Positions 1 to 64,000 of a stretch of DNA of 64,000 nt are shown in pieces. Each line of letters begins with the position of its first letter. Position 1 is the stretch's first letter. Where the stretch lies: assembly GCA_024644535.1 (NCBI GenBank), contig JAHEKX010000007.1:226567-290566 (forward strand), written 5' to 3'. The notes under the pieces are model-generated. The model saw nothing but the letters and a program-made list of their open reading frames with translations, was not told where the DNA came from and ran no database searches. The position numbers and the translations under genes are program-made. Origin of the DNA: Gammaproteobacteria bacterium (lineage in GTDB: Bacteria; Pseudomonadota; Gammaproteobacteria; Pseudomonadales; Halieaceae).

Positions 1-1436
1 GGCTGATCGGCGGTGATAATGAGCACTCTATCCCCAGTATTCAATACTTGATTCAAGGGCGCCAAACTACCATTCACCCGAGCACCTTTGCAGCGATGCC
101 CGATCTGTGTATGCACGTGGTAGGCAAAATCGACAGGCGTTGCGCCCTGCGTTAAATTGACAATATCGCCTTTTGGGGTGAACACAAACACTCGGTCGTA
201 ATCGGCATCAAACTGCAAGGACTCAGCAATACTGCTCGCCTCGCCTGACTCGTCGTGCCAGCGTAGGGCTTGCCGCAACCACTCTATTTTCTCTTCATAA
301 ACCGACCCACTGCTCGTTCGATCGCTTTTTTTGTAACGCCAGTGAGCGCACACGCCCAGCTCCGCCTCGTTGTGCATTTCGCTGGTACGGACTTGGACTT
401 CTAATACTTTGCCCTCCGGGCCAATCACCGCTGTGTGCAGCGACCGATAGCCATTGGGTTTGGGGTTGGCGATGTAGTCGTCAAACTCATTGGGTATGGT
501 GCGCCACAGCCCATGAATAACGCCCAAGGTGGTATAACAGTCCTTCACGGTGGGCACCAGAATACGTATGGCGCGCACATCATGTACCTGTGAGAAGCCG
601 ATGCCTTTGCGCTGCATCTTTTTCCAGATACTAAAAATGTGCTTAGCGCGGCCATTAATTGCGCTAGAAACACGTGCATCTTTTAGCGCGGAATCGACCG
701 TCTGGGACACCCGTCGGATATAGCGATCGCGCTCTACTCGCTTACCGTCAAGCAACTTCGCGATTCGCTTATAGACTGAGGGCTGGGTATACCTAAAGGC
801 CAAATCCTCCAGCTCCCATTTTAACTGTCCAATCCCCAAGCGATGCGCCAAAGGAACGTAAAGCCCATTGACTTCTGCAGCTAGCCGCTCACGCCGCTCT
901 TGGTCATTTTTAACCACTCGAATAGCACAAGTCCGCTCGGCAAGTTTAATTAATGCAACCCGAACATCATCGACCATAGCAACGAGCATCTGTCTAAGAT
1001 TGTCGTTCGCGGATTGGGGTTGTCCGAGCACAGCCGTCGTGGTGAATTGCTGCACATCTGCCACGTCGGCCATTTTTAACACGCCCACGACAAGGGCCTC
1101 AACAGACTTACCAAATTGCCGCCGCACCGATTCAACGCTAAGGCGTTGCTCGCGCACGGCTCGATATAATACTCCTGCGCACAGTGCCTGCACGTCGACC
1201 TTTAGCTCGATAAGAATCAGTGCAATATCCAGACTATCGGCAACCAAATTAGACGTCTGCGCCCAATCGTTGCAATCGACGCCCACACGATCCGATGCAC
1301 TCTGCACACAGCTCAAAGCCTCCGACACCAATCCAGCGCCAGATTCGGAATACAGCTCGGTCAAGCGTGTTTGCCACACCGCCAGATCTTGGCCGTTGAT
1401 CGAGCTAATTAGCGAGGATTCGCGCACCCAAACCAT
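1..1436 (-). CDS. relA: GTP pyrophosphokinase RelA ((p)ppGpp synthetase I), 3' end beyond left edge
   Basis: Reverse-strand reading from ATG at 1436 gives an open frame with RelA/SpoT synthetase motifs (YVPLAHRLGIGQLKWELEDLAFRY, VHDVRAIRILVPTVKDCYTTLGVIHGLW, DYIANPKPNGYRSLHTAV) and a TGS-type stretch (VFVFTPKGDIVNLTQGATPVDFAYHVHTQIGHRCKGARVNG). Absent from the ORF track because it runs off the window. Confidence 0.93.
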   Translation of the reverse strand, partial: MVWVRESSLISSINGQDLAVWQTRLTELYSESGAGLVSEALSCVQSASDRVGVDCNDWAQTSNLVADSLDIALILIELKVDVQALCAGVLYRAVREQRLSVESVRRQFGKSVEALVVGVLKMADVADVQQFTTTAVLGQPQSANDNLRQMLVAMVDDVRVALIKLAERTCAIRVVKNDQERRERLAAEVNGLYVPLAHRLGIGQLKWELEDLAFRYTQPSVYKRIAKLLDGKRVERDRYIRRVSQTVDSALKDARVSSAINGRAKHIFSIWKKMQRKGIGFSQVHDVRAIRILVPTVKDCYTTLGVIHGLWRTIPNEFDDYIANPKPNGYRSLHTAVIGPEGKVLEVQVRTSEMHNEAELGVCAHWRYKKSDRTSSGSVYEEKIEWLRQALRWHDESGEASSIAESLQFDADYDRVFVFTPKGDIVNLTQGATPVDFAYHVHTQIGHRCKGARVNGSLAPLNQVLNTGDRVLIITADQ

Positions 1437-1441
1437 AGCGA

Positions 1442-2335
1442 TTAACCCGCGAAAACTCCGGTCGACAAATAGCGATCACCGCGGTCACAAACAATGGCTA
1501 CAATAACCGCATTTTCTACTTCGCGACTCAAGCGCAAAGCACCAGCCATAACACCGCCTGAGCTCACGCCACAAAATATACCTTCTTCCTTGGCCATGCG
1601 GCGCATCGTAACCTCTGCTTCCCGTTGGTCAATATCGTAAATATGGTCAACCGTATCGGGTTTATAAATACTGGGTAAATAGGCCTCGGGCCATCGGCGA
1701 ATCCCGGGTATACTCGCGCCGTCCGCTGGCTGTAAACCCACAATCTGAATAGCGGGGTTAACCGATTTAAAAAATCGCGAACACCCCATGATGGTGCCAG
1801 TGGTACCCATGGACGCCACGAAATGAGTAATGCTGCCGGCTGTCTGATCCCAGATTTCTGGGCCCGTGCCACAAAAATGGGCTGCAGGATTATCTGGATT
1901 ACCAAACTGATCTAATACTCGGCCAAGGCCTTGCGCCTGCATGGACAGAGCAAGGTCTCTGGCGCCCTCCATACCCTGCTGCTGGCTAACTTCAATTAAT
2001 TCCGCGCCGTAGGCAGCCATTGCTAACTTGCGCTCTTCGCTCATGTGCGATGGCATAATGAGTTTAAGTTTATACCCCTTAATTGCAGCCGCCATCGCTA
2101 GTGCAATACCCGTATTGCCAGAAGTCGCCTCAATTAAGGTGTCGCCGGGCTGTATATCGCCTCGGGACTCGGCCGCTTGAATCATGTTAAGAGCGGGTCG
2201 ATCTTTGACTGACCCCGCCGGATTATTACCTTCTAGCTTAGCGAGAATGGTGTTGCTCGTGTTTCCCGGCATGCGCTGTAAGCGTACTAAAGGCGTCCCA
2301 CCTATGCAGGACTCTATCGTTGGGTAATTCACCAT
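1442..2335 (-). CDS. cysM: Cysteine synthase B
   Basis: PLP beta-synthase motifs: GGTPLVRLQR, EGNNPAGSVKDRPA, EATSGNTGIALAMAAAIKGY, MGTTGTIMG, GVSSGG. Confidence 0.93.
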   Translation of the reverse strand: MVNYPTIESCIGGTPLVRLQRMPGNTSNTILAKLEGNNPAGSVKDRPALNMIQAAESRGDIQPGDTLIEATSGNTGIALAMAAAIKGYKLKLIMPSHMSEERKLAMAAYGAELIEVSQQQGMEGARDLALSMQAQGLGRVLDQFGNPDNPAAHFCGTGPEIWDQTAGSITHFVASMGTTGTIMGCSRFFKSVNPAIQIVGLQPADGASIPGIRRWPEAYLPSIYKPDTVDHIYDIDQREAEVTMRRMAKEEGIFCGVSSGGVMAGALRLSREVENAVIVAIVCDRGDRYLSTGVFAG

Positions 2336-2360
2336 CTGGAGCTATCTCCTTCTATCGGGT

Positions 2361-2744
2361 TCAACATGGCGCGATCAGATGATACACAGCAAAAGCGAGC
2401 GCATAACGACGCTCGTCGCTGAGCGATACAGAAACTGCCGTATTGGTGGACAATAGTGCTTGTGCGTCACCGAGCAGGTCTACACGTGGCTGTCCCAAAT
2501 CGCTATTAAGCACCTGTATCGTTTGCCACTGTAGCGCCCCTCGTAAGCCTGTCCCAAAGCACTTAGAAACAGCCTCTTTAGCAGCGAAGCGTTTGGCTAA
2601 AAAATTTACACAATAATCGCGCTCTTGATACGCCCGCCACTCCATCGGGGTCAAAATGCGGCGTGCAAAACGGTCTGGATGACGCGTTACCGCGGCTGAA
2701 ATGCGCTTGATATCAACGATGTCAGACCCTAAACCCAATATCAT
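2361..2744 (-). CDS. acpS: Holo-[acyl-carrier-protein] synthase
   Basis: MILGLGSDIVDIKRI, FLAKRFAAKEAVSKCFGTG, VSLSDERRYALAFAV are AcpS signatures. Confidence 0.93.
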   Translation of the reverse strand: MILGLGSDIVDIKRISAAVTRHPDRFARRILTPMEWRAYQERDYCVNFLAKRFAAKEAVSKCFGTGLRGALQWQTIQVLNSDLGQPRVDLLGDAQALLSTNTAVSVSLSDERRYALAFAVYHLIAPC

Positions 2745-2759
2745 TACGTATTTCTCCCA

Positions 2760-3476
2760 CTACTGTTGCTGCTGAGCCTGTTGTTGCCACAGCAGACGGG
2801 ATTTAAACGGCGCCTCACCAATGTACGGCAACAGTAAGGTGTAACACAGCTCTCGCGCGAATCTGCTCGCCCACACCTCACCATCATTCGCTGCTAGTGC
2901 CATCACCCAAAGCCCAGGCGTGCACTTAACCGCCGCGTGCTCAGCAACCTCTATCCACCCTGCATTGGGTTCAAAATGATACCACTTATCAGCGGCAATT
3001 GGCTTGCCATTTAGGTCTACCGTTAAGTCCGGGTCGCCGCCCAGTGTTTGTAAAATGCTCCATTCGAAGCGCCGCAGAGGCTTTCTGGGCGATCCCCCCA
3101 AACTCAAGGTATCCAGCAGGCTGGCATAATCGGCAAACAGCTCGGTGTAAGACTCCTCTTGCTGAAGCAAACGCAGAAGGAGCTCGTTGGCGTAATATGC
3201 CGCGTAGAAACAGTCGTGGTGGAATGAATAAGGCTCGCGAAGATCTTCAGCATCCACTAGCGTCTTTAGATCGCCGCGCCCCTGAAATCTAACAACAATC
3301 GGCCGAAAAAGCTGCAGGCGCTGCGCTAGCGAACCACCAACGCGCTTACGCTTTGCGCCCTTTACAACACAAGAGACCTTACCCCGCTCAGGTGTGAATA
3401 GATCGACAATCTCGCTACTTTCTTGAAAGGGACGTTTGCGCAACACAAAGGCCGGCTGCTGTATCCCACTGGCCAT
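2760..3476 (-). CDS. recO: DNA repair protein RecO
   Basis: N-terminal OB fold reading (PAFVLRKRPFQESSEIVDLFTPERGKVSCVVKGAKR) and position next to era. Confidence 0.9.
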   Translation of the reverse strand: MASGIQQPAFVLRKRPFQESSEIVDLFTPERGKVSCVVKGAKRKRVGGSLAQRLQLFRPIVVRFQGRGDLKTLVDAEDLREPYSFHHDCFYAAYYANELLLRLLQQEESYTELFADYASLLDTLSLGGSPRKPLRRFEWSILQTLGGDPDLTVDLNGKPIAADKWYHFEPNAGWIEVAEHAAVKCTPGLWVMALAANDGEVWASRFARELCYTLLLPYIGEAPFKSRLLWQQQAQQQQ

Positions 3477-3478
3477 GA

Positions 3479-4381
3479 CTAGTCAGCGTCACTAAAACCG
3501 AGGCTTTTCATGGCGCGGGCGTCATCAGACCAGTTAACTTTAACCTTTACCCACAGTTTTAACACGACTTTGTGATCGAATAAGCGCTCCATATCAAGCC
3601 GAGCCTCGGTGCCTATCGATTTCAAGCGGCTGCCGCCATCGCCAATTAAAATTTTCTTCTGCCCCTGCCGCTCAACGTAAATTGTGGCGTGTATTTCGGT
3701 GAAACGCTCGCCCACTTCAAAACTTTCGATGGCTACGGTTGCGGAATATGGCAGCTCATCACCTAGCTGCCGTGTAATTTTTTCGCGCACGATTTCAGAT
3801 GCCAAAAACCGGGAGCTTCGAGTGGTGACCTGATCTTCGGGAAACAAGGCCTCACCCGCTGGGCTTAACTTAACGAGAGTATGCACCAACCGCTGCACAT
3901 CACTGGGCGTAAACGCCGACACCGGCACGATTTCATCGGCACCCGATTTTTGGTAGAGCTCTTCCAAATACGGCAGCAAGCGGCCTTTATCGTTTAACAA
4001 GTCTACCTTGTTGACCACCAGCACTAATTTAGCCGAATGCCGCTTAACTTGCTTAAACACTCGCTCGTCATCGGCATTCCAATGCGTTCGATCCACAATC
4101 ATGCAAATAATATCCGTATCCGCCATCGCTTGTGTCGCTGCTTGGTTCATATATTCATTTAACGCTTTCTTGTGCTCTGAATGAATTCCAGGCGTATCGA
4201 CGAACACTAATTGAAATTCACCTTCAGTGTGAATACCGAGTAAAGCGTGTCGGGTGGTTTGGGGCTTGCGCGAGGTTATGCTGATTTTCTGACCAAGTAT
4301 GTGATTTAACAGGGTCGATTTACCTACATTGGGGCGCCCAACAATAGCAACGATCGCCGATTTTTTAATAGCTTCTGTCAT
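3479..4381 (-). CDS. era: GTPase Era
   Basis: GRPNVGKSTLLNHILGQKISITSRKPQTTRH, VDTPGIHSEHKKALNEYMN, NKVDLL, KH domain IGDGGSRLKSIGTEARLDMERLF. Confidence 0.96.
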   Translation of the reverse strand: MTEAIKKSAIVAIVGRPNVGKSTLLNHILGQKISITSRKPQTTRHALLGIHTEGEFQLVFVDTPGIHSEHKKALNEYMNQAATQAMADTDIICMIVDRTHWNADDERVFKQVKRHSAKLVLVVNKVDLLNDKGRLLPYLEELYQKSGADEIVPVSAFTPSDVQRLVHTLVKLSPAGEALFPEDQVTTRSSRFLASEIVREKITRQLGDELPYSATVAIESFEVGERFTEIHATIYVERQGQKKILIGDGGSRLKSIGTEARLDMERLFDHKVVLKLWVKVKVNWSDDARAMKSLGFSDAD

Positions 4382-5058
4382 TGTAATCTATCCAATATTT
4401 GCTGCGCTGAACTCTGCTCAGCGCGACGGCGACTGCTAGCACTCGCTGTTTCTTTGAGCCCCTTGCTAGGCACTCTGCACTCCACCACAAAGACTTTTTG
4501 ATGGTCTTCGCCACGGGTCGCCACCAAATGATACTCAGGCAAGGCCAACCCCCTGCCCTGCAACCACTCTTGCAAACTTGTTTTTGCGTCCTTACTAGCG
4601 GCAAACGAAGCTTCATCATTCAAGCGGTCACGAAACCACGTAAACACGACATCTTTGGCAGTGTCGAAGTCAGAGTCCAGCAATATGGCCGCGGCGACTG
4701 CCTCTAATGTATCGGCGAGTATTGACTTACGTCTGTGGCCACCACTTTTACGCTCGCCTTGACCGAGTTCTATGTAGTCGCCCAGATTCCGCTCGCGAGC
4801 AATGGCCGCTAACGTTTCTCCTTTTACCAAATACGCGCGTCTGCGGCTCATTTCCCCTTCAGGAGCTTCGGGATAACGTCTAAACAAAGCTTCAGCGACG
4901 ACATGATTGACGAGCGAGTCACCCAAAAATTCAAGTCGCTCGTTGTTTTTCGCACCAACACTGCGGTGCGCCAAAGCCAAGCCCAGCAAGTTGAGATCCG
5001 CAAATTGATGGCCTATAGCCTGTTGCAACGCACTGAGTTGCAAGCCTGTTAGCCTCAA
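4378..5058 (-). CDS. rnc: Ribonuclease III
   Basis: NERLEFLGDSLVNHVVAEALFRRYPEAPEGEMSRRRAYLV, DTLEAVAAAILLDSDF, C-terminal dsRBD. The longest ORF reaches 5118; a TTG at 5058 overlapping the lepB stop is a more plausible start. 4-nt overlap with era. Confidence 0.9.
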   Translation of the reverse strand: MRLTGLQLSALQQAIGHQFADLNLLGLALAHRSVGAKNNERLEFLGDSLVNHVVAEALFRRYPEAPEGEMSRRRAYLVKGETLAAIARERNLGDYIELGQGERKSGGHRRKSILADTLEAVAAAILLDSDFDTAKDVVFTWFRDRLNDEASFAASKDAKTSLQEWLQGRGLALPEYHLVATRGEDHQKVFVVECRVPSKGLKETASASSRRRAEQSSAQQILDRLQ

Positions 5059-5852
5059 TGGATACCACCTACCCGATCGAAGCTGGGGGTGCTTAAGACC
5101 GACTCCCAATGCATCCATATCGCAAAGGCTTTACCCACAATATCTTCTTCTGGCACTTGCCCCCACACTCGACTATCGCTCGAGTTATCGCGGTTGTCGC
5201 CCATCATGAAATAATGTCCGGGCTGTACCACTTCTCTGAAGTCTCGAACTGGGCGCAATGGATCGAGCTGGACGTTTCTTGTTTCGCCACTGGTCAGTAT
5301 TTCAGAAAGCAAGTGGTAGGGCCTACCACGTTCAATTACAACATCCACGAACTCGAGCTCAAGCACCTCACCGTTCACCCAAAGCTGCTTGTTTTTATAT
5401 TCGATCACATCGCCGGGAATTCCGACCACGCGCTTGATGAAGTAGGTCTTATTTTGATGTGGCGGAAAAAAAACCATCACATCGCCGCGTTGCGGTTCGC
5501 CAATGTCGATTACTTTGGTTCGCGCAACTGGCAAACGTAAACCGTAGGTAAATTTGTTCACCAGAATGTAGTCGCCTACTTGCAAAGTAGGCACCATCGA
5601 AGATGAAGGAATTTGAAAGGGCTCGACAATGAAAGAGCGCAAGACAAATATCACCAATAAAACGGGAAAAAACGATCGCGCGTACTCAACCACAACGGGC
5701 TCTTGTAGAGCTGGCACATCATGCGCGACATTCTTCGACAGTGCCTCATGCTGTTGACGACGCCGTGGCGCAAAAACCAATGCATCCACTAACCACACGA
5801 GCCCACTGACCAAAACCAACACCAATAAAATTAACGGAAAATCGAATGACAT
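5055..5852 (-). CDS. lepB: Signal peptidase I
   Basis: FIVEPFQIPSSSMVPTLQVGDYILVNKFTYGLRLPV, GDVMVFFPPHQNKTYFIKRVVGIPGD, MGDNRDNSSDSR. Confidence 0.95.
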   Translation of the reverse strand: MSFDFPLILLVLVLVSGLVWLVDALVFAPRRRQQHEALSKNVAHDVPALQEPVVVEYARSFFPVLLVIFVLRSFIVEPFQIPSSSMVPTLQVGDYILVNKFTYGLRLPVARTKVIDIGEPQRGDVMVFFPPHQNKTYFIKRVVGIPGDVIEYKNKQLWVNGEVLELEFVDVVIERGRPYHLLSEILTSGETRNVQLDPLRPVRDFREVVQPGHYFMMGDNRDNSSDSRVWGQVPEEDIVGKAFAIWMHWESVLSTPSFDRVGGIH

Positions 5853-5861
5853 GAGGGTCCC

Positions 5862-7661
5862 TTAGTTGTCTACCTGCAATACGGCGAGGAACGCAGCCTG
5901 AGGCACTTCCACGCGACCGACTTGCTTCATACGTTTTTTACCAGCTTTTTGCTTCTCGAGGAGCTTGCGTTTTCGGGTGGCATCACCACCATAACATTTT
6001 GCCGTAACGTTTTTGCGCAGAGCCTTAACTGTCTGACGCGCAACGACTTTACCGCCCACCGCGGCCTGAATTGCCACATCGAACATCTGCCGAGGTATCA
6101 GGTCTTTCATTTTTTCGGTTAGGGCTCGTCCACGTGACATTACGTGGTCACGATGCACAATGACTGCTAAAGCGTCTACCCGCTCGCCATTAATCAGAAC
6201 GTCCAAACGCTGCAGGTTGGCAGGTTCGAAGCGCTCGAAACTGTAATCTAGAGAGGCGTAGCCTCGAGATACTGATTTTAAACGGTCGAAGAAATCCAGC
6301 ACCACCTCTGACATGGGCAAGTCGAAAGTGAGCGATACTTGCGACCCTAAGAACTGCATATCTTTCTGTGCACCGCGTTTTTCGATGCACAAGGTAATAA
6401 CATTGCCTAAGTAGTCTTGTGGCACCAAAATGTGGGCCCGGGCAATAGGCTCTCGAATTTCCTGAATCACTCCGAGATCAGGCAAGGCACTGGGGTTGTC
6501 GACAGTGATGACTTCGCCGTCTTTTTTCTCGACTTCGTAAACAACCGTTGGCGCGGTGGTAATAAGATCTAAGTCGTATTCACGCTCAAGCCGCTCTTGG
6601 ATAATTTCCATGTGCAACATGCCCAAGAACCCGCAGCGAAAACCAAAACCCAGGGCGTCAGAGGTTTCAGGCTCATAAAAGAGTGACGCATCGTTCACAG
6701 TTAATTTTCCGAGGGCTTCACGAAAATCCTCGTAGTCATCGGTAGAAACCGTGAAAATCCCAGCATAAACTTGGGGTTTGATACGTTGAAACCCAGGAAG
6801 CGCAGGCGTTTCTGGGTACTGAGCACTGATTAATGTATCCCCTACCGGGGCCCCCAAAATATCCTTAATGCCCGCGATCATGAACCCCACTTCACCGGCC
6901 CGCAAACAAGCAGTCTCGGTGCGCTTGGGAGTAAAAATACCTACGCTATCTACTTGGTGCCCTTTACCGTTTGAGCGCGTCACCACACGATCGCGTTTTT
7001 TCAAAGTACCCTGAACTACGCGCACCAGTGACACGACACCCAAGTAGTTATCGAACCATGAGTCGATAATCAGAGCCTGCAAGGGTGCTTCGTAATCACC
7101 AACCGGAGGTGGAATCATGTGAACGATTTCTTCCAGCACCTTATCCATCCCAAAACCGGTCTTCGCGCTACAAGGAACGGCGTTGGTGGCGTCTATACCG
7201 ATGATCTCCTCGATTTCGACCTTAACTTTCTCTGGCTCAGCTTGGGGCAGGTCCATTTTGTTGAGAATAGGGACAACTTCGAGACCTTGCTCGATGGCTT
7301 TATAGCAGTTGGCGACGGACTGAGCTTCAACTCCCTGACCGGCATCGACCACTAGCAAAGCGCCCTCACAGGCGGACAAAGAGCGCGAAACTTCATAGCT
7401 AAAGTCGACGTGTCCTGGCGTATCAATAAAGTTAAGCTGATAAGTCCTGCCGTCCAGCGCTTGATAATTCAGGGTCACACTCTGCGATTTGATAGTGATG
7501 CCGCGCTCTCGCTCGATGTCCATCGAGTCAAGAACCTGCTCTGCCATTTCACGCTCACTCAGTCCTCCGCAGATCTGAATCAAGCGATCCGCTAACGTGG
7601 ATTTACCGTGGTCAATGTGTGCAATAATTGAAAAGTTGCGGATGTGTGTTAGATCGCTCAA
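5862..7661 (-). CDS. lepA: Elongation factor 4
   Basis: [43 protein letters not shown]-terminal [29 protein letters not shown]. Confidence 0.97.
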
Positions 7662-7774
7662 GCATTGTTCTCGCAGGTAAATTAAAGATGGTGTGCGCGC
7701 GGGGGCAATTGTAGCCTAAGCTCGCCCCCCCCGCCATCCTCACCCGCTCCTTATGGTAGTATGACCCTTGCGAT

Positions 7775-9169
7775 TTAGGGGCTAGGTACCCGCAGCCCTC
7801 GAAACATAGGCGAACCTCTGCGATTCAAACGCAAAGGAATCGATTGGCCAGGTTCAAGTTGCGCAACCGCTTTATCAAAGTCGGCCACATTTCGGATTGG
7901 AGTCGAACCGATCATTGTAATCGCATCTCCCGGCAAAATACCTTGCGTCGCAGCGGGAGAATCTGGTACCACTTCATCGACAACAACCGCTGCATTCAAC
8001 TTCATAGCATCTAATATCTGTTGTTCCGCGTTTTTAACCACAAGCCCCAACGGATTCTCTACGCTCGATTGCGAACTTGCCACCACTGGCTGACCACGGT
8101 CGGGCAAAGCACCAACCTCTACCGTCAAAGTCATCATGCCGCCGTCTCGCATAACGCCGACTTCAACCTTACTGTCGGGCTTGACCAAGCCTACAACATG
8201 CGGCAGCTGAGCAGATGTTTCAATGGTTTCACCTCCAAAAGTTACAATGACGTCGCCCGACTCCAGACCCGCATCGGCAGCGGGACTATCGGCCACCACA
8301 TCGACCACGAGGGCACCTCTTGGCCTGTCTAAACCGAACCCTTCGGCGAGATTCTTGTCTACATTTTGGATGCTCACTCCCAACCAACCGCGCTTGACTT
8401 GCCCGCCATCTCGGAGCTGATCTATGACGTCTCGCACGACACTGACAGGAATGGCAAACGACAGCCCAATCGAGCCGCCAGATCGGGTGTAGATTTGGGA
8501 ATTCACGCCCACGACCTCGCCGGATAAGTTGAACAAAGGACCGCCACTGTTACCGGGATTGATCGCTACATCCGTTTGAATAAATGGCACATAGTTGTCG
8601 TTGGTTTCCGTCGGTAACGATCGGCCCATGGCGCTGACGATGCCAGCCGTTACCGAAAAGTCCAAACCGAACGGAGACCCTATCGCTAGCACCCATTCGC
8701 CGACTTTTAACTGATCTGGTTTTGCTAGTGGCAGTATTGGCAGACTCTCAGCTTCGACTTTCAAAAGCGCCAAATCAGACAGCTCATCAAGCCCCACAAT
8801 GACAGCGTCGTACTCTCGGCGATCCGAAAACCGAACCACTACAGAGTCGGCGCCTTCCACCACATGATTGTTGGTCACGATGTAGCCATCTTCGGTCAAC
8901 ACGAAACCAGAGCCCATGGAGCTGCGAGAGCGCGGCGAATTCGGCATGCTACGAGGATCGAAGAATCGTCTTAGATAATCGGGCAAGTCATCTTGATCAA
9001 AGGACTTCAAGTCATCGCCACTCTTCTCCGACTTATATTCAACTAAAATTTTGACCACCGCAGGGGCACTGTTTTCCACAATCTGTGTAAAGTCGGGCAG
9101 GCTCGACCCAACACTAGAGGCGCTGCACATGACTAACATTATCGCTACTAGCCACCGATATGGTGCCAT
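7775..9169 (-). CDS. mucD: DegP/MucD-family periplasmic serine endoprotease
   Basis: Signal peptide; trypsin-like core (VTNNHVVEGAD, DLALLKVE, NPGNSGGPL); two PDZ-like regions; placed beside rseCBA-rpoE. Confidence 0.92.
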   Translation of the reverse strand: MAPYRWLVAIMLVMCSASSVGSSLPDFTQIVENSAPAVVKILVEYKSEKSGDDLKSFDQDDLPDYLRRFFDPRSMPNSPRSRSSMGSGFVLTEDGYIVTNNHVVEGADSVVVRFSDRREYDAVIVGLDELSDLALLKVEAESLPILPLAKPDQLKVGEWVLAIGSPFGLDFSVTAGIVSAMGRSLPTETNDNYVPFIQTDVAINPGNSGGPLFNLSGEVVGVNSQIYTRSGGSIGLSFAIPVSVVRDVIDQLRDGGQVKRGWLGVSIQNVDKNLAEGFGLDRPRGALVVDVVADSPAADAGLESGDVIVTFGGETIETSAQLPHVVGLVKPDSKVEVGVMRDGGMMTLTVEVGALPDRGQPVVASSQSSVENPLGLVVKNAEQQILDAMKLNAAVVVDEVVPDSPAATQGILPGDAITMIGSTPIRNVADFDKAVAQLEPGQSIPLRLNRRGSPMFRGLRVPSP

Positions 9170-9250
9170 AACTCTCTCCTTTAACGACTGACAGCCGCCA
9201 CTTTTAGTTGAGCGGCCCTTTGAAAACTCTTTAAGCTCTAAGGCTCCCGG

Positions 9251-9802
9251 TCACTTCTTACTATGGGAGCATTTGGATATTTCAAGCAGGCTTGCGACTT
9301 CTTGCTGCACCGAAGCCTGAGACAACGACCATATGGCACTAAAGCCAAGACTGACAAGTAAAGCCAATATATGCAGCCCCGTTTGCGATGGCGCAAACAC
9401 TGACACCGTTGTGACCAACACCATAACCAGCAGCAAAGGCTGTAGATAAGCTCTGAAGGTCAATAGCAACAATGCATTGGCCGGCATTATCAATTGAACC
9501 AGGTCACCTACAGCAATATCTAAGCGCTGCTCGCTAAGAGGCAAAGTGAACGTTTGCGAAGACTTTGACTTACTAAGCATTCCGTGACCACAACCCAGCT
9601 TAGCCGGGCAGGCGTTGCAAGCAGCCCGCCGCGACCCAGAAACCTCTGCGCTGGTTTGATCTTCAGAAACTGCGACAACGATAAGAGATTCACTCAGCAC
9701 GGACAGACCATTCGATACTTTCCACCAACATTCTAGCGGTATTGATGGGAATTTCCCCAATGACAGACACCAAGGCTGCACCATCTTTCGTTTGCAAGCC
9801 AC
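9251..9802 (-). CDS. rseC: RseC/MucC-like SoxR-reducing/sigmaE regulator (longest ORF; real start probably near 9690)
   Basis: Cys cluster CNACPAKLGCGHG, two TM segments, location downstream of rseB. The listed N-terminus overlaps rseB and is probably over-extended. Confidence 0.8.
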   Translation of the reverse strand: MACKRKMVQPWCLSLGKFPSIPLECWWKVSNGLSVLSESLIVVAVSEDQTSAEVSGSRRAACNACPAKLGCGHGMLSKSKSSQTFTLPLSEQRLDIAVGDLVQLIMPANALLLLTFRAYLQPLLLVMVLVTTVSVFAPSQTGLHILALLVSLGFSAIWSLSQASVQQEVASLLEISKCSHSKK

Positions 9803-10592
9803 GGGTATAAGCTAAGGTAGCACCTCTATTAACTACGCCTTCGCCGACCCGAATGTCGCCTTTAGGGTGCTCAATGAACATACTAAACGTAGACAATCCA
9901 TCGGTGTAAGTTTGCACCTCCGCCACCGCCGTATCACTTGAGGAAGCCTCTTCAAAACCAGCGGGCACCCAACCCAATGACCACGCGTAGGTGCTCTCTT
10001 TCGCTGTTTGCTGCGTCGCCTCAGACGATGTTTCCGCTGAACGAAATCCCTCGCGGTTAACCTCTGTTTCAGGACCCAAAGATAGGGCCCTTAACTCGAC
10101 ATTTTCTAAAGCGCTAGAGCCGCTAAAGGTTGTAGAACGCAATACAATTGCGTTTTTCTCGTCGACCACCAATTGAAAGCCATGGCGATACACATCTTTG
10201 GGCAAAGCAGTAATTACCGTAGCCGCGTCATTACCTAGCGGTTGTCGTTCGACTCGAAACTTATACCACCGCGCAACACCGCAACTGTCGACCGGCTCAA
10301 GCAAAAGACGATGACTGAGATTATCGCAATCGCTACTGTGATCTGGAATTTGTACCGAATAGTTACCATCTGGATCGGGCATACCACGGGTAATCATGAT
10401 TTGTTGCGAACCTACTGCAGTCTGAACGACCGCTCGAGCCGCGAAGCTCGGGGCATGGCCCGAGGGCATAACAGAGCGCAAAACCTGAAGCGCCTCTTCA
10501 TCTTCTGCGTTGCAGCCGACATCGGCCCAAACCAGGTTCGCGAAAGCCACTCCTATCAGAACCGAACCGGCACGCATAGTAGGGATCCACAT
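9690..10592 (-). CDS. rseB: RseB/MucB sigmaE regulatory protein
   Basis: MucB/RseB-type sequence (WSLGWVPAGFE, HPKGDIRVGEGVVNRGATLAYTR, GEIPINTARMLVESIEW); position between rseA and rseC. Confidence 0.88.
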   Translation of the reverse strand: MWIPTMRAGSVLIGVAFANLVWADVGCNAEDEEALQVLRSVMPSGHAPSFAARAVVQTAVGSQQIMITRGMPDPDGNYSVQIPDHSSDCDNLSHRLLLEPVDSCGVARWYKFRVERQPLGNDAATVITALPKDVYRHGFQLVVDEKNAIVLRSTTFSGSSALENVELRALSLGPETEVNREGFRSAETSSEATQQTAKESTYAWSLGWVPAGFEEASSSDTAVAEVQTYTDGLSTFSMFIEHPKGDIRVGEGVVNRGATLAYTRGLQTKDGAALVSVIGEIPINTARMLVESIEWSVRAE

Positions 10593-10595
10593 GGC

Positions 10596-11258
10596 TCAGC
10601 GCTTACCCGACTCTGCTTCCGCTCGGGCCAGCGTTCCCGTCATGAGCGTCACCGGGGTGTGCAAAGCACCCTCTGTCGCGTGCTGCTGTGAATATAGCTC
10701 TAGGCGCTGACGAGCCAGCTCTTGATATAAACCCTCGATGGGCACAGGTGCTGGCGAGCGCATGACCTGCGTTTGCCCGAAACTCGCGGGAATAGCTTGC
10801 AAGCCTGCTGAATCGAGCGGCATGACGGGCATGGATCGAACTGTGGGTACGGCAGACGAGGCGATCGTCGCCGATTGGCTATTCGTATCTTGCTGCACTT
10901 GCAGACCCACCGCCACTCCCAGACATGCCACCGAGGCCGCCACCGCAAAGGGCCTGAGCACCTTAAACCAATATTGACGACGCAAAGGCCTAGCACCGGT
11001 GTGTATCAACTCTTCTCGAACTCGATCGGCAATGCTCAGGCCTGGCGCTGAGGCCGAGGTGCCGAGTAGGACTTCACGGTTAAGATGGTAGCGATGCCAA
11101 GTCGCACGCAAGCTAGGTTGCTGGTCTAGGCGCTTTAGCAAGCGATTCGTAGAAAACTCATCGAGATCTCCATCCATGAGTCGCGACAACAACTCATCGT
11201 ATTCATTATTAATTTCCGTATTCTGCTTACTACTCACTGACACCTCTCTATTAGGCAT
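10596..11258 (-). CDS. rseA: Anti-sigmaE factor RseA/MucA
   Basis: LSRLMDGDLDEFSTNRLLKRLDQQPSLRATWHRYHLNREVL is the RseA N-terminal domain; single TM helix follows. Confidence 0.9.
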   Translation of the reverse strand: MPNREVSVSSKQNTEINNEYDELLSRLMDGDLDEFSTNRLLKRLDQQPSLRATWHRYHLNREVLLGTSASAPGLSIADRVREELIHTGARPLRRQYWFKVLRPFAVAASVACLGVAVGLQVQQDTNSQSATIASSAVPTVRSMPVMPLDSAGLQAIPASFGQTQVMRSPAPVPIEGLYQELARQRLELYSQQHATEGALHTPVTLMTGTLARAEAESGKR

Positions 11259-11859
11259 AATTTACTTCGCCATTCATTGCCGCAGCCACTTGTTTGTCGA
11301 CAGTTTCCCTACCGCGGAAAATGCGCGACCTAATGGTCCCTATCGGACAGCCCATAATGGCAGCTATATCCTCATAGCTCAGGCCATCGAACTCGCGCAA
11401 GCAGAGCGCAGTTCTAAGTTCGTCTGGCAATTCAGCTACCGCCTTGTTGATCACCAGCTCCAATTGTTGCGATGCAATCGCCGCCTCCGGGCTTTCGTGA
11501 TCTTGCAACTGTTCTCCGCCATCTTGCAACGCAGCATCATCCACATCGATATCAACCCACGGCGTTCGTCTCGACCTTGCCACCAGATAGTTCTTGGCGG
11601 TATTCGTAGCGATGCGGAATAACCAAGTATAAAACGCGCTATCGCCGCGAAACTGCCCAAGGGCCTTGTATGCCTTGATGAAACTCTCCTGGGCCACATC
11701 TTGCGCTTCGTCACTGTCATTTACGAACCGTCTGATCACGCTCAGCACTCGATGCTGGTATTTAATGACCAGCAAGTCAAAGGCCCGTAAATCGCCCTTC
11801 TGTGCTCGCTCAACAAGCAATCGGTCCGATTCCTCGTCTGTTACTGAGCCACCGCTCAC
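11251..11859 (-). CDS. rpoE: RNA polymerase sigma factor RpoE/AlgU
   Basis: LVERAQKGDLRAFDLLVIKYQHRVLSVIRRFVNDSDEAQDVAQESFIKAYKALGQFRGDSAFYTWLFRIATNTAKN; sigma4 region LREFDGLSYEDIAAIMGCPIGTIRSRIFRGRE. Confidence 0.96.
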   Translation of the reverse strand: MSGGSVTDEESDRLLVERAQKGDLRAFDLLVIKYQHRVLSVIRRFVNDSDEAQDVAQESFIKAYKALGQFRGDSAFYTWLFRIATNTAKNYLVARSRRTPWVDIDVDDAALQDGGEQLQDHESPEAAIASQQLELVINKAVAELPDELRTALCLREFDGLSYEDIAAIMGCPIGTIRSRIFRGRETVDKQVAAAMNGEVNYA

Positions 11860-11932
11860 GCAATCTCCTCAATTTGTTTGGCTCTTGTTGGACTGAATTG
11901 CGTGTCAATCGCTTTTTCCGTCGCACTGCTTC

Positions 11933-11960
11933 TAAGAGCACTAATTTCTGCTAAAGTTCC
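11933..11960 (-). promoter_or_regulatory. Candidate sigmaE-dependent promoter upstream of rpoE
   Basis: Reverse strand reads GGAACTT-(16 nt)-TCTTA, matching the sigmaE -35 and closely the -10, about 75 nt upstream of the rpoE start. Confidence 0.65.
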
Positions 11961-12048
11961 CAGTATTGTGCCACGGAGTTAATATTTCTCATAAACCCGC
12001 TTCTGGCCCGTCATATTAACTGACTTTACGCGAGATGTTATTAACCAA

Positions 12049-13632
12049 ATGGCTACAACACACTCTGAATACGATGTTGTTATTGTGGGCACAGGCGCCG
12101 CAGGCATGGCGCTCGCACTGCATCTACCCAAACACCTCCGGATCGCCTTACTGACAAAATCCACACTCAACCAGGGTAGCACTTACTGGGCGCAGGGGGG
12201 CATGGCCGCGGTGGTGGATGCAAATGACACTGTGGCGTCGCATGTCCAAGACACTTTAATTGCTGGAGCAGGATTGTGTGATCGCGACGCAGTCGAATTT
12301 ACCGTTTCGCGCAGCAGTCATGTGGTCGATTGGCTGGTCGCGCTAGGCGTAAACTTTGATCGATTAAACGAGAATGAGCAACAAGGCACGAACTTTCATT
12401 TAACGCGCGAGGGAGGCCACAGTCACCGACGCATTCTTCATGCCGCCGATGCAACCGGCAAAGCCATTTCAAAGACCCTAAGCAAACACGTTGTCTCTGC
12501 TAGCAACATCGACGTGCTGACAGAGCGCGTTGCTGTCGATGTCATAGTGCACAATGGGCGCTGCAGGGGCTTGTATGCCCTAAACACCAAAACAGGCTCA
12601 GTAGACGCCTTCCAAACCAATGTGGTCGCGCTCGCTACGGGCGGCGCAAGTAAGGCATACCTGTACACAAGCAACCCAGACGGCAACAGCGGCGACGGCA
12701 TTGCCATAGCATGGCGAGCCGGCTGCAGAGTTGCCAATATGGAATTTAATCAATTTCATCCAACTTGCCTGTATCACCCTAAAGCTAAATCTTATCTGAT
12801 CACCGAGGCAATTCGAGGCGAAGGCGGCCATTTATTACTGCCAGACAGGCAACGATTTATGCATAAATTCGACGAGCGCGGAGAGCTCGCCCCCCGAGAT
12901 ATCGTTGCTCGTGCTATCGATCACGAAATGAAGCGTTTAGGCGCAGACCACCTGCTGCTAGATATCTCACACAAACCGGCATCTGAGGTGTTAACACATT
13001 TCCCAAACACCGCAAAAAAATGTTTGGAATACGGCATCGATATTACGAAGGAGCCCATACCCATTGTTCCAGCGGCACACTACACCTGCGGCGGTGTGGT
13101 CGTAGACCACTACGGCTGCACCGACATCACAGGTTTGTATGCCATTGGTGAAACCTCGCACACTGGACTGCACGGCGCAAATCGCATGGCTAGCAATTCA
13201 CTGCTCGAATGCCTAGTCTATGGCGAATCTGCCGCTATTCACATCAACCAAGCAGCACTGACAGCCGAACCAAAAACCCCCGTCGCAGGCTGGGATGAAA
13301 GCCAAGTCACCGATTCGGACGAGGATGTCGTGATATCGCACAACTGGGATGAACTAAGACGTTTCATGTGGGACTATGTGGGCATTGTGCGCACTGATAA
13401 GCGGCTGGAACGAGCTCAACACCGATGCGATCTGTTGCGTTCTGAGATCAACGAGTATTACGCCAACTATCGGGTGACCAATGACCTACTCGAATTGCGC
13501 AACCTCAGCGTGGTTGCCGACTTAATGATTCGCTGTGCGCGCCAACGCAAAGAAAGCCGGGGCCTGCACTTCACTCTGGACTACCCCACCACTTCGCCAC
13601 AGGCGTTAGACACTGTGCTGGCACCCGACTAG
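12049..13632 (+). CDS. nadB: L-aspartate oxidase
   Basis: [45 protein letters not shown]-like block, [46 protein letters not shown]. Confidence 0.95.
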
Positions 13633-13783
13633 CTTTTGCCCCGAGCCCTGCGCGCAATGGACCTGAATTCCGCTTTAGGCAACTGCCAAGAGCAAAGCCA
13701 GGAGCAACGGCCGGTCTCGTCGAAACACCAAAGCAGACCGGGTAATACTGTATAGACATTTTTCGGCTGTACTACCATCGGTC

Positions 13784-14086
13784 TTACGCCTCGGGCGCCC
13801 CTGTTAATTTTCGAATCGTTACAACCAAGGCGGCAAATTTTGGGGCGTCTGGCTGAACGCGCTGCATCAGGTACGCATATAAGTCTTGATCTTGGCAGGT
13901 CATGAACTCTTCAAAGGTCGCGCGATCTGCAGCGCTTAAGTTCGCGTAATGCTGATCGACGAACGGTTCCAGCAACAAATCTAGCTCTAACATCCCGCGC
14001 CGCGCCGCCCAGCGCATTCGATTCACTTCACCAGCCTCAACCATACCTTCATCCAAACAGACACCCAAAAACGTAGTATACTGCAT
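13784..14086 (-). CDS. sdhE: FAD assembly factor SdhE
   Basis: RMRWAARRGMLELDLLLEPFVDQHY is the SdhE/YgfY signature; divergent from ygfZ. Confidence 0.92.
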   Translation of the reverse strand: MQYTTFLGVCLDEGMVEAGEVNRMRWAARRGMLELDLLLEPFVDQHYANLSAADRATFEEFMTCQDQDLYAYLMQRVQPDAPKFAALVVTIRKLTGAPEA

Positions 14087-14154
14087 CGCGTCTCGAGATG
14101 CTTATTAGGCACTCACCCAAACTTGTTTTTGACCCAGTCTGGCTAAATTTGCTT

Positions 14155-14973
14155 ATGTACAAGGTAACTCCAAACAGCTATTTTTCCGCGCTTGACCTTA
14201 CAGGTCCCGACGCTTCGAAAACCTTGCAGGGCCAGCTCACGAATGACGTTGTGAACCAGCGAGACCAAAGCGGTATGAAAGGTTTGCTATGCAATATTAA
14301 AGGTCGCGTCGAATTAGTCGTAAGGGTATATAAACATTCGGCAGAACATTTAACACTGGTTGTACCAAGGGCAAATGCTGACCTCGTGAAACGTCGATTA
14401 GCGCCCTACATGGCCTTTTCTAAGAGTCAGTTAGTCGAGTGTGACCTCAGCGATAGCAGCCTGTTATTTGGGCCAGAAAGCGCTGACGCAAAAGAAACAC
14501 TTGCCGGCCTTAGGTTTGACGGCTTGGCGCTGCTAAGTCCACAAGAACTGCTAAACACGACCGTACCCTTGACCCACAGTTCAATAGAAGACTTTCATAC
14601 CTACCGGGCAAAACGAGGCATGCTTGAGCTCGACCCAGAGCAGAGTGGACTCTACACGCCTCAGGCACTTAGCCTCGACCGTCTTGGCTATGTAAGCTTT
14701 AAAAAAGGTTGCTATATGGGCCAAGAAATCATCGCTCGCTTGCATTACAAAGGCCAGTCAAAGTATCAACTCGCCGTTTTGCAGTGCTTGAGCGCTGTCG
14801 CCAATGAGACAAAGGTCACAAGTCTCGCTGGTGCAACTTTGGGAACCATCGTCGATTCAGCTGCAAATGCGTCGGGGCATTATCTTGCCAGCATTCGACT
14901 AGCAGAAGACGAGACAGCCGAGTATTTCGTGAACGATCACCCCGCCACTTTACTGCAATTATTTGGCAACTAG
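14155..14973 (+). CDS. ygfZ: YgfZ/GcvT-family tRNA-modifying/iron-sulfur protein (longest ORF begins 14098)
   Basis: Signature KGCYMGQEIIARLHYKG; LQGQLTNDV motif; position opposite sdhE. Confidence 0.88.
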   Translation: MYKVTPNSYFSALDLTGPDASKTLQGQLTNDVVNQRDQSGMKGLLCNIKGRVELVVRVYKHSAEHLTLVVPRANADLVKRRLAPYMAFSKSQLVECDLSDSSLLFGPESADAKETLAGLRFDGLALLSPQELLNTTVPLTHSSIEDFHTYRAKRGMLELDPEQSGLYTPQALSLDRLGYVSFKKGCYMGQEIIARLHYKGQSKYQLAVLQCLSAVANETKVTSLAGATLGTIVDSAANASGHYLASIRLAEDETAEYFVNDHPATLLQLFGN

Positions 14974-15040
14974 GCGCTTTGATTAGCTGGCAATGTTGTT
15001 ATGCTTTGCGTTACTCTGAGCGGTTCATGGCATATGCTTT

Positions 15041-16410
15041 TGACTAACCAATGATCCACTCCCCGCCCGACAATCTGGAAACTCCCTGCTTGGTTCTTGC
15101 CGACGACAGGCAACAGCGCGGCGCGCTTAAATTTGGCGATAGTGTGAATGAACTTATGCTATCGGTCCCGGCTTTGCCCGAGCCCGGAGACATCCCGACC
15201 CCCCCGGCCCAAGTCCGGGAAACCGGCCGATTATTTATCCCTGGGCCGACAGATCCCCTATCCTACCGTGCTTAAACATGCGATCTCGGTGGTTGAACAA
15301 CAAGTCGACATGCGAAGTAAGTTCTATGGCCGCAACAATATTGCCGTGTATAAGGGCCACGCCAAGTTTATTGATGATCAGAGAGTATCAGTTACGAGAG
15401 CCGATGGTTCTGTAGAAGAATTGCACTCGCAAGAATTCGTGATTGCCACGGGCAGCCGCCCCTATCACCCACCCGACGTCCCCTTTGAGCATTCGCGAGT
15501 CTATGACAGCGATACCATTTTGAGCTTAGAACATACACCCCGTAAGCTCATAATTTATGGGGCAGGCGTTATAGGGTGTGAATATGCCTCTATTTTTAGC
15601 GGTTTGGGTATTAAGGTTGAGTTGATTAACAGTTTCGAGAACCTATTGGCGTTTCTGGACGATGAAATCGCTGTTGCTCTAGATTACCACCTTCGCGAAT
15701 CAGGCGTCATGGTCCGTCATCGCGAGATCTACGATCGAGTAGAGGCCAACCAAGAAGGTATTGCCCTGCACTTGCAATCAGGTAAGATCATCCGAAGCGA
15801 CGCGCTACTATGGTGTAACGGCAGAAGCGGTAATACGCAAAACCTGGGACTTGAAAACATCGGGCTCCGCAGTGACGGCCGAGGCCAGATCAGAGTAAAC
15901 CATCGCTACCAAACCGAAGTAACCAATGTCTACGCAGTGGGCGATGTCATTGGCTCTCCAAGTCTTGCCAGCGCTGCTTATGATCAAGGTCGCGCCGCGG
16001 CTTCCGCTAACGACAAAGACGTTCGTTTTGTCGACGATGTCCCAACGGGCATATACACAATTCCCGAAATCAGCTCAGTTGGTCGCACCGAGCGAGAACT
16101 TACCGATAACAAAATACCTTTCGAGGTAGGCCGAGCCTTTTTCAAGGATACAGCGCGCGGACAAATCTCGGGAGAAGGCACAGGCATGCTAAAAATACTG
16201 TTTTGCCCGAGTACACTCAGAATTTTGGGAATACATTGCTTTGGTGCCGAAGCCACCGAAATTATTCACATCGGTCAAGCAATCATGAAGCAACCAGAAA
16301 CAGCGAATACCATTCGTTACTTTGTAGAAACAACCTTTAACTACCCTACTATGGCAGAAGCCTATCGCATTGCCGCATTAAATGGCTTGAATAGACTGTC
16401 GGGCTACTAG
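15041..16410 (+). pseudogene. sthA: Soluble pyridine nucleotide transhydrogenase (SthA) homologue with degenerate N-terminal FAD-binding/disulfide region
   Basis: From about 15268 on it matches SthA ([93 protein letters not shown]). No frame upstream encodes the expected N-terminal GxGxxG FAD motif or a CTHxGTIPSK motif; both frames 15051 and 15148 give low-complexity Pro-rich sequence instead. Confidence 0.65.
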
Positions 16411-16411
16411 C

Positions 16412-17140
16412 GTGCTGCGACTCTGGAAAGGGCTATTCTGCGCCTTACTGCTGGCTGACCTAAGCGCAGCGGACGAGGTCGAGTCCTCGCGACACCGCTT
16501 TGACGCCAAGGCGCCTGATTGGATGGAGAATGTTGTTAACATTGAGGTGCCGGCAATAAAGTTTGAACACGGGCGTGCCCGACACTACACCGAATACTGT
16601 AGTGGCACCTTACTGAAAAGTTCTGCGACCTTACCCACTAGATTTGTGGTGAGCGCTTGGCATTGCGTAGAGTACTACCAAGATCTGAGTCGGGATCTTA
16701 AAGTGCAATTTCCGCATTCCCGATCTACCCACCGGTCTGCCTATACAGCACGTGTGATCGATAGCGGTGGCAGTATCTCCCGCGACTGGGCTTTACTGGA
16801 GCTAAGCAATGGTCCTAGCACAGCCCAACTAGAAGGCTTATCTTTGTTAGCGATTGACACAAGTAAACCCGCCACAGCAGCAGGCTTTGCAATGGCTTTA
16901 CCGAATGGCCGGCAGCGCTTATCCTTCGATAATTCCTGTCAAGCTAATGGAGAGACAGAGTGGGTGCGTTGCACCACCTCTAAAGGGGCTTCTGGCGGCC
17001 CGATCGTACAAACCCATGAATCAATGCCCGGTATCGTCGGGGTTATATCACAAGGTGACAGCCAAGCCTTAACCATCAGTTTCCCCAGCGCCAGGCTACC
17101 TCAACGCTGGACAACCACTTTCTCAGCCCAGTTACTCTGA
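16412..17140 (+). CDS. Secreted trypsin-like (S1) serine protease
   Basis: N-terminal signal peptide; catalytic triad blocks [27 protein letters not shown] start 2 nt after the sthA stop. Confidence 0.78.
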
Positions 17141-18109
17141 CACCACCTTGGCGTGTCTCTGCCGATCAGGCGGAGCCGAACCGATGTGTTGCTCCTGCCT
17201 CAACGCAGCGAGTTCTATTTGTTTCTGCCGTTCTGCAAACCGAATCTTTTGGTCATCGGTTAATTGGTCATAGCAGCGCGGGCAACAAACTCCTTTTTGA
17301 TAGCGAGGGTCAAGCTTTTGCTCTTCTGTAATAGGATGACGACAGCCGTGACACTGGTCGTATTGTCCTTTTTCCAGTCGGTGATTGACCGAGACCCGAT
17401 TGTCAAAAACAAAACATTCACCCTGCCATTTGGATTCGGCTTCAGGTACTTCTTCCAAATACTTAAGAATACCGCCCTTTAAGTGGTACACCTCATCGAA
17501 TCCCTGTTCAAGCATGTAGGCTGTCGCTTTTTCACAACGAATGCCACCGGTACAAAACATTGCCACCTTTTTATGCTTGGCAGGATCCATATGTTTTTCT
17601 ACGTAAGTAGGAAATTCTCTGAAGGTCGTCGTTTTAGGATCAAGTGCCCCCTCAAAGGTGCCAATTTCGAACTCATAATCGTTGCGGGTATCCACGAGAA
17701 CGACATCAGGATCTGAAATAAGTTCGTTCCAATCTTTCGGCTCGACGTAGCGCCCAACAACAACATTGGGATCAATACCCCCGATACCCATCGTGACAAT
17801 TTCTCGTTTTAATTTTACCTTCATTCGGTAAAAGGGCTTTTCTTGATAGTACGATTCTTTGTGCTCCAATGCCTCAAGCCCGGGCAATCCTCGCAAATAA
17901 ATTAGAAGCTGATTAATGCCCTCTCGAGTGCCAGACACAGTGCCATTAATACCCTCATGCGCGAGTAGCAGCGTCCCCTTTATACCCAAGGTCAGGCAGG
18001 TTTCTAATATAGGTTCACGTAAGGCCTTGTAATCAGGAAAACTCACAAAACGATACATCGCGGCAACAACAATGTCGGTCGCCTGATCGAGCTTTGAGTC
18101 AGTAATCAT
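17132..18109 (-). CDS. trhO: Rhodanese-related tRNA uridine 5-hydroxylase (TrhO/YceA family)
   Basis: [77 protein letters not shown]. Confidence 0.94.
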
Positions 18110-18417
18110 CGGCTACCTCCCAAGCACTCTGGCGAGCTCGGGCTTTGCTGACTACGTTGGCGCCACTGCTCCGGGCTATACAAATGCAGAGCTAAAGCGT
18201 GCACTGGCCCGTCGAGCAAGTCGGAAACCAACCCATATACCGCCTGGTGTCTTTTAACTCGGGGCATAGAATCGAAGGCATCAACAACCACCGTCAAGGC
18301 AAAGTGTGTTTCAGAACCGTCGGGCACATTATGCTTATGGCTCTCGTTTTCTAATAACACCAGCGCCTGCGGGAACGCGTCACTGACGCGGGACCGAAGT
18401 GTAGCCTCTATCGTCAT
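18106..18417 (-). CDS. BolA-family protein
   Basis: From internal Met: [63 protein letters not shown], a BolA signature. Longest ORF starts at 18477. Confidence 0.92.
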
Positions 18418-18565
18418 AAACAAACCCTCTTGTTCAAAAGGGTAAAGTATACCTGATCCGACAAAGTCTAGAAGCACACAATCTACGACAATTCAGTTGA
18501 AACAAGGCCGCAAGTTCTCTAGTCTTTTCCGTCTATAATTTCATTCCGCGGAATGATAGGACACT

Positions 18566-19201
18566 ATGACAGAATTCGACGTGTTTTTTGACGGGCAATG
18601 CCTGCCGGGTTTTGGGCAGCAAGAGGTTCGCCAGAATCTTCAAGAACTCTTCAAAGCCAATGACGCTGTTCTGGATTTACTGTTCTCTGGCGACGAGCAA
18701 AAGGTAAAAAGTGGTCTCAACGAAGCCCGTGCAAAGCGCTACGCCAGCGCTCTTCGCAAAGCCGGTGCCAAGCCACTGGTTCGCAAAAAGGCCGTCATTC
18801 AACCCTCGCACGTAAGTAGCGACCCGCTGACATTTCAACGACCTGTAAGCTCGAAGGGGTTCGATCTAAGCCCACCAGGCAGCCTGATTTTGCGCCCCGA
18901 CGAAAAACCCAAAGTCAACTCTGTTATGATAAATACCGACCATCTTAACGCGCTAGAACCCGGCGTTTATAGCGCGCCACCAGAGAGCCCAATAGCGCAA
19001 GTGCCAAATACCAACCATCTGCGCATAAGCAACAACTCTGAAGCCATGGGCCGAGTAACCTTACCCGCGAAACGCTTTAACCTAAACGCTTACCAACTTG
19101 CACCTGAAGGCTGTGACTTATCAGAGTTCGCTCGGCCCTCGCTACCGACGTTGGAGCCTATACTTGAGCTCACTTTAACGCCAATGACTAAGACCCCCTA
19201 A
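18566..19201 (+). CDS. Conserved hypothetical protein with N-terminal VFFDGQxLPGF...VRxNL domain and long linker
   Basis: N-terminal FDVFFDGQCLPGFGQQEVRQNLQELFKANDAVLDLLFSGDEQKVKSGLNEARAKRYASALRKAGAK resembles a small gammaproteobacterial domain often next to membrane proteins; remainder is low-complexity. Confidence 0.65.
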   Translation: MTEFDVFFDGQCLPGFGQQEVRQNLQELFKANDAVLDLLFSGDEQKVKSGLNEARAKRYASALRKAGAKPLVRKKAVIQPSHVSSDPLTFQRPVSSKGFDLSPPGSLILRPDEKPKVNSVMINTDHLNALEPGVYSAPPESPIAQVPNTNHLRISNNSEAMGRVTLPAKRFNLNAYQLAPEGCDLSEFARPSLPTLEPILELTLTPMTKTP

Positions 19202-20580
19202 ATCGCCAATGGAAAATACACCTCTACCCGTAATCCGGGGTTATTGTCTTTAAGCTCAACATTAGCACGGTGATAAAAAGCAATAGCCTGCACCAAAGAT
19301 AAACCCAACCCATGCCCCTTATGCTCGCTGCGACTGGGTTCTCCGCGATAGAAGCGCCTGAACACCTGCTTACGTTCGGCTTGGGGGATACCAATACCGC
19401 TATCGGCAATACTGACACTCAACTGTTCTGGACCAAAACGCTCTAGACGAATCTGTATTAACCCACCCGAAGCGGTAAACTTTATGGCGTTGTCAATAAT
19501 ATTGGCGAACATTTGCCCAAGAAGGTCTGTCTCACCATTAATCTGATCGACATACTCAGCCTGAAAGTCAAGCAAGACGCCCGCGTCATGCGCCACGGGC
19601 TCGTACATATCAACCACATCTTGCAGTACAACGCGCAGACTCACTTTCTTAGCGTCACCGCGTATCTGACTGCCCGCCTCGAGCATGGATATACGCAGTA
19701 AAGCGTTAAATGAGCCTAATAAGTCATCACAGTCCGACAATAACTCGTCGATCGTCGACTCATATTCCCGCGGAACTTGGGGTTTTAGCTGCGTGAGTTT
19801 ATTTCGAAGTCGTGTCAATGGCGTGCGCAAATCATGTGCAATGTTATCTGATACCGAACGCACTCCCTGCAATGACAGGGCAACGTGCTCTAACATCTCG
19901 TTTCCAACGTCTACCAAATCTTTTAAATACGGGGTTACGGTTTCAGGCTGTAATCGCCTCGCCAAATTCTGCCCCATGATCGCACGAAGTTCTTTACTGA
20001 TTCGATGAGTGCCCATCAACGCCCGGTGTGTTGCAACCGAGGTTATTACCATGGCGCCCAACCAAAACACGGCTATAACCAGCGCAACGTTGCCGATCAA
20101 ATAATTAATCGTGTCAAACTCTTTCTGATAAAACCGACCTACCGTCAACATCAGACCAGGATTCAGTGCTTTGGTTTCCGCTAGCATTTTATGGTCATTG
20201 TCAGTGTTAGAACCAAGCCCCTGCCACAAAAACTGAATAGGGCCGGTAGCGGTCTCGCGATACACAACGGCTGGCGCTAGGGCGCTGGTATCAGCGAACT
20301 TAAACTCAAGAAAATACAGCACATCGGCGCTGTCATCACTATAACCCTGGCGCGCCACAATGTCCGTTAAACGCTCGAGGCCGTGGTTGTGATAGACCTC
20401 TGACAAAAACTGAATTCGCCCGTGTATGTCAGAATTTAGCTGCGTGTAGAGATTAGAGTAAGAAAAAAAGGTCAATACGATAAATAGTAAGCCGCCAACA
20501 GCGGCCAGCGCCAAGGAAAACCTTGACAACAGGTGTACCCTAAGTGTCAGAACCCAAGCAATGATTAGCGAGCTATTCAT
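19198..20580 (-). CDS. Membrane sensor histidine kinase (HAMP-HisKA-HATPase); longest ORF begins 20676
   Basis: Two TM helices, H-box DNIAHDLRTPLTRLRNKL, N-box FANIIDNAIKF, G-boxes DSGIGIPQAER and GHGLGLSLVQAI. Likely Met start at 20580 overlaps the regulator. Confidence 0.93.
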   Translation of the reverse strand: MNSSLIIAWVLTLRVHLLSRFSLALAAVGGLLFIVLTFFSYSNLYTQLNSDIHGRIQFLSEVYHNHGLERLTDIVARQGYSDDSADVLYFLEFKFADTSALAPAVVYRETATGPIQFLWQGLGSNTDNDHKMLAETKALNPGLMLTVGRFYQKEFDTINYLIGNVALVIAVFWLGAMVITSVATHRALMGTHRISKELRAIMGQNLARRLQPETVTPYLKDLVDVGNEMLEHVALSLQGVRSVSDNIAHDLRTPLTRLRNKLTQLKPQVPREYESTIDELLSDCDDLLGSFNALLRISMLEAGSQIRGDAKKVSLRVVLQDVVDMYEPVAHDAGVLLDFQAEYVDQINGETDLLGQMFANIIDNAIKFTASGGLIQIRLERFGPEQLSVSIADSGIGIPQAERKQVFRRFYRGEPSRSEHKGHGLGLSLVQAIAFYHRANVELKDNNPGLRVEVYFPLAI

Positions 20581-21265
20581 CACCGAAGCGATATCCCGCA
20601 CCCCTGACGGTGTGCACCAAAGGGTAGTCAAAGCCGCGATCAATTTTTTGACGTAATCGGGAAATATGTACGTCAATCACGTTCGTTTGCGGATCAAAAT
20701 GATAGCCCCAGACGTTCTCTAACAGCATGCTCCGTGTTACGATTTTACCTGCATTACGCATTAAATATTCGAGCAAACGATATTCACGTGGCTGTAAGAC
20801 AATAATCCGACCTGCTCGTCGAACCTCTTGACTGATCAAATCTAGGCGCAAACCTTCGGCTTCAAGGGTTGTTCGAAAATCAGCCCCCAATGGCGCCAAA
20901 CGCCTGTGAATAGCCTCTAGTCGTGCCATGAGCTCTTCCGACGAGAACGGTTTTACCAGATAATCATCCGCGCCGATTTGTAAGCCTTTGACACGATCAT
21001 CCACCTCGCCAAGGGCGCTCAAAATAAGCACGGGGGTCAAATCACCTTTGTCGCGTAAGCTTTTTATGATACTCAAACCATCCAATTTCGGCAGCATCCG
21101 ATCGACGATCAAAGCGTCCCAGCGTGCCGAGTTGGCAGCCAACAGCCCCTCGGTGCCAGTCGATGCACGCTCGCAGTTGTGTCCTTTTACCGCAAGTTCG
21201 CTGGTGACAAAATCAGCCACTGACGAATCATCCTCTATTAACAATACTTTCATGACAACTACCAC
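20573..21265 (-). CDS. OmpR-family response regulator
   Basis: MKVLLIEDDSSVADFV, DALIVDRMLPKLDGLSII, LVKPFSSEELMARLEA, winged-helix VLQPREYRLLEYLMRNAGKIVTRSMLLENVWGYHFDPQTNVIDVHISRLRQKI. Confidence 0.96.
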   Translation of the reverse strand: MVVVMKVLLIEDDSSVADFVTSELAVKGHNCERASTGTEGLLAANSARWDALIVDRMLPKLDGLSIIKSLRDKGDLTPVLILSALGEVDDRVKGLQIGADDYLVKPFSSEELMARLEAIHRRLAPLGADFRTTLEAEGLRLDLISQEVRRAGRIIVLQPREYRLLEYLMRNAGKIVTRSMLLENVWGYHFDPQTNVIDVHISRLRQKIDRGFDYPLVHTVRGAGYRFGDE

Positions 21266-21340
21266 CCAAAAACTGCGTTTACGCTACTACTATCGTATAC
21301 TAACTTCGCTGCGTTTCATCATACTAGGAAACTTCTATTT

Positions 21341-21790
21341 ATGTCTGCTCCAATCGCCCCACCCTTTCATCGCCACCTTTTAGCTTTGGTGTATGACACG
21401 TTCCTGGTGGTTCCAATTATCATGGCATCGACTGCTCTGATCATGGCGCTGTATGTGCAAATATTTCCTGTCGACACCAGTGAAGAGGTCGTGGCACTCC
21501 CATCTGGATTGGTGCAGTCGACCGCCGTGCTTAGTGTCGCGATTTTTTACTTTATTTTTTGGCGCCGTGGCGGGCAAACACTCGGCATGCAAGCTTGGAA
21601 AGTCAAACTGGTCAATTCTGCCGGTCTTCCCGTCTCTAACACTCAGATTCTTACGCGTTTGGTAGCCGCACTAGCAGCTTATGGCGCGTTTGGTTTAGGA
21701 ATAGCGTGGCGTTTTGTCGATCCCGATAACTGCTATCTGCACGATCGACTCTCCGGTACTCGGCTGACAACCGTGCCCAAGGCCAAGTAA
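21341..21790 (+). CDS. RDD family membrane protein
   Basis: RHLLALVYDTFLVVPIIM, GGQTLGMQAWKVKLV, LHDRLSGTRLTTV are RDD-domain features. Confidence 0.87.
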   Translation: MSAPIAPPFHRHLLALVYDTFLVVPIIMASTALIMALYVQIFPVDTSEEVVALPSGLVQSTAVLSVAIFYFIFWRRGGQTLGMQAWKVKLVNSAGLPVSNTQILTRLVAALAAYGAFGLGIAWRFVDPDNCYLHDRLSGTRLTTVPKAK

Positions 21791-21791
21791 A

Positions 21792-22853
21792 TTATGGCGC
21801 TCGGTACAATAGCCAAGATGCCAAAAAGAGACCTACAGCTAACGGAAACATAACTGCCACCACCGGCGAAATGCCGTACACGATCGTGACTGAGGCAACG
21901 ACGTCTTGGCTGATTTTGAAGATCAAGCCTACCAGAGTTCCTACGAACACTCTGAGCCCTAGGGTGCCGTCCCGTAGCGGACCAAAAATAAACCCCATGG
22001 CAACCAGAACCAATATAAAAATCGCCAGAGGCTGGGTTAGCTTCCGCCACGCAGCTACTTCGTAGTCGGCTGATTCAAGCCCTTGCTGCCTAAGGTAATG
22101 ACTGTATTGAAACAAACTATTAATACCCAACCGCTCCGGGCTCAGTGACTCCATGGCTAACAAATCAGGAGTGAGGTCCGTCTCCCATAATAGAGTCGTA
22201 TGTTGGCTAGTTTGGGAACCCCAAGAATTCACTTGGGTTCGTTTCACATTTTCCAGCAGCCAACCTGTATTCTGAAAGGTCGCACGAGTGGCGCTCATCG
22301 ACTCGTGCAATCGCCAATTATCGTCGAAGGTAAATAAAGTTACGCCGTAAATAACCCCGCCGGCTTGGACCGCATTAAAGTGTATAAAGTGACTCCCTTC
22401 ACGATTCCACATGCCGTAGCGTCCCGTAATCGAACCTTTATTGCTTAAAGCAAGGGCTCGCTCAGCTGCACCAAACTGTTCGCTTTTCGGCACCACAAAT
22501 TCGCCCATAAGGAGCATAACGCCCGCAAACACCAACACAGGCTTGATCAATATCCTAAGCAAATGCCACGACGACAAACCCGCCCCACGTATTACCACCA
22601 ACTCACTGGTCGATGCCAACTGCCCCAGAGCAACGAGCACGCCAATCAGAATAGCGATGGGGGCAAGCTCTACAACGCGAGCTGGTAAAGACGCCCCCAC
22701 ATAGAGTAAAGCTTTCGAAAAAGTATAATTCGCCTTCAAGTCCTGCAGCTCGTCGATAAAGGCAGATAGCGCATCTAAGCCAACCAGCACAAGCAAGACC
22801 AAACAGGTCGCATAAATCACTTGCATGCCCACGTAGCGATCAAGAATTTGCAT
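21792..22853 (-). CDS. lptG: LPS export ABC transporter permease LptG
   Basis: MQILDRYVGMQVIYATCLVLLVLVGLDALSAFIDEL, Yjg/P-Q permease topology; tandem with lptF. Longest ORF begins 22949. Confidence 0.92.
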   Translation of the reverse strand: MQILDRYVGMQVIYATCLVLLVLVGLDALSAFIDELQDLKANYTFSKALLYVGASLPARVVELAPIAILIGVLVALGQLASTSELVVIRGAGLSSWHLLRILIKPVLVFAGVMLLMGEFVVPKSEQFGAAERALALSNKGSITGRYGMWNREGSHFIHFNAVQAGGVIYGVTLFTFDDNWRLHESMSATRATFQNTGWLLENVKRTQVNSWGSQTSQHTTLLWETDLTPDLLAMESLSPERLGINSLFQYSHYLRQQGLESADYEVAAWRKLTQPLAIFILVLVAMGFIFGPLRDGTLGLRVFVGTLVGLIFKISQDVVASVTIVYGISPVVAVMFPLAVGLFLASWLLYRAP

Positions 22854-23959
22854 TAATGCATCCCTGCGGCGCGTGCGAACCTGAGACGCCAATGCGGCCA
22901 GAGCAGCACAATACAACCGATACCTGCGATCAAGGCATGCAAAGCCCACAAGCTAGCAACGGACTCACCCTCAGCCACAGCACCGCGAAGACTCGCTAGA
23001 CCCACCAAATAAACCAGATACAAGATAACAGCGGGCAGCAGCATGGTATAACGCCCTCTCCTTCTATCGGTCCGAGCAAGCCCTAAAGCGAGAAACGCCA
23101 AGTTAAAGGGCATCAGAACCAATGATATTCGCCAGTGCAAAGTCGCTGTGCTCGCGGCATTGCCATCTGCCAGTAAGACATGAGTTGGAAGTGCATCATA
23201 AAAATCGTCGCCAAAGGCGCTAGCGGCTGGATCAATATCGGGCAAACGCTCACCTAACACCTCGAATTCGGTGACTCGATATTCTAGTTGACCAGGCTGC
23301 CCTTGATAACGTCGTCCGTTCAAGAGCTCTAAATAGCGGCCTCCATGGTCTTGCGAGCTAACCACACGCCCGCGCTCGGCGTAGGTCAAGGTAATCAAGG
23401 GTTCGCCGTCACTATCCAACCCTTGTTCTGCTACGAACAAACCTCGCAGACCTTGCTTGTCCGAATCGACAGACTCGGCGTACAAGGTATCAAAACCACC
23501 GCTACGACGCTGAAAACGACCTGGGACAAACGCCGCTAGGCCCTGATGGTCGGATGCCTCGGTAACTAAAGTCAAGACCTTGGTCTTGGTCCAGGGTGTA
23601 AAACCTAAAGACAGCCCCGCACTCACGACGGCAACGAGCGCACTCGACACGAACACCCACCGCAACAGATGCCAGGGCCCAATACCACTAGCGCTCATCA
23701 CCACCATTTCACTGTCGATGTAGAGTCGTCCAAGCGACAACATTAAACCGACGAAAAAACCGAGCGGCAGGATCAATTCCAAGTAACTCGGTATGGAAAA
23801 AAACATAATAGAGGCCAAAAAGCCAGCTGCCAAATCACCCTCTGCCACGTCTGCAAGAAGTCGCACAAATTGGCTACTAAACACAACCAGAAAGACGACC
23901 AGCGAAACGGCACACGTATGCATTAAAATATCACGGGTTAGATATCGAACTATTAGCAC
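22853..23959 (-). CDS. lptF: LPS export ABC transporter permease LptF
   Basis: MLIVRYLTRDILMHTCAVSLVVFLVVFSSQFVRLLADVAEGDLA, divergent from pepA as usual. Confidence 0.92.
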   Translation of the reverse strand: MLIVRYLTRDILMHTCAVSLVVFLVVFSSQFVRLLADVAEGDLAAGFLASIMFFSIPSYLELILPLGFFVGLMLSLGRLYIDSEMVVMSASGIGPWHLLRWVFVSSALVAVVSAGLSLGFTPWTKTKVLTLVTEASDHQGLAAFVPGRFQRRSGGFDTLYAESVDSDKQGLRGLFVAEQGLDSDGEPLITLTYAERGRVVSSQDHGGRYLELLNGRRYQGQPGQLEYRVTEFEVLGERLPDIDPAASAFGDDFYDALPTHVLLADGNAASTATLHWRISLVLMPFNLAFLALGLARTDRRRGRYTMLLPAVILYLVYLVGLASLRGAVAEGESVASLWALHALIAGIGCIVLLWPHWRLRFARAAGMH

Positions 23960-24043
23960 CCTGCCGCTTTGCCCCCTATACTAGTGACTCAATAAAACGT
24001 TTCCATAGTACACTATGGCCCGAACGACTTCAGAGGAATTTTT

Positions 24044-25519
24044 ATGTCGGATTTAGTATTTACCACCAAAACAGGGGCACCAGAGTCGCATAAGACATCC
24101 TGCCTAGTAGTGGCCATGAGTAAAACAAAATCTCTACCAGTGGCGCTTGAAAATCTCGACAGCGCGCTTGGCGGTGCCCTCACGAGAGTGATTAAAAGCA
24201 AAGATTTCAGCGGCGACACCAAACAAATCGTGTCTTTAGCCGCTACCGATCAATTCCCGAGATTGATCTTGCTGGGGTTAGGTGAAAACCCTGTGCAGGC
24301 ACCCAAGACTCGACAAGCGGTGGCAACACTGTGGAGTGCAGCATCAAAAACCAAAGCTAAAGACTTAGTCATCGACTTCAGCGCGGCCAACATTGAGGCC
24401 GGATGTGACGTTGCCCAAATTGTGGCTCAAGAAATCACTACGGGGACCTACAGCTACACTCGCACTGTTAGCAACCCAAAACCAGGCAGTAGCATCAAGA
24501 AGGTGACCTTGCTGGTAGCAGATAAAAACGAGATCGCTTCAACCAAAGCGGCTCTTTTATCGGGACAGGCCATTGGCACTGGTATCAACTATGCGCGCGA
24601 GCTTGCGAATCTGCCGGGAAATATATGCACACCGACTTACTTAGCGGACCAGGCTACAGAGCTCGCCAACACGTACTCATCCATTTCTGCCACGTCGCTT
24701 GGCGAAGCCGAAATGCGCGAATTAGGCATGAATTCCCTGCTCTCTGTTTCAGCGGGGTCAGATCAAGAAGCCAAACTCATTATCATGCAATACAAAGGAA
24801 ATAGCGCAACCGATACGCAGCACTGCTTAGTGGGCAAAGGTATCACCTTTGATACGGGCGGTATTTCGCTAAAACCGGGCGCCAAGATGGACGAGATGAA
24901 GTTTGATATGGGCGGTGCAGCGAGCGTCTTCGGTACCCTGCAAGCTCTGGCCCTGCTCAACGCCAAGGTCAATGTAGTAGGCATTGTTGCGGCAGCAGAA
25001 AACATGCCCAGCGGAAGCGCAACCAAACCTGGCGATGTAGTGACCAGCATGGCCGGGCTGACAATCGAGATCTTAAACACCGACGCCGAAGGTAGACTTG
25101 TTTTATGCGATGCTTTGACGTACGCCGAACGATTTAGCCCCTTATCGGTAGTCGATATCGCCACGCTAACAGGCGCATGTGTGGTTGCCTTAGGACACCA
25201 TGCAACCGGTCTGTATGCTAACAATGACACCCTAGCGGCTGAGTTAATAGCCGCTGGCGAGCAAACGGGCGACCGTGCGTGGCGCATGCCTTTATGGGAC
25301 GAATACCAGTCGCAACTTGACAGCCCCTTCGCCGATATGGGCAACATCGGCGGCCCCGCAGCCGGCAGTGTCACCGCCGCCTGTTTCTTGTCTCGATTCA
25401 CCAAGGCTTACTCGTGGGCTCATTTGGATATTGCAGGCAGCGCCTGGAACTCAGCCCCTAAAGGTGCCACTGGCCGCCCCGTAGCTCTTCTAACACAATA
25501 CCTAACAAAACAGCCGTAA
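24044..25519 (+). CDS. pepA: Cytosol leucyl aminopeptidase
   Basis: ARELANLPGNICTPTYLA, GKGITFDTGGISLKPGAKMDEMKFDMGGAASV, NTDAEGRLVLCDALTYAE. Confidence 0.97.
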   Translation: MSDLVFTTKTGAPESHKTSCLVVAMSKTKSLPVALENLDSALGGALTRVIKSKDFSGDTKQIVSLAATDQFPRLILLGLGENPVQAPKTRQAVATLWSAASKTKAKDLVIDFSAANIEAGCDVAQIVAQEITTGTYSYTRTVSNPKPGSSIKKVTLLVADKNEIASTKAALLSGQAIGTGINYARELANLPGNICTPTYLADQATELANTYSSISATSLGEAEMRELGMNSLLSVSAGSDQEAKLIIMQYKGNSATDTQHCLVGKGITFDTGGISLKPGAKMDEMKFDMGGAASVFGTLQALALLNAKVNVVGIVAAAENMPSGSATKPGDVVTSMAGLTIEILNTDAEGRLVLCDALTYAERFSPLSVVDIATLTGACVVALGHHATGLYANNDTLAAELIAAGEQTGDRAWRMPLWDEYQSQLDSPFADMGNIGGPAAGSVTAACFLSRFTKAYSWAHLDIAGSAWNSAPKGATGRPVALLTQYLTKQP

Positions 25520-25523
25520 CCCC

Positions 25524-25961
25524 ATGACTAAAGTGGGTTTTTATGTTGTCCAGTCAGACGCGACCACAGCCAGCCATCGCGTCGCCGCGGTACTGGCTGA
25601 GAAAGCACTGAATCGTGGTCACCGCATTTTTGTGCTGGCTCGCGATGAATCGCACGCGCTGGAGCTACACGACACTTTTTGGTCATTTCGCCAAGATGCT
25701 TTTTTGCCGGTAAGCCTAAGTCACGAGCGGGTAGACTCGGCTATTGTCATTGGGCACTCAAGCCCTACCCCTGACCATCATGATTGCCTCATCAACTTAT
25801 CGATGAGCACCGACAACTTTGCCTCCCGCTTTCATCGTATCGTCGAAATAGTGACCCAACAGTCACAGCATTTAGACGCTATGCGCGAGGCTTGGCGTTG
25901 GTATAAACACCGCGGCTTTACGATAGAAAAACACGACGTAACGCTGCCAAATCACGTATAA
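25524..25961 (+). CDS. holC: DNA polymerase III chi subunit
   Basis: VGFYVVQSD, VAAVLAEKALNRGHRIFVLARD, LHDTFWSFRQDAFLPVSL; between pepA and valS. Confidence 0.92.
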   Translation: MTKVGFYVVQSDATTASHRVAAVLAEKALNRGHRIFVLARDESHALELHDTFWSFRQDAFLPVSLSHERVDSAIVIGHSSPTPDHHDCLINLSMSTDNFASRFHRIVEIVTQQSQHLDAMREAWRWYKHRGFTIEKHDVTLPNHV

Positions 25962-25993
25962 TTCGCGGTTTTTAGACCAAGGCCCCTAAGCAA

Positions 25994-28756
25994 ATGGAAA
26001 AAACGTTTCAACCTGACGCTATCGAATATAAGTGGTACCAAGAATGGGAGAGCCAAGGATACTTTTCTCCTAGCGGTCAGGGGCGGCCCTACAGCATCAT
26101 GATTCCGCCACCCAACGTGACCGGCAGCCTCCACATGGGACACGGATTTCAAGATACGATAATGGATGCCCTTATCCGTTATCACCGCATGCAGGGTTGC
26201 GACACATTGTGGCAACCGGGAACCGATCACGCAGGTATCGCCACCCAGATGGTGGTTGAACGCCAGCTCGAGGCGCAGGGCATTAAACGTCACGACATAG
26301 GTCGTGACGCGTTTGTTGAAAAAGTATGGGAGTGGAAAGCTCAATCAGGAGGAACCATTACCTCTCAGCTGCGACGTCTCGGCGCTTCGCTAGATTGGTC
26401 TCGCGAACGCTTTACCATGGACCCAGGGCTTTCGAATGCGGTGCAAAAAGTCTTTATCGATCTGTATCAAGAGGGTCTAATCTACCGCGGTCAACGTCTA
26501 GTAAACTGGGATCCAAAGCTCCATACCGCCGTGTCAGATCTCGAGGTACTGAACGAGGAAGAGCAAGGCTCATTGTGGCATTTCCGCTACCCCATAACCG
26601 GAACCAAAGATTTCTTGGTGGTTGCAACGACACGACCCGAGACCATGCTAGGAGATACCGCTGTAGCAGTGAACCCCAACGACCAGCGCTATCATCACTT
26701 GGTAGGCCAAACCATCGACCTACCCCTATGCGACCGCACCATTCCAATTATTGCAGACGACTACGTTGATCAAGAATTCGGCACGGGCTGCGTTAAGATC
26801 ACGCCTGCGCACGACTTCAATGACTACGAAGTTGGCAAACGGCATGATCTGGTCATGATCAATGTCTTTACCGACAATGCTGAGATCAACAGCACGGCAC
26901 CTGAGGCTTACCATGGGCTTGATCGCTTTGACGCCCGAGCGCGCATTGTTGCCGACCTTGAGGGCCTGGGACTGCTAGAAAAAATTGAACCGCACACTCT
27001 CAAAGTACCGCGCGGCGATCGCTCAGGTGCTGTGATCGAACCCTACCTCACCGACCAATGGTATGTCGATGCGAAAAAGCTCGCCGTGCCCGCAATCGCA
27101 GCGGTTGAAAATGGCGACATCGAATTTGTGCCCAAGCAATGGGAAAACACCTATTTTGCATGGATGCGCGACATCCAAGATTGGTGCATCAGCCGCCAAC
27201 TCTGGTGGGGCCATCGCATTCCCGCGTGGTACGACCAGCAGGGCACGGTATATGTGGGCAGCGACGAAGTAGCCGTTCGAGCTCAATATCAACTAGATGA
27301 CTCCGTTGTTTTGCGCCAAGACGACGATGTTCTAGATACTTGGTTTAGCTCGGCTTTATGGACGTTTTCAACGCTTGGATGGCCCGAGCAAACCCCTGAG
27401 CTGCAGCGCTACCACCCTACCTCGGTGCTGGTAACAGGCTTTGACATCATCTTCTTCTGGGTTGCCAGAATGATCATGATGACTCTTCACTTTAAACGTG
27501 AAGTGCCTTTCAAAACGGTATATGTGCATGGCTTGGTCCGTGATGCCGAGGGCCAAAAGATGTCTAAGTCGAAGGGTAATGTGTTGGACCCCATCGACCT
27601 GATCGACGGTATCGATTTAGAGACTCTCGTGTCTAAACGCACTTCTGGCATGATGCAGCCACAGAAGGCGAAAGCCATCGAAAAAGCAACGCGCAAACAT
27701 TTCCCTGAGGGCATCCCCTCTTACGGTACCGACGCCTTGCGCTATACTTTTTACTCGCTTGCCTCCACCGGTCGTGACATCCGCTTCGACTTGGGCCGTA
27801 TCGAAGGCTACAGGAATTTTTGCAACAAAATATGGAACGCCTCTCGTTATGTGATGACGCAATGCGAGCAAATTGATTTGCAGGGCGAGAAGGAACTCGG
27901 CGATGCCGAACGCTGGATCCAGGGGCGCTTGAATCAGACCTTAGCACAGGTCGAAAATTCAATGACACAATACCGCTTTGATCACGCGTCCCAGAGTCTT
28001 TACGAATTTTTCTGGAATGATTACTGCGATTGGTACCTGGAATTTAGCAAACCCGTTTTATGGGACGACGCGGCATCCGACGAACGCAAACGCGGAACCT
28101 ATTTCACCCTAATATCTGTGCTAGAAGCCGCACTGCGGATGCTACATCCATTTATGCCCTTCATCACCGAAGAAATCTGGCAACGCGCGGCACCTTTGCT
28201 AGGAGAGCACAAGCCTTCCATCATGCTTGCATCCTATCCTCAAACCACTGATTTTGAAACAGCCACTCCCGCCGTAAACGCGTCTATCGAGCGTATTCAA
28301 GCGCTGATTGGCGCAACACGAACGTTGCGTAGTGATATGAATTTGAATCCGGGGCAAGTATTGCCGGCCATTTTATTTAGTGAGCATAGTAACGCGATGC
28401 AGGCGGTCCAGGCCAACGAGAGTTTACTGACTAAACTCGCTAAACTAGAGAGCATTACGTGGACCCAGGAGAAATCTAATGTCCCAGCCAGTGCTTCGCT
28501 TATCGCTGGGGATATAGAGCTTTGCATACCTTTGACAGGTCTTATTGATATCGAAAAAGAAGTCGAGCGAATCAGCAAACGTATCGAGCAACTGACCAAA
28601 GAGATCGATCGCCTTGACGGCAAACTTGCAAATCCAAATTTCGCTGACAGAGCGCCTGCGGAGGTCGTTGCCAAAGAAAAAGAGAAGCTCGACGTCTATC
28701 AAAACGAACTCGGCAAGATGCAAGAGCAGCTTGAAAGCGTTAAAGCCTTGAAATAA
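25994..28756 (+). CDS. valS: Valyl-tRNA synthetase
   Basis: [16 protein letters not shown] (HIGH), [14 protein letters not shown] (KMSKS), C-terminal coiled coil. Confidence 0.98.
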
Positions 28757-28812
28757 GGAGCAAAAAAGGCTAAGTTTCGGCTCAATAACAATAACAGCAC
28801 CGAAGGTACACT

Positions 28813-29025
28813 ATGTCTGATCGTGTCAGTGGAAAAGTTAAGTGGTTCAACAACGCCAAAGGTTACGGCTTTATAGAGCGTGAAAATGAAAGCGACGATG
28901 TATTTGTGCACTTCCGCTCTATTCAAGGAGACGGCTTTCGCACACTGAGCGAAGGCCAAGCCGTTGAATTCACTCTGGCGACAGGCCCTAAGGGCCTTCA
29001 AGCCGAAGACGTACACGCAAAGTAA
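28813..29025 (+). CDS. Cold shock domain protein (CspA family)
   Basis: [47 protein letters not shown]. Confidence 0.95.
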
Positions 29026-29061
29026 ATCGGCAAACTTTCAGTCATTAGTTAAGGATTCAAT

Positions 29062-29466
29062 ATGAACCTCATAAGCGCTGCAACGGCATTGGTTGCAGGC
29101 ACTGTAATTACAAGCCTTGTTATCGAAAGCATAGGGGCACTGCCTTATGCACCATGGTCTTTGGCCGCACTTGCTTCAGTCATTACATTAGCAATAGCGC
29201 ACCTTATGTTGCGCACCACCTCGTCGTTTGCCTCCGCAGGTCCAGGAAAAGTGCTCGAAGGACCCCGAGAGAGCGGCACGGTAAAGTGGTTTAATGCCAC
29301 CAAAGGCTTTGGTTTTATTGTTTGCGACAGCGGCGATGAGGTCTTTGTGCATTTCCGCGCCCTAAGAAATGGCGGTCGCCGAAGTTTAAAAGACGGCCTT
29401 GCCGTCAGTTTCGTCATTACCAGTGGTGATCGTGGCCCGCAGGCGAGCGATGTGGAAATTCTGTAA
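29062..29466 (+). CDS. Membrane-anchored cold shock domain protein
   Basis: Two hydrophobic N-terminal segments followed by SGTVKWFNATKGFGFIVCDSGDEVFVHFRALRNGGRRSLKDGLAVSF. Confidence 0.88.
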   Translation: MNLISAATALVAGTVITSLVIESIGALPYAPWSLAALASVITLAIAHLMLRTTSSFASAGPGKVLEGPRESGTVKWFNATKGFGFIVCDSGDEVFVHFRALRNGGRRSLKDGLAVSFVITSGDRGPQASDVEIL

Positions 29467-29633
29467 TACTGATTGGCATCACGGCTGAGCCAGCCCCTGT
29501 TATTGACCACAATTGGACATTCAACCGCCCAGAACGAACAAATCGCGCTAAGTTAGGCCTTTAGCGCTTGGCTTTCGCGTTGGTAACAGAGACAATGCGC
29601 GCCGTGAACTGCAATGGGCGAACCGGCGGACCA

Positions 29634-30449
29634 GTGAAAATTTTTGATCCCGACATTGTGACGCTGCTGCCGTCTTTTCAAACGGCACTGATCGAAACAC
29701 ATTGTCACCTCGACTACCTAAACGATAATGATTTGGATCGTGCACTCGAACTGGCGCGCTCGGTTGGAATAGATCGAATAATTACCATCGCCGTGTCGCC
29801 CGATAATCTCGATACGGTAATTAAAATTGCAGCAGGTCACCACCAGGTGTGGGCAACCCAAGGTATTCATCCACATGAAGCCAGTGCTTACAGCGATACT
29901 GTTCACAGCAAAATAGAATACCAATGTCAGCACAGTAAGGTCGTTGCCATAGGCGAAATTGGGCTAGATTACTACTATGACCACAGCGATCGGCAAGCAC
30001 AAATAACTGCCTTCGAGCGTCAACTTGATATCGCCAAAGCGCACAACTTACCCGTCGTAATACACTCTCGTGAAGCCGACGATGACATGCTTGCCATACT
30101 TCGAGAACACGCCCCGAGCCTTGATCAAAAGGGCGTGATACACAGCTTTACCTCGGGGCAACAATTGGCCGAAGAAGCGTTAGAACTCGGCTTTTACTTG
30201 GGTTTTAACGGTATTACCACCTTTAAAAATGCCCAAAATGTTCGCGCCATTGTCAAACTGGCACCTATCGAACGGATAGTACTTGAAACAGATTCGCCGT
30301 ACTTGACCCCGGCACCCTTCCGAGGAAAGCCCAATGCGCCGCATTTGTTAGGGCTGGTTGCCGCTCAGATAGCAGAGATTAAAGCTCTTCCCATCGAGGT
30401 CTGCCTGCAAACAGTGCGAGCTAACAGCTTGCGTTTATTTTGGAATTAA
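29634..30449 (+). CDS. tatD: TatD-family deoxyribonuclease (longest ORF begins 29568)
   Basis: LIETHCHLDYL, ATQGIHPHEAS, AIGEIGLDYYYDHSDRQAQITAFERQLDIAKAHNLPVVIHSREADDD, VLETDSPYLTPAPFRGKPNAP. GTG at 29634 is a plausible start. Confidence 0.92.
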   Translation: MKIFDPDIVTLLPSFQTALIETHCHLDYLNDNDLDRALELARSVGIDRIITIAVSPDNLDTVIKIAAGHHQVWATQGIHPHEASAYSDTVHSKIEYQCQHSKVVAIGEIGLDYYYDHSDRQAQITAFERQLDIAKAHNLPVVIHSREADDDMLAILREHAPSLDQKGVIHSFTSGQQLAEEALELGFYLGFNGITTFKNAQNVRAIVKLAPIERIVLETDSPYLTPAPFRGKPNAPHLLGLVAAQIAEIKALPIEVCLQTVRANSLRLFWN

Positions 30450-30458
30450 TAGTCGATT

Positions 30459-33197
30459 ATGTATACGGTTGGGCAACGATATCTCTCACAACTTGACCCG
30501 CAGCTGGGCTTGGGCATTATTGTTGAAACAGAGCCCCGAAGAGTTACCGTAGCGTTTCCTGCGGTGGACGAAGAGCGCACCTATGCTACCGCCAACGCAC
30601 CTCTGAGCCGGCTACTCTTTAGAATCGGCGACACAATTCGTCTGGCCGACAACCATCTCTATACAGTGACCAAGGTAACCGAAAACACTGGTGTCGCAGT
30701 GTACTCAGTATTCACCGAAGACGGCCAAGAGATCGATGTCAGCGAAGTCGCCTTGGCTGCTGAATTAGAACTTAATCAACCCCAACAACGCCTGCTAACG
30801 GGCCAAATAGACAGTGCGGCTCTGTTCGAAACACGCTACAAGGCCATGCAATATCTGCATCAGCTGGACCAAACTGAGGTGCGGGGCTTGTTGGCGCCCA
30901 GAACCCTTCTGTTGCCCCACCAAGTCTATTTGGCCCAGCAAGTCGGGACTCGCCATGCACCCAGGGTCATGCTGGCCGATGAGGTTGGCTTGGGCAAAAC
31001 CATTGAAGCAGGCATGATCATTCATCAGCAGCTTCATACCAATCGCGCCAAGCGTATTTTAGTGCTTACACCTGAGCCATTAATGGCCCAATGGCTGGTA
31101 GAATTGCGGCGCAAATTCAACCTCCGGTTCGATCTTTTGAACCAAGAACGACTGGACACCGATGATAATCCGTTTGAAGAAGCGCAGTGGGTTATCTCTT
31201 GCTTAGACTTGATATCTAAACGCGAGCATTTATCTGAGCAGATGCTGTCAGAGGACTGGGACCTAGTTATTATCGACGAAGCGCACCAACTCGAACATGC
31301 TGAAACAGCGATTAAACACTGTGTTGATCAGCTCTGTACCGTCACCCGCGGGTTACTATTGTTGACCGCAACACCAGAACAACTCGGCCAAAAGGCGCAC
31401 TTCGAACGCTTACAGCTCTTGGATCCACACAGGTTTTCAAAATTCAGTGACTATCAGAGTAACGAGACTCGATATCAGCAAATAGATCAAGCTATTCAAG
31501 CCATCGAGGCGGGTTTCAGCCCAGAATTGCCCTTCCCTATTCACGGCAGCACGGCCCAGGCACAAATTCGATATTTGCTAGACTTTTACGGTACAGGTCG
31601 CTGCCTGTACCGAAATACGCGGGCTTCGGTCGCTGGTTTACCTGCACGCGCTTTGCATCCTCATCCGCTGGAAAGCGACATGACAGAGATCTCTGGCAAT
31701 GATCTAATGCAACAGCTGTATCCTGAGCGCTATGAAACCGACGATCGTTGGGTGCTAACACACCCAAAGGTCACTTGGCTGGTGCAATTTCTAAAAGCAA
31801 ATAAAACGGAAAAAGTCCTCGTTATTTGTGGTAATACCGCCGTCGCCACAGCCTTAGAAGATTACCTGCAGATGCGCGCGGGTATTCGGTCGTCGGCGTT
31901 CTACGAAGGTTTGAGTTTAGTTGAACGGGACCGGGCCGCGGCATACTTTCAAGAGACCGAGCAAGGCGCACAGGTATTGGTTTGTTCAGAAATTGGCAGT
32001 GAGGGTCGAAACTTTCAGTTTTCTCAGCACTTGGTGCTGTTCGATCTACCTTTATCGCCAGATCTACTCGAGCAACGCATTGGACGCCTAGATCGTATCG
32101 GCCAAAAACAGACAATTAACGTTCATGTACCCTACATCGTCAAAGGCGCGCAAGAGCAGCTTTTCAAATGGTATGCTCAAGGCCTTGAGGTCTTTAGGGA
32201 ACATTGCGCTGGCGCGCAACGCTTGTACGACCAGTTTGCCGAAGAACTTCACGATTACTGCCTAGATCCAGGTGACAACATAGGCTTTATCGAACGGGTG
32301 TCAATCGCTACGGCAAACCTCAGAGAATCACTTAACGCTGGACGCAACCGATTACTGGAGCGTCATTCACTGGACGAAGAAAAAGCCGAAGAGTACATTG
32401 AACAAATCAAGAGGTGGGATAATTCTGCGCCACTGAGAGAGTGGCTTGAGCTAGCCAGCAATGCACTCGACCTCGATATAGAACCTCTCGATCAGGACAC
32501 TTGGATTTTTAAAGCTAACGAGCATACGCATGAAGCTCTTATCCCCTACTTTCAGAACGATGCTCTCACTGGCACATTTGATCGAGAGATTGCCGCTAGC
32601 CGGGAAGACTGGGAGTTCCTAACTTGGGAACACCCTCTAGTAACAGAGACTCTAGAATTATTCGAGGCCGACACGCTCGGAAGCGGAACTCTATCGCGCC
32701 TGCGTTTACCCAATCTACCCGAAGGTACATTGCTACTTGAAGCGATTGCTGTCGTGAGGGTATTGGGTCAGTCACGCATGGATTTAAAGCGTTTTTTACC
32801 GCGCACACCCCTTCGACTACTTATCGACGAAAATGGCCGCAATTTAGCCGAAGCCCTACCGCCAGAAAAATTGAACCCACGACTCGAAAATTTGCCGGCA
32901 AAGGCGGCTGGTAGTGCCATAAAGCAGGTGCGAGAGCCACTTTTAAACCTAATTAGCAGAACAGAAAAGCAAGCTCAGAGCCTAGCTGGTGACTTTATCA
33001 ACCGGGCACAGATAGCGTTCACAGACTATATCGACTCTGAAATTGAGCGCACTAGCTTACTCAGCCAAGCACAAGTAGATGCACAAATAAGTAACGACCT
33101 CGTGAGACTCAGGCAAGAACGAGAAATGGGCTACACTGCATTAGCGCAGTCACAGGTAAGCATTCACGCTCTGCGCTTAATCGCCACTCATCATTGA
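30459..33197 (+). CDS. rapA: RNA polymerase-associated helicase RapA
   Basis: VGQRYLSQLDPQLGLGIIVE, LPHQVYLAQQVGTRHAPRVMLADEVGLGKTIEAGMI, DEAH at VIIDEAHQLEH, LVLFDLPLSPDLLEQRIGRLDRIGQ. Confidence 0.97.
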   Translation: MYTVGQRYLSQLDPQLGLGIIVETEPRRVTVAFPAVDEERTYATANAPLSRLLFRIGDTIRLADNHLYTVTKVTENTGVAVYSVFTEDGQEIDVSEVALAAELELNQPQQRLLTGQIDSAALFETRYKAMQYLHQLDQTEVRGLLAPRTLLLPHQVYLAQQVGTRHAPRVMLADEVGLGKTIEAGMIIHQQLHTNRAKRILVLTPEPLMAQWLVELRRKFNLRFDLLNQERLDTDDNPFEEAQWVISCLDLISKREHLSEQMLSEDWDLVIIDEAHQLEHAETAIKHCVDQLCTVTRGLLLLTATPEQLGQKAHFERLQLLDPHRFSKFSDYQSNETRYQQIDQAIQAIEAGFSPELPFPIHGSTAQAQIRYLLDFYGTGRCLYRNTRASVAGLPARALHPHPLESDMTEISGNDLMQQLYPERYETDDRWVLTHPKVTWLVQFLKANKTEKVLVICGNTAVATALEDYLQMRAGIRSSAFYEGLSLVERDRAAAYFQETEQGAQVLVCSEIGSEGRNFQFSQHLVLFDLPLSPDLLEQRIGRLDRIGQKQTINVHVPYIVKGAQEQLFKWYAQGLEVFREHCAGAQRLYDQFAEELHDYCLDPGDNIGFIERVSIATANLRESLNAGRNRLLERHSLDEEKAEEYIEQIKRWDNSAPLREWLELASNALDLDIEPLDQDTWIFKANEHTHEALIPYFQNDALTGTFDREIAASREDWEFLTWEHPLVTETLELFEADTLGSGTLSRLRLPNLPEGTLLLEAIAVVRVLGQSRMDLKRFLPRTPLRLLIDENGRNLAEALPPEKLNPRLENLPAKAAGSAIKQVREPLLNLISRTEKQAQSLAGDFINRAQIAFTDYIDSEIERTSLLSQAQVDAQISNDLVRLRQEREMGYTALAQSQVSIHALRLIATHH

Positions 33198-33201
33198 TAT
33201 T

Positions 33202-35010
33202 TTAGCGATACCAGATGGGCGATGAGTAGGCCCGCTCTTGAATCGCGTCCGGGTGGCCGATAACCGCGATCTGGAGCGCTTGCGCATCCAAACTCGAGTG
33301 CCGCACTGTCGCCACCTGCAGGACTCGAACGTAATAGAAGCTCGTCTGTGATTCATCAAAATCCGGATCTTGCCAGACAGCATTTAGCTGCGACGCTCCG
33401 CTCGAATCATTACTCACAAGAGCATCGTAAACCCGTTCATGGGTTTCGCCCTGACCATCAATCCATCCTTTCACCACTTGTATGCGCTGCAGGCCTGCAC
33501 CTTTTGGATCTTGACCTGCAAAAATAGCCAAGCTAAAGCGCTCTCTGCCATCACTCTCGATCGCAGACCCCATGGGCACACCATCGATCGCCAATTTCGT
33601 GGTCGCATCCGCCTTGCTAATATCAAGCTCAGCGTCTGGCGCCAAGGCATAAACCTGCAAAGCTATGCGAGGCCCCGTCGAGGCGTAGACCTCTTTACGT
33701 TTAAATGCATCAATAATAGCCTCTCGGGTATTGGACTCGGCCCAGACGGCTGCAAGGCCAGCAGCTGACATCGACCAGCCGTTGGGGCCCGCGTCGTCAC
33801 CCCACATCGCTTGTTTACGTTCTGGCACTGAATCCAGAGCCATCTTGCCATGAAAATTATCTTCTTCGGCCGACGATAAGCCGGTATGCGAGTCGGTCGA
33901 CCCGATAAAACCAAGGCGATAAGGGTTCACGCCAACTTCCGCCTCGATCGCAAGTCCCCGCTTCAAGGCACTTCGCAGATAATCACCCTCGGTAGCCTTG
34001 TATTCCACATCCCCGACCTTAGCCAAGTAATGCGGGTATTCCTCGTAATCAGCAAACGCATCGTTTGGGCTTAGGTCAGGGTGGGTCTCTGAATCGCCCT
34101 TAATTTGGGTAATCTCTGCAATCGGCTCCCAACGAGCGCGTATCTTCGCGTATTCGGCATCAATGGGCCCGCCGCGCAAAGATGTGGTGTCAAACATCCA
34201 CCCCTTAGAAAGGTTGGAATTATGTGGTATGGACACGAAACGAGCCCCGACATTTTGCTCCGCGCCGTCCAAAAACCGCCACAAGTCTTCAGGAAAAGGC
34301 GAATCGTTAAAAGAGAACGGCGTAATTTTAGCGGCTTGTTCCGCATTTGCGTCCGACACAACAACCCTATGCAGGTTGGCTCCACCTGGGGTTCCGGTCC
34401 ATTCCCACCCGATCAGTGCAGTGAACTCTCCGGGCTTATTATAGCGGTCAGCGGTAGCGCTGATCGAATCCCACGCTGTAGCTCTAACGACTGGCATGTC
34501 GGGCATTAAACTACCGCTGTCATAACCAAGTCCTTCCATCGCCCTAGCTGTATCACGAGCGTCGGAATGCTCTGGAAGCAATGCTCCGAAAAATTTCAAA
34601 CTGGTATCGTTCTCGACCGACCGCCGCAGTAGCCACGCTGTAACCTCTGCTCCCAGCCAGTCGCTCCAACCCAACTTCGCATTGCTGCCGCCTTCTTCAT
34701 AGATGTGTTTGATCACGCCCATAAATTCAGCGTGATCGCTAACCACTAAGAAATCGAGAGGCGTATGTATCTGAACCCGGGCACGGTGAAAGGGGTGTAT
34801 CACCGACTCGCCCATCGCATAGCGGTAAGCCGCAGCGGGATCTGCCGAACGGTTGCCGTTGGTATAGGCGTCGAATGAGTATGATGTATGCAAGTGCGTA
34901 TCGCCCCACAATAACTCTTTAGCCGAAGTAGTACTTGCGTTAAGGACAGCAGCAGCGAAAAACGCAATAGTTAAAGCGTTTTTTGCTGCTATGCGTCTAG
35001 TTTTTGTCAT
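33202..35010 (-). CDS. DUF3604 family secreted protein
   Basis: Signal peptide; LLWGDTHLHTSYSFDAYTNGN, VVSDHAEFMGV, IGWEWTGTPGGANLHRVVV, GSTDSHTGLSSAEEDNFHGK: PHP-like motifs typical of DUF3604. Confidence 0.88.
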   Translation of the reverse strand: MTKTRRIAAKNALTIAFFAAAVLNASTTSAKELLWGDTHLHTSYSFDAYTNGNRSADPAAAYRYAMGESVIHPFHRARVQIHTPLDFLVVSDHAEFMGVIKHIYEEGGSNAKLGWSDWLGAEVTAWLLRRSVENDTSLKFFGALLPEHSDARDTARAMEGLGYDSGSLMPDMPVVRATAWDSISATADRYNKPGEFTALIGWEWTGTPGGANLHRVVVSDANAEQAAKITPFSFNDSPFPEDLWRFLDGAEQNVGARFVSIPHNSNLSKGWMFDTTSLRGGPIDAEYAKIRARWEPIAEITQIKGDSETHPDLSPNDAFADYEEYPHYLAKVGDVEYKATEGDYLRSALKRGLAIEAEVGVNPYRLGFIGSTDSHTGLSSAEEDNFHGKMALDSVPERKQAMWGDDAGPNGWSMSAAGLAAVWAESNTREAIIDAFKRKEVYASTGPRIALQVYALAPDAELDISKADATTKLAIDGVPMGSAIESDGRERFSLAIFAGQDPKGAGLQRIQVVKGWIDGQGETHERVYDALVSNDSSGASQLNAVWQDPDFDESQTSFYYVRVLQVATVRHSSLDAQALQIAVIGHPDAIQERAYSSPIWYR

Positions 35011-35034
35011 AATGGCCTCTTTAGTTAAGACGCG

Positions 35035-36579
35035 TCAAAGCACGCCACAGGCGCGATAAGTGCGGAGTAGAAAAGCTCGAGTATCCATGGGATCGATAAC
35101 ACCGTCAATTTCCAGATGCGTGGCTGCTTCGGTGGCTTTACCAATGTCATAAAGCTGCGCAACTAAGGTTTCAAAGCGCGCTTGGCGCTCTAAAGGATCT
35201 TGAATTGCGTCTAGTTCTTTCCGATATCCCAGACGAACCGCCCCCTCTAGCCCCATGCCGCCAAATTCGCCAGTTGGCCAAGCCGCCGCATAATTTGGCG
35301 TGGCAAAACTGCCGCCCGTCATGGCCATTGCACCCAAACCGTAACCCTTGCGCAAAAAAATAGCGACCAAGGGTTGGGTAAAAGCTGCACCGGCTTCAAA
35401 CATTCCTGCCATTCTGATCACCGCTGCTTGTGCCTCGCTGTCAGGGCCAACCATGAATCCCGGAGTATCGGTTAGTGATAGCAAAGGCAAATTGAAGCGC
35501 TCACACAGACGATACCAGCGCGCAGCCTTATCCGCGGCCTCAGCGTCCACAGCTCCACCGAGTTGTTGACAGTCGTTTGCAATCAATCCAATCGCGACGC
35601 CTTCGATGCGAATAAAGCCGGTAATGACACTGCGCCCATAGACACGCCCTACTTCAAGAAACGAATCTTTGTCACACAAACCCCGAATCACCTGTCGTAC
35701 CGGATAGGCCCAGCGTCGATCCTCGGGGATAAGGTCCCGCAGCGTTTGAGCATCTAACTCGGGTTCGCAAGGTGCTACAGCGCCCTGAAAGTAGCTCAAA
35801 ACTCTCTTAGCCACAGACGTTGCTTCCGCCTCGTCTTCGACCAGAATATCAACCACTCCATTCTTAAACTGCTGCTCTGCTGGACCAATTTGAGTCGGTT
35901 CAAACCGCCCCAAACCGCCTCCTTCAATCATGGCCGGACCCGCCATACCAATCCAGGAAGCACGAGTGGCAATGCGAATATCGCCAGAACCGAATAAAGC
36001 TGCGTTTCCCGCGAAACAGTATCCGTGATTCACCGTAATGCGTGGCACCCACCGCCCTAGCGCCGCCCAATCTCTAAAAGACGCCAGATGCAGACCTGCA
36101 ATTTGCGTTTTTACATCGTCGTCGCCTGGCCGACCACCACCGCCTTCAGTATACATAACCACAGGGAGCTTAAGTTGCCGCGCTTGCGCAATGGCTCGAT
36201 CTAACTTGTGATGGTGAAAGTAGCCTTGGGTACCCGCGAGCACAGTATAGTCGTTGACGATAACAACCGCAGACGCGCAATCAGACCCCACCTGCTTGGC
36301 GTTAATACTGGCCATGCCAGTAATTACACCATCGGCCGCAGTAGAGGAGCGCAATTCTTCGACTGACCGACGTGAACGCTGGGCAGCAATCGCGAGCTGC
36401 CCCCATTCGATCCACGAGTCAGCATCAACTAAATCGTGTAGGTTTTCTCTTGCAGTACGATAACCCCGCGAATGCCGACTTGCCACGGCCTTGGAGCGCC
36501 CAGAATCTAAGCTCGCATTCAAACGTGCCTGCAGTGCAGCAAGTTCTGGTCTGAGCTCTATTGTTTTTTTACCGCTCAT
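35035..36579 (-). CDS. Acyl-CoA carboxylase carboxyltransferase (beta) subunit
   Basis: GVITGMASINAKQVGSDCASAVVIVNDYTVLAGTQG, YTEGGGGRPGDDD, LTDTPGFMVGPDSEAQAAVIR. Confidence 0.88.
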   Translation of the reverse strand: MSGKKTIELRPELAALQARLNASLDSGRSKAVASRHSRGYRTARENLHDLVDADSWIEWGQLAIAAQRSRRSVEELRSSTAADGVITGMASINAKQVGSDCASAVVIVNDYTVLAGTQGYFHHHKLDRAIAQARQLKLPVVMYTEGGGGRPGDDDVKTQIAGLHLASFRDWAALGRWVPRITVNHGYCFAGNAALFGSGDIRIATRASWIGMAGPAMIEGGGLGRFEPTQIGPAEQQFKNGVVDILVEDEAEATSVAKRVLSYFQGAVAPCEPELDAQTLRDLIPEDRRWAYPVRQVIRGLCDKDSFLEVGRVYGRSVITGFIRIEGVAIGLIANDCQQLGGAVDAEAADKAARWYRLCERFNLPLLSLTDTPGFMVGPDSEAQAAVIRMAGMFEAGAAFTQPLVAIFLRKGYGLGAMAMTGGSFATPNYAAAWPTGEFGGMGLEGAVRLGYRKELDAIQDPLERQARFETLVAQLYDIGKATEAATHLEIDGVIDPMDTRAFLLRTYRACGVL

Positions 36580-37361
36580 GACACGCCTTGATTCACTTGG
36601 TTTCGACCGCGCGCTTGGATCGCCAGCCGACGTTGTGCAACCTGTTCGCCTTGGACATTTTGGTTCGCTTCGGTCATTAAGGCTTGTTCAATGGCCAGAC
36701 CTTCATCCAAACCGACCGCCAAGCCTTCATTCAGCATCTGCTTGACGACACCCACAATGCGAGCGTCAGCTTCGTGAATATCCCGCGCGACGGCTTCTGC
36801 TTCGAGCAGCAATTGCTGTGAGGGAACCAGGCGCGACACTAAGCCCCAATCAGATGCTTGCTGAGCACTGATAAAATTACCCGTAAAATGAGCCTCTTTC
36901 GCACGGCTGGGGCCGATAATACGCGCCAGCCTTTGTGACAAACCCCAGCCTGGCGCGATACCGACGCGCGCGTGAGTATCGGCAAAACGCGCATTCTCGC
37001 AGCCAAGCAAAATATCTCCCATTAGCGCAAGCTCGAAACCGCCCGTCGCTGCAATACCATTTATAGCCATAATGACAGGTTTAGAAAACCGACGAAACGC
37101 CGAATGAATATCGTTACTACCAGAAATACCAAGTGCTTCCATGCCGTCTGGCTGGCTTAACAACTTCAGGTCTAAACCGGCACAAAAACCACGCCCAGCA
37201 CCTGTCAGAACGATCGCTGAACAGGTGTCATCAACATCAAGCATGTCCAAGGCGGCGCACAGCTCTGCCATCATGTCGGGATTCAGTGCATTAAGGGACT
37301 CCGGGCGGTTCAGGGTCAGAACCGCGTACCCTTCTTTACGGTCAATTAAGACCGCTGGCAT
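36576..37361 (-). CDS. Enoyl-CoA hydratase/isomerase family protein
   Basis: VLTLNRPESLNALNPDMMAEL, LTGAGRGFCAGLDLK, AINGIAATGGFELALMGDILLG. Confidence 0.92.
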   Translation of the reverse strand: MPAVLIDRKEGYAVLTLNRPESLNALNPDMMAELCAALDMLDVDDTCSAIVLTGAGRGFCAGLDLKLLSQPDGMEALGISGSNDIHSAFRRFSKPVIMAINGIAATGGFELALMGDILLGCENARFADTHARVGIAPGWGLSQRLARIIGPSRAKEAHFTGNFISAQQASDWGLVSRLVPSQQLLLEAEAVARDIHEADARIVGVVKQMLNEGLAVGLDEGLAIEQALMTEANQNVQGEQVAQRRLAIQARGRNQVNQGVS

Positions 37362-38144
37362 TTAACGTCCCTTCCAGACGGGGGCGCGACGCTCAAAGAA
37401 GGCCATCGCACCCTCTCTTGCATCTTCGCTGGCCACACACACCATCTGTAAATCCGCTTCTACAGAGATAGCTGTGCCGAAATCGCATTCCATAGCAGCA
37501 CTCAAAGCCTCTTTGGTACAAGACAAAGACAAAGGCGACTTACCCGCAAGCGCTTGCGCCCACTCTAACGCCGCATCTTGAAGCTCTGCGTCTGCAACCA
37601 CCTTATTCACCAAACCTAATTCAAGCGCGCGATCACCCGTAATTCGAGTTCCCTCGATCATGAGCTGGTACGCCAACTTGCGGCCCACTGTTCTTGCCAA
37701 CAGCCAAGTTGATCCACCATCGGGTACAAGCCCGATCGCGCTAAACGCCTGATACAAGAACGCGTTTTCACCCATAACAGACAAATCACAGGCCATTGCA
37801 AACGCTGACCCAATGCCTGCAGCAGCACCATTGACGGCGCTAATCCACGGCTTAGAGGCTTCGGTTATTCCCAGCAAAGCGGGTTTGTATTCGTGATTTA
37901 ATTGGTCATCCACACGAGAGCCGGGGGGTAACTGCTCACTTAAATCCGCACCGGCGCAGAAGGCCCGACCTGCACCTGTCAGAATCGCAACACGAATGCT
38001 GTCATCTTCGTTAACTTCGCGGATCGCTTTAAGGAGGTCTGAGCGCAAATCGGCATTAAAGGCATTGAGCTGATCGGGCCGATTCATGGTGACTCGAGCC
38101 ACGTGATCAAAACGCTCGACGGTTACTGCTGTGTAATCGGGCAT
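37362..38144 (-). CDS. Enoyl-CoA hydratase/isomerase family protein
   Basis: VTMNRPDQLNAFNADLRSDLL, LTGAGRAFCAGADLSEQ, AVNGAAAGIGSAFAMACDLSVMG. Confidence 0.92.
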   Translation of the reverse strand: MPDYTAVTVERFDHVARVTMNRPDQLNAFNADLRSDLLKAIREVNEDDSIRVAILTGAGRAFCAGADLSEQLPPGSRVDDQLNHEYKPALLGITEASKPWISAVNGAAAGIGSAFAMACDLSVMGENAFLYQAFSAIGLVPDGGSTWLLARTVGRKLAYQLMIEGTRITGDRALELGLVNKVVADAELQDAALEWAQALAGKSPLSLSCTKEALSAAMECDFGTAISVEADLQMVCVASEDAREGAMAFFERRAPVWKGR

Positions 38145-38157
38145 AGTAAGTTCTCTC

Positions 38158-39291
38158 CTAGGCTACGCTGTTATTGTTTTGAAGTTGCTCAATTTCATCG
38201 GCCGCAAAGCCCATCGCTTGTAGCACCGACACGGTATCCTCTCCGATTCCGTGAGCTCCATGGCGAATTTCTGAGGGCGTACGTGAAAAACGCGGTGCCG
38301 GAGACGGTTGAACAATACCATCAACTTCTTGATAGACGTTCCGAGCGACGTTAGCTGGGTGAGACGGCGCCTCTTTGAAGCTCAGTACGGGCGCGAAGCA
38401 GACATCAGTCCCTTCCATGATTGCACACCACTCATCGCGCGTCTTGCTCTTGAAAACTTCGGTGAGTTTGGCTTTGAGCTCGGACCACAGCGCCTGATTA
38501 TTTTGATCTGCAAACGTCGTCTTATCTAACTCAGCCAATTCTAGCAGCAATGCATAGAACTGCGGCTCGATGGAGCCAACCGAGACATAGCCACCGCAGG
38601 CACACTCATAGGTGTCGTAAAAATGCGCAGCGCCATCGAGCATATTCGCCTCACGTTGCGTTGCATCCCAAGCACCCACCGCTTCAAATCCGTGCATCAT
38701 CCACATTAACTGTGCAGCACCGTCGACCATCGCCACATCCAACACTTGTCCTTTGCCAGATTGTGACGATTCTAAAAGCGCAGCCAGCACACCATTGACT
38801 AATAGCATACCGCCACCACCCATATCGCCAATTAGGTTCAGTGCCGGCACGGGACGCTCACCGCGTCTCCCGGTTGCAAACAGTGCCCCGGTCAGCGAGA
38901 TGTAGTTAATATCGTGACCCGCAGCTTGCGCCATCGGGCCCTCTTGGCCCCAACCCGTCATGCGAGCAAAAATCAACTTAGGATTGCGAGCCATACAAAC
39001 GTCCGGGCCAATGCCTAACTTCTCGCAAACGCCGGGCCGATAGGGGTCGATCACGACATCCGCGTTTTCGACCAAGCGCAGAAACGTTTCAACACCCTCT
39101 TGTGATTTTAAATTGACTACGATCGATTTTTTACCGCGCGCACTCACATCTTTCATGATCCGTGGATCCATACCGCCTTTACGGTCAATACGAATGACTT
39201 CTGCACCCATATCGGCCAGTATCATACCGCCCATGGGCGCTGGGCCAATTCCACCCAACTCTAAGACCGTAAACCCGTTCAATGGTCCCAT
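38158..39291 (-). CDS. CaiB/BaiF CoA-transferase family (alpha-methylacyl-CoA racemase-like)
   Basis: MGPLNGFTVLELGGIGPAPMGGMILADMGAEVIRIDRKGG, ARMTGWGQEGPMAQAAGHDINYISLTGAL. Confidence 0.93.
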   Translation of the reverse strand: MGPLNGFTVLELGGIGPAPMGGMILADMGAEVIRIDRKGGMDPRIMKDVSARGKKSIVVNLKSQEGVETFLRLVENADVVIDPYRPGVCEKLGIGPDVCMARNPKLIFARMTGWGQEGPMAQAAGHDINYISLTGALFATGRRGERPVPALNLIGDMGGGGMLLVNGVLAALLESSQSGKGQVLDVAMVDGAAQLMWMMHGFEAVGAWDATQREANMLDGAAHFYDTYECACGGYVSVGSIEPQFYALLLELAELDKTTFADQNNQALWSELKAKLTEVFKSKTRDEWCAIMEGTDVCFAPVLSFKEAPSHPANVARNVYQEVDGIVQPSPAPRFSRTPSEIRHGAHGIGEDTVSVLQAMGFAADEIEQLQNNNSVA

Positions 39292-39301
39292 AGTGTTCTC
39301 C

Positions 39302-40075
39302 TTATCGAGGTTGCATTCTAATTGCGCCGTCGAGGCGAATGCACTCTCCGTTCACATAGTCGTTTTCAGCGATGAATACTGATAAGTGGGCAATCTCTTC
39401 TGCCTTACCCAAGCGCTGAGGATAGCACACGCTCGCCTCTAAAGATTTATAAGCTTGTTCTGGAAGCGCTTCAAACAGAGGGGTATGAATTAATCCGGGA
39501 ACAATCGTGTTGACCCGAATTCCGTAGCTTGCCAAGTCACGAGCCATAGGCAAGGTCATACCGACAACACCACCTTTGCTGGCGCTGTAAGCTAATTGGC
39601 CCACCTGACCCTCGTAGGCCGCAATTGACGCAGTGTTGATAATTACACCACGGCCACCATCGCTATTAACAGGTTCGTTATTTGCCATTTGCTCGGCGGC
39701 ATAACGGGCTACATTAAAGGTGCCAACCAAGTTCACGTTAATCACATGCATGTACTGATCAAGTGGAAAAACACCTTTCTTGGATAAGGTCTTTACCGCG
39801 TTACCGATTCCCGCGTAGTTATTACAAATGTGAAGAGCACCGAAGTGTGCAACGACACCCGATACGGCGTCGCGAACAGAGTTTTCATCAGCAACGTTGA
39901 CCGACCAAAAAGCCACATTGTCTGCACCACACTGCGCGATGACTTCCTGCGCCTTCGTTTCGTTCATATCAAATATTGCGACTTTCACGCCCTTCCCCAC
40001 ATAAGCCTCTACCGTTGCTCGACCTAGTCCTGATGCACCACCCGTGACAATAGCGACTTTACCCTGTAAATCCAT
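39302..40075 (-). CDS. Short-chain dehydrogenase (3-hydroxyacyl-CoA dehydrogenase type)
   Basis: VAIVTGGASGLGRATVEAYVGKG, NTASIAAYEGQVGQLAYSASKGGVVGMTLPMARDLASYGIRVNTIVPGLIHTPLFEALP. Confidence 0.92.
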   Translation of the reverse strand: MDLQGKVAIVTGGASGLGRATVEAYVGKGVKVAIFDMNETKAQEVIAQCGADNVAFWSVNVADENSVRDAVSGVVAHFGALHICNNYAGIGNAVKTLSKKGVFPLDQYMHVINVNLVGTFNVARYAAEQMANNEPVNSDGGRGVIINTASIAAYEGQVGQLAYSASKGGVVGMTLPMARDLASYGIRVNTIVPGLIHTPLFEALPEQAYKSLEASVCYPQRLGKAEEIAHLSVFIAENDYVNGECIRLDGAIRMQPR

Positions 40076-40095
40076 ACCTCACTCCCAAAGTTTTC

Positions 40096-41271
40096 TTAAA
40101 AATTTCGCGTATTGAAGGGTACGTAGTCTTCCGCCAGACAGTCCCTCGAGATAATAATTTTCATGACTTCTGACGTGCCTGCATAGATCGGAGAGATACG
40201 CGCATCGGTAAACTGGCGACTAATGGGGTATTCGTCCATGTACCCAGCACCGCCGTGCAACTGAACACCCAAATCAGCCGCCGAAACCTGCAGTTCACTC
40301 GTCACTAATTTCGCTTTCGCGGCATCGACGGCGGTCAACTGGTCCGCATTGAAAGCGGCAACGCACTGATCAACGTAGCTCTGAGCTAAATCCAGCTCGG
40401 TGCGCATTTCGGCCATTTTAAACTGCGTGTTCTGATGGGCGGCTAGAGGCTTACCAAATACTTTACGCTGTCGAACATAATCGTAAGTTAAATCCCATGA
40501 CAGCTGAGCCGCAGCCAAATAACCCACAGCACCAATCAAGCGCTCTTCGGCTAAACCTTCCATCAAATAAATAAACCCTTTACCGGCCTCGCCTAGTACA
40601 TTGCCCTTGGGCACTTTGACATCATTAAAAAATAACTCGGCAGTATCCTGTGCTTTCAGGCCCATCTTTTTGAGGTTGCGCCCGCGCTCGAAACCTTCCA
40701 TACCCCGCTCGACCATAAAAATAGTCATGTGGTGAGGGTTGTTCTCTGGATCAGTTTTAGCTGCCACGAATACCAAGTCGGCGTTAATCCCATTGGATAT
40801 GTATGTTTTAGAGCCGTTTAATAGCCAGTAATCATCATGCTCGACTGCAGTAGTTCTCATGCCCGCCAAATCACTACCCGCATCGGGCTCTGTCATAGCG
40901 ATTGCCATGATACATTCACCTCGAACAGCCTTGGGCAAGAACCGCTGACGCTGATCTTCATTGCCGAATCGAGTCAAATAAGGACCGACCAACCGTGAAT
41001 GTAAGGTGTTATACCAATCCCCGCATCGGGCGTAGGCAGTTTCCTCGATAATGACCTGCTCAAAACGAAAGTCGTCATCCCCCATACCACCGTAGGTCTC
41101 GTCCGGCCAGACCATCAAAAAACCCTGTGCTCCGGCCGCTTCAAACGCTGAGCGTTCAACTCGACCCTGCTCGCGCCATATTTCCATATGGGGCACGATC
41201 TCTGCAGCCAAAAATTTCCGATAGGCATCCCGAAACATCTGCTGCTCTTCACTAAAAGCTCTGGGTAACAT
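40096..41271 (-). CDS. Acyl-CoA dehydrogenase
   Basis: MAIAMTEPDAGSDLAGMRTTAV, GSKTYISNG, RKVFGKPLAAHQNTQFKMAEM, LHGGAGYMDEYPISRQFTDARISPIYAGTSEVMK. Confidence 0.95.
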   Translation of the reverse strand: MLPRAFSEEQQMFRDAYRKFLAAEIVPHMEIWREQGRVERSAFEAAGAQGFLMVWPDETYGGMGDDDFRFEQVIIEETAYARCGDWYNTLHSRLVGPYLTRFGNEDQRQRFLPKAVRGECIMAIAMTEPDAGSDLAGMRTTAVEHDDYWLLNGSKTYISNGINADLVFVAAKTDPENNPHHMTIFMVERGMEGFERGRNLKKMGLKAQDTAELFFNDVKVPKGNVLGEAGKGFIYLMEGLAEERLIGAVGYLAAAQLSWDLTYDYVRQRKVFGKPLAAHQNTQFKMAEMRTELDLAQSYVDQCVAAFNADQLTAVDAAKAKLVTSELQVSAADLGVQLHGGAGYMDEYPISRQFTDARISPIYAGTSEVMKIIISRDCLAEDYVPFNTRNF

Positions 41272-41396
41272 GCTGAGTCCTCGTTAAGGTAAATTTCAGT
41301 CAGCGACAATAAGAAACACAACAAAAGCCTGCAATGACAAAGAAATACAGGTAAATTGACATAAACTAACAATCATCGTTAACAAAAGCCCAAAGC

Positions 41397-42395
41397 ATGC
41401 TAAGAAAACTCTCAATATCGGTCGATTTTGTGCGCGCAACGCTCGCCAATACGGTTGCGGCAGGACTGGACTCTAACCAGTTATTGATCAAGAATCGAAT
41501 ATCTCCCAGACTACTCCTCGAACCTGACGCCCGTATCTCTATGGAGCGCTTTGCGGATTTGCAAACCCACACCATGCGTGCAATGAAGGACGAAAGTTTG
41601 GGCTATCACTCTCGTTCCTTACCTCTTGGCACCTGGGCAATGATGTGCCATGCAACGATAGGTGCAGGAACCTTACTTGAAGCCACCGAGCGACTTTGCC
41701 AATTTTATCAATTGTTTGATTTTGACATCCATTGCGACACCCACAGCAGCACCAAAGATGTATCGATCACGTTACGACACATGTCGCCTGCTCCGAATCG
41801 AAATTTCTTGGACCATACTTTCTTGTTTAACTGCCATCGCTATCTCAGCTGGCTCGGCAACGCGTTTGTCCCCATCCACAAAGTGCGCTTGCAGGCTCCA
41901 CGGCGTTTTTCACAGCAGGATTACCACCGCATGTTTTTAGGCGCCACGGTAAGCTTTTGCGAATCGTCTACCCTGATTTTGAGCCGCAAGGCACTACTGG
42001 CGAACATTGAACAAACACCTCTCTCTTTACGACACTACTCCAGACACCCCAATTTGATCATGCTAACGCAGAGCCACGCCGCGAGCGGCTGGGCGGGAAA
42101 GGTCTATGGCATTCTGCGACGAAACATCGACGCCCCTCCAGAACTAGAAAAAGTAGCATTAGCGCTCGGCATCCACACCCAGACATTGCGCCGAAGGTTA
42201 GATGCCGAGGGCACATCGTTTAGTGAAATTAAAGCGTTCATGCGGCGCGACTATGCGCTGCATTTGTTGGGAAAACAGGGTTTATCGATCGAAGAAATTG
42301 CGTATCGCACCGGATTTTCGGAATCTAGTGCGTTTATTCGAGCCTTCAAAGCCTGGACGGGAGTCACACCTTACACTTATCGCAAGGGGTTGTAG
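41397..42395 (+). CDS. AraC-family transcriptional regulator
   Basis: C-terminal AraC HTH (VALALGIHTQTLRRRLDAEGTSFSEIK, LSIEEIAYRTGFSESSAFIRAFKAWTGVTPYTYRK); divergent from the acyl-CoA dehydrogenase operon. Confidence 0.93.
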   Translation: MLRKLSISVDFVRATLANTVAAGLDSNQLLIKNRISPRLLLEPDARISMERFADLQTHTMRAMKDESLGYHSRSLPLGTWAMMCHATIGAGTLLEATERLCQFYQLFDFDIHCDTHSSTKDVSITLRHMSPAPNRNFLDHTFLFNCHRYLSWLGNAFVPIHKVRLQAPRRFSQQDYHRMFLGATVSFCESSTLILSRKALLANIEQTPLSLRHYSRHPNLIMLTQSHAASGWAGKVYGILRRNIDAPPELEKVALALGIHTQTLRRRLDAEGTSFSEIKAFMRRDYALHLLGKQGLSIEEIAYRTGFSESSAFIRAFKAWTGVTPYTYRKGL

Positions 42396-42402
42396 GGAAC
42401 CC

Positions 42403-44097
42403 TTATTGAGCGTCAGCTAAGGCCAGAGTTTCCTGCAGCGTACGTTTTACAAACTTCCCGTTGGCATTGCGCGGAAGGGGCATCGCCACAAACCAAACAT
42501 GTTTTGGCACTTTGAAAGAGGCCAACTGAGACGCGACGTGAGACTTGATCTCATCCGAACTCACAGTGTGGCCAGGGCGCAAGTAAACCGCAGCACCCAC
42601 CTCTTCACCTAAACGCTCATCAGGCACCGAAAATACAGCGCATTCCGCCACAGCATCGTGTGAGAACACAGCGTTTTCAACCTCTGCGCAGTAAACATTT
42701 TCACCGCCGCGAATGACCATATCTTTGGCGCGATCCACCAAGAAGATGCATCCATCCTCGTCCATATAGGCAACGTCGCCGGTGTGCAACCAGCCCTCAG
42801 TAATCGAGTCGGCGGTGGCTTCGGCACGATTGAGATAACCTTTGATGACATTAGCGCCGCGAACCCATAACTCTCCCACCTCTCTGGCAGGTAGAGTCTG
42901 GCCCGCATCATTGACACATTTTGCTTCCAGGGTCGGTACTGCCCTTCCACAACTGGCCGGTTTCGCCACAAAAAATTCCGCGCCCATGGATGTAATAATG
43001 CCGGAGGTTTCGGTCATGCCATAGCCCGTGTTGGGTTTGGCGGTGGCCATTTCTTTATCGATTTTATGAACCAAATCGGGCTGCAAGGCTGCGCCACCGC
43101 CGCCCATCGTGCTCAAGCTGCTTAAATCATACTTATGAAAATCGGGGTGTAAAATAATCTCGCGCGACATCACAGGCACGGCGCTTAGCGCAGTCACCTT
43201 TTCGGCTTCTATCAGACGCATAGCTTCCACCACGTCCCACTTGTACATGTGTACTAAAGTCCCGCCCGCTAGGGTCGCCAAATAGGCCACACAGTTATTC
43301 GCGGTCACGTGGAATAGCGGTGTCGCTACCAGGGCAACTGGCGGCGGCGCGGATGGACTGGGCTCCGCACCCGCAATTCTGCGCAGCGCTTCAGCTTGTA
43401 CGCCAGTCATAAAAACCATGTTCAGTGCGTTTGCGATACAACTGCGATGCGTTAACTGTGCTCCCTTAGGTCTTCCAGTAGTGCCTGAAGTGTAGAAAAT
43501 ACAGGCGTCTTGGTCCGAATCTAAGGTTGCCTCAGGCCATACCGAATCGGCGGCTAGAACCTTGCTATATGCCGAGGCACGGCCAAGCTCTGATTCAGCG
43601 ACGCGGACACCCACCAGCTGTAAATCGGGGAACTGATCTCGTATACGTTCGAAACGCTCCAAGCGCTCTTGATCCATAAATGCCGCGACCGGTTGCGCGT
43701 CACTAAGTGCATAGGCCATTTCGTCGTCGACCCACCAGGCATTCATACCGACAACACTGGCCCCCATGGATACCACAGCCCAGTAAATCAGCATATATTC
43801 GGGATAATTGCGCATCGCGATCGCAACACGATCACCCTGCTTTACCCCGTTTTGATGAAGATATTGGGCTATCGAACGTGTCATTTTGTGCGCTTCAACG
43901 TAGCTAATGCGCTCATCTTGGTAAACAATATAATCGCGATCGCCGTGAGCTTCTGTCGCCCGCCAAAACGCAGACAAATTAGGTGGCGCCGTTTTAAAGT
44001 CACGCTGCGACACTCCGTGAATATCACGATCGACGATTTCAAATGGGCTGCCCTTGGCAACCATTTCTTCCCAGACAGTATTTAAGACATCAAACAC
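42403..44097 (-). CDS. AMP-dependent acyl-CoA synthetase/ligase
   Basis: CIFYTSGTTGRPKGAQLTHRS, GYGMTETSG, GWLHTGDVAYMDEDGCIFLVDRAKDMVIRGGENVYCAEVE, PRNANGKFVKRTL. Confidence 0.95.
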   Translation of the reverse strand: MFDVLNTVWEEMVAKGSPFEIVDRDIHGVSQRDFKTAPPNLSAFWRATEAHGDRDYIVYQDERISYVEAHKMTRSIAQYLHQNGVKQGDRVAIAMRNYPEYMLIYWAVVSMGASVVGMNAWWVDDEMAYALSDAQPVAAFMDQERLERFERIRDQFPDLQLVGVRVAESELGRASAYSKVLAADSVWPEATLDSDQDACIFYTSGTTGRPKGAQLTHRSCIANALNMVFMTGVQAEALRRIAGAEPSPSAPPPVALVATPLFHVTANNCVAYLATLAGGTLVHMYKWDVVEAMRLIEAEKVTALSAVPVMSREIILHPDFHKYDLSSLSTMGGGGAALQPDLVHKIDKEMATAKPNTGYGMTETSGIITSMGAEFFVAKPASCGRAVPTLEAKCVNDAGQTLPAREVGELWVRGANVIKGYLNRAEATADSITEGWLHTGDVAYMDEDGCIFLVDRAKDMVIRGGENVYCAEVENAVFSHDAVAECAVFSVPDERLGEEVGAAVYLRPGHTVSSDEIKSHVASQLASFKVPKHVWFVAMPLPRNANGKFVKRTLQETLALADAQ

Positions 44098-44235
44098 GGT
44101 TAGCTCCTATTGTTATTGTAAGCGAGCATACCTTCACCCTCCCGCCCTCGCAATGCCCCAGAGGCTTAAATCGCTCTTTACCAAGCACCATAGATCAATG
44201 CTAAACTCGGGCCTCGCATAAAAATAGGAAACGGT

Positions 44236-45261
44236 ATGAGCAATCAGGATATCGACACAAAACGCCTGGGCGATTATTTACAAGACTACATTCCAGGTCT
44301 TGGCGATGACATTCAAGCTGAAAAATTTGCCGGCGGACAGTCTAACCCTACCTTTAAGTTGACCAGTGGTAATCAACATTTTGTACTGCGTCGCAAACCC
44401 AAGGGCGAACTCTTAAAATCAGCGCATGCTGTTGACCGAGAGTTCCGCGTAATAAGCGCCTTGAATGGTACTGACGTACCCGTACCTCGCACCTACGTTC
44501 TGTGCGAGGACGACTCGGTTATCGGTTCTATGTTCTACGTAATGGAGTATAAAGAGGGCCGAATCCTCTGGGACCCAACGCTACCAGAAGTCGAGTCACC
44601 GCAGGAACGGGCCGGCATTTACGATTCAATGAACGCCACGCTGGCCGCTTTACACAACGTCAATATCGAGGCTGTGGGCCTGGGTGACTACGGGCGTCCG
44701 GGAAACTACTTCGAGCGCCAAGTAAGTCGCTGGAGCAAACAGTACCGTGCGTCCGAAATCGATACGATTTCGGACATGGAAACTCTAATGAAATACTTGG
44801 TGGATAACATGCCCCCAGACGACGGCTCGGTCTCGCTGGTTCACGGCGATTATCGTTTGGACAATATGATGTTCGCCCACGACAAGCCCGAGGTCATTGC
44901 CTTGCTTGACTGGGAGCTATCCACACTCGGCAACCCCATCGCCGACCTCGCAAATCAATGTATGGCTTGGATGCTACCCTCAGAGGGAAGCATGCGCGGC
45001 TTGAGTGATGTCAACCGCGTTGCCTTGGGCATTCCTAGCAACGAAGAGTACATAGCGAAATACTGTGAACGTACCGGCAGAACAGAAATTCAGCACTGGG
45101 ATTTTTATTTGATCTTCTCTCTGTTCCGCCTTGCCGCTATCGTCCAAGGTATTCGCAAACGGGCCCAGATCGGCACAGCGTCAAGCACCGAAGCGGACGC
45201 GCGAGGCGACTTAGTTTATCCTCTCGCCGCGATGGGTGTAAGCATGATCCCCAAAGCCTAG
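44236..45261 (+). CDS. Phosphotransferase family protein (APH/ACAD10-like)
   Basis: FAGGQSNPTFKLTSGNQHFVLRRKPKGELLKSAHAVDREFRVISAL, LVHGDYRLDNMMF, ALLDWELSTLGNPIADLA. Confidence 0.92.
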   Translation: MSNQDIDTKRLGDYLQDYIPGLGDDIQAEKFAGGQSNPTFKLTSGNQHFVLRRKPKGELLKSAHAVDREFRVISALNGTDVPVPRTYVLCEDDSVIGSMFYVMEYKEGRILWDPTLPEVESPQERAGIYDSMNATLAALHNVNIEAVGLGDYGRPGNYFERQVSRWSKQYRASEIDTISDMETLMKYLVDNMPPDDGSVSLVHGDYRLDNMMFAHDKPEVIALLDWELSTLGNPIADLANQCMAWMLPSEGSMRGLSDVNRVALGIPSNEEYIAKYCERTGRTEIQHWDFYLIFSLFRLAAIVQGIRKRAQIGTASSTEADARGDLVYPLAAMGVSMIPKA

Positions 45262-46775
45262 GCAGCTTTAACGATGCGTGGCGCGGGTCTTCTCCGCGCC
45301 ATTCTTGGGCGCTTAACGCCTGACTTCGGTTTTAAATCGCCCGACTCAAAACGCTCAAGAATTTGTTCCATTAACCGAGATATCCGCGTGCAGGTGCGAA
45401 TTGTCTCAATATGAGGAAAAGCGGCTTGTTCTCCTGCCTGCATGAGCTCTAATAACTCTTGCTCGGACATATGCGTCAACAGCCTTGCAGGATTACGCCA
45501 CTGGAATTTTGGCACGATATTGATATCTCCGCTGTAATCCTGGTCGATCAGACTGTGTACACCATTGACCAGTAAATTTAAGCGAGGCCAACGATCGCCC
45601 TCTTTTTGCACGACACCGCGATAAAAATTTAAAACTTCGCGAGACACACCGACGCCCAAATCACCCAGCGCTTTTCGCAATCTTGAGCGATCTTCAGGAC
45701 CTCGCAATTTCAGGAATGGCGTCACCAAAGGATTGATCATGCTGACGATAAAATGATTTGTGCTGTACAACCGAGATAAACGTTTGGCAGGTAAATCATC
45801 GGCAATAGAACCGTCTACCCAGCGCCGCGAAGGTAAATAAGGCTGAGCCTCGCCGTGCACGTTTTTAGCCATTAACATCACTGGGGGGAATACACCCGGC
45901 ACCGCGCAAGACGCCTCGACGGCTGACCGAATGTACACATTGGGTGACGTAATGGCATTCAACAGACGTGAGCGCTGATGAGGCTCTGCTGGCGCCACCG
46001 TAACACTTACTTGGCGCCCGGTTAGATGGTAGGCTTCCTGGAAGGTCAAATCTGGAATCAGGCGCGTGATAATATCGCGTAGCTCGCTTATATCGATAGT
46101 CGCTCCACCACCAAAAAGCCGCGCTAGCACGCCGGCTTCTTTTTCTGCCTCATGTCGAATTAAATTAGGATCGTAGAAGCGCTCTAAAGCCTTATCATCA
46201 TGTGTGCCGATAATACCTGCCACCAGCGACCCGGCACTTGATCCCGATATCACGCGCGGCAGCAGCCCTTGATCTAACAGCGATTTCACAACCCCCATGT
46301 GGTAAAACCCAAGGACGCCGCCACCGCTTAACATCAAGGCCGAGCGTCCATAACAAATATTAGCGCGATAAAAAAAATCGAGCTTTTCTTCCACGCTGAT
46401 TATGGAATCATCAAGTTCCGCAAGTGTTACAAGTGCATCGCTGATTTCTTCGATGTATTGCTCGACAAGCGTTTTCGTGCCGAACTTAGCGCGCTGATAC
46501 AGCGTGTTTCGCCCCATACCCCCCATGTTGCCGTGGATACCTTCATTTAAGGTAAAGAGTAAACCTTGGTAGTCCTGTTTAACGCGCAAGGCGCGTAGGC
46601 GATCTAAACGCAGCCGAATCTGAGCATAGTCATACAGGCTGGATTGGTCCCTCTGCCGCCACCGTAAAGCGCCAGACAATTCGTCGTGGCGCTGCGCCGC
46701 ACTCTCCCACTCAGGATAGGTAAGCGCGGCTGCGAGAGCCTCTTCCTGCGCCTTTAACTCAGATGTTTTCGACAT
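45258..46775 (-). CDS. Patatin-like phospholipase with DUF3336-like N-terminus
   Basis: ALMLSGGGVLGFYHMGVVKSLLDQGLLPRVISGSSAGSLVAGIIGT (GxSxG), RRWVDGSIADDLP; N-terminal YDYAQIRLRLDRLRALR block. Confidence 0.9.
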   Translation of the reverse strand: MSKTSELKAQEEALAAALTYPEWESAAQRHDELSGALRWRQRDQSSLYDYAQIRLRLDRLRALRVKQDYQGLLFTLNEGIHGNMGGMGRNTLYQRAKFGTKTLVEQYIEEISDALVTLAELDDSIISVEEKLDFFYRANICYGRSALMLSGGGVLGFYHMGVVKSLLDQGLLPRVISGSSAGSLVAGIIGTHDDKALERFYDPNLIRHEAEKEAGVLARLFGGGATIDISELRDIITRLIPDLTFQEAYHLTGRQVSVTVAPAEPHQRSRLLNAITSPNVYIRSAVEASCAVPGVFPPVMLMAKNVHGEAQPYLPSRRWVDGSIADDLPAKRLSRLYSTNHFIVSMINPLVTPFLKLRGPEDRSRLRKALGDLGVGVSREVLNFYRGVVQKEGDRWPRLNLLVNGVHSLIDQDYSGDINIVPKFQWRNPARLLTHMSEQELLELMQAGEQAAFPHIETIRTCTRISRLMEQILERFESGDLKPKSGVKRPRMARRRPAPRIVKAA

Positions 46776-46787
46776 GCTTTGCTCCCG

Positions 46788-48353
46788 CTACTGGGTTTTC
46801 GTATCGTCTGCTCTGGCCGCTGCTTTGTAGGCATCGACTAAATGGCGCTTGTACAGCTTACCATTATCCATGCGCGGCAACTTCTCCATGAAGTCGATAG
46901 CCTTGGGGACTTTGATCGAGGACAAACGTTCTTTGAGCCACTCTACCAGTTCAATAGCGACCTCGTCTGTAGCATCTACCCAATTTTCAGGTTCAACCAC
47001 AGCGTGAACCCGCTCACCGAACTCATCATCAGGAATGCCAAAAACCGCAACATCTGCTACTAAGCCATGATTAATGAGTGTGTTTTCAATTTCTTGAGGA
47101 TAAATATTCACGCCGCCGCTGATAATCGTAAAGTGTTTGCGATCGGTAAGATACAAATAGCCTTGTTCATCGACATAACCCACGTCCCCCGTGGTCGCCA
47201 ATGCATCGTTCAGATACGCCTCTGCGGTTTTTTCAGGTTCCTTGTAATATTCAAAGCGAGCTCCCAAAGTAGCAGCTGCCTCAAAGTACACCGTCCCGAC
47301 TTCGCCCACCGGCAACTCACGACCATCATCATCAAGTATGTGCAGTTTACCTGTGGTAACTCGCCCCACCGAACCTTTGTGCTCAAGCCACTCAGGAGAA
47401 GTAATCAAAGTCGCACCAATGCTTTCGCTAGCAGCGTAGTATTCATTAATGATGGGCCCCCACCAGTCGATCATTTGCTGCTTGATCTCGACCGGGCAAG
47501 GCGCAGCAGCGTGGATCGCAAACCGGTGTGAGGTTAGATCATACTTAGATCTAATTTGCGCGGACAATTTCAGCATGCGCACAAACATAATTGGCACCCA
47601 CTGGCTGTGAGTTACCTCGTAACGCTCGATAGCCGCGAGTGCCGCCTCTGAGTCAAACTGTTCCATAACAACCACAGTGCCGCCCATATCCTGAGTCATC
47701 ATGCTGTAGTGCAATGGCGCTGCGTGATACAGGGGCGCGGGACTTAAATAGGTGGTTTCGTCGCTAAAACCAAAGAATACACCAAGAGACGCACCCAGCG
47801 GATGCGGCGAATCGTAGGCCGAGTCAGGCGTAACTGGCAATACGCCCTTGGGTTTGCCTGTAGTCCCAGAAGAGTACAGCATTGCTGTGCCTTTGCTTTG
47901 ATCATCAATAGGCTCGCGAGGCATTTGAGCCAACACGTCATCCCAAGACTCGTAGCCGGTTGCAACACCACCGAACATATATCGGTGTTCAATATTACTT
48001 GCCACCTGAAGCAAGTCCTTAGCTTGTTGGCGCAGAATAGCGCCAATAATGAACACTTTAGCCTCGCAGTTTTCCAAGATATAGGCAATTTCGTCTGCCT
48101 TTAAGTGTGTGCTGATCGGTGTAAAAATAACTCCGCTGCGATATGCCCCCCAGCAAATCTCGAGGAAATGCGCGTTATTCTCCATCATCAAAGCAATGTG
48201 ATCACCAGCGTGTACGCCCAAAGTACGAAACAGCTGAGCAACTTGATTGGAGTGCTGATCAAAATCCTGATAAGTCGTTATCTGGCCACTGCTGGCCATG
48301 ATGACGGCTGGCCTGAGGGGTGTTTGTTCAGCAGTTACTGAGATATGTGGCAT
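46788..48353 (-). CDS. AMP-dependent acyl-CoA synthetase
   Basis: AMLYSSGTTGKPKGVLP, YYAASESIGATLITS, ATTGDVGYVDEQGYLYLTDRKHFTIISGGVNIYPQEIE, PRMDNGKLYKRHL. Confidence 0.94.
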   Translation of the reverse strand: MPHISVTAEQTPLRPAVIMASSGQITTYQDFDQHSNQVAQLFRTLGVHAGDHIALMMENNAHFLEICWGAYRSGVIFTPISTHLKADEIAYILENCEAKVFIIGAILRQQAKDLLQVASNIEHRYMFGGVATGYESWDDVLAQMPREPIDDQSKGTAMLYSSGTTGKPKGVLPVTPDSAYDSPHPLGASLGVFFGFSDETTYLSPAPLYHAAPLHYSMMTQDMGGTVVVMEQFDSEAALAAIERYEVTHSQWVPIMFVRMLKLSAQIRSKYDLTSHRFAIHAAAPCPVEIKQQMIDWWGPIINEYYAASESIGATLITSPEWLEHKGSVGRVTTGKLHILDDDGRELPVGEVGTVYFEAAATLGARFEYYKEPEKTAEAYLNDALATTGDVGYVDEQGYLYLTDRKHFTIISGGVNIYPQEIENTLINHGLVADVAVFGIPDDEFGERVHAVVEPENWVDATDEVAIELVEWLKERLSSIKVPKAIDFMEKLPRMDNGKLYKRHLVDAYKAAARADDTKTQ

Positions 48354-48485
48354 GGTCTTATCCTTATCGTCTTATGTAAAGTATCGGGAGCACGCGTACC
48401 CTGAGCAAGCAATATTATCGGCAGGTACTGTCTTAAACTCAGCACTTCTGATACCGTTTTGTTTTCTCTACCAAGCCCTTAGCTT

Positions 48486-49256
48486 ATGACACCGAGTGAG
48501 TTACGACAACTGTGCCGAGCAGGTAAATGGAACAGCACCACCGCTGGTGTTTGCGATGGCTATGTGCAATGCAATGTCGTAGCGCTACCCCAAGCCTATG
48601 CGGCGGACTTCGCGCGCTTCTGCGCGCAAAACCCAAGGCCGTGCCCGGTGATTGGACAATCAAACCCGGGCGAGACCAGCATTAGTGCTCTAGGGGGCTT
48701 TGACATACGAACCGACTGTCCCAAGTACCAACTATTTGTCGACGGCAACCCGACAGACAAACTACAAGACATGGGTGATTACTGGCAGCAGGACTGGGTC
48801 TTCTTTGCCATAGGCTGCTCGTTTTCGTTTGAGGATGCGCTGCTGGAGACGGGCATTCCGTTGCGTCACATCCAGCAGAACCGTAATGTTGCGATGTATA
48901 ACACCAATATTGCGTGCCACAGCGCGGGGCCCTTTGGCGGCAATATGGTCGTCAGCATGCGACCGCTTAGCGTAGCCCATACCATTCGCGCAATTCAAAT
49001 CTGCAGCCGTTTTCCGGCGGTACATGGCGCGCCCATTCACTTTGGCAACCCTCAAGACATCGGTATTGATGACATCGACAAGCCAGACTATGGTGACAAG
49101 ATCGATATTTTAGACGGCGAGCTCCCTGTTTTTTGGGCCTGTGGCGTCACACCACAACAAGCGCTACGCGCTGCTAAATTGCCCATAGCTATTACTCATG
49201 CGCCCGGGCATATGTTAATCACCGATTTGCGCAACGCAGAGCTGGCGGCATTATGA
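48486..49256 (+). CDS. DUF1445 family protein (YcsI-like putative hydro-lyase; related to N-terminal domain of mammalian D-glutamate cyclase)
   Basis: DWVFFAIGCSFSFEDALLETGIPLRHIQQNRNVAMYNTNIACHSAGPFGGNMVVSMRP, HFGNPQDIGIDDIDKPDYGD, FWACGVTPQQAL, ITHAPGHMLITDL. Confidence 0.9.
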   Translation: MTPSELRQLCRAGKWNSTTAGVCDGYVQCNVVALPQAYAADFARFCAQNPRPCPVIGQSNPGETSISALGGFDIRTDCPKYQLFVDGNPTDKLQDMGDYWQQDWVFFAIGCSFSFEDALLETGIPLRHIQQNRNVAMYNTNIACHSAGPFGGNMVVSMRPLSVAHTIRAIQICSRFPAVHGAPIHFGNPQDIGIDDIDKPDYGDKIDILDGELPVFWACGVTPQQALRAAKLPIAITHAPGHMLITDLRNAELAAL

Positions 49257-49993
49257 CCCAACTGAAATTAAATTGTGATTTGGGCGAAGCCTATGGTGTC
49301 TGGCATCTTGGCGACGATGAACCGATAATGCCCTTGATTGATCAAGCCAATATCGCGTGCGGATTCCACGCCGGCGACTCCAGCACCATGCTCAAAACAT
49401 TAAAACTGGCTCGGGCCAACAAGGTTGAAATTGGAGCACACCCCTCTTACCCGGACCGAGTCGGGTTCGGCCGACGGTCAATGCGTATTGCGCCGGAAGA
49501 CTTATATAACGATGTGCTTTACCAAACTGCAGCGCTCACAGGAATGGCCGCAACCTTGAATATTCGAGTATCGTACATCAAACCGCACGGCGCCCTTTAC
49601 CATGACATGCTCAGCCAGTCAGTGACCTTTGGGGCATTGCTGCAAGCTGCAAAAGACTGTGCCTTAAAACTGATGGTGCCGGCTGGCGCCACAACGCAAT
49701 TCATGCAGGAGCAGGCCGCCAATGAGGGTGTCGAGTTGATATTTGAAGCCTTCGCCGATCGTAGGTATACCAAGCACAAAACCTTACTGCCGCGAGCAGA
49801 ACCAGGCGCGGTGTTGAGCAAATGCGAAATGCTAGAGCAGGCCCGTCGACTCATAACCGACAGCTGTGTGATAAGCGATTGCGGCACACCGATCGAACTG
49901 CGCGCCGATACCTTGTGTGTACACGGTGACAGCCCCTCTGCGTTAGCGGCCCTTCAAGAAATCCGGTGTTTGGTGAATGCTTGTGTTGACTGA
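49253..49993 (+). CDS. pxpA: LamB/YcsF family, 5-oxoprolinase subunit A
   Basis: LNCDLGEAYGVW, QANIACGFHAGDSSTMLKTLKLA, EIGAHPSYPDRVGFGRRSM, YIKPHGALYHDM, FEAFADRRYT. Confidence 0.94.
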   Translation: MTQLKLNCDLGEAYGVWHLGDDEPIMPLIDQANIACGFHAGDSSTMLKTLKLARANKVEIGAHPSYPDRVGFGRRSMRIAPEDLYNDVLYQTAALTGMAATLNIRVSYIKPHGALYHDMLSQSVTFGALLQAAKDCALKLMVPAGATTQFMQEQAANEGVELIFEAFADRRYTKHKTLLPRAEPGAVLSKCEMLEQARRLITDSCVISDCGTPIELRADTLCVHGDSPSALAALQEIRCLVNACVD

Positions 49994-50843
49994 AGAGACA
50001 TTAAGATTAAGCGCCCGAGTAGAAGAACTCTTGGTAGCACACAATCCTCGGGGTATGGCGCGACTGCGTCCTCAGTTAGTGCCTGGCTACTGTGCTCGCG
50101 CAGCGAAGCAATTGTGGGACTTTCGAGATCGGACCATTCTTATCGGCACGGGATTTCCTGTGTCTAATACTTTCGAAACCGACGGCCCAGCTGGCGCAAT
50201 GGCGCTTTACGACGCTCTGCAGTGTCTAGGAGCCAATGTCTGGATCGCAGGCCCACCGTCTTTAGCGGCTGTGCTTGCGCCAACGCACCAGGTGCTAGCA
50301 TTGCACGCCGCGCACGCCCGCGAGCAGCAGCGCCACTGTGAAGAAAGTTTAGGGCGAATCAAGCCAGACCTGATTATCGCTATCGAGGTCCCCGGAGCCG
50401 CCGCAGACGGCCACTATTATAATATCCGAGGTATAGATATTTCAGCACAATGTGGCAATTTCGAAAGTTTTATAAAGACACAAGGCTGCCCTACCATAGG
50501 CATTGGCGATGGCGGTAACGAAGCCGGCATGGGGAATATCAGCGCGATAGCTGCAGATCTACCGATAAAACAAGCGGTAGGCCGCTGTAATGAACTGGTG
50601 ATTGCCGATGTGAGTAACTGGGGAGCCTATGCTTTGGTGGGCTTTTTAGGCCACTGGGCAAAACAATCGTTTCTGCAAGATCTCCGCCAAAGACCTATAT
50701 TAGAATGGCTGAGCGAACATGGGGCTGTCGATGGCGTCACCCACCAAAGAACAGCAACAGAAGACGGTCTGTCTTTGGGTAGCGGCAATCTCGTGATTGA
50801 TGCTCTTGTAAAAGTCTTTAACACTGAGAAGGACACCCAATGA
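49977..50843 (+). CDS. DUF4392 / D-glutamate cyclase-like protein
   Basis: ILIGTGFPVSNTFETDGPAGAMALYDALQCLGANVWI, IEVPGAAADGHYYNIRGIDIS, PTIGIGDGGNEAGMGNI, SNWGAYALVGFL: D-glutamate cyclase C-terminal domain features. Confidence 0.88.
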   Translation: MLVLTEETLRLSARVEELLVAHNPRGMARLRPQLVPGYCARAAKQLWDFRDRTILIGTGFPVSNTFETDGPAGAMALYDALQCLGANVWIAGPPSLAAVLAPTHQVLALHAAHAREQQRHCEESLGRIKPDLIIAIEVPGAAADGHYYNIRGIDISAQCGNFESFIKTQGCPTIGIGDGGNEAGMGNISAIAADLPIKQAVGRCNELVIADVSNWGAYALVGFLGHWAKQSFLQDLRQRPILEWLSEHGAVDGVTHQRTATEDGLSLGSGNLVIDALVKVFNTEKDTQ

Positions 50844-51709
50844 CGCAGCCCGAACTCGCCTATCTTAATGGCAAATACCTGCCGAGACACGAAGCAAAAA
50901 TCTCACCCATGGACCGGGGGTTTTTGTTTGGAGATGCCATCTACGAGGTCGTGCCGTGCCACCACCGCAAACCGATCGGGCTGCAGCGTCACATTGATCG
51001 TTTGCAGCGCAATCTGAAAGCCATCGGCATAACAGCAAATAAAAGCGACAATTACTGGCGCTCTGTCATCAACACTTTGGCACAAGACTCGCCCACAGAG
51101 CACTGTGGTATTTACCTGCATGTTTCACGAGGTGAGGCGCCCAAGCGGCACCACACCTACAATAACGATCTAACACCGACTGAATTTGCATACAGTTTCC
51201 AGATTGCCCCTCCTCCCTCTAGCGCCAACAAGCCCTCTATGGGCTTAAAATTAAAATCCCAAGAAGATCTGCGCTGGCTGCATTGCGATGTAAAAGTCAC
51301 GGCACTGTTGGGTAACGTACTGCATTACCAACACGCTGTTGATGCAGGCTTTGACGAGGCTCTACTTTACAGACCTGGCGGGAAAATCACGGAAGCCTCG
51401 GCCAGCAACGTGTTTTGTATTAAAGATGCTACGATTTATACGCCCGTTTTAGACCACACCTTACTTCCCGGCATTACCCGAGGCTTAATTATTGATGTGC
51501 TGCGAGACAACAGTAGTTTAACGGTCTCAGAGCAAGATCTGACTCTACAAGATTTTCTAGAAGCCGATGAGGTTTGGCTAAGCTCGTCCACACGAGAGAT
51601 CGCACCGGTGGTCCAAATCGACGAACGTATTATTGGTAGCGGTGAGACCGGTCCTATATGGGCAACTGTGATTGACCTTTTTCAGAAACACAAGTACGAG
51701 TACGCATGA
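50840..51709 (+). CDS. D-amino-acid transaminase (class IV PLP aminotransferase)
   Basis: YLNGKYLPRHEAKISPMDRGFLFGDAIYEVVP, GIYLHVSRGEAPKRHH, ALLYRPGGKITEASASNVFCIKD, LPGITRGLIIDVL. Confidence 0.92.
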   Translation: MTQPELAYLNGKYLPRHEAKISPMDRGFLFGDAIYEVVPCHHRKPIGLQRHIDRLQRNLKAIGITANKSDNYWRSVINTLAQDSPTEHCGIYLHVSRGEAPKRHHTYNNDLTPTEFAYSFQIAPPPSSANKPSMGLKLKSQEDLRWLHCDVKVTALLGNVLHYQHAVDAGFDEALLYRPGGKITEASASNVFCIKDATIYTPVLDHTLLPGITRGLIIDVLRDNSSLTVSEQDLTLQDFLEADEVWLSSSTREIAPVVQIDERIIGSGETGPIWATVIDLFQKHKYEYA

Positions 51710-52770
51710 CACGTCCCACCTTCGCTTATATCGATATTCAGGCGCTTCGCTCTAACGCACAGTGGCTTAAGCAGCACTGCCATGGCAGTAGGTTGATGTG
51801 TGTGGTTAAAGCCGATGCTTACGGGCACGATATACGGCTTATTGCACCTGCTCTCGCCGATATCGCTGATGGCTTCGCGGTAGCTCATTGTGCCGAGGGT
51901 CTGGAGCTTAGAGCTGTAAACCCGACTGCACCTATTTTGGTGCTTGAAGGTGCCTTTGACACCACCGAACTTGATACTGCGTATCAACACGATTTAACCG
52001 TGGCCATTACCAACACTTGGCAAATAATTGACTACTTAGCACGACCAGCGAATCGTCGCCCCGCCATTTGGCTCAAAGTTGATACCGGCATGCACCGTCT
52101 AGGGCTGTCAGAATCCCAACTCGAAGATCTGTGTCGCGACCACCCCCTACCCCAAGATACCGTGCTATTTACGCACTTCTCAGACGCCGATACCGATTCT
52201 GAGAAAACCGCCCTACAGCTGGCCCTGCTCACTAAACTTGGTCAGCGCTACAAGCTACCCATGAGCGCGGCAAATTCACCTGCATGCCTAAGCTATAACG
52301 AGTCTCATCTGGATTGGGTGCGACCTGGCTATGCGCTCTACGGTGGAAGCCCGCTTACAGATATTGAAGAGCACCTGCGCCCAGTTATGAAGGTTTACAC
52401 TCGTATTCATAGTATTCGATCGCTGCGCATCGGTGAATGCGTCGGCTACGGCAGCACTTGGAGCGCGAAGCAAGACTCACGTATTGCGACACTGCCTATT
52501 GGGTACGCCGATGGATACCCCAGGTCCATTGCCAGTGGGACTAAAGTCTGGCTGCACAACCAGTTTGCCCCTGTCGTTGGGCGCGTTTCGATGGATTTGA
52601 TCACGGTCGATGTGACCGGCACACCTGAAGCAAAAGAAGGCGATTTGGTTGAGCTATGGGGCGATAACATACCCTTACACACCTTGGCCAATCACAGTGG
52701 CTTATCCGGCTATGAAATCATGGCTCGGGTTCCCAAGCGCTTGCAACGGAGCGATACCTGGCGTCTATAG
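51706..52770 (+). CDS. alr: Alanine racemase
   Basis: CVVKADAYGHDIRLI, WLKVDTGMHRLGLS, LDWVRPGYALYGGSPL, CVGYGSTWSAKQDSRIATLPIGYADGYPRSI, VGRVSMDLITVDVT. Confidence 0.95.
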   Translation: MTRPTFAYIDIQALRSNAQWLKQHCHGSRLMCVVKADAYGHDIRLIAPALADIADGFAVAHCAEGLELRAVNPTAPILVLEGAFDTTELDTAYQHDLTVAITNTWQIIDYLARPANRRPAIWLKVDTGMHRLGLSESQLEDLCRDHPLPQDTVLFTHFSDADTDSEKTALQLALLTKLGQRYKLPMSAANSPACLSYNESHLDWVRPGYALYGGSPLTDIEEHLRPVMKVYTRIHSIRSLRIGECVGYGSTWSAKQDSRIATLPIGYADGYPRSIASGTKVWLHNQFAPVVGRVSMDLITVDVTGTPEAKEGDLVELWGDNIPLHTLANHSGLSGYEIMARVPKRLQRSDTWRL

Positions 52771-53544
52771 GTTTACCCAGCTGCTCAGCGCGGGTTGCAA
52801 AAACCGAGTGCCGCCCTGAGTTTCAAAAACCGTGCTTTTTTCTCGAATCTCGATCACTTTGATACCGTTTATCTGCTGCCCCTCAGACCACCACTCGCGA
52901 TTTATCATCACTTTACTGCCGCCTTCGCCGCGGTAATCGTGAGCGCTATACAACAAAGTCGGGACACGATCTCTGGCCTCCTCGGCCAAGGTCTCAAGAG
53001 TAGGTAAGGCGCTATTCAATACCGCATCGCGCTGACTGTTTGCTAATAAGCTTTGGGCGCGAGCAAGTAGTTGCGCTCCGTCAACACTTTGCGATATCGC
53101 TCTGGCTTCCTCTGGCGCTGTAACTTGCGGCTGCAATCGCTCAGTCGCCTCATCCAGCTGAGTCCGACTTGAGCCCGGTGGCACAACTTGTTTACTGGAT
53201 TGTTGTGCAATACGCTCACGTTCTGCTATTGCCCTATCATACAGTGCTATGACGGCGACCGAGGGCTCTGGCGGCACTGTGTCTTCATGACCTTCGCTGC
53301 CAAAAGGCTCTGACTTATCACTAATCTGTGCATTACCACTGGCGGCAACCTGTGTGTGCGGCAAGACCGTATTTTTTCTCGCGGTAAAGTCAGCGTTGAT
53401 CAACCAAACCGTTGCAACACTTCCTATCGCCATTGCTAGCGCCAAACTTAATACCCACTTAGAGGTAGAGATCGAGCTATCTTGGGCGTCTACCGTCACA
53501 GCTTGACCATTGGCCCGACGGTGCGCATCGCTTACCAGAGACAT
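52765..53544 (-). CDS. gspB: General secretion pathway protein B-like protein
   Basis: Single TM segment; C-terminal SAHDYRGEGGSKVMINREWWSEGQQINGIKVIEIREKSTVFETQGGTRFLQPALSSW; adjacent to exeA-like ATPase. Confidence 0.84.
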   Translation of the reverse strand: MSLVSDAHRRANGQAVTVDAQDSSISTSKWVLSLALAMAIGSVATVWLINADFTARKNTVLPHTQVAASGNAQISDKSEPFGSEGHEDTVPPEPSVAVIALYDRAIAERERIAQQSSKQVVPPGSSRTQLDEATERLQPQVTAPEEARAISQSVDGAQLLARAQSLLANSQRDAVLNSALPTLETLAEEARDRVPTLLYSAHDYRGEGGSKVMINREWWSEGQQINGIKVIEIREKSTVFETQGGTRFLQPALSSWVNL

Positions 53545-53548
53545 AAGG

Positions 53549-55165
53549 CTACCAACCTCGCCAGGCGTCTAACAGACGAGTGGTGCTCGGTCTTTCATTC
53601 ATACTCGCTGCCAGTGCCACCAGGGTCTCGCGCCCTACCATTCCATCGGTTTTCAAACCCTGTTCCGCCTGAAACTGAATAACGCGTTCGTGTAAAGCTT
53701 GCGTGAACACTTCATCAGCTAGCACCAGGTTGGTTTTATCGTAGCGGCCGAATCGCTGAGCGACATCGACCACATCCAAACCGATCGAGCCCAAGCCAAC
53801 CGCTGCGTCAAAACTCATTGGAGGGCGCCACACATACAGGTAGTCTCCCGTCCACAGAGACGCCAACTCTTCCAAGTCAGCCTGCACTGGGCCATTATCC
53901 GATATCAGCGTCACGTCTGACAGGCGCCCACCGTCGAGGCTCACTGTATCCACCAAGACAAAGTGCCTCTCTCGCAAGGGTGTCAGTAAAGACAGAATCA
54001 CTGGGCGATTTAAGCGCGCGATGCTTTGCCAGTCACCTTGCGTTGCCTCGACACAGCGAAGCAGCGCATTATTCGCACAGGGTTGCCCAAAACCATCGTA
54101 AGTTTGCCAGAGCACTTGCTTCAATTCACCGTAAACTCGAATTGGCATTGGCTTCCCAGCATCCACTTCACTGATGGCGACGGGCTCTGCAGACGCGGCT
54201 ACTGACGCGCTTTCCGCTTTTATACTGCTTTGCAATTGGTACCAAGTAATCACAGCGATAAACGCCAGAACTCCCGCACTTGCCAATATCGCCCAAGGTC
54301 GCCTTGACGACTTAGTCGAGCCGGTTCTGACCTGAACTTCGCCATCGGTCTGCCATAGTTCTTGGGCAGCTAAATGTGCCAACTTTTTGTCAGCGCTGCG
54401 CTTCTGCTGACCGAACAAGGCAACAAGCACTCGGTCGCATAATAAATTAATCAGTCGAGGCACGCCGCCAGTGCGCTCATGAACAGCGCGAATACAGCTG
54501 TCACTAAAAGGACTTACACCGGGCGCCATACCCGCGACCGAGAGCCGGTGCTGGATGTATTCGCTCGTCTCGTCTAGCGTTAACGCCCCAAGCTTATAAC
54601 GACCAGTAATACGCTGATTCAACTGTCGAAGCTCTGGCTTGTTAAGTTTTGCCATCAGCTCAGGCTGCCCGATCAGGACAATCTGAAGCAATTTTTGCGT
54701 GTCCGTTTCTAGGTTTGTTAATAGCCGAACCTGCTCTAACACATCAAGCTCAAGATGCTGCGCCTCGTCTACCATGAGAATACTGCGTCGACCCTGCGCG
54801 TGATTTTGCAGTAAAAACTCTCGTAGTTTATCCGTCAGAATTTTCAAGCTGGCGCCACTGTCGACCCTAATACCAAAAGCATCGCAAGCCGAAGCCAAGA
54901 ACTCTTGCGAAGATAGGGCGGGATTTTGAATTGTGGCGATGTCAGTGGTATCGGGCAACTGGGCCAAGAAATAGCGGTTTAATGTCGTTTTACCGGTACC
55001 CACCTCACCTGTAAGAATGACAAAACCGCCCCCAGCAACGCCATAAAGCAAGTGTGCAAGCGCCTCTTTGTGGCGTGAGCTCAAATACAAATAGCGAGGG
55101 TTGACCGCAATCGAAAACGGCGCTTCGCTCAAACCAAAATATTCAAGATACATACGCAACCCCAA
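53549..55165 (-). CDS. gspA: ExeA/GspA-family AAA ATPase with C-terminal peptidoglycan-binding domain
   Basis: YLEYFGLSEAPFSIAVNPRYLYLSSRHKEALAHLLYGV, ILTGEVGTGKTTLNRYFL, MVDEAQHLELDVLEQVRLLTNLE, C-terminal VIQFQAEQGLKTDGMVGRETLVAL. Confidence 0.92.
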   Translation of the reverse strand: MGLRMYLEYFGLSEAPFSIAVNPRYLYLSSRHKEALAHLLYGVAGGGFVILTGEVGTGKTTLNRYFLAQLPDTTDIATIQNPALSSQEFLASACDAFGIRVDSGASLKILTDKLREFLLQNHAQGRRSILMVDEAQHLELDVLEQVRLLTNLETDTQKLLQIVLIGQPELMAKLNKPELRQLNQRITGRYKLGALTLDETSEYIQHRLSVAGMAPGVSPFSDSCIRAVHERTGGVPRLINLLCDRVLVALFGQQKRSADKKLAHLAAQELWQTDGEVQVRTGSTKSSRRPWAILASAGVLAFIAVITWYQLQSSIKAESASVAASAEPVAISEVDAGKPMPIRVYGELKQVLWQTYDGFGQPCANNALLRCVEATQGDWQSIARLNRPVILSLLTPLRERHFVLVDTVSLDGGRLSDVTLISDNGPVQADLEELASLWTGDYLYVWRPPMSFDAAVGLGSIGLDVVDVAQRFGRYDKTNLVLADEVFTQALHERVIQFQAEQGLKTDGMVGRETLVALAASMNERPSTTRLLDAWRGW

Positions 55166-55215
55166 TGCCAGAGAGGACCATTATGCACTAGGCTTGAAGC
55201 AAGGAAAACAGGAGC

Positions 55216-55761
55216 TTACTGCTCGGTAACAGAGGCCAAGCGCTCAAGAGTGCTGTCGCACCAAACCAGTATTGACTCGGCATCGCGAATGCCCGCGTCT
55301 AACACTAAAGCAACACCCTTCATGCGGGTGCTTAGGGTTGAAAATTTAGCGTAACTTTTTTCTCGGATGCGGTAATACAAACTTAAATTCCTTTGAACGT
55401 GCTCGCGACGCTCCAGCACTTCTTGAACTAAGCCCGTTAGATTGTCGTCCGCCAAATTGTAGAGTTTAATAAATAACTCATCTTTCACAAACCGCGGCTT
55501 AGTGGTTTGGTGCACCCATGCATGCAAGTGTTCTTGTCCTTCAGCGGTTAGGCGATAGACCGTTTTATCTGGTCGCTTCTGCTGGGATATTGCGCGCGAA
55601 CTGAGGTAATTTTTCTGGCTCAGCGTTTTCAGTTCTCGGTAAATTTGCTGATGCGAGGCCTGCCAAAAAAAGCCAAGACTGGTATCAAACCGCTTGGCCA
55701 ACTCGTAGCCGGTCAACTCATCATCTAAAACGGCTGTCATAATGGCGTGGGCAAGCGACAT
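55216..55761 (-). CDS. PadR-family transcriptional regulator (longest ORF begins at TTG 55803)
   Basis: MSLAHAIMTAVLDDELTGYELAKRFDTSLGFFWQASHQQIYRELKTLSQKNYL...KTVYRLTAEGQEHLHAW. Confidence 0.9.
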   Translation of the reverse strand: MSLAHAIMTAVLDDELTGYELAKRFDTSLGFFWQASHQQIYRELKTLSQKNYLSSRAISQQKRPDKTVYRLTAEGQEHLHAWVHQTTKPRFVKDELFIKLYNLADDNLTGLVQEVLERREHVQRNLSLYYRIREKSYAKFSTLSTRMKGVALVLDAGIRDAESILVWCDSTLERLASVTEQ

Positions 55762-55796
55762 GTGGTAATGAAAACTCCATTTAGCGGTAGACTCAT

Positions 55797-55814
55797 TATG
55801 CAATTTGTTGCATA
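55797..55814. promoter_or_regulatory. Candidate PadR operator: perfect inverted repeat TATGCAA-TTTG-TTGCATA
   Basis: 7-bp perfect arms, 4-nt spacer, in the divergent padR / nitronate monooxygenase intergenic region. Confidence 0.55.
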
Positions 55815-55849
55815 GTTAAGCAACTTAAAAACCACCTAGGAGACAGGCT

Positions 55850-56815
55850 ATGAGTCTACCCGCGATATTAAAAGATAAAGTACGTATGCCGGCGATCGCC
55901 TCGCCACTGTTTATCATCTCTAACCCGGACCTCGTTATTGCCCAGTGTAAAGCGGGAATGATTGGCTCGTTTCCTTCGTTAAACGCACGCCCCATCGAAC
56001 TTCTTGATCAGTGGTTAACGCGTATTAAAACGGAATTGGCTGAGCACGATGCCGCCAACCCAGACTCACCCGCAGCGCCCTACGCAGTGAACTTAATTGT
56101 TCATGGCTCGAATGACCGTCTACTAGAAGACTTAGCCTTGTGCGTTAAACACAAAGTACCGGTCATCATTACCTCTCTGGGCGCAAAACCGGAAATCAAT
56201 GAAGCCATCCACAGCTACGGTGGTGTGGTACTGCATGACATTATTAACAATAAATTTGCTAAAAAAGCGATCGAGAAAGGTGCCGATGGCCTAATTGCAG
56301 TTGCGGCCGGCGCCGGCGGCCACGCAGGCACCCTTTCGCCCTTCGCGCTCATTCAAGAAATCCGAGAATGGTTCGATGGACCTCTTTTGTTATCTGGATC
56401 AATCGCCACGGGTGACGCGGTTTTAGCCGCTCAGGCCATGGGAGCGGATATGGGTTACATCGGATCGGCGTTTATTGCAACCAAAGAAGCAAACGCCGAT
56501 GAGGGTTATAAACAGGCGATTGTAGACTACACAGCAGATGACATCATCTACAGCAACCTGTTTACTGGCGTACACGGCAACTACCTAAAGCCTTCGGTAC
56601 GTGCCGCTGGCCTAGATCCAGACAACCTACCCGTGAGTGACCCTTCGGCCATGAACTTCGGCTCAGGCGGCAATACCGACGCTAAAGCTTGGAAAGACAT
56701 CTGGGGCTGTGGGCAAGGCATTGGCGCCGTTAAGTCAGTCGAATCTGCTGGCGATCGCGTAGCGCGCCTGATTAAAGAGTACCAAGCTGCGAAAGCCCGC
56801 TTAGCAGCACTCTAA
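55850..56815 (+). CDS. Nitronate monooxygenase / 2-nitropropane dioxygenase family
   Basis: MPAIASPLFIISNPDLVIAQCKAGMIGSFPSLNAR, GADGLIAVAAGAGGHAG, LLSGSIATGDAVLAAQAMGADMGYIGSAFIATKEA. Confidence 0.93.
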   Translation: MSLPAILKDKVRMPAIASPLFIISNPDLVIAQCKAGMIGSFPSLNARPIELLDQWLTRIKTELAEHDAANPDSPAAPYAVNLIVHGSNDRLLEDLALCVKHKVPVIITSLGAKPEINEAIHSYGGVVLHDIINNKFAKKAIEKGADGLIAVAAGAGGHAGTLSPFALIQEIREWFDGPLLLSGSIATGDAVLAAQAMGADMGYIGSAFIATKEANADEGYKQAIVDYTADDIIYSNLFTGVHGNYLKPSVRAAGLDPDNLPVSDPSAMNFGSGGNTDAKAWKDIWGCGQGIGAVKSVESAGDRVARLIKEYQAAKARLAAL

Positions 56816-56821
56816 GGCGTC

Positions 56822-57478
56822 TTAAGACCAAAGGGGTGATATCATCACCCCTTTTTTTATCTCCGCCAACAAGAGCTCTGCGGTCGCTATTGCGTCTACC
56901 ATGGCGTTGTGCCCTTGGTACGCCGGAAGGTTGTATCGGCGCCGGCACTGCGTAAGCGTTAACGATCCATTTTTAAGCACCTCACCACGGCGCATTAGTA
57001 GACGTTTTTCATTCAACAAGGTATCCACATAGCTGGGCCACCAGGGCGCACCAAACGCCCTTTGCATAGAGCGATTCAGGAATGCAAGATCAAGATCGGC
57101 GTTGTGAAATGCTGGCAGAGAACCGCGAGCTTCGGTCAGTAATTCGAACAAAATATCATTGATACACCGACCCTGTTGAAGCTCACAATCGCGAATCATG
57201 TGTATCGTCGCGCTTTGACCGACATTGGCATTACTTTTCACCAAACAATGCCTCGCGCTGTTCAACAGAATATCATCATGGGTCATTCGGACCCACCCGA
57301 TACTGAGAAGCTCATCCTTTGCAGGGTCAAGCCCTGTCATTTCACAGTCAATAACAATAAAGCCTTGGTAGTCGCTCGACTGTGCTCCCTGCCCTTCGAG
57401 CCAAAAGTCCTGCAAACAATCATTTACCTTACGATTTGCTCGCCGCCTACGCCACAGGTTTCGCCAACGATTAAGCAT
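56822..57478 (-). CDS. DEDD 3'-5' exonuclease (DNA polymerase III epsilon-like)
   Basis: FIVIDCEMTGLDPAKDELLSIGWV, AFHNADLDLAFLNRSM, YQGHNAMVDAIATAELLLA. Confidence 0.9.
   Translation of the reverse strand: MLNRWRNLWRRRRANRKVNDCLQDFWLEGQGAQSSDYQGFIVIDCEMTGLDPAKDELLSIGWVRMTHDDILLNSARHCLVKSNANVGQSATIHMIRDCELQQGRCINDILFELLTEARGSLPAFHNADLDLAFLNRSMQRAFGAPWWPSYVDTLLNEKRLLMRRGEVLKNGSLTLTQCRRRYNLPAYQGHNAMVDAIATAELLLAEIKKGVMISPLWS
56831..56858 (+). terminator. Rho-independent terminator for the nitronate monooxygenase gene
   Basis: AAGGGGTGAT-ATC-ATCACCCCTT perfect 10-bp stem followed by a T tract; lies 15 nt after the stop at 56815. Confidence 0.85.
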
Positions 57479-59325
57479 TAATCTAAGCCTGATCGATAAC
57501 GTAGCTTGATCACACTTTGCGCCTCTTTGATGATCGTAAAGGCATCGCGTAATTGTTCTTTACCCATTGTGCCAAGCGTCCTAGGGTTAATGTAATTACC
57601 CGGCGCTTCTCCGACCTCAATCAATCGACACTGCTCATCAATGCGAGCCTGCTGCAAAGTATGCAAAGCGTCGCTCAAGTTCCGTGCGTTCTTAATCTGC
57701 AACACCCCGTTCTTGGCTAAGGCACTAATACGCTCGTCTGTATTGACCTCAGGCAAACCATTAGCCAAGGCATGCAGGCGAGCGATATCAGTAATGGGTA
57801 AAATACCCCGCTTCTTAATATTTACCGACTCTTTGTGCTCCCCATTGTGTTCAACAATGAAGCGTCGGAAGACGCCCAAAGGTGGCGTTGCTCCGAGAGC
57901 GTTGGCCGCGAGTGCCGCAATAAAAATGGTATTGCCTTGAGTTTCGCGACGCATTGTTTGTTGCAGTCGCTCCGCCAAACTTAGATCACCGTATATCCCG
58001 CGGATATCGAAGAAAATTGTGACTCGCATTACCGCATCTTCGGTGGGAGTCCGAGTCCACTTAGCGACAGTCTCCTGCCACCGCCGCAGACTCATCCGCC
58101 ATTCGGTATTTTTCGCCATTATATTCCCGGGACAGTAGCGATAGCCCACCAGCGCTAGTCCATCGCAGACATAGTTGGCTACATCTCGATACCAATCTCG
58201 CTCCGTCAAAGGTACGCCGTCATCAATGACCATGCCGTTGTCTTGATCTGCTCCAAGCAGTTGCTCGCCGCGCCCCTGAGAACCAAAACCTAACCAACAA
58301 TAGGGTCCTGGGGCTGGACCATACCGGACTTCAGCTAGTTGCAACAAACGAACAACGATCGCATCACTAATTGCAGTCAGTAAGCGGCTGACATGCTGAG
58401 ACTTAAGACCCGAAGACGACCACGCCACCATAAGCGAGGGCAAGTGCGTTACTATTGCGGCAATTGCCTCAACCGAATCTTGACGGCCGATGTGGGTCAC
58501 CAAGTAGACCGGGTCATCTTGCTTAGCGAGCATCAAGTCAGACGTAGTAACAACACCGACTAAGCAATCTTGATCGATTACCGGAATGTGGTGAACACCC
58601 AGCTGCGTCATAGCAAGTGTGGCATCAAAAATTGTCGACTGAGCGCTCAGCGTTTTGGGACCACTGGTCATAATGGCGCTAACGGGCTCCAATACACTTA
58701 GCGCCTTTGCGACGCAGCGGACCCTGAGGTCACGATCGGTTACAATCCCGCTTAGAGCACCCTTATTGGTTATAAATGCCGAACTGACTCTCCTCTCAGA
58801 CATTAGCTCGGCGACCCGCTGTATCGATGTGCTAGCGACGACGGTCAACACGGACTTGGCCATAATACCGGAAATAGCTGCATTCATCCGGTGAGGAATT
58901 GGCTCATAGCGTGCAGCCCTCCGTAATCTTCGGCTGCGTTGGGCTGAAAAGTAGCGATCAAAATGCCGCTGCTCCTTTCTAAGCGCTTGATAAGCGTCAG
59001 AAGGTAGCACATAGACAAGAGTGTCTTCTATGGCTTTAGCACCGACTTGAAGGCTTGTCGCATTAAGCCCCCGTAGACTAAAACTTTCCCCCTCGCCCAG
59101 GCGATCCATTAAAGAACCATCTTGATAGAACAGATCTACCGCTCCCGAGCGCAGCACCCTTAATCCTACTCGCTCGTCGTTCTGAAACAACTCGCCCTGT
59201 GGGTGGTAACAAATTTGAATCTGTGCAGCGATTACTGCTAAACGATCCGATGACAGAGAGTCAAAAGGCAAGGTCCCAGCCAGAAACTCTCTAACCGGAT
59301 TTAATTCGACGGATTCAGCTGCCAT
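57478..59325 (-). CDS. cNMP-binding/CBS/DUF294 nucleotidyltransferase-like signalling protein
   Basis: N-terminal cNMP-like domain, paired CBS region (VTDRDLRVRCVAK, HHIPVIDQDCLVGVVTTSDLM), WLGFGSQGRGEQLLGADQDNGMVIDD nucleotidyltransferase block. Confidence 0.92.
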   Translation of the reverse strand: MAAESVELNPVREFLAGTLPFDSLSSDRLAVIAAQIQICYHPQGELFQNDERVGLRVLRSGAVDLFYQDGSLMDRLGEGESFSLRGLNATSLQVGAKAIEDTLVYVLPSDAYQALRKEQRHFDRYFSAQRSRRLRRAARYEPIPHRMNAAISGIMAKSVLTVVASTSIQRVAELMSERRVSSAFITNKGALSGIVTDRDLRVRCVAKALSVLEPVSAIMTSGPKTLSAQSTIFDATLAMTQLGVHHIPVIDQDCLVGVVTTSDLMLAKQDDPVYLVTHIGRQDSVEAIAAIVTHLPSLMVAWSSSGLKSQHVSRLLTAISDAIVVRLLQLAEVRYGPAPGPYCWLGFGSQGRGEQLLGADQDNGMVIDDGVPLTERDWYRDVANYVCDGLALVGYRYCPGNIMAKNTEWRMSLRRWQETVAKWTRTPTEDAVMRVTIFFDIRGIYGDLSLAERLQQTMRRETQGNTIFIAALAANALGATPPLGVFRRFIVEHNGEHKESVNIKKRGILPITDIARLHALANGLPEVNTDERISALAKNGVLQIKNARNLSDALHTLQQARIDEQCRLIEVGEAPGNYINPRTLGTMGKEQLRDAFTIIKEAQSVIKLRYRSGLD

Positions 59326-59333
59326 ACCGCCAC

Positions 59334-59822
59334 CTAATCACGCCCTTGAGGTATAGTGTTCAGCCGCTCAAAAAACACCGTGTCAAGTTTTGCGAAGTAT
59401 CGACTTCCGCGAATCTCGGCTACAAAAAAAAGTTTTTCCGCGTGATAGCCATTGACAGTATGGATCCATGAGTTGGTAGATTCATTAAATGGCACCTCTG
59501 CGGGTTTGGGGGGTTCGTTATCTAGCCCCAAACCCATCAAAACGCGGCTTACGCTCTGATTACTTACTATTTTTACCTTAACAGCACTATCAGATTTGTC
59601 TGCAATGAGCTCGAATTCAATGTCACCGTTACCAAGCGAACATTGGCCACTCGCATAACGGCAATTACTTTTCGCGACCAAAGGATAACTTTGGCCGGGT
59701 ACCGCCTTGTGCGGAGTCTCGGCTCCAATAAGCCCAACCGCATACCAAGCGCCAACTGCTAATACCGGAGCCACCAGTAAAGCAACTACCACGTGTTTGT
59801 TAGTAAAAACTGACATAGTCAT
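59334..59822 (-). CDS. Hypothetical single-pass membrane protein
   Basis: N-terminal TM anchor, soluble region with Cys pair (CRYASGQCSLGNGDIEFEL); lies inside the symporter operon. Confidence 0.65.
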   Translation of the reverse strand: MTMSVFTNKHVVVALLVAPVLAVGAWYAVGLIGAETPHKAVPGQSYPLVAKSNCRYASGQCSLGNGDIEFELIADKSDSAVKVKIVSNQSVSRVLMGLGLDNEPPKPAEVPFNESTNSWIHTVNGYHAEKLFFVAEIRGSRYFAKLDTVFFERLNTIPQGRD

Positions 59823-59826
59823 TCCT

Positions 59827-59854
59827 AAAAAAAACGGGCAGTAACCTGCCCGTT
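59827..59854 (-). terminator. Rho-independent terminator after the actP-like gene (minus strand)
   Basis: Minus strand reads AACGGGCA-GGTTAC-TGCCCGTT then T tract; immediately downstream of the symporter stop at 59879. Confidence 0.8.
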
Positions 59855-59878
59855 ATACGTTTACAACACCAAGACTTA

Positions 59879-61609
59879 TTAGTGATCTTGGGCCATTCCG
59901 GCGCCGGCGGGCACTCGAATATTTTCAACTAACTCTTGCACATCGTCTGGCACTTCTTTCGTTACGCTGGACACTGCAAAGGCTACTCCGAAGTTAACGA
60001 TCGCGCCAACACACCCGAACGCATTTGGCTCGATACCCATAAACCAGTTCGGTGACAGGCTACCCAAAAACTCAGTACCCTGGATAAACATGATACCTTT
60101 ATGCTGGAACACATACAGCAAGGTAACACCGATACCTGCGACCATACCCGCAATGGCACCTTCTTTATTTACGCGTTTGCTGAAAATACCCATCATCAGC
60201 GCGGGGAAAATTGACGAAGCTGCTAGACCAAAGGCCAAGGCTACAGTTCCAGCCGCGAATCCAGGTGGGTTAAAGCCGAGGTACCCAGCACCGGCAATTG
60301 CTACAGCCATTGCTACGCGCGAAGCCATCAACTCTTGCTTCTCATCGATATCTGGCGTCAACATCCCTTTTAGTAAGTCGTGCGAAATAGCCGACGAAAT
60401 CGCTAGCAGTAAGCCTGCAGCAGTCGATAGAGCCGCCGCTAAACCGCCTGCGGCGACTAAGGCGATTACCCAATTAGGTAGTTTCGCAATCTCAGGGTTT
60501 GCCAATACCAAGATATCGTTGTCTACTTTGGTTAATTCGTTCGTCGCTTTATCTGCGCTGTACTGAATTAAGCCATCACCATTTTTATCGGTGTAACCCA
60601 AAAGACCGGTCTTCTCCCAGTTTTTAAACCACTGTGGCCGCTCTTCGTAAGCCAAATATACGCCCGGCTCAGGCTCGACTGTCTCCATGATATTGAAGCG
60701 AGCCATCGCACCAACTGCAGGTGCTGTGGTGTACAGTACCGCAATGAATACCAGAGCCCAACCAGCCGACGATCGTGCATCGCGGACTTTTGGTACGGTG
60801 AAGAAACGGATGATGACGTGAGGCAAACCCGCAGTACCTACCATTAAAGATAGGGTGTAAGCGAACATATTCAAGGTCGATATTCGAACATCGGTGGTGT
60901 ATTCCTTAAACCCCAGCTCGGTGACCGTTTGATCCAGTTTATCAAGCAAGAATGTGTCGGTACCACTTAAGGTGCTACCCAAGCCCAGCTGCGGAAAAGG
61001 GTTGCCAGTAAGTTGTAGGCTGATAAATATTGCAGGAATAGTGTAAGCCAAGATAAGCACGCAGTACTGAGCAATCTGAGTGTAAGTAATACCCTTCATA
61101 CCACCGAGAACGGCGTAGAAGAACACAATCACCATACCCACCAACAACCCAGTCTCATAACTCACTTCCAGAAAGCGCGAGAAGGCAACGCCGATGCCCT
61201 TCATCTGACCGATTACATAAGTCACCGAACAGATAATCAAACATACAACCGCTACCGCTCGTGCAGTTTTAGAATAGAAGCGGTCACCAATAAACTCAGG
61301 CACGGTAAACTTTCCGTACTTACGCAAATAAGGCGCTAGCAACATTGCCAAGATCACGAAGCCACCGGTCCATCCCATTAAGAACACCGAACCACCGTAG
61401 CCCATAAAGGCAATCATGCCCGCCATTGAAATGAATGACGCTGCCGACATCCAGTCAGCGGCCGTTGCCATACCATTAGCAACCGGGTTAATACCGCCCC
61501 CAGCAACATAGAACTCTTTGGTTGAGCCGGCTCGGGCCCAGATCGCGATCCCGATATAGAGAGCGAAGGTAAATCCTACGACAACGTAAGTTAAAGTTTG
61601 CAATTCCAT
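59879..61609 (-). CDS. Sodium:solute symporter (ActP/VC_2705-like)
   Basis: SSS-family sequence (FYVAGGGINPVANGMATAADWMSAASFISMAGMIAFMGYGG, FTVPEFIGDRFYSKTARAVAV, GGLAAALSTAAGLLLAISSAISHDLLKG) with a DKNGDGLIQY insertion. Confidence 0.94.
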   Translation of the reverse strand: MELQTLTYVVVGFTFALYIGIAIWARAGSTKEFYVAGGGINPVANGMATAADWMSAASFISMAGMIAFMGYGGSVFLMGWTGGFVILAMLLAPYLRKYGKFTVPEFIGDRFYSKTARAVAVVCLIICSVTYVIGQMKGIGVAFSRFLEVSYETGLLVGMVIVFFYAVLGGMKGITYTQIAQYCVLILAYTIPAIFISLQLTGNPFPQLGLGSTLSGTDTFLLDKLDQTVTELGFKEYTTDVRISTLNMFAYTLSLMVGTAGLPHVIIRFFTVPKVRDARSSAGWALVFIAVLYTTAPAVGAMARFNIMETVEPEPGVYLAYEERPQWFKNWEKTGLLGYTDKNGDGLIQYSADKATNELTKVDNDILVLANPEIAKLPNWVIALVAAGGLAAALSTAAGLLLAISSAISHDLLKGMLTPDIDEKQELMASRVAMAVAIAGAGYLGFNPPGFAAGTVALAFGLAASSIFPALMMGIFSKRVNKEGAIAGMVAGIGVTLLYVFQHKGIMFIQGTEFLGSLSPNWFMGIEPNAFGCVGAIVNFGVAFAVSSVTKEVPDDVQELVENIRVPAGAGMAQDH

Positions 61610-61621
61610 AGCGTCGATTCC

Positions 61622-61888
61622 TTATTCTTCTTCAACGTTAAATTCACGATCTAACGCTGCCATTTTCTTGGTGTAATAAAAAATTAAGGCCACAAAGGTG
61701 TAAATCGAACCCTGTTGTGCAAACCAAAACCCCAACTTGTAACCCCCCAATCTGATCTCGTTTAAGGCATCAAAAAGCAAAATGCCGCAACCATAGCTTA
61801 CGATAAACCACACCACCATAAGCTTGACCATCAGCGACAAATTGCGCTTCCAGTAAGCCCGAGCTTGATCATCGGTTAATTTGGACAT
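61622..61888 (-). CDS. DUF4212 small membrane protein
   Basis: AYWKRNLSLMVKLMVVWFIVSYGCGILLFDALNEIRLGGYKLGFWFAQQGSIYTFVALIFYYTKKM; classical partner upstream of the symporter. Confidence 0.92.
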   Translation of the reverse strand: MSKLTDDQARAYWKRNLSLMVKLMVVWFIVSYGCGILLFDALNEIRLGGYKLGFWFAQQGSIYTFVALIFYYTKKMAALDREFNVEEE

Positions 61889-61966
61889 GAGTATCTCCTC
61901 GTTGTTATGAACCCGACTGACTTGATGGTACCGGCCAAGTTAGTCGCGCGCTGTTAGACCTTAGTC

Positions 61967-63190
61967 TTAGAAAGCATATTTGACTGATAACTGCAGGCGA
62001 TTCATATCACCATCACGACCATCTTCCAATTCCTTGCTGGCAAACATGAGCTCTCCACCTAGCATCAATCCCGGTGCTGGCAAATATTGCAGGTTTGCAT
62101 GGAAAGACTGGTACTGTTTAGCCAGACCACCCGCTGCGGCGTAGTCAGCCATTGAAGGGTTATCCGCACTGGCGACAGACGCCGAAAATACACTTCGCCA
62201 TTCGGGGTTCCAGTAGTGTTCATACGCCAAGGTCAGAGCTGTCTGGTCGATGGTCTCGATATCACCCTTCACGTTCAAATAACCGTCATTAAAGGCGTTC
62301 AATCCTAAGTATCGGCCCAAAGCTGAACCGTGGTTCAACATGTATTTCAGGTTGTTTTTACCTTCGGTAACGACCTTTCCGGCCAAGCTCAAACCATATC
62401 CCATGGCTTTATCGCTCTCTCCTTCCAGCGCTAAGGTACTGCGATCTTCATATCGCAACGTACGCATGACGCCCGCCAAAGAATAAGAATGGCCACCGTT
62501 TCCGCCGTTGTAGCGAACCACAATGTCCGGCATGGCTTCTGCATCATCCAGACGTGTACCATTTAGGCTATTCAAGCGGGTTGCGGGGTTTTCTAGAGCA
62601 AACTGATAATTACCGTTAGTCCAACGGATCATGGGTTGACGGTTAAACAGTGTGCCAACTGGACCAACAAAGTCCAACACACCAGGAAGGGCACCGACGT
62701 TAAAGAAAGTTGACCACGTTTGCCCTGCAAAGTGCAGGTTAATCATTTGCCATGCTTGAGCCAAGGCTTTGAACTGTAGCGCAATGTATGGCACAACTGC
62801 AGCAACAGCGACCACTGTCACGATTAATGCAAGGGACGGTCGCTTACCAAAACGAGCCGACAAATAATCGGCTAAGGATGTGACTCGCTGCTTCCGCCTT
62901 GTGTCGACCATGCGTTTGAACAGCGGCCACGCCAGCAGCATCAGCAAAATTGGACCCATATAAATAGGCGCGTGCGCCCATGGGCTGGTATTCGCTGTAC
63001 CTACCGCTCCGTAAAACGTCCAAGAAGAGCAATACACTCCGAGCGAGAGCGCATAGACGAGCCCGCGCATGGTTTTACTAGACAATAGTGAACGACCAGC
63101 ATCAACTCGGCGGTCAGCCAGCCAGGCCACCAAAAACAACACGAACATGTAGGCAATTCCAAGAGTTGCCAACAGCGTTGGTGATATCAT
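61967..63190 (-). CDS. Chimeric ORF: N-terminal SSS membrane region of a CbrA-like sensor kinase joined to C-terminal beta-barrel of a DcaP-like porin
   Basis: Residues about 1-143 (RGLVYALSLGVYCSSWTFYGAVGTA, QRVTSLADYLSARFGKR, AAVVPYIALQFKAL) match the start of SSS-type hybrid kinases; residues about 155-407 (FAGQTWSTFFNVGALPGVLDFVGPVGTLFNRQPMIRWTNGNYQFALENP ... LQLSVKYAF) match an outer-membrane porin ending in an aromatic residue. Confidence 0.8.
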   Translation of the reverse strand: MISPTLLATLGIAYMFVLFLVAWLADRRVDAGRSLLSSKTMRGLVYALSLGVYCSSWTFYGAVGTANTSPWAHAPIYMGPILLMLLAWPLFKRMVDTRRKQRVTSLADYLSARFGKRPSLALIVTVVAVAAVVPYIALQFKALAQAWQMINLHFAGQTWSTFFNVGALPGVLDFVGPVGTLFNRQPMIRWTNGNYQFALENPATRLNSLNGTRLDDAEAMPDIVVRYNGGNGGHSYSLAGVMRTLRYEDRSTLALEGESDKAMGYGLSLAGKVVTEGKNNLKYMLNHGSALGRYLGLNAFNDGYLNVKGDIETIDQTALTLAYEHYWNPEWRSVFSASVASADNPSMADYAAAGGLAKQYQSFHANLQYLPAPGLMLGGELMFASKELEDGRDGDMNRLQLSVKYAF

Positions 63191-63250
63191 CGCTTCCCCT
63201 TTTTTATTTGGAAAGCATACCTCAGGAATTCTTGACTAGGAACTGCCGTT

Positions 63251-64000
63251 TCAGCTCAGGAGTACAAATGCGCACCACGCCAATGCATACGACAGCAGAC
63301 CATAACCGACCAAAAGTTGTAGCGGTAATTTAGCACTACCGCCCTCTCGGTATAGAGTTGCCAGTGTCGACACGCATTGTGCAGCAACCGCAAAGAACAC
63401 CAGTAAGGCCACACCGGACGCCAAAGGCATACCGCTGTCTTGCACCCGCGTTGCCAAGGACACAACGTTCTCGGTAGCATCTTCAATGCCGTACAAGGTA
63501 CCCAAGGTGCCGACAAATACTTCGCGTGCAACGAATGACGCCAAAATCGCAATGCCATACTTCCAATCTAACCCTAAGGGTTGGAACAAGGGCTCTATCA
63601 GACGGCCCACTGTGGCTAGATAGGACTGCGATAGATCTTGACCTTGATTGGGAAAATACCCCAAAAACCAGATCACCATGGTAATCCAAAAAATAACGGG
63701 ACCCGCTTTTTTAACGAAATACCCGGCTCGCTCGACTGCGCCCCTAAGAATAGATTGCCACGAAGGTATTCGATACGGAGGCATTTCCAGCACAAAAGGT
63801 GCATCTTGCGCTTTCTGGGGAGTAACGCGAGAAATTACGGCGGTTACCAGCAAGGCGGTCACAATACCAAACAAATAAATACCGAACATCGCTAGGCCCT
63901 GTAATCCTAAAAGACCACCCGCTATGGTTTCGTTGGGAATAAAAGCGGCGATCAAGAGTGCATATACCGGCAAACGGGCAGAGCATGGCATCAAGGGAAT
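63251..64000 (-). CDS. feoB: Ferrous iron transporter FeoB, C-terminal part (5' end beyond right edge)
   Basis: IPLMPCSARLPVYALLIAAFIP, VLEMPPYRIPSWQSILRGAVERAGYFVKKAGPVIFWITMVIWFLGYFP, FVAREVFVGTLGTLYG. Confidence 0.94.
   Translation of the reverse strand: MPLMPCSARLPVYALLIAAFIPNETIAGGLLGLQGLAMFGIYLFGIVTALLVTAVISRVTPQKAQDAPFVLEMPPYRIPSWQSILRGAVERAGYFVKKAGPVIFWITMVIWFLGYFPNQGQDLSQSYLATVGRLIEPLFQPLGLDWKYGIAILASFVAREVFVGTLGTLYGIEDATENVVSLATRVQDSGMPLASGVALLVFFAVAAQCVSTLATLYREGGSAKLPLQLLVGYGLLSYALAWCAFVLLS

Follow-up and report, generated by a model that had tools for sequence, protein, structure and literature searches.

An in-frame sensor-kinase/porin chimera as the probable relic of a recent deletion, or of an assembly mistake, at a symporter locus

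Gene-fusion pseudogenes that arise by deletion between short direct repeats occur in bacteria. Porins of the DcaP family take up carboxylic acids and are composed of a signal peptide, a periplasmic N-terminal coiled coil and a 16-stranded barrel (PMC12338516). Sensor kinases of the CrbS type, which with the regulator CrbR form an acetate-switch system (CrbS/CrbR, or MxtR/ErdR), are distinguished from CbrA by a receiver (REC) domain (PMC5715377). In the DNA studied here, a stretch of 64 kb hereafter called the window, parts of a kinase and of a porin resembling these systems are found in one reading frame. The following features were delimited, in part by comparison with G004, a complete, single-contig genome of the same genus.

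61967 to 63190, minus strand: chimeric open reading frame (ORF), kinase N-terminus plus porin C-terminus, a single uninterrupted frame of 407 amino acids
62726 to 63190, minus strand: kinase-derived part, first ~155 codons of a predicted CrbS/MxtR-type SSS hybrid histidine kinase (identity to G004 and Pfam SSF)
61967 to 62725, minus strand: porin-derived part, codons ~226–478 of a DcaP-family porin (identity to G004 and Pfam DcaP)
62718 to 62728, minus strand: putative deletion junction, inside an imperfect 11-nt direct repeat, at codons 155–158 (base-level comparison with G004)
63251 to 64000, minus strand: 3' part of feoB, upstream of the kinase part
61953 to 61969, minus strand: candidate CrbR-box (ACTU)-like site TAAGACTAAGGTCTAAC, which overlaps the stop codon of the porin part and precedes the DUF4212 gene (position weight matrix)
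61622 to 61888, minus strand: DUF4212 small subunit of a VC_2705-type symporter, intact
59879 to 61609, minus strand: VC_2705-family sodium/solute symporter, intact (TIGR03648, 847.7 bits)

The preliminary description of this DNA had read the ORF as an in-frame sensor-kinase/porin chimera, and the uninterrupted frame and its two Pfam matches confirm this. SSF covers residues 36–144 (profile 3–109 of 406, E 2.5e-8) and DcaP residues 152–407 (profile 162–410 of 410, E 9.3e-8), the latter with 31.9 bits against a curated cut-off of 27. Residues 1–162 are 91% identical to the 1175-aa kinase of G004, and residues 154–407 are 95% identical to residues 225–478 of its 478-aa porin. As had also been noted, most of the SSS domain and the whole signalling apparatus are absent: Pfam finds no PAS, HisKA, HATPase, REC or STAC domain in the ORF, and the SSF match shows that the SLC5 domain, which has 13 membrane segments in CrbS/MxtR, is incomplete, the kinase part comprising only the first membrane segments. 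Hydropathy gives two strong peaks in the kept part, with more beyond the junction in the G004 kinase. The porin part likewise lacks its signal peptide and first strands, as had been proposed, together with the N-terminal region; codons 1–225, nearly half of the gene, are deleted relative to G004. The C-terminal Phe of the porin part remains intact, and the kinase start and the 60-bp spacer to feoB are retained.

On either side of the ORF the window and G004 are collinear, and the BLASTN alignments abut at the chimera junction. In G004, feoB is followed by the 1175-aa kinase gene, a divergent gene for a 220-aa LuxR-type response regulator and the porin gene, after which, judging from collinearity, come the DUF4212 and symporter genes; this agrees with the order already suggested for the ancestral locus, with the regulator gene added between kinase and porin. 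A single G004 segment of 4,648 bp is missing from the window, holding kinase codons 156–1175, the divergent regulator gene and porin codons 1–225. An internal deletion joining neighbouring genes, as first proposed, is supported, as is the idea that the symporter locus has been left without its sensor. Kinase and porin are indeed the genes fused, but three genes rather than two are affected, the regulator gene between them having been lost as well. The switch between the two sequences, placed earlier at nt 62722–62770 (residues 141–156), does exist but lies at the downstream edge of that interval, at nt 62718–62728 (residues 155–158). There, the G004 kinase reads GCCGATCAAAC, the G004 porin GCAGGTCAAAC and the chimera GCAGGGCAAAC; base by base, the chimera follows the kinase sequence up to CACTTTGC and the porin sequence from GCAGG on. 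The two copies in G004 stand 4,648 bp apart, in the same codon phase, and are identical at 9 of 11 nucleotides, a match reached by about 0.16% of random kinase/porin position pairs (P about 0.0016). Such a repeat fits a deletion between short direct repeats. Known deletion-fusion pseudogenes resemble this locus in that two truncated neighbours are joined at a short repeat and the rest of the locus is untouched; they differ in that the present chimera happens to be in frame.

The kinase had been described as CbrA-type, which was not borne out. The complete G004 kinase carries an SSS-type N-terminus followed by PAS, HisKA, HATPase and a C-terminal REC domain, and its divergent LuxR-type partner best matches ErdR (204.7 bits, below the NCBIfam curated cut-off of 390). 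Judging from this architecture and partner, we assign the kinase to the CrbS/MxtR hybrid type and describe the lost regulator as ErdR/CrbR-like. CbrA was also rejected as the kinase identity on the ground that a separate CbrA/CbrB-like pair is intact in the same genome, on contig C24, which carries acs too. The intact G004 locus thus resembles the CrbS/CrbR system, with the caveat of the sub-threshold ErdR match, whereas the window keeps only the first ~155 kinase codons and has no regulator.

The resemblance extends to CrbR-box-like sites, which lie near acs, the porin gene and the symporter gene. With a position weight matrix built from six published ACTU (CrbR) sites (PMC5715377, Table 4), the site at 61953–61969 is the best on the 366-kb contig (17.1), and the same site occurs in G004. 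Shuffled contigs reach 15.4–17.9, one of them scoring higher than the real contig, so that the scores alone are not significant and position and conservation carry the case. A similar site lies ~79 nt before acs (contig C24:31634) and is conserved in G004, while the genome under study has no CrbR; the best hit in G004 itself falls in the regulator–porin spacer, which is lost here. Beside the symporter gene, a protein encoded at 57478–59325 (cNMP, CBS and DUF294 domains) is similar to Pflu5625 as described, a protein that belongs to the CrbS/R regulon of Pseudomonas fluorescens.

We surveyed 58 relatives, 140 genomes of the family and 392 of the order (overlapping sets, one genome per species), and none of them held both halves in one frame; the join is seen in this genome only, and a conserved fused family was rejected. 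The halves are separate, intact genes in G004 and two other genomes (G001 and G002), and their counterparts lie on the same strand, 5.6–8.3 kb apart, in 19 genomes. Comparison with sister loci, which had been advanced as a check, therefore shows kinase and porin carried separately and no conserved full-length fusion.

Divergence from G004 is informative about the age of the join. dN is 0.044 for the kinase half and 0.027 for the porin half, comparable to 0.037 for the intact neighbour feoB, with a high dS (about 1 or saturated). In the porin half, 5 amino-acid and 19 silent changes are private to this genome, against 0 and 17 in G004 (Fisher P 0.065), a ratio no different from that of feoB. 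With no clear excess of amino-acid change in either half, an old decaying pseudogene was rejected, and since neither half has decayed, the join must be either very recent or artificial.

A second clean gene-cutting junction lies at 15242–15247, ~47 kb from the kinase/porin join, where 16 kb present in G004 are lacking. The segment comprises the 3' part of a gene for a 1191-aa protein, hemN, an fnr-like gene, cbb3-type oxidase genes and the 5' end of sthA (names read from translations); the sthA remnant persists as an ORF at 15148–16410, without its N-terminal FAD-binding part. This junction is out of frame, so that the frame kept at the kinase/porin join is within chance and no sign of selection. 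A third candidate on the same contig, at C3:333767, was rejected as a clean deletion, its base-level junction not being clean and containing a stretch that resembles neither side; at C3:333767–333897 there is a 5.4-kb gap relative to G004, with fragments of 646-aa and 316-aa genes left. Two further differences from G004 were observed on C3. The gene at the window start (C3:226371–228002) encodes 543 instead of 739 amino acids, with an altered C-terminal part and ~0.4 kb missing, and C3:205072–207951 encodes a protein of 959 instead of 1139 amino acids, with ~175 internal residues missing or diverged.

We consider it probable that the ORF is a recent, non-functional relic of a fusion born by deletion. 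The preliminary description had named an assembly error as the main alternative, and it remains the chief rival given two clean gaps in the window without decay: an assembly or amplification artefact, in which the contig skips ~4.6 kb present in the cells (through a strain-mixture bubble, a library chimera or a misjoin at a short repeat), is possible but rather unlikely. It would account for the lack of decay in either half, for a join that no other genome shows and for the equally clean 16-kb gap 47 kb away; two large, clean, gene-cutting deletions in one 64-kb window, apparently without decay, are more than expected for one wild genome and are also compatible with an artefact or a mixture of strains, raising the odds of an assembly problem or of strain-level deletions. 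On the other side, no other place in the assembly contains the missing 4.6-kb DNA, the kinase or the regulator (the best residual match to the regulator has 30% identity), by which a rearranged rather than lost segment was rejected and which leans toward real absence. The 16-kb segment is also on no other contig, in an assembly rated 97.4% complete, and comparison of 159 kb of other contigs with G004, at the level of BLASTN blocks, gave no similar gap that cuts genes cleanly. Moreover, usual assembly k-mers are longer than an imperfect repeat of 11 nt, which counts against an artefact.

That the chimera functions as a protein and is maintained by selection, for instance as an inner-membrane-anchored periplasmic barrel fragment, is very improbable. 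In its favour, the ORF keeps its frame, its start region and the C-terminal Phe, and constraint is apparent in both halves. That constraint, however, is accounted for by the time before the join, the fusion is found in one genome only, all signalling domains and nearly half of the porin with its signal peptide are absent, and the window's two clean junctions differ, one being in frame and the other not. Still bolder, and extremely improbable, is the reading that such a fragment is expressed and has acquired a new function, the lineage having rewired its acetate response.

If the deletion relic that we favour is real, the ancestral order would have been that of G004 today: feoB, CrbS-type kinase, divergent CrbR-type regulator, DcaP porin, DUF4212 and symporter. 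Some 4,650 bp would then have been deleted very recently, between two short stretches of similar sequence, joining kinase codon ~155 to porin codon ~226, with the frame kept by chance. As the kinase spacer and start region are kept, translation of the fusion from the kinase start is likely, and its N-terminal helices would insert it into the inner membrane, where it would serve neither as sensor nor as porin. Hydropathy and charges suggest that the membrane helix at residues 120–138 leads to the periplasmic side, with the porin part coming after it. The C-terminal ~253 residues match the DcaP family (PDB 6EUS) through the terminal Phe, but the chimera is without ~225 N-terminal residues of the porin including the signal peptide, so that a complete 16-stranded barrel cannot form. 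The product is expected to be non-functional and probably degraded. The strain would have lost both the CrbS/CrbR acetate switch and the porin, and acs and the symporter would keep CrbR-box-like sites without their regulator.

The ORF is almost certainly no new kind of protein, but a broken remnant left by a very recent deletion or by an error in the assembly. A striking mixture of domains can thus be a plain deletion scar, and the ORF should be annotated neither as a kinase nor as a porin. If the join is artificial, the assembly contains errors at two positions of the window. If the deletion is real, it would be a natural instance in which a CrbS/CrbR-type acetate switch is lost while its candidate target sites remain, a small natural experiment in regulon loss.
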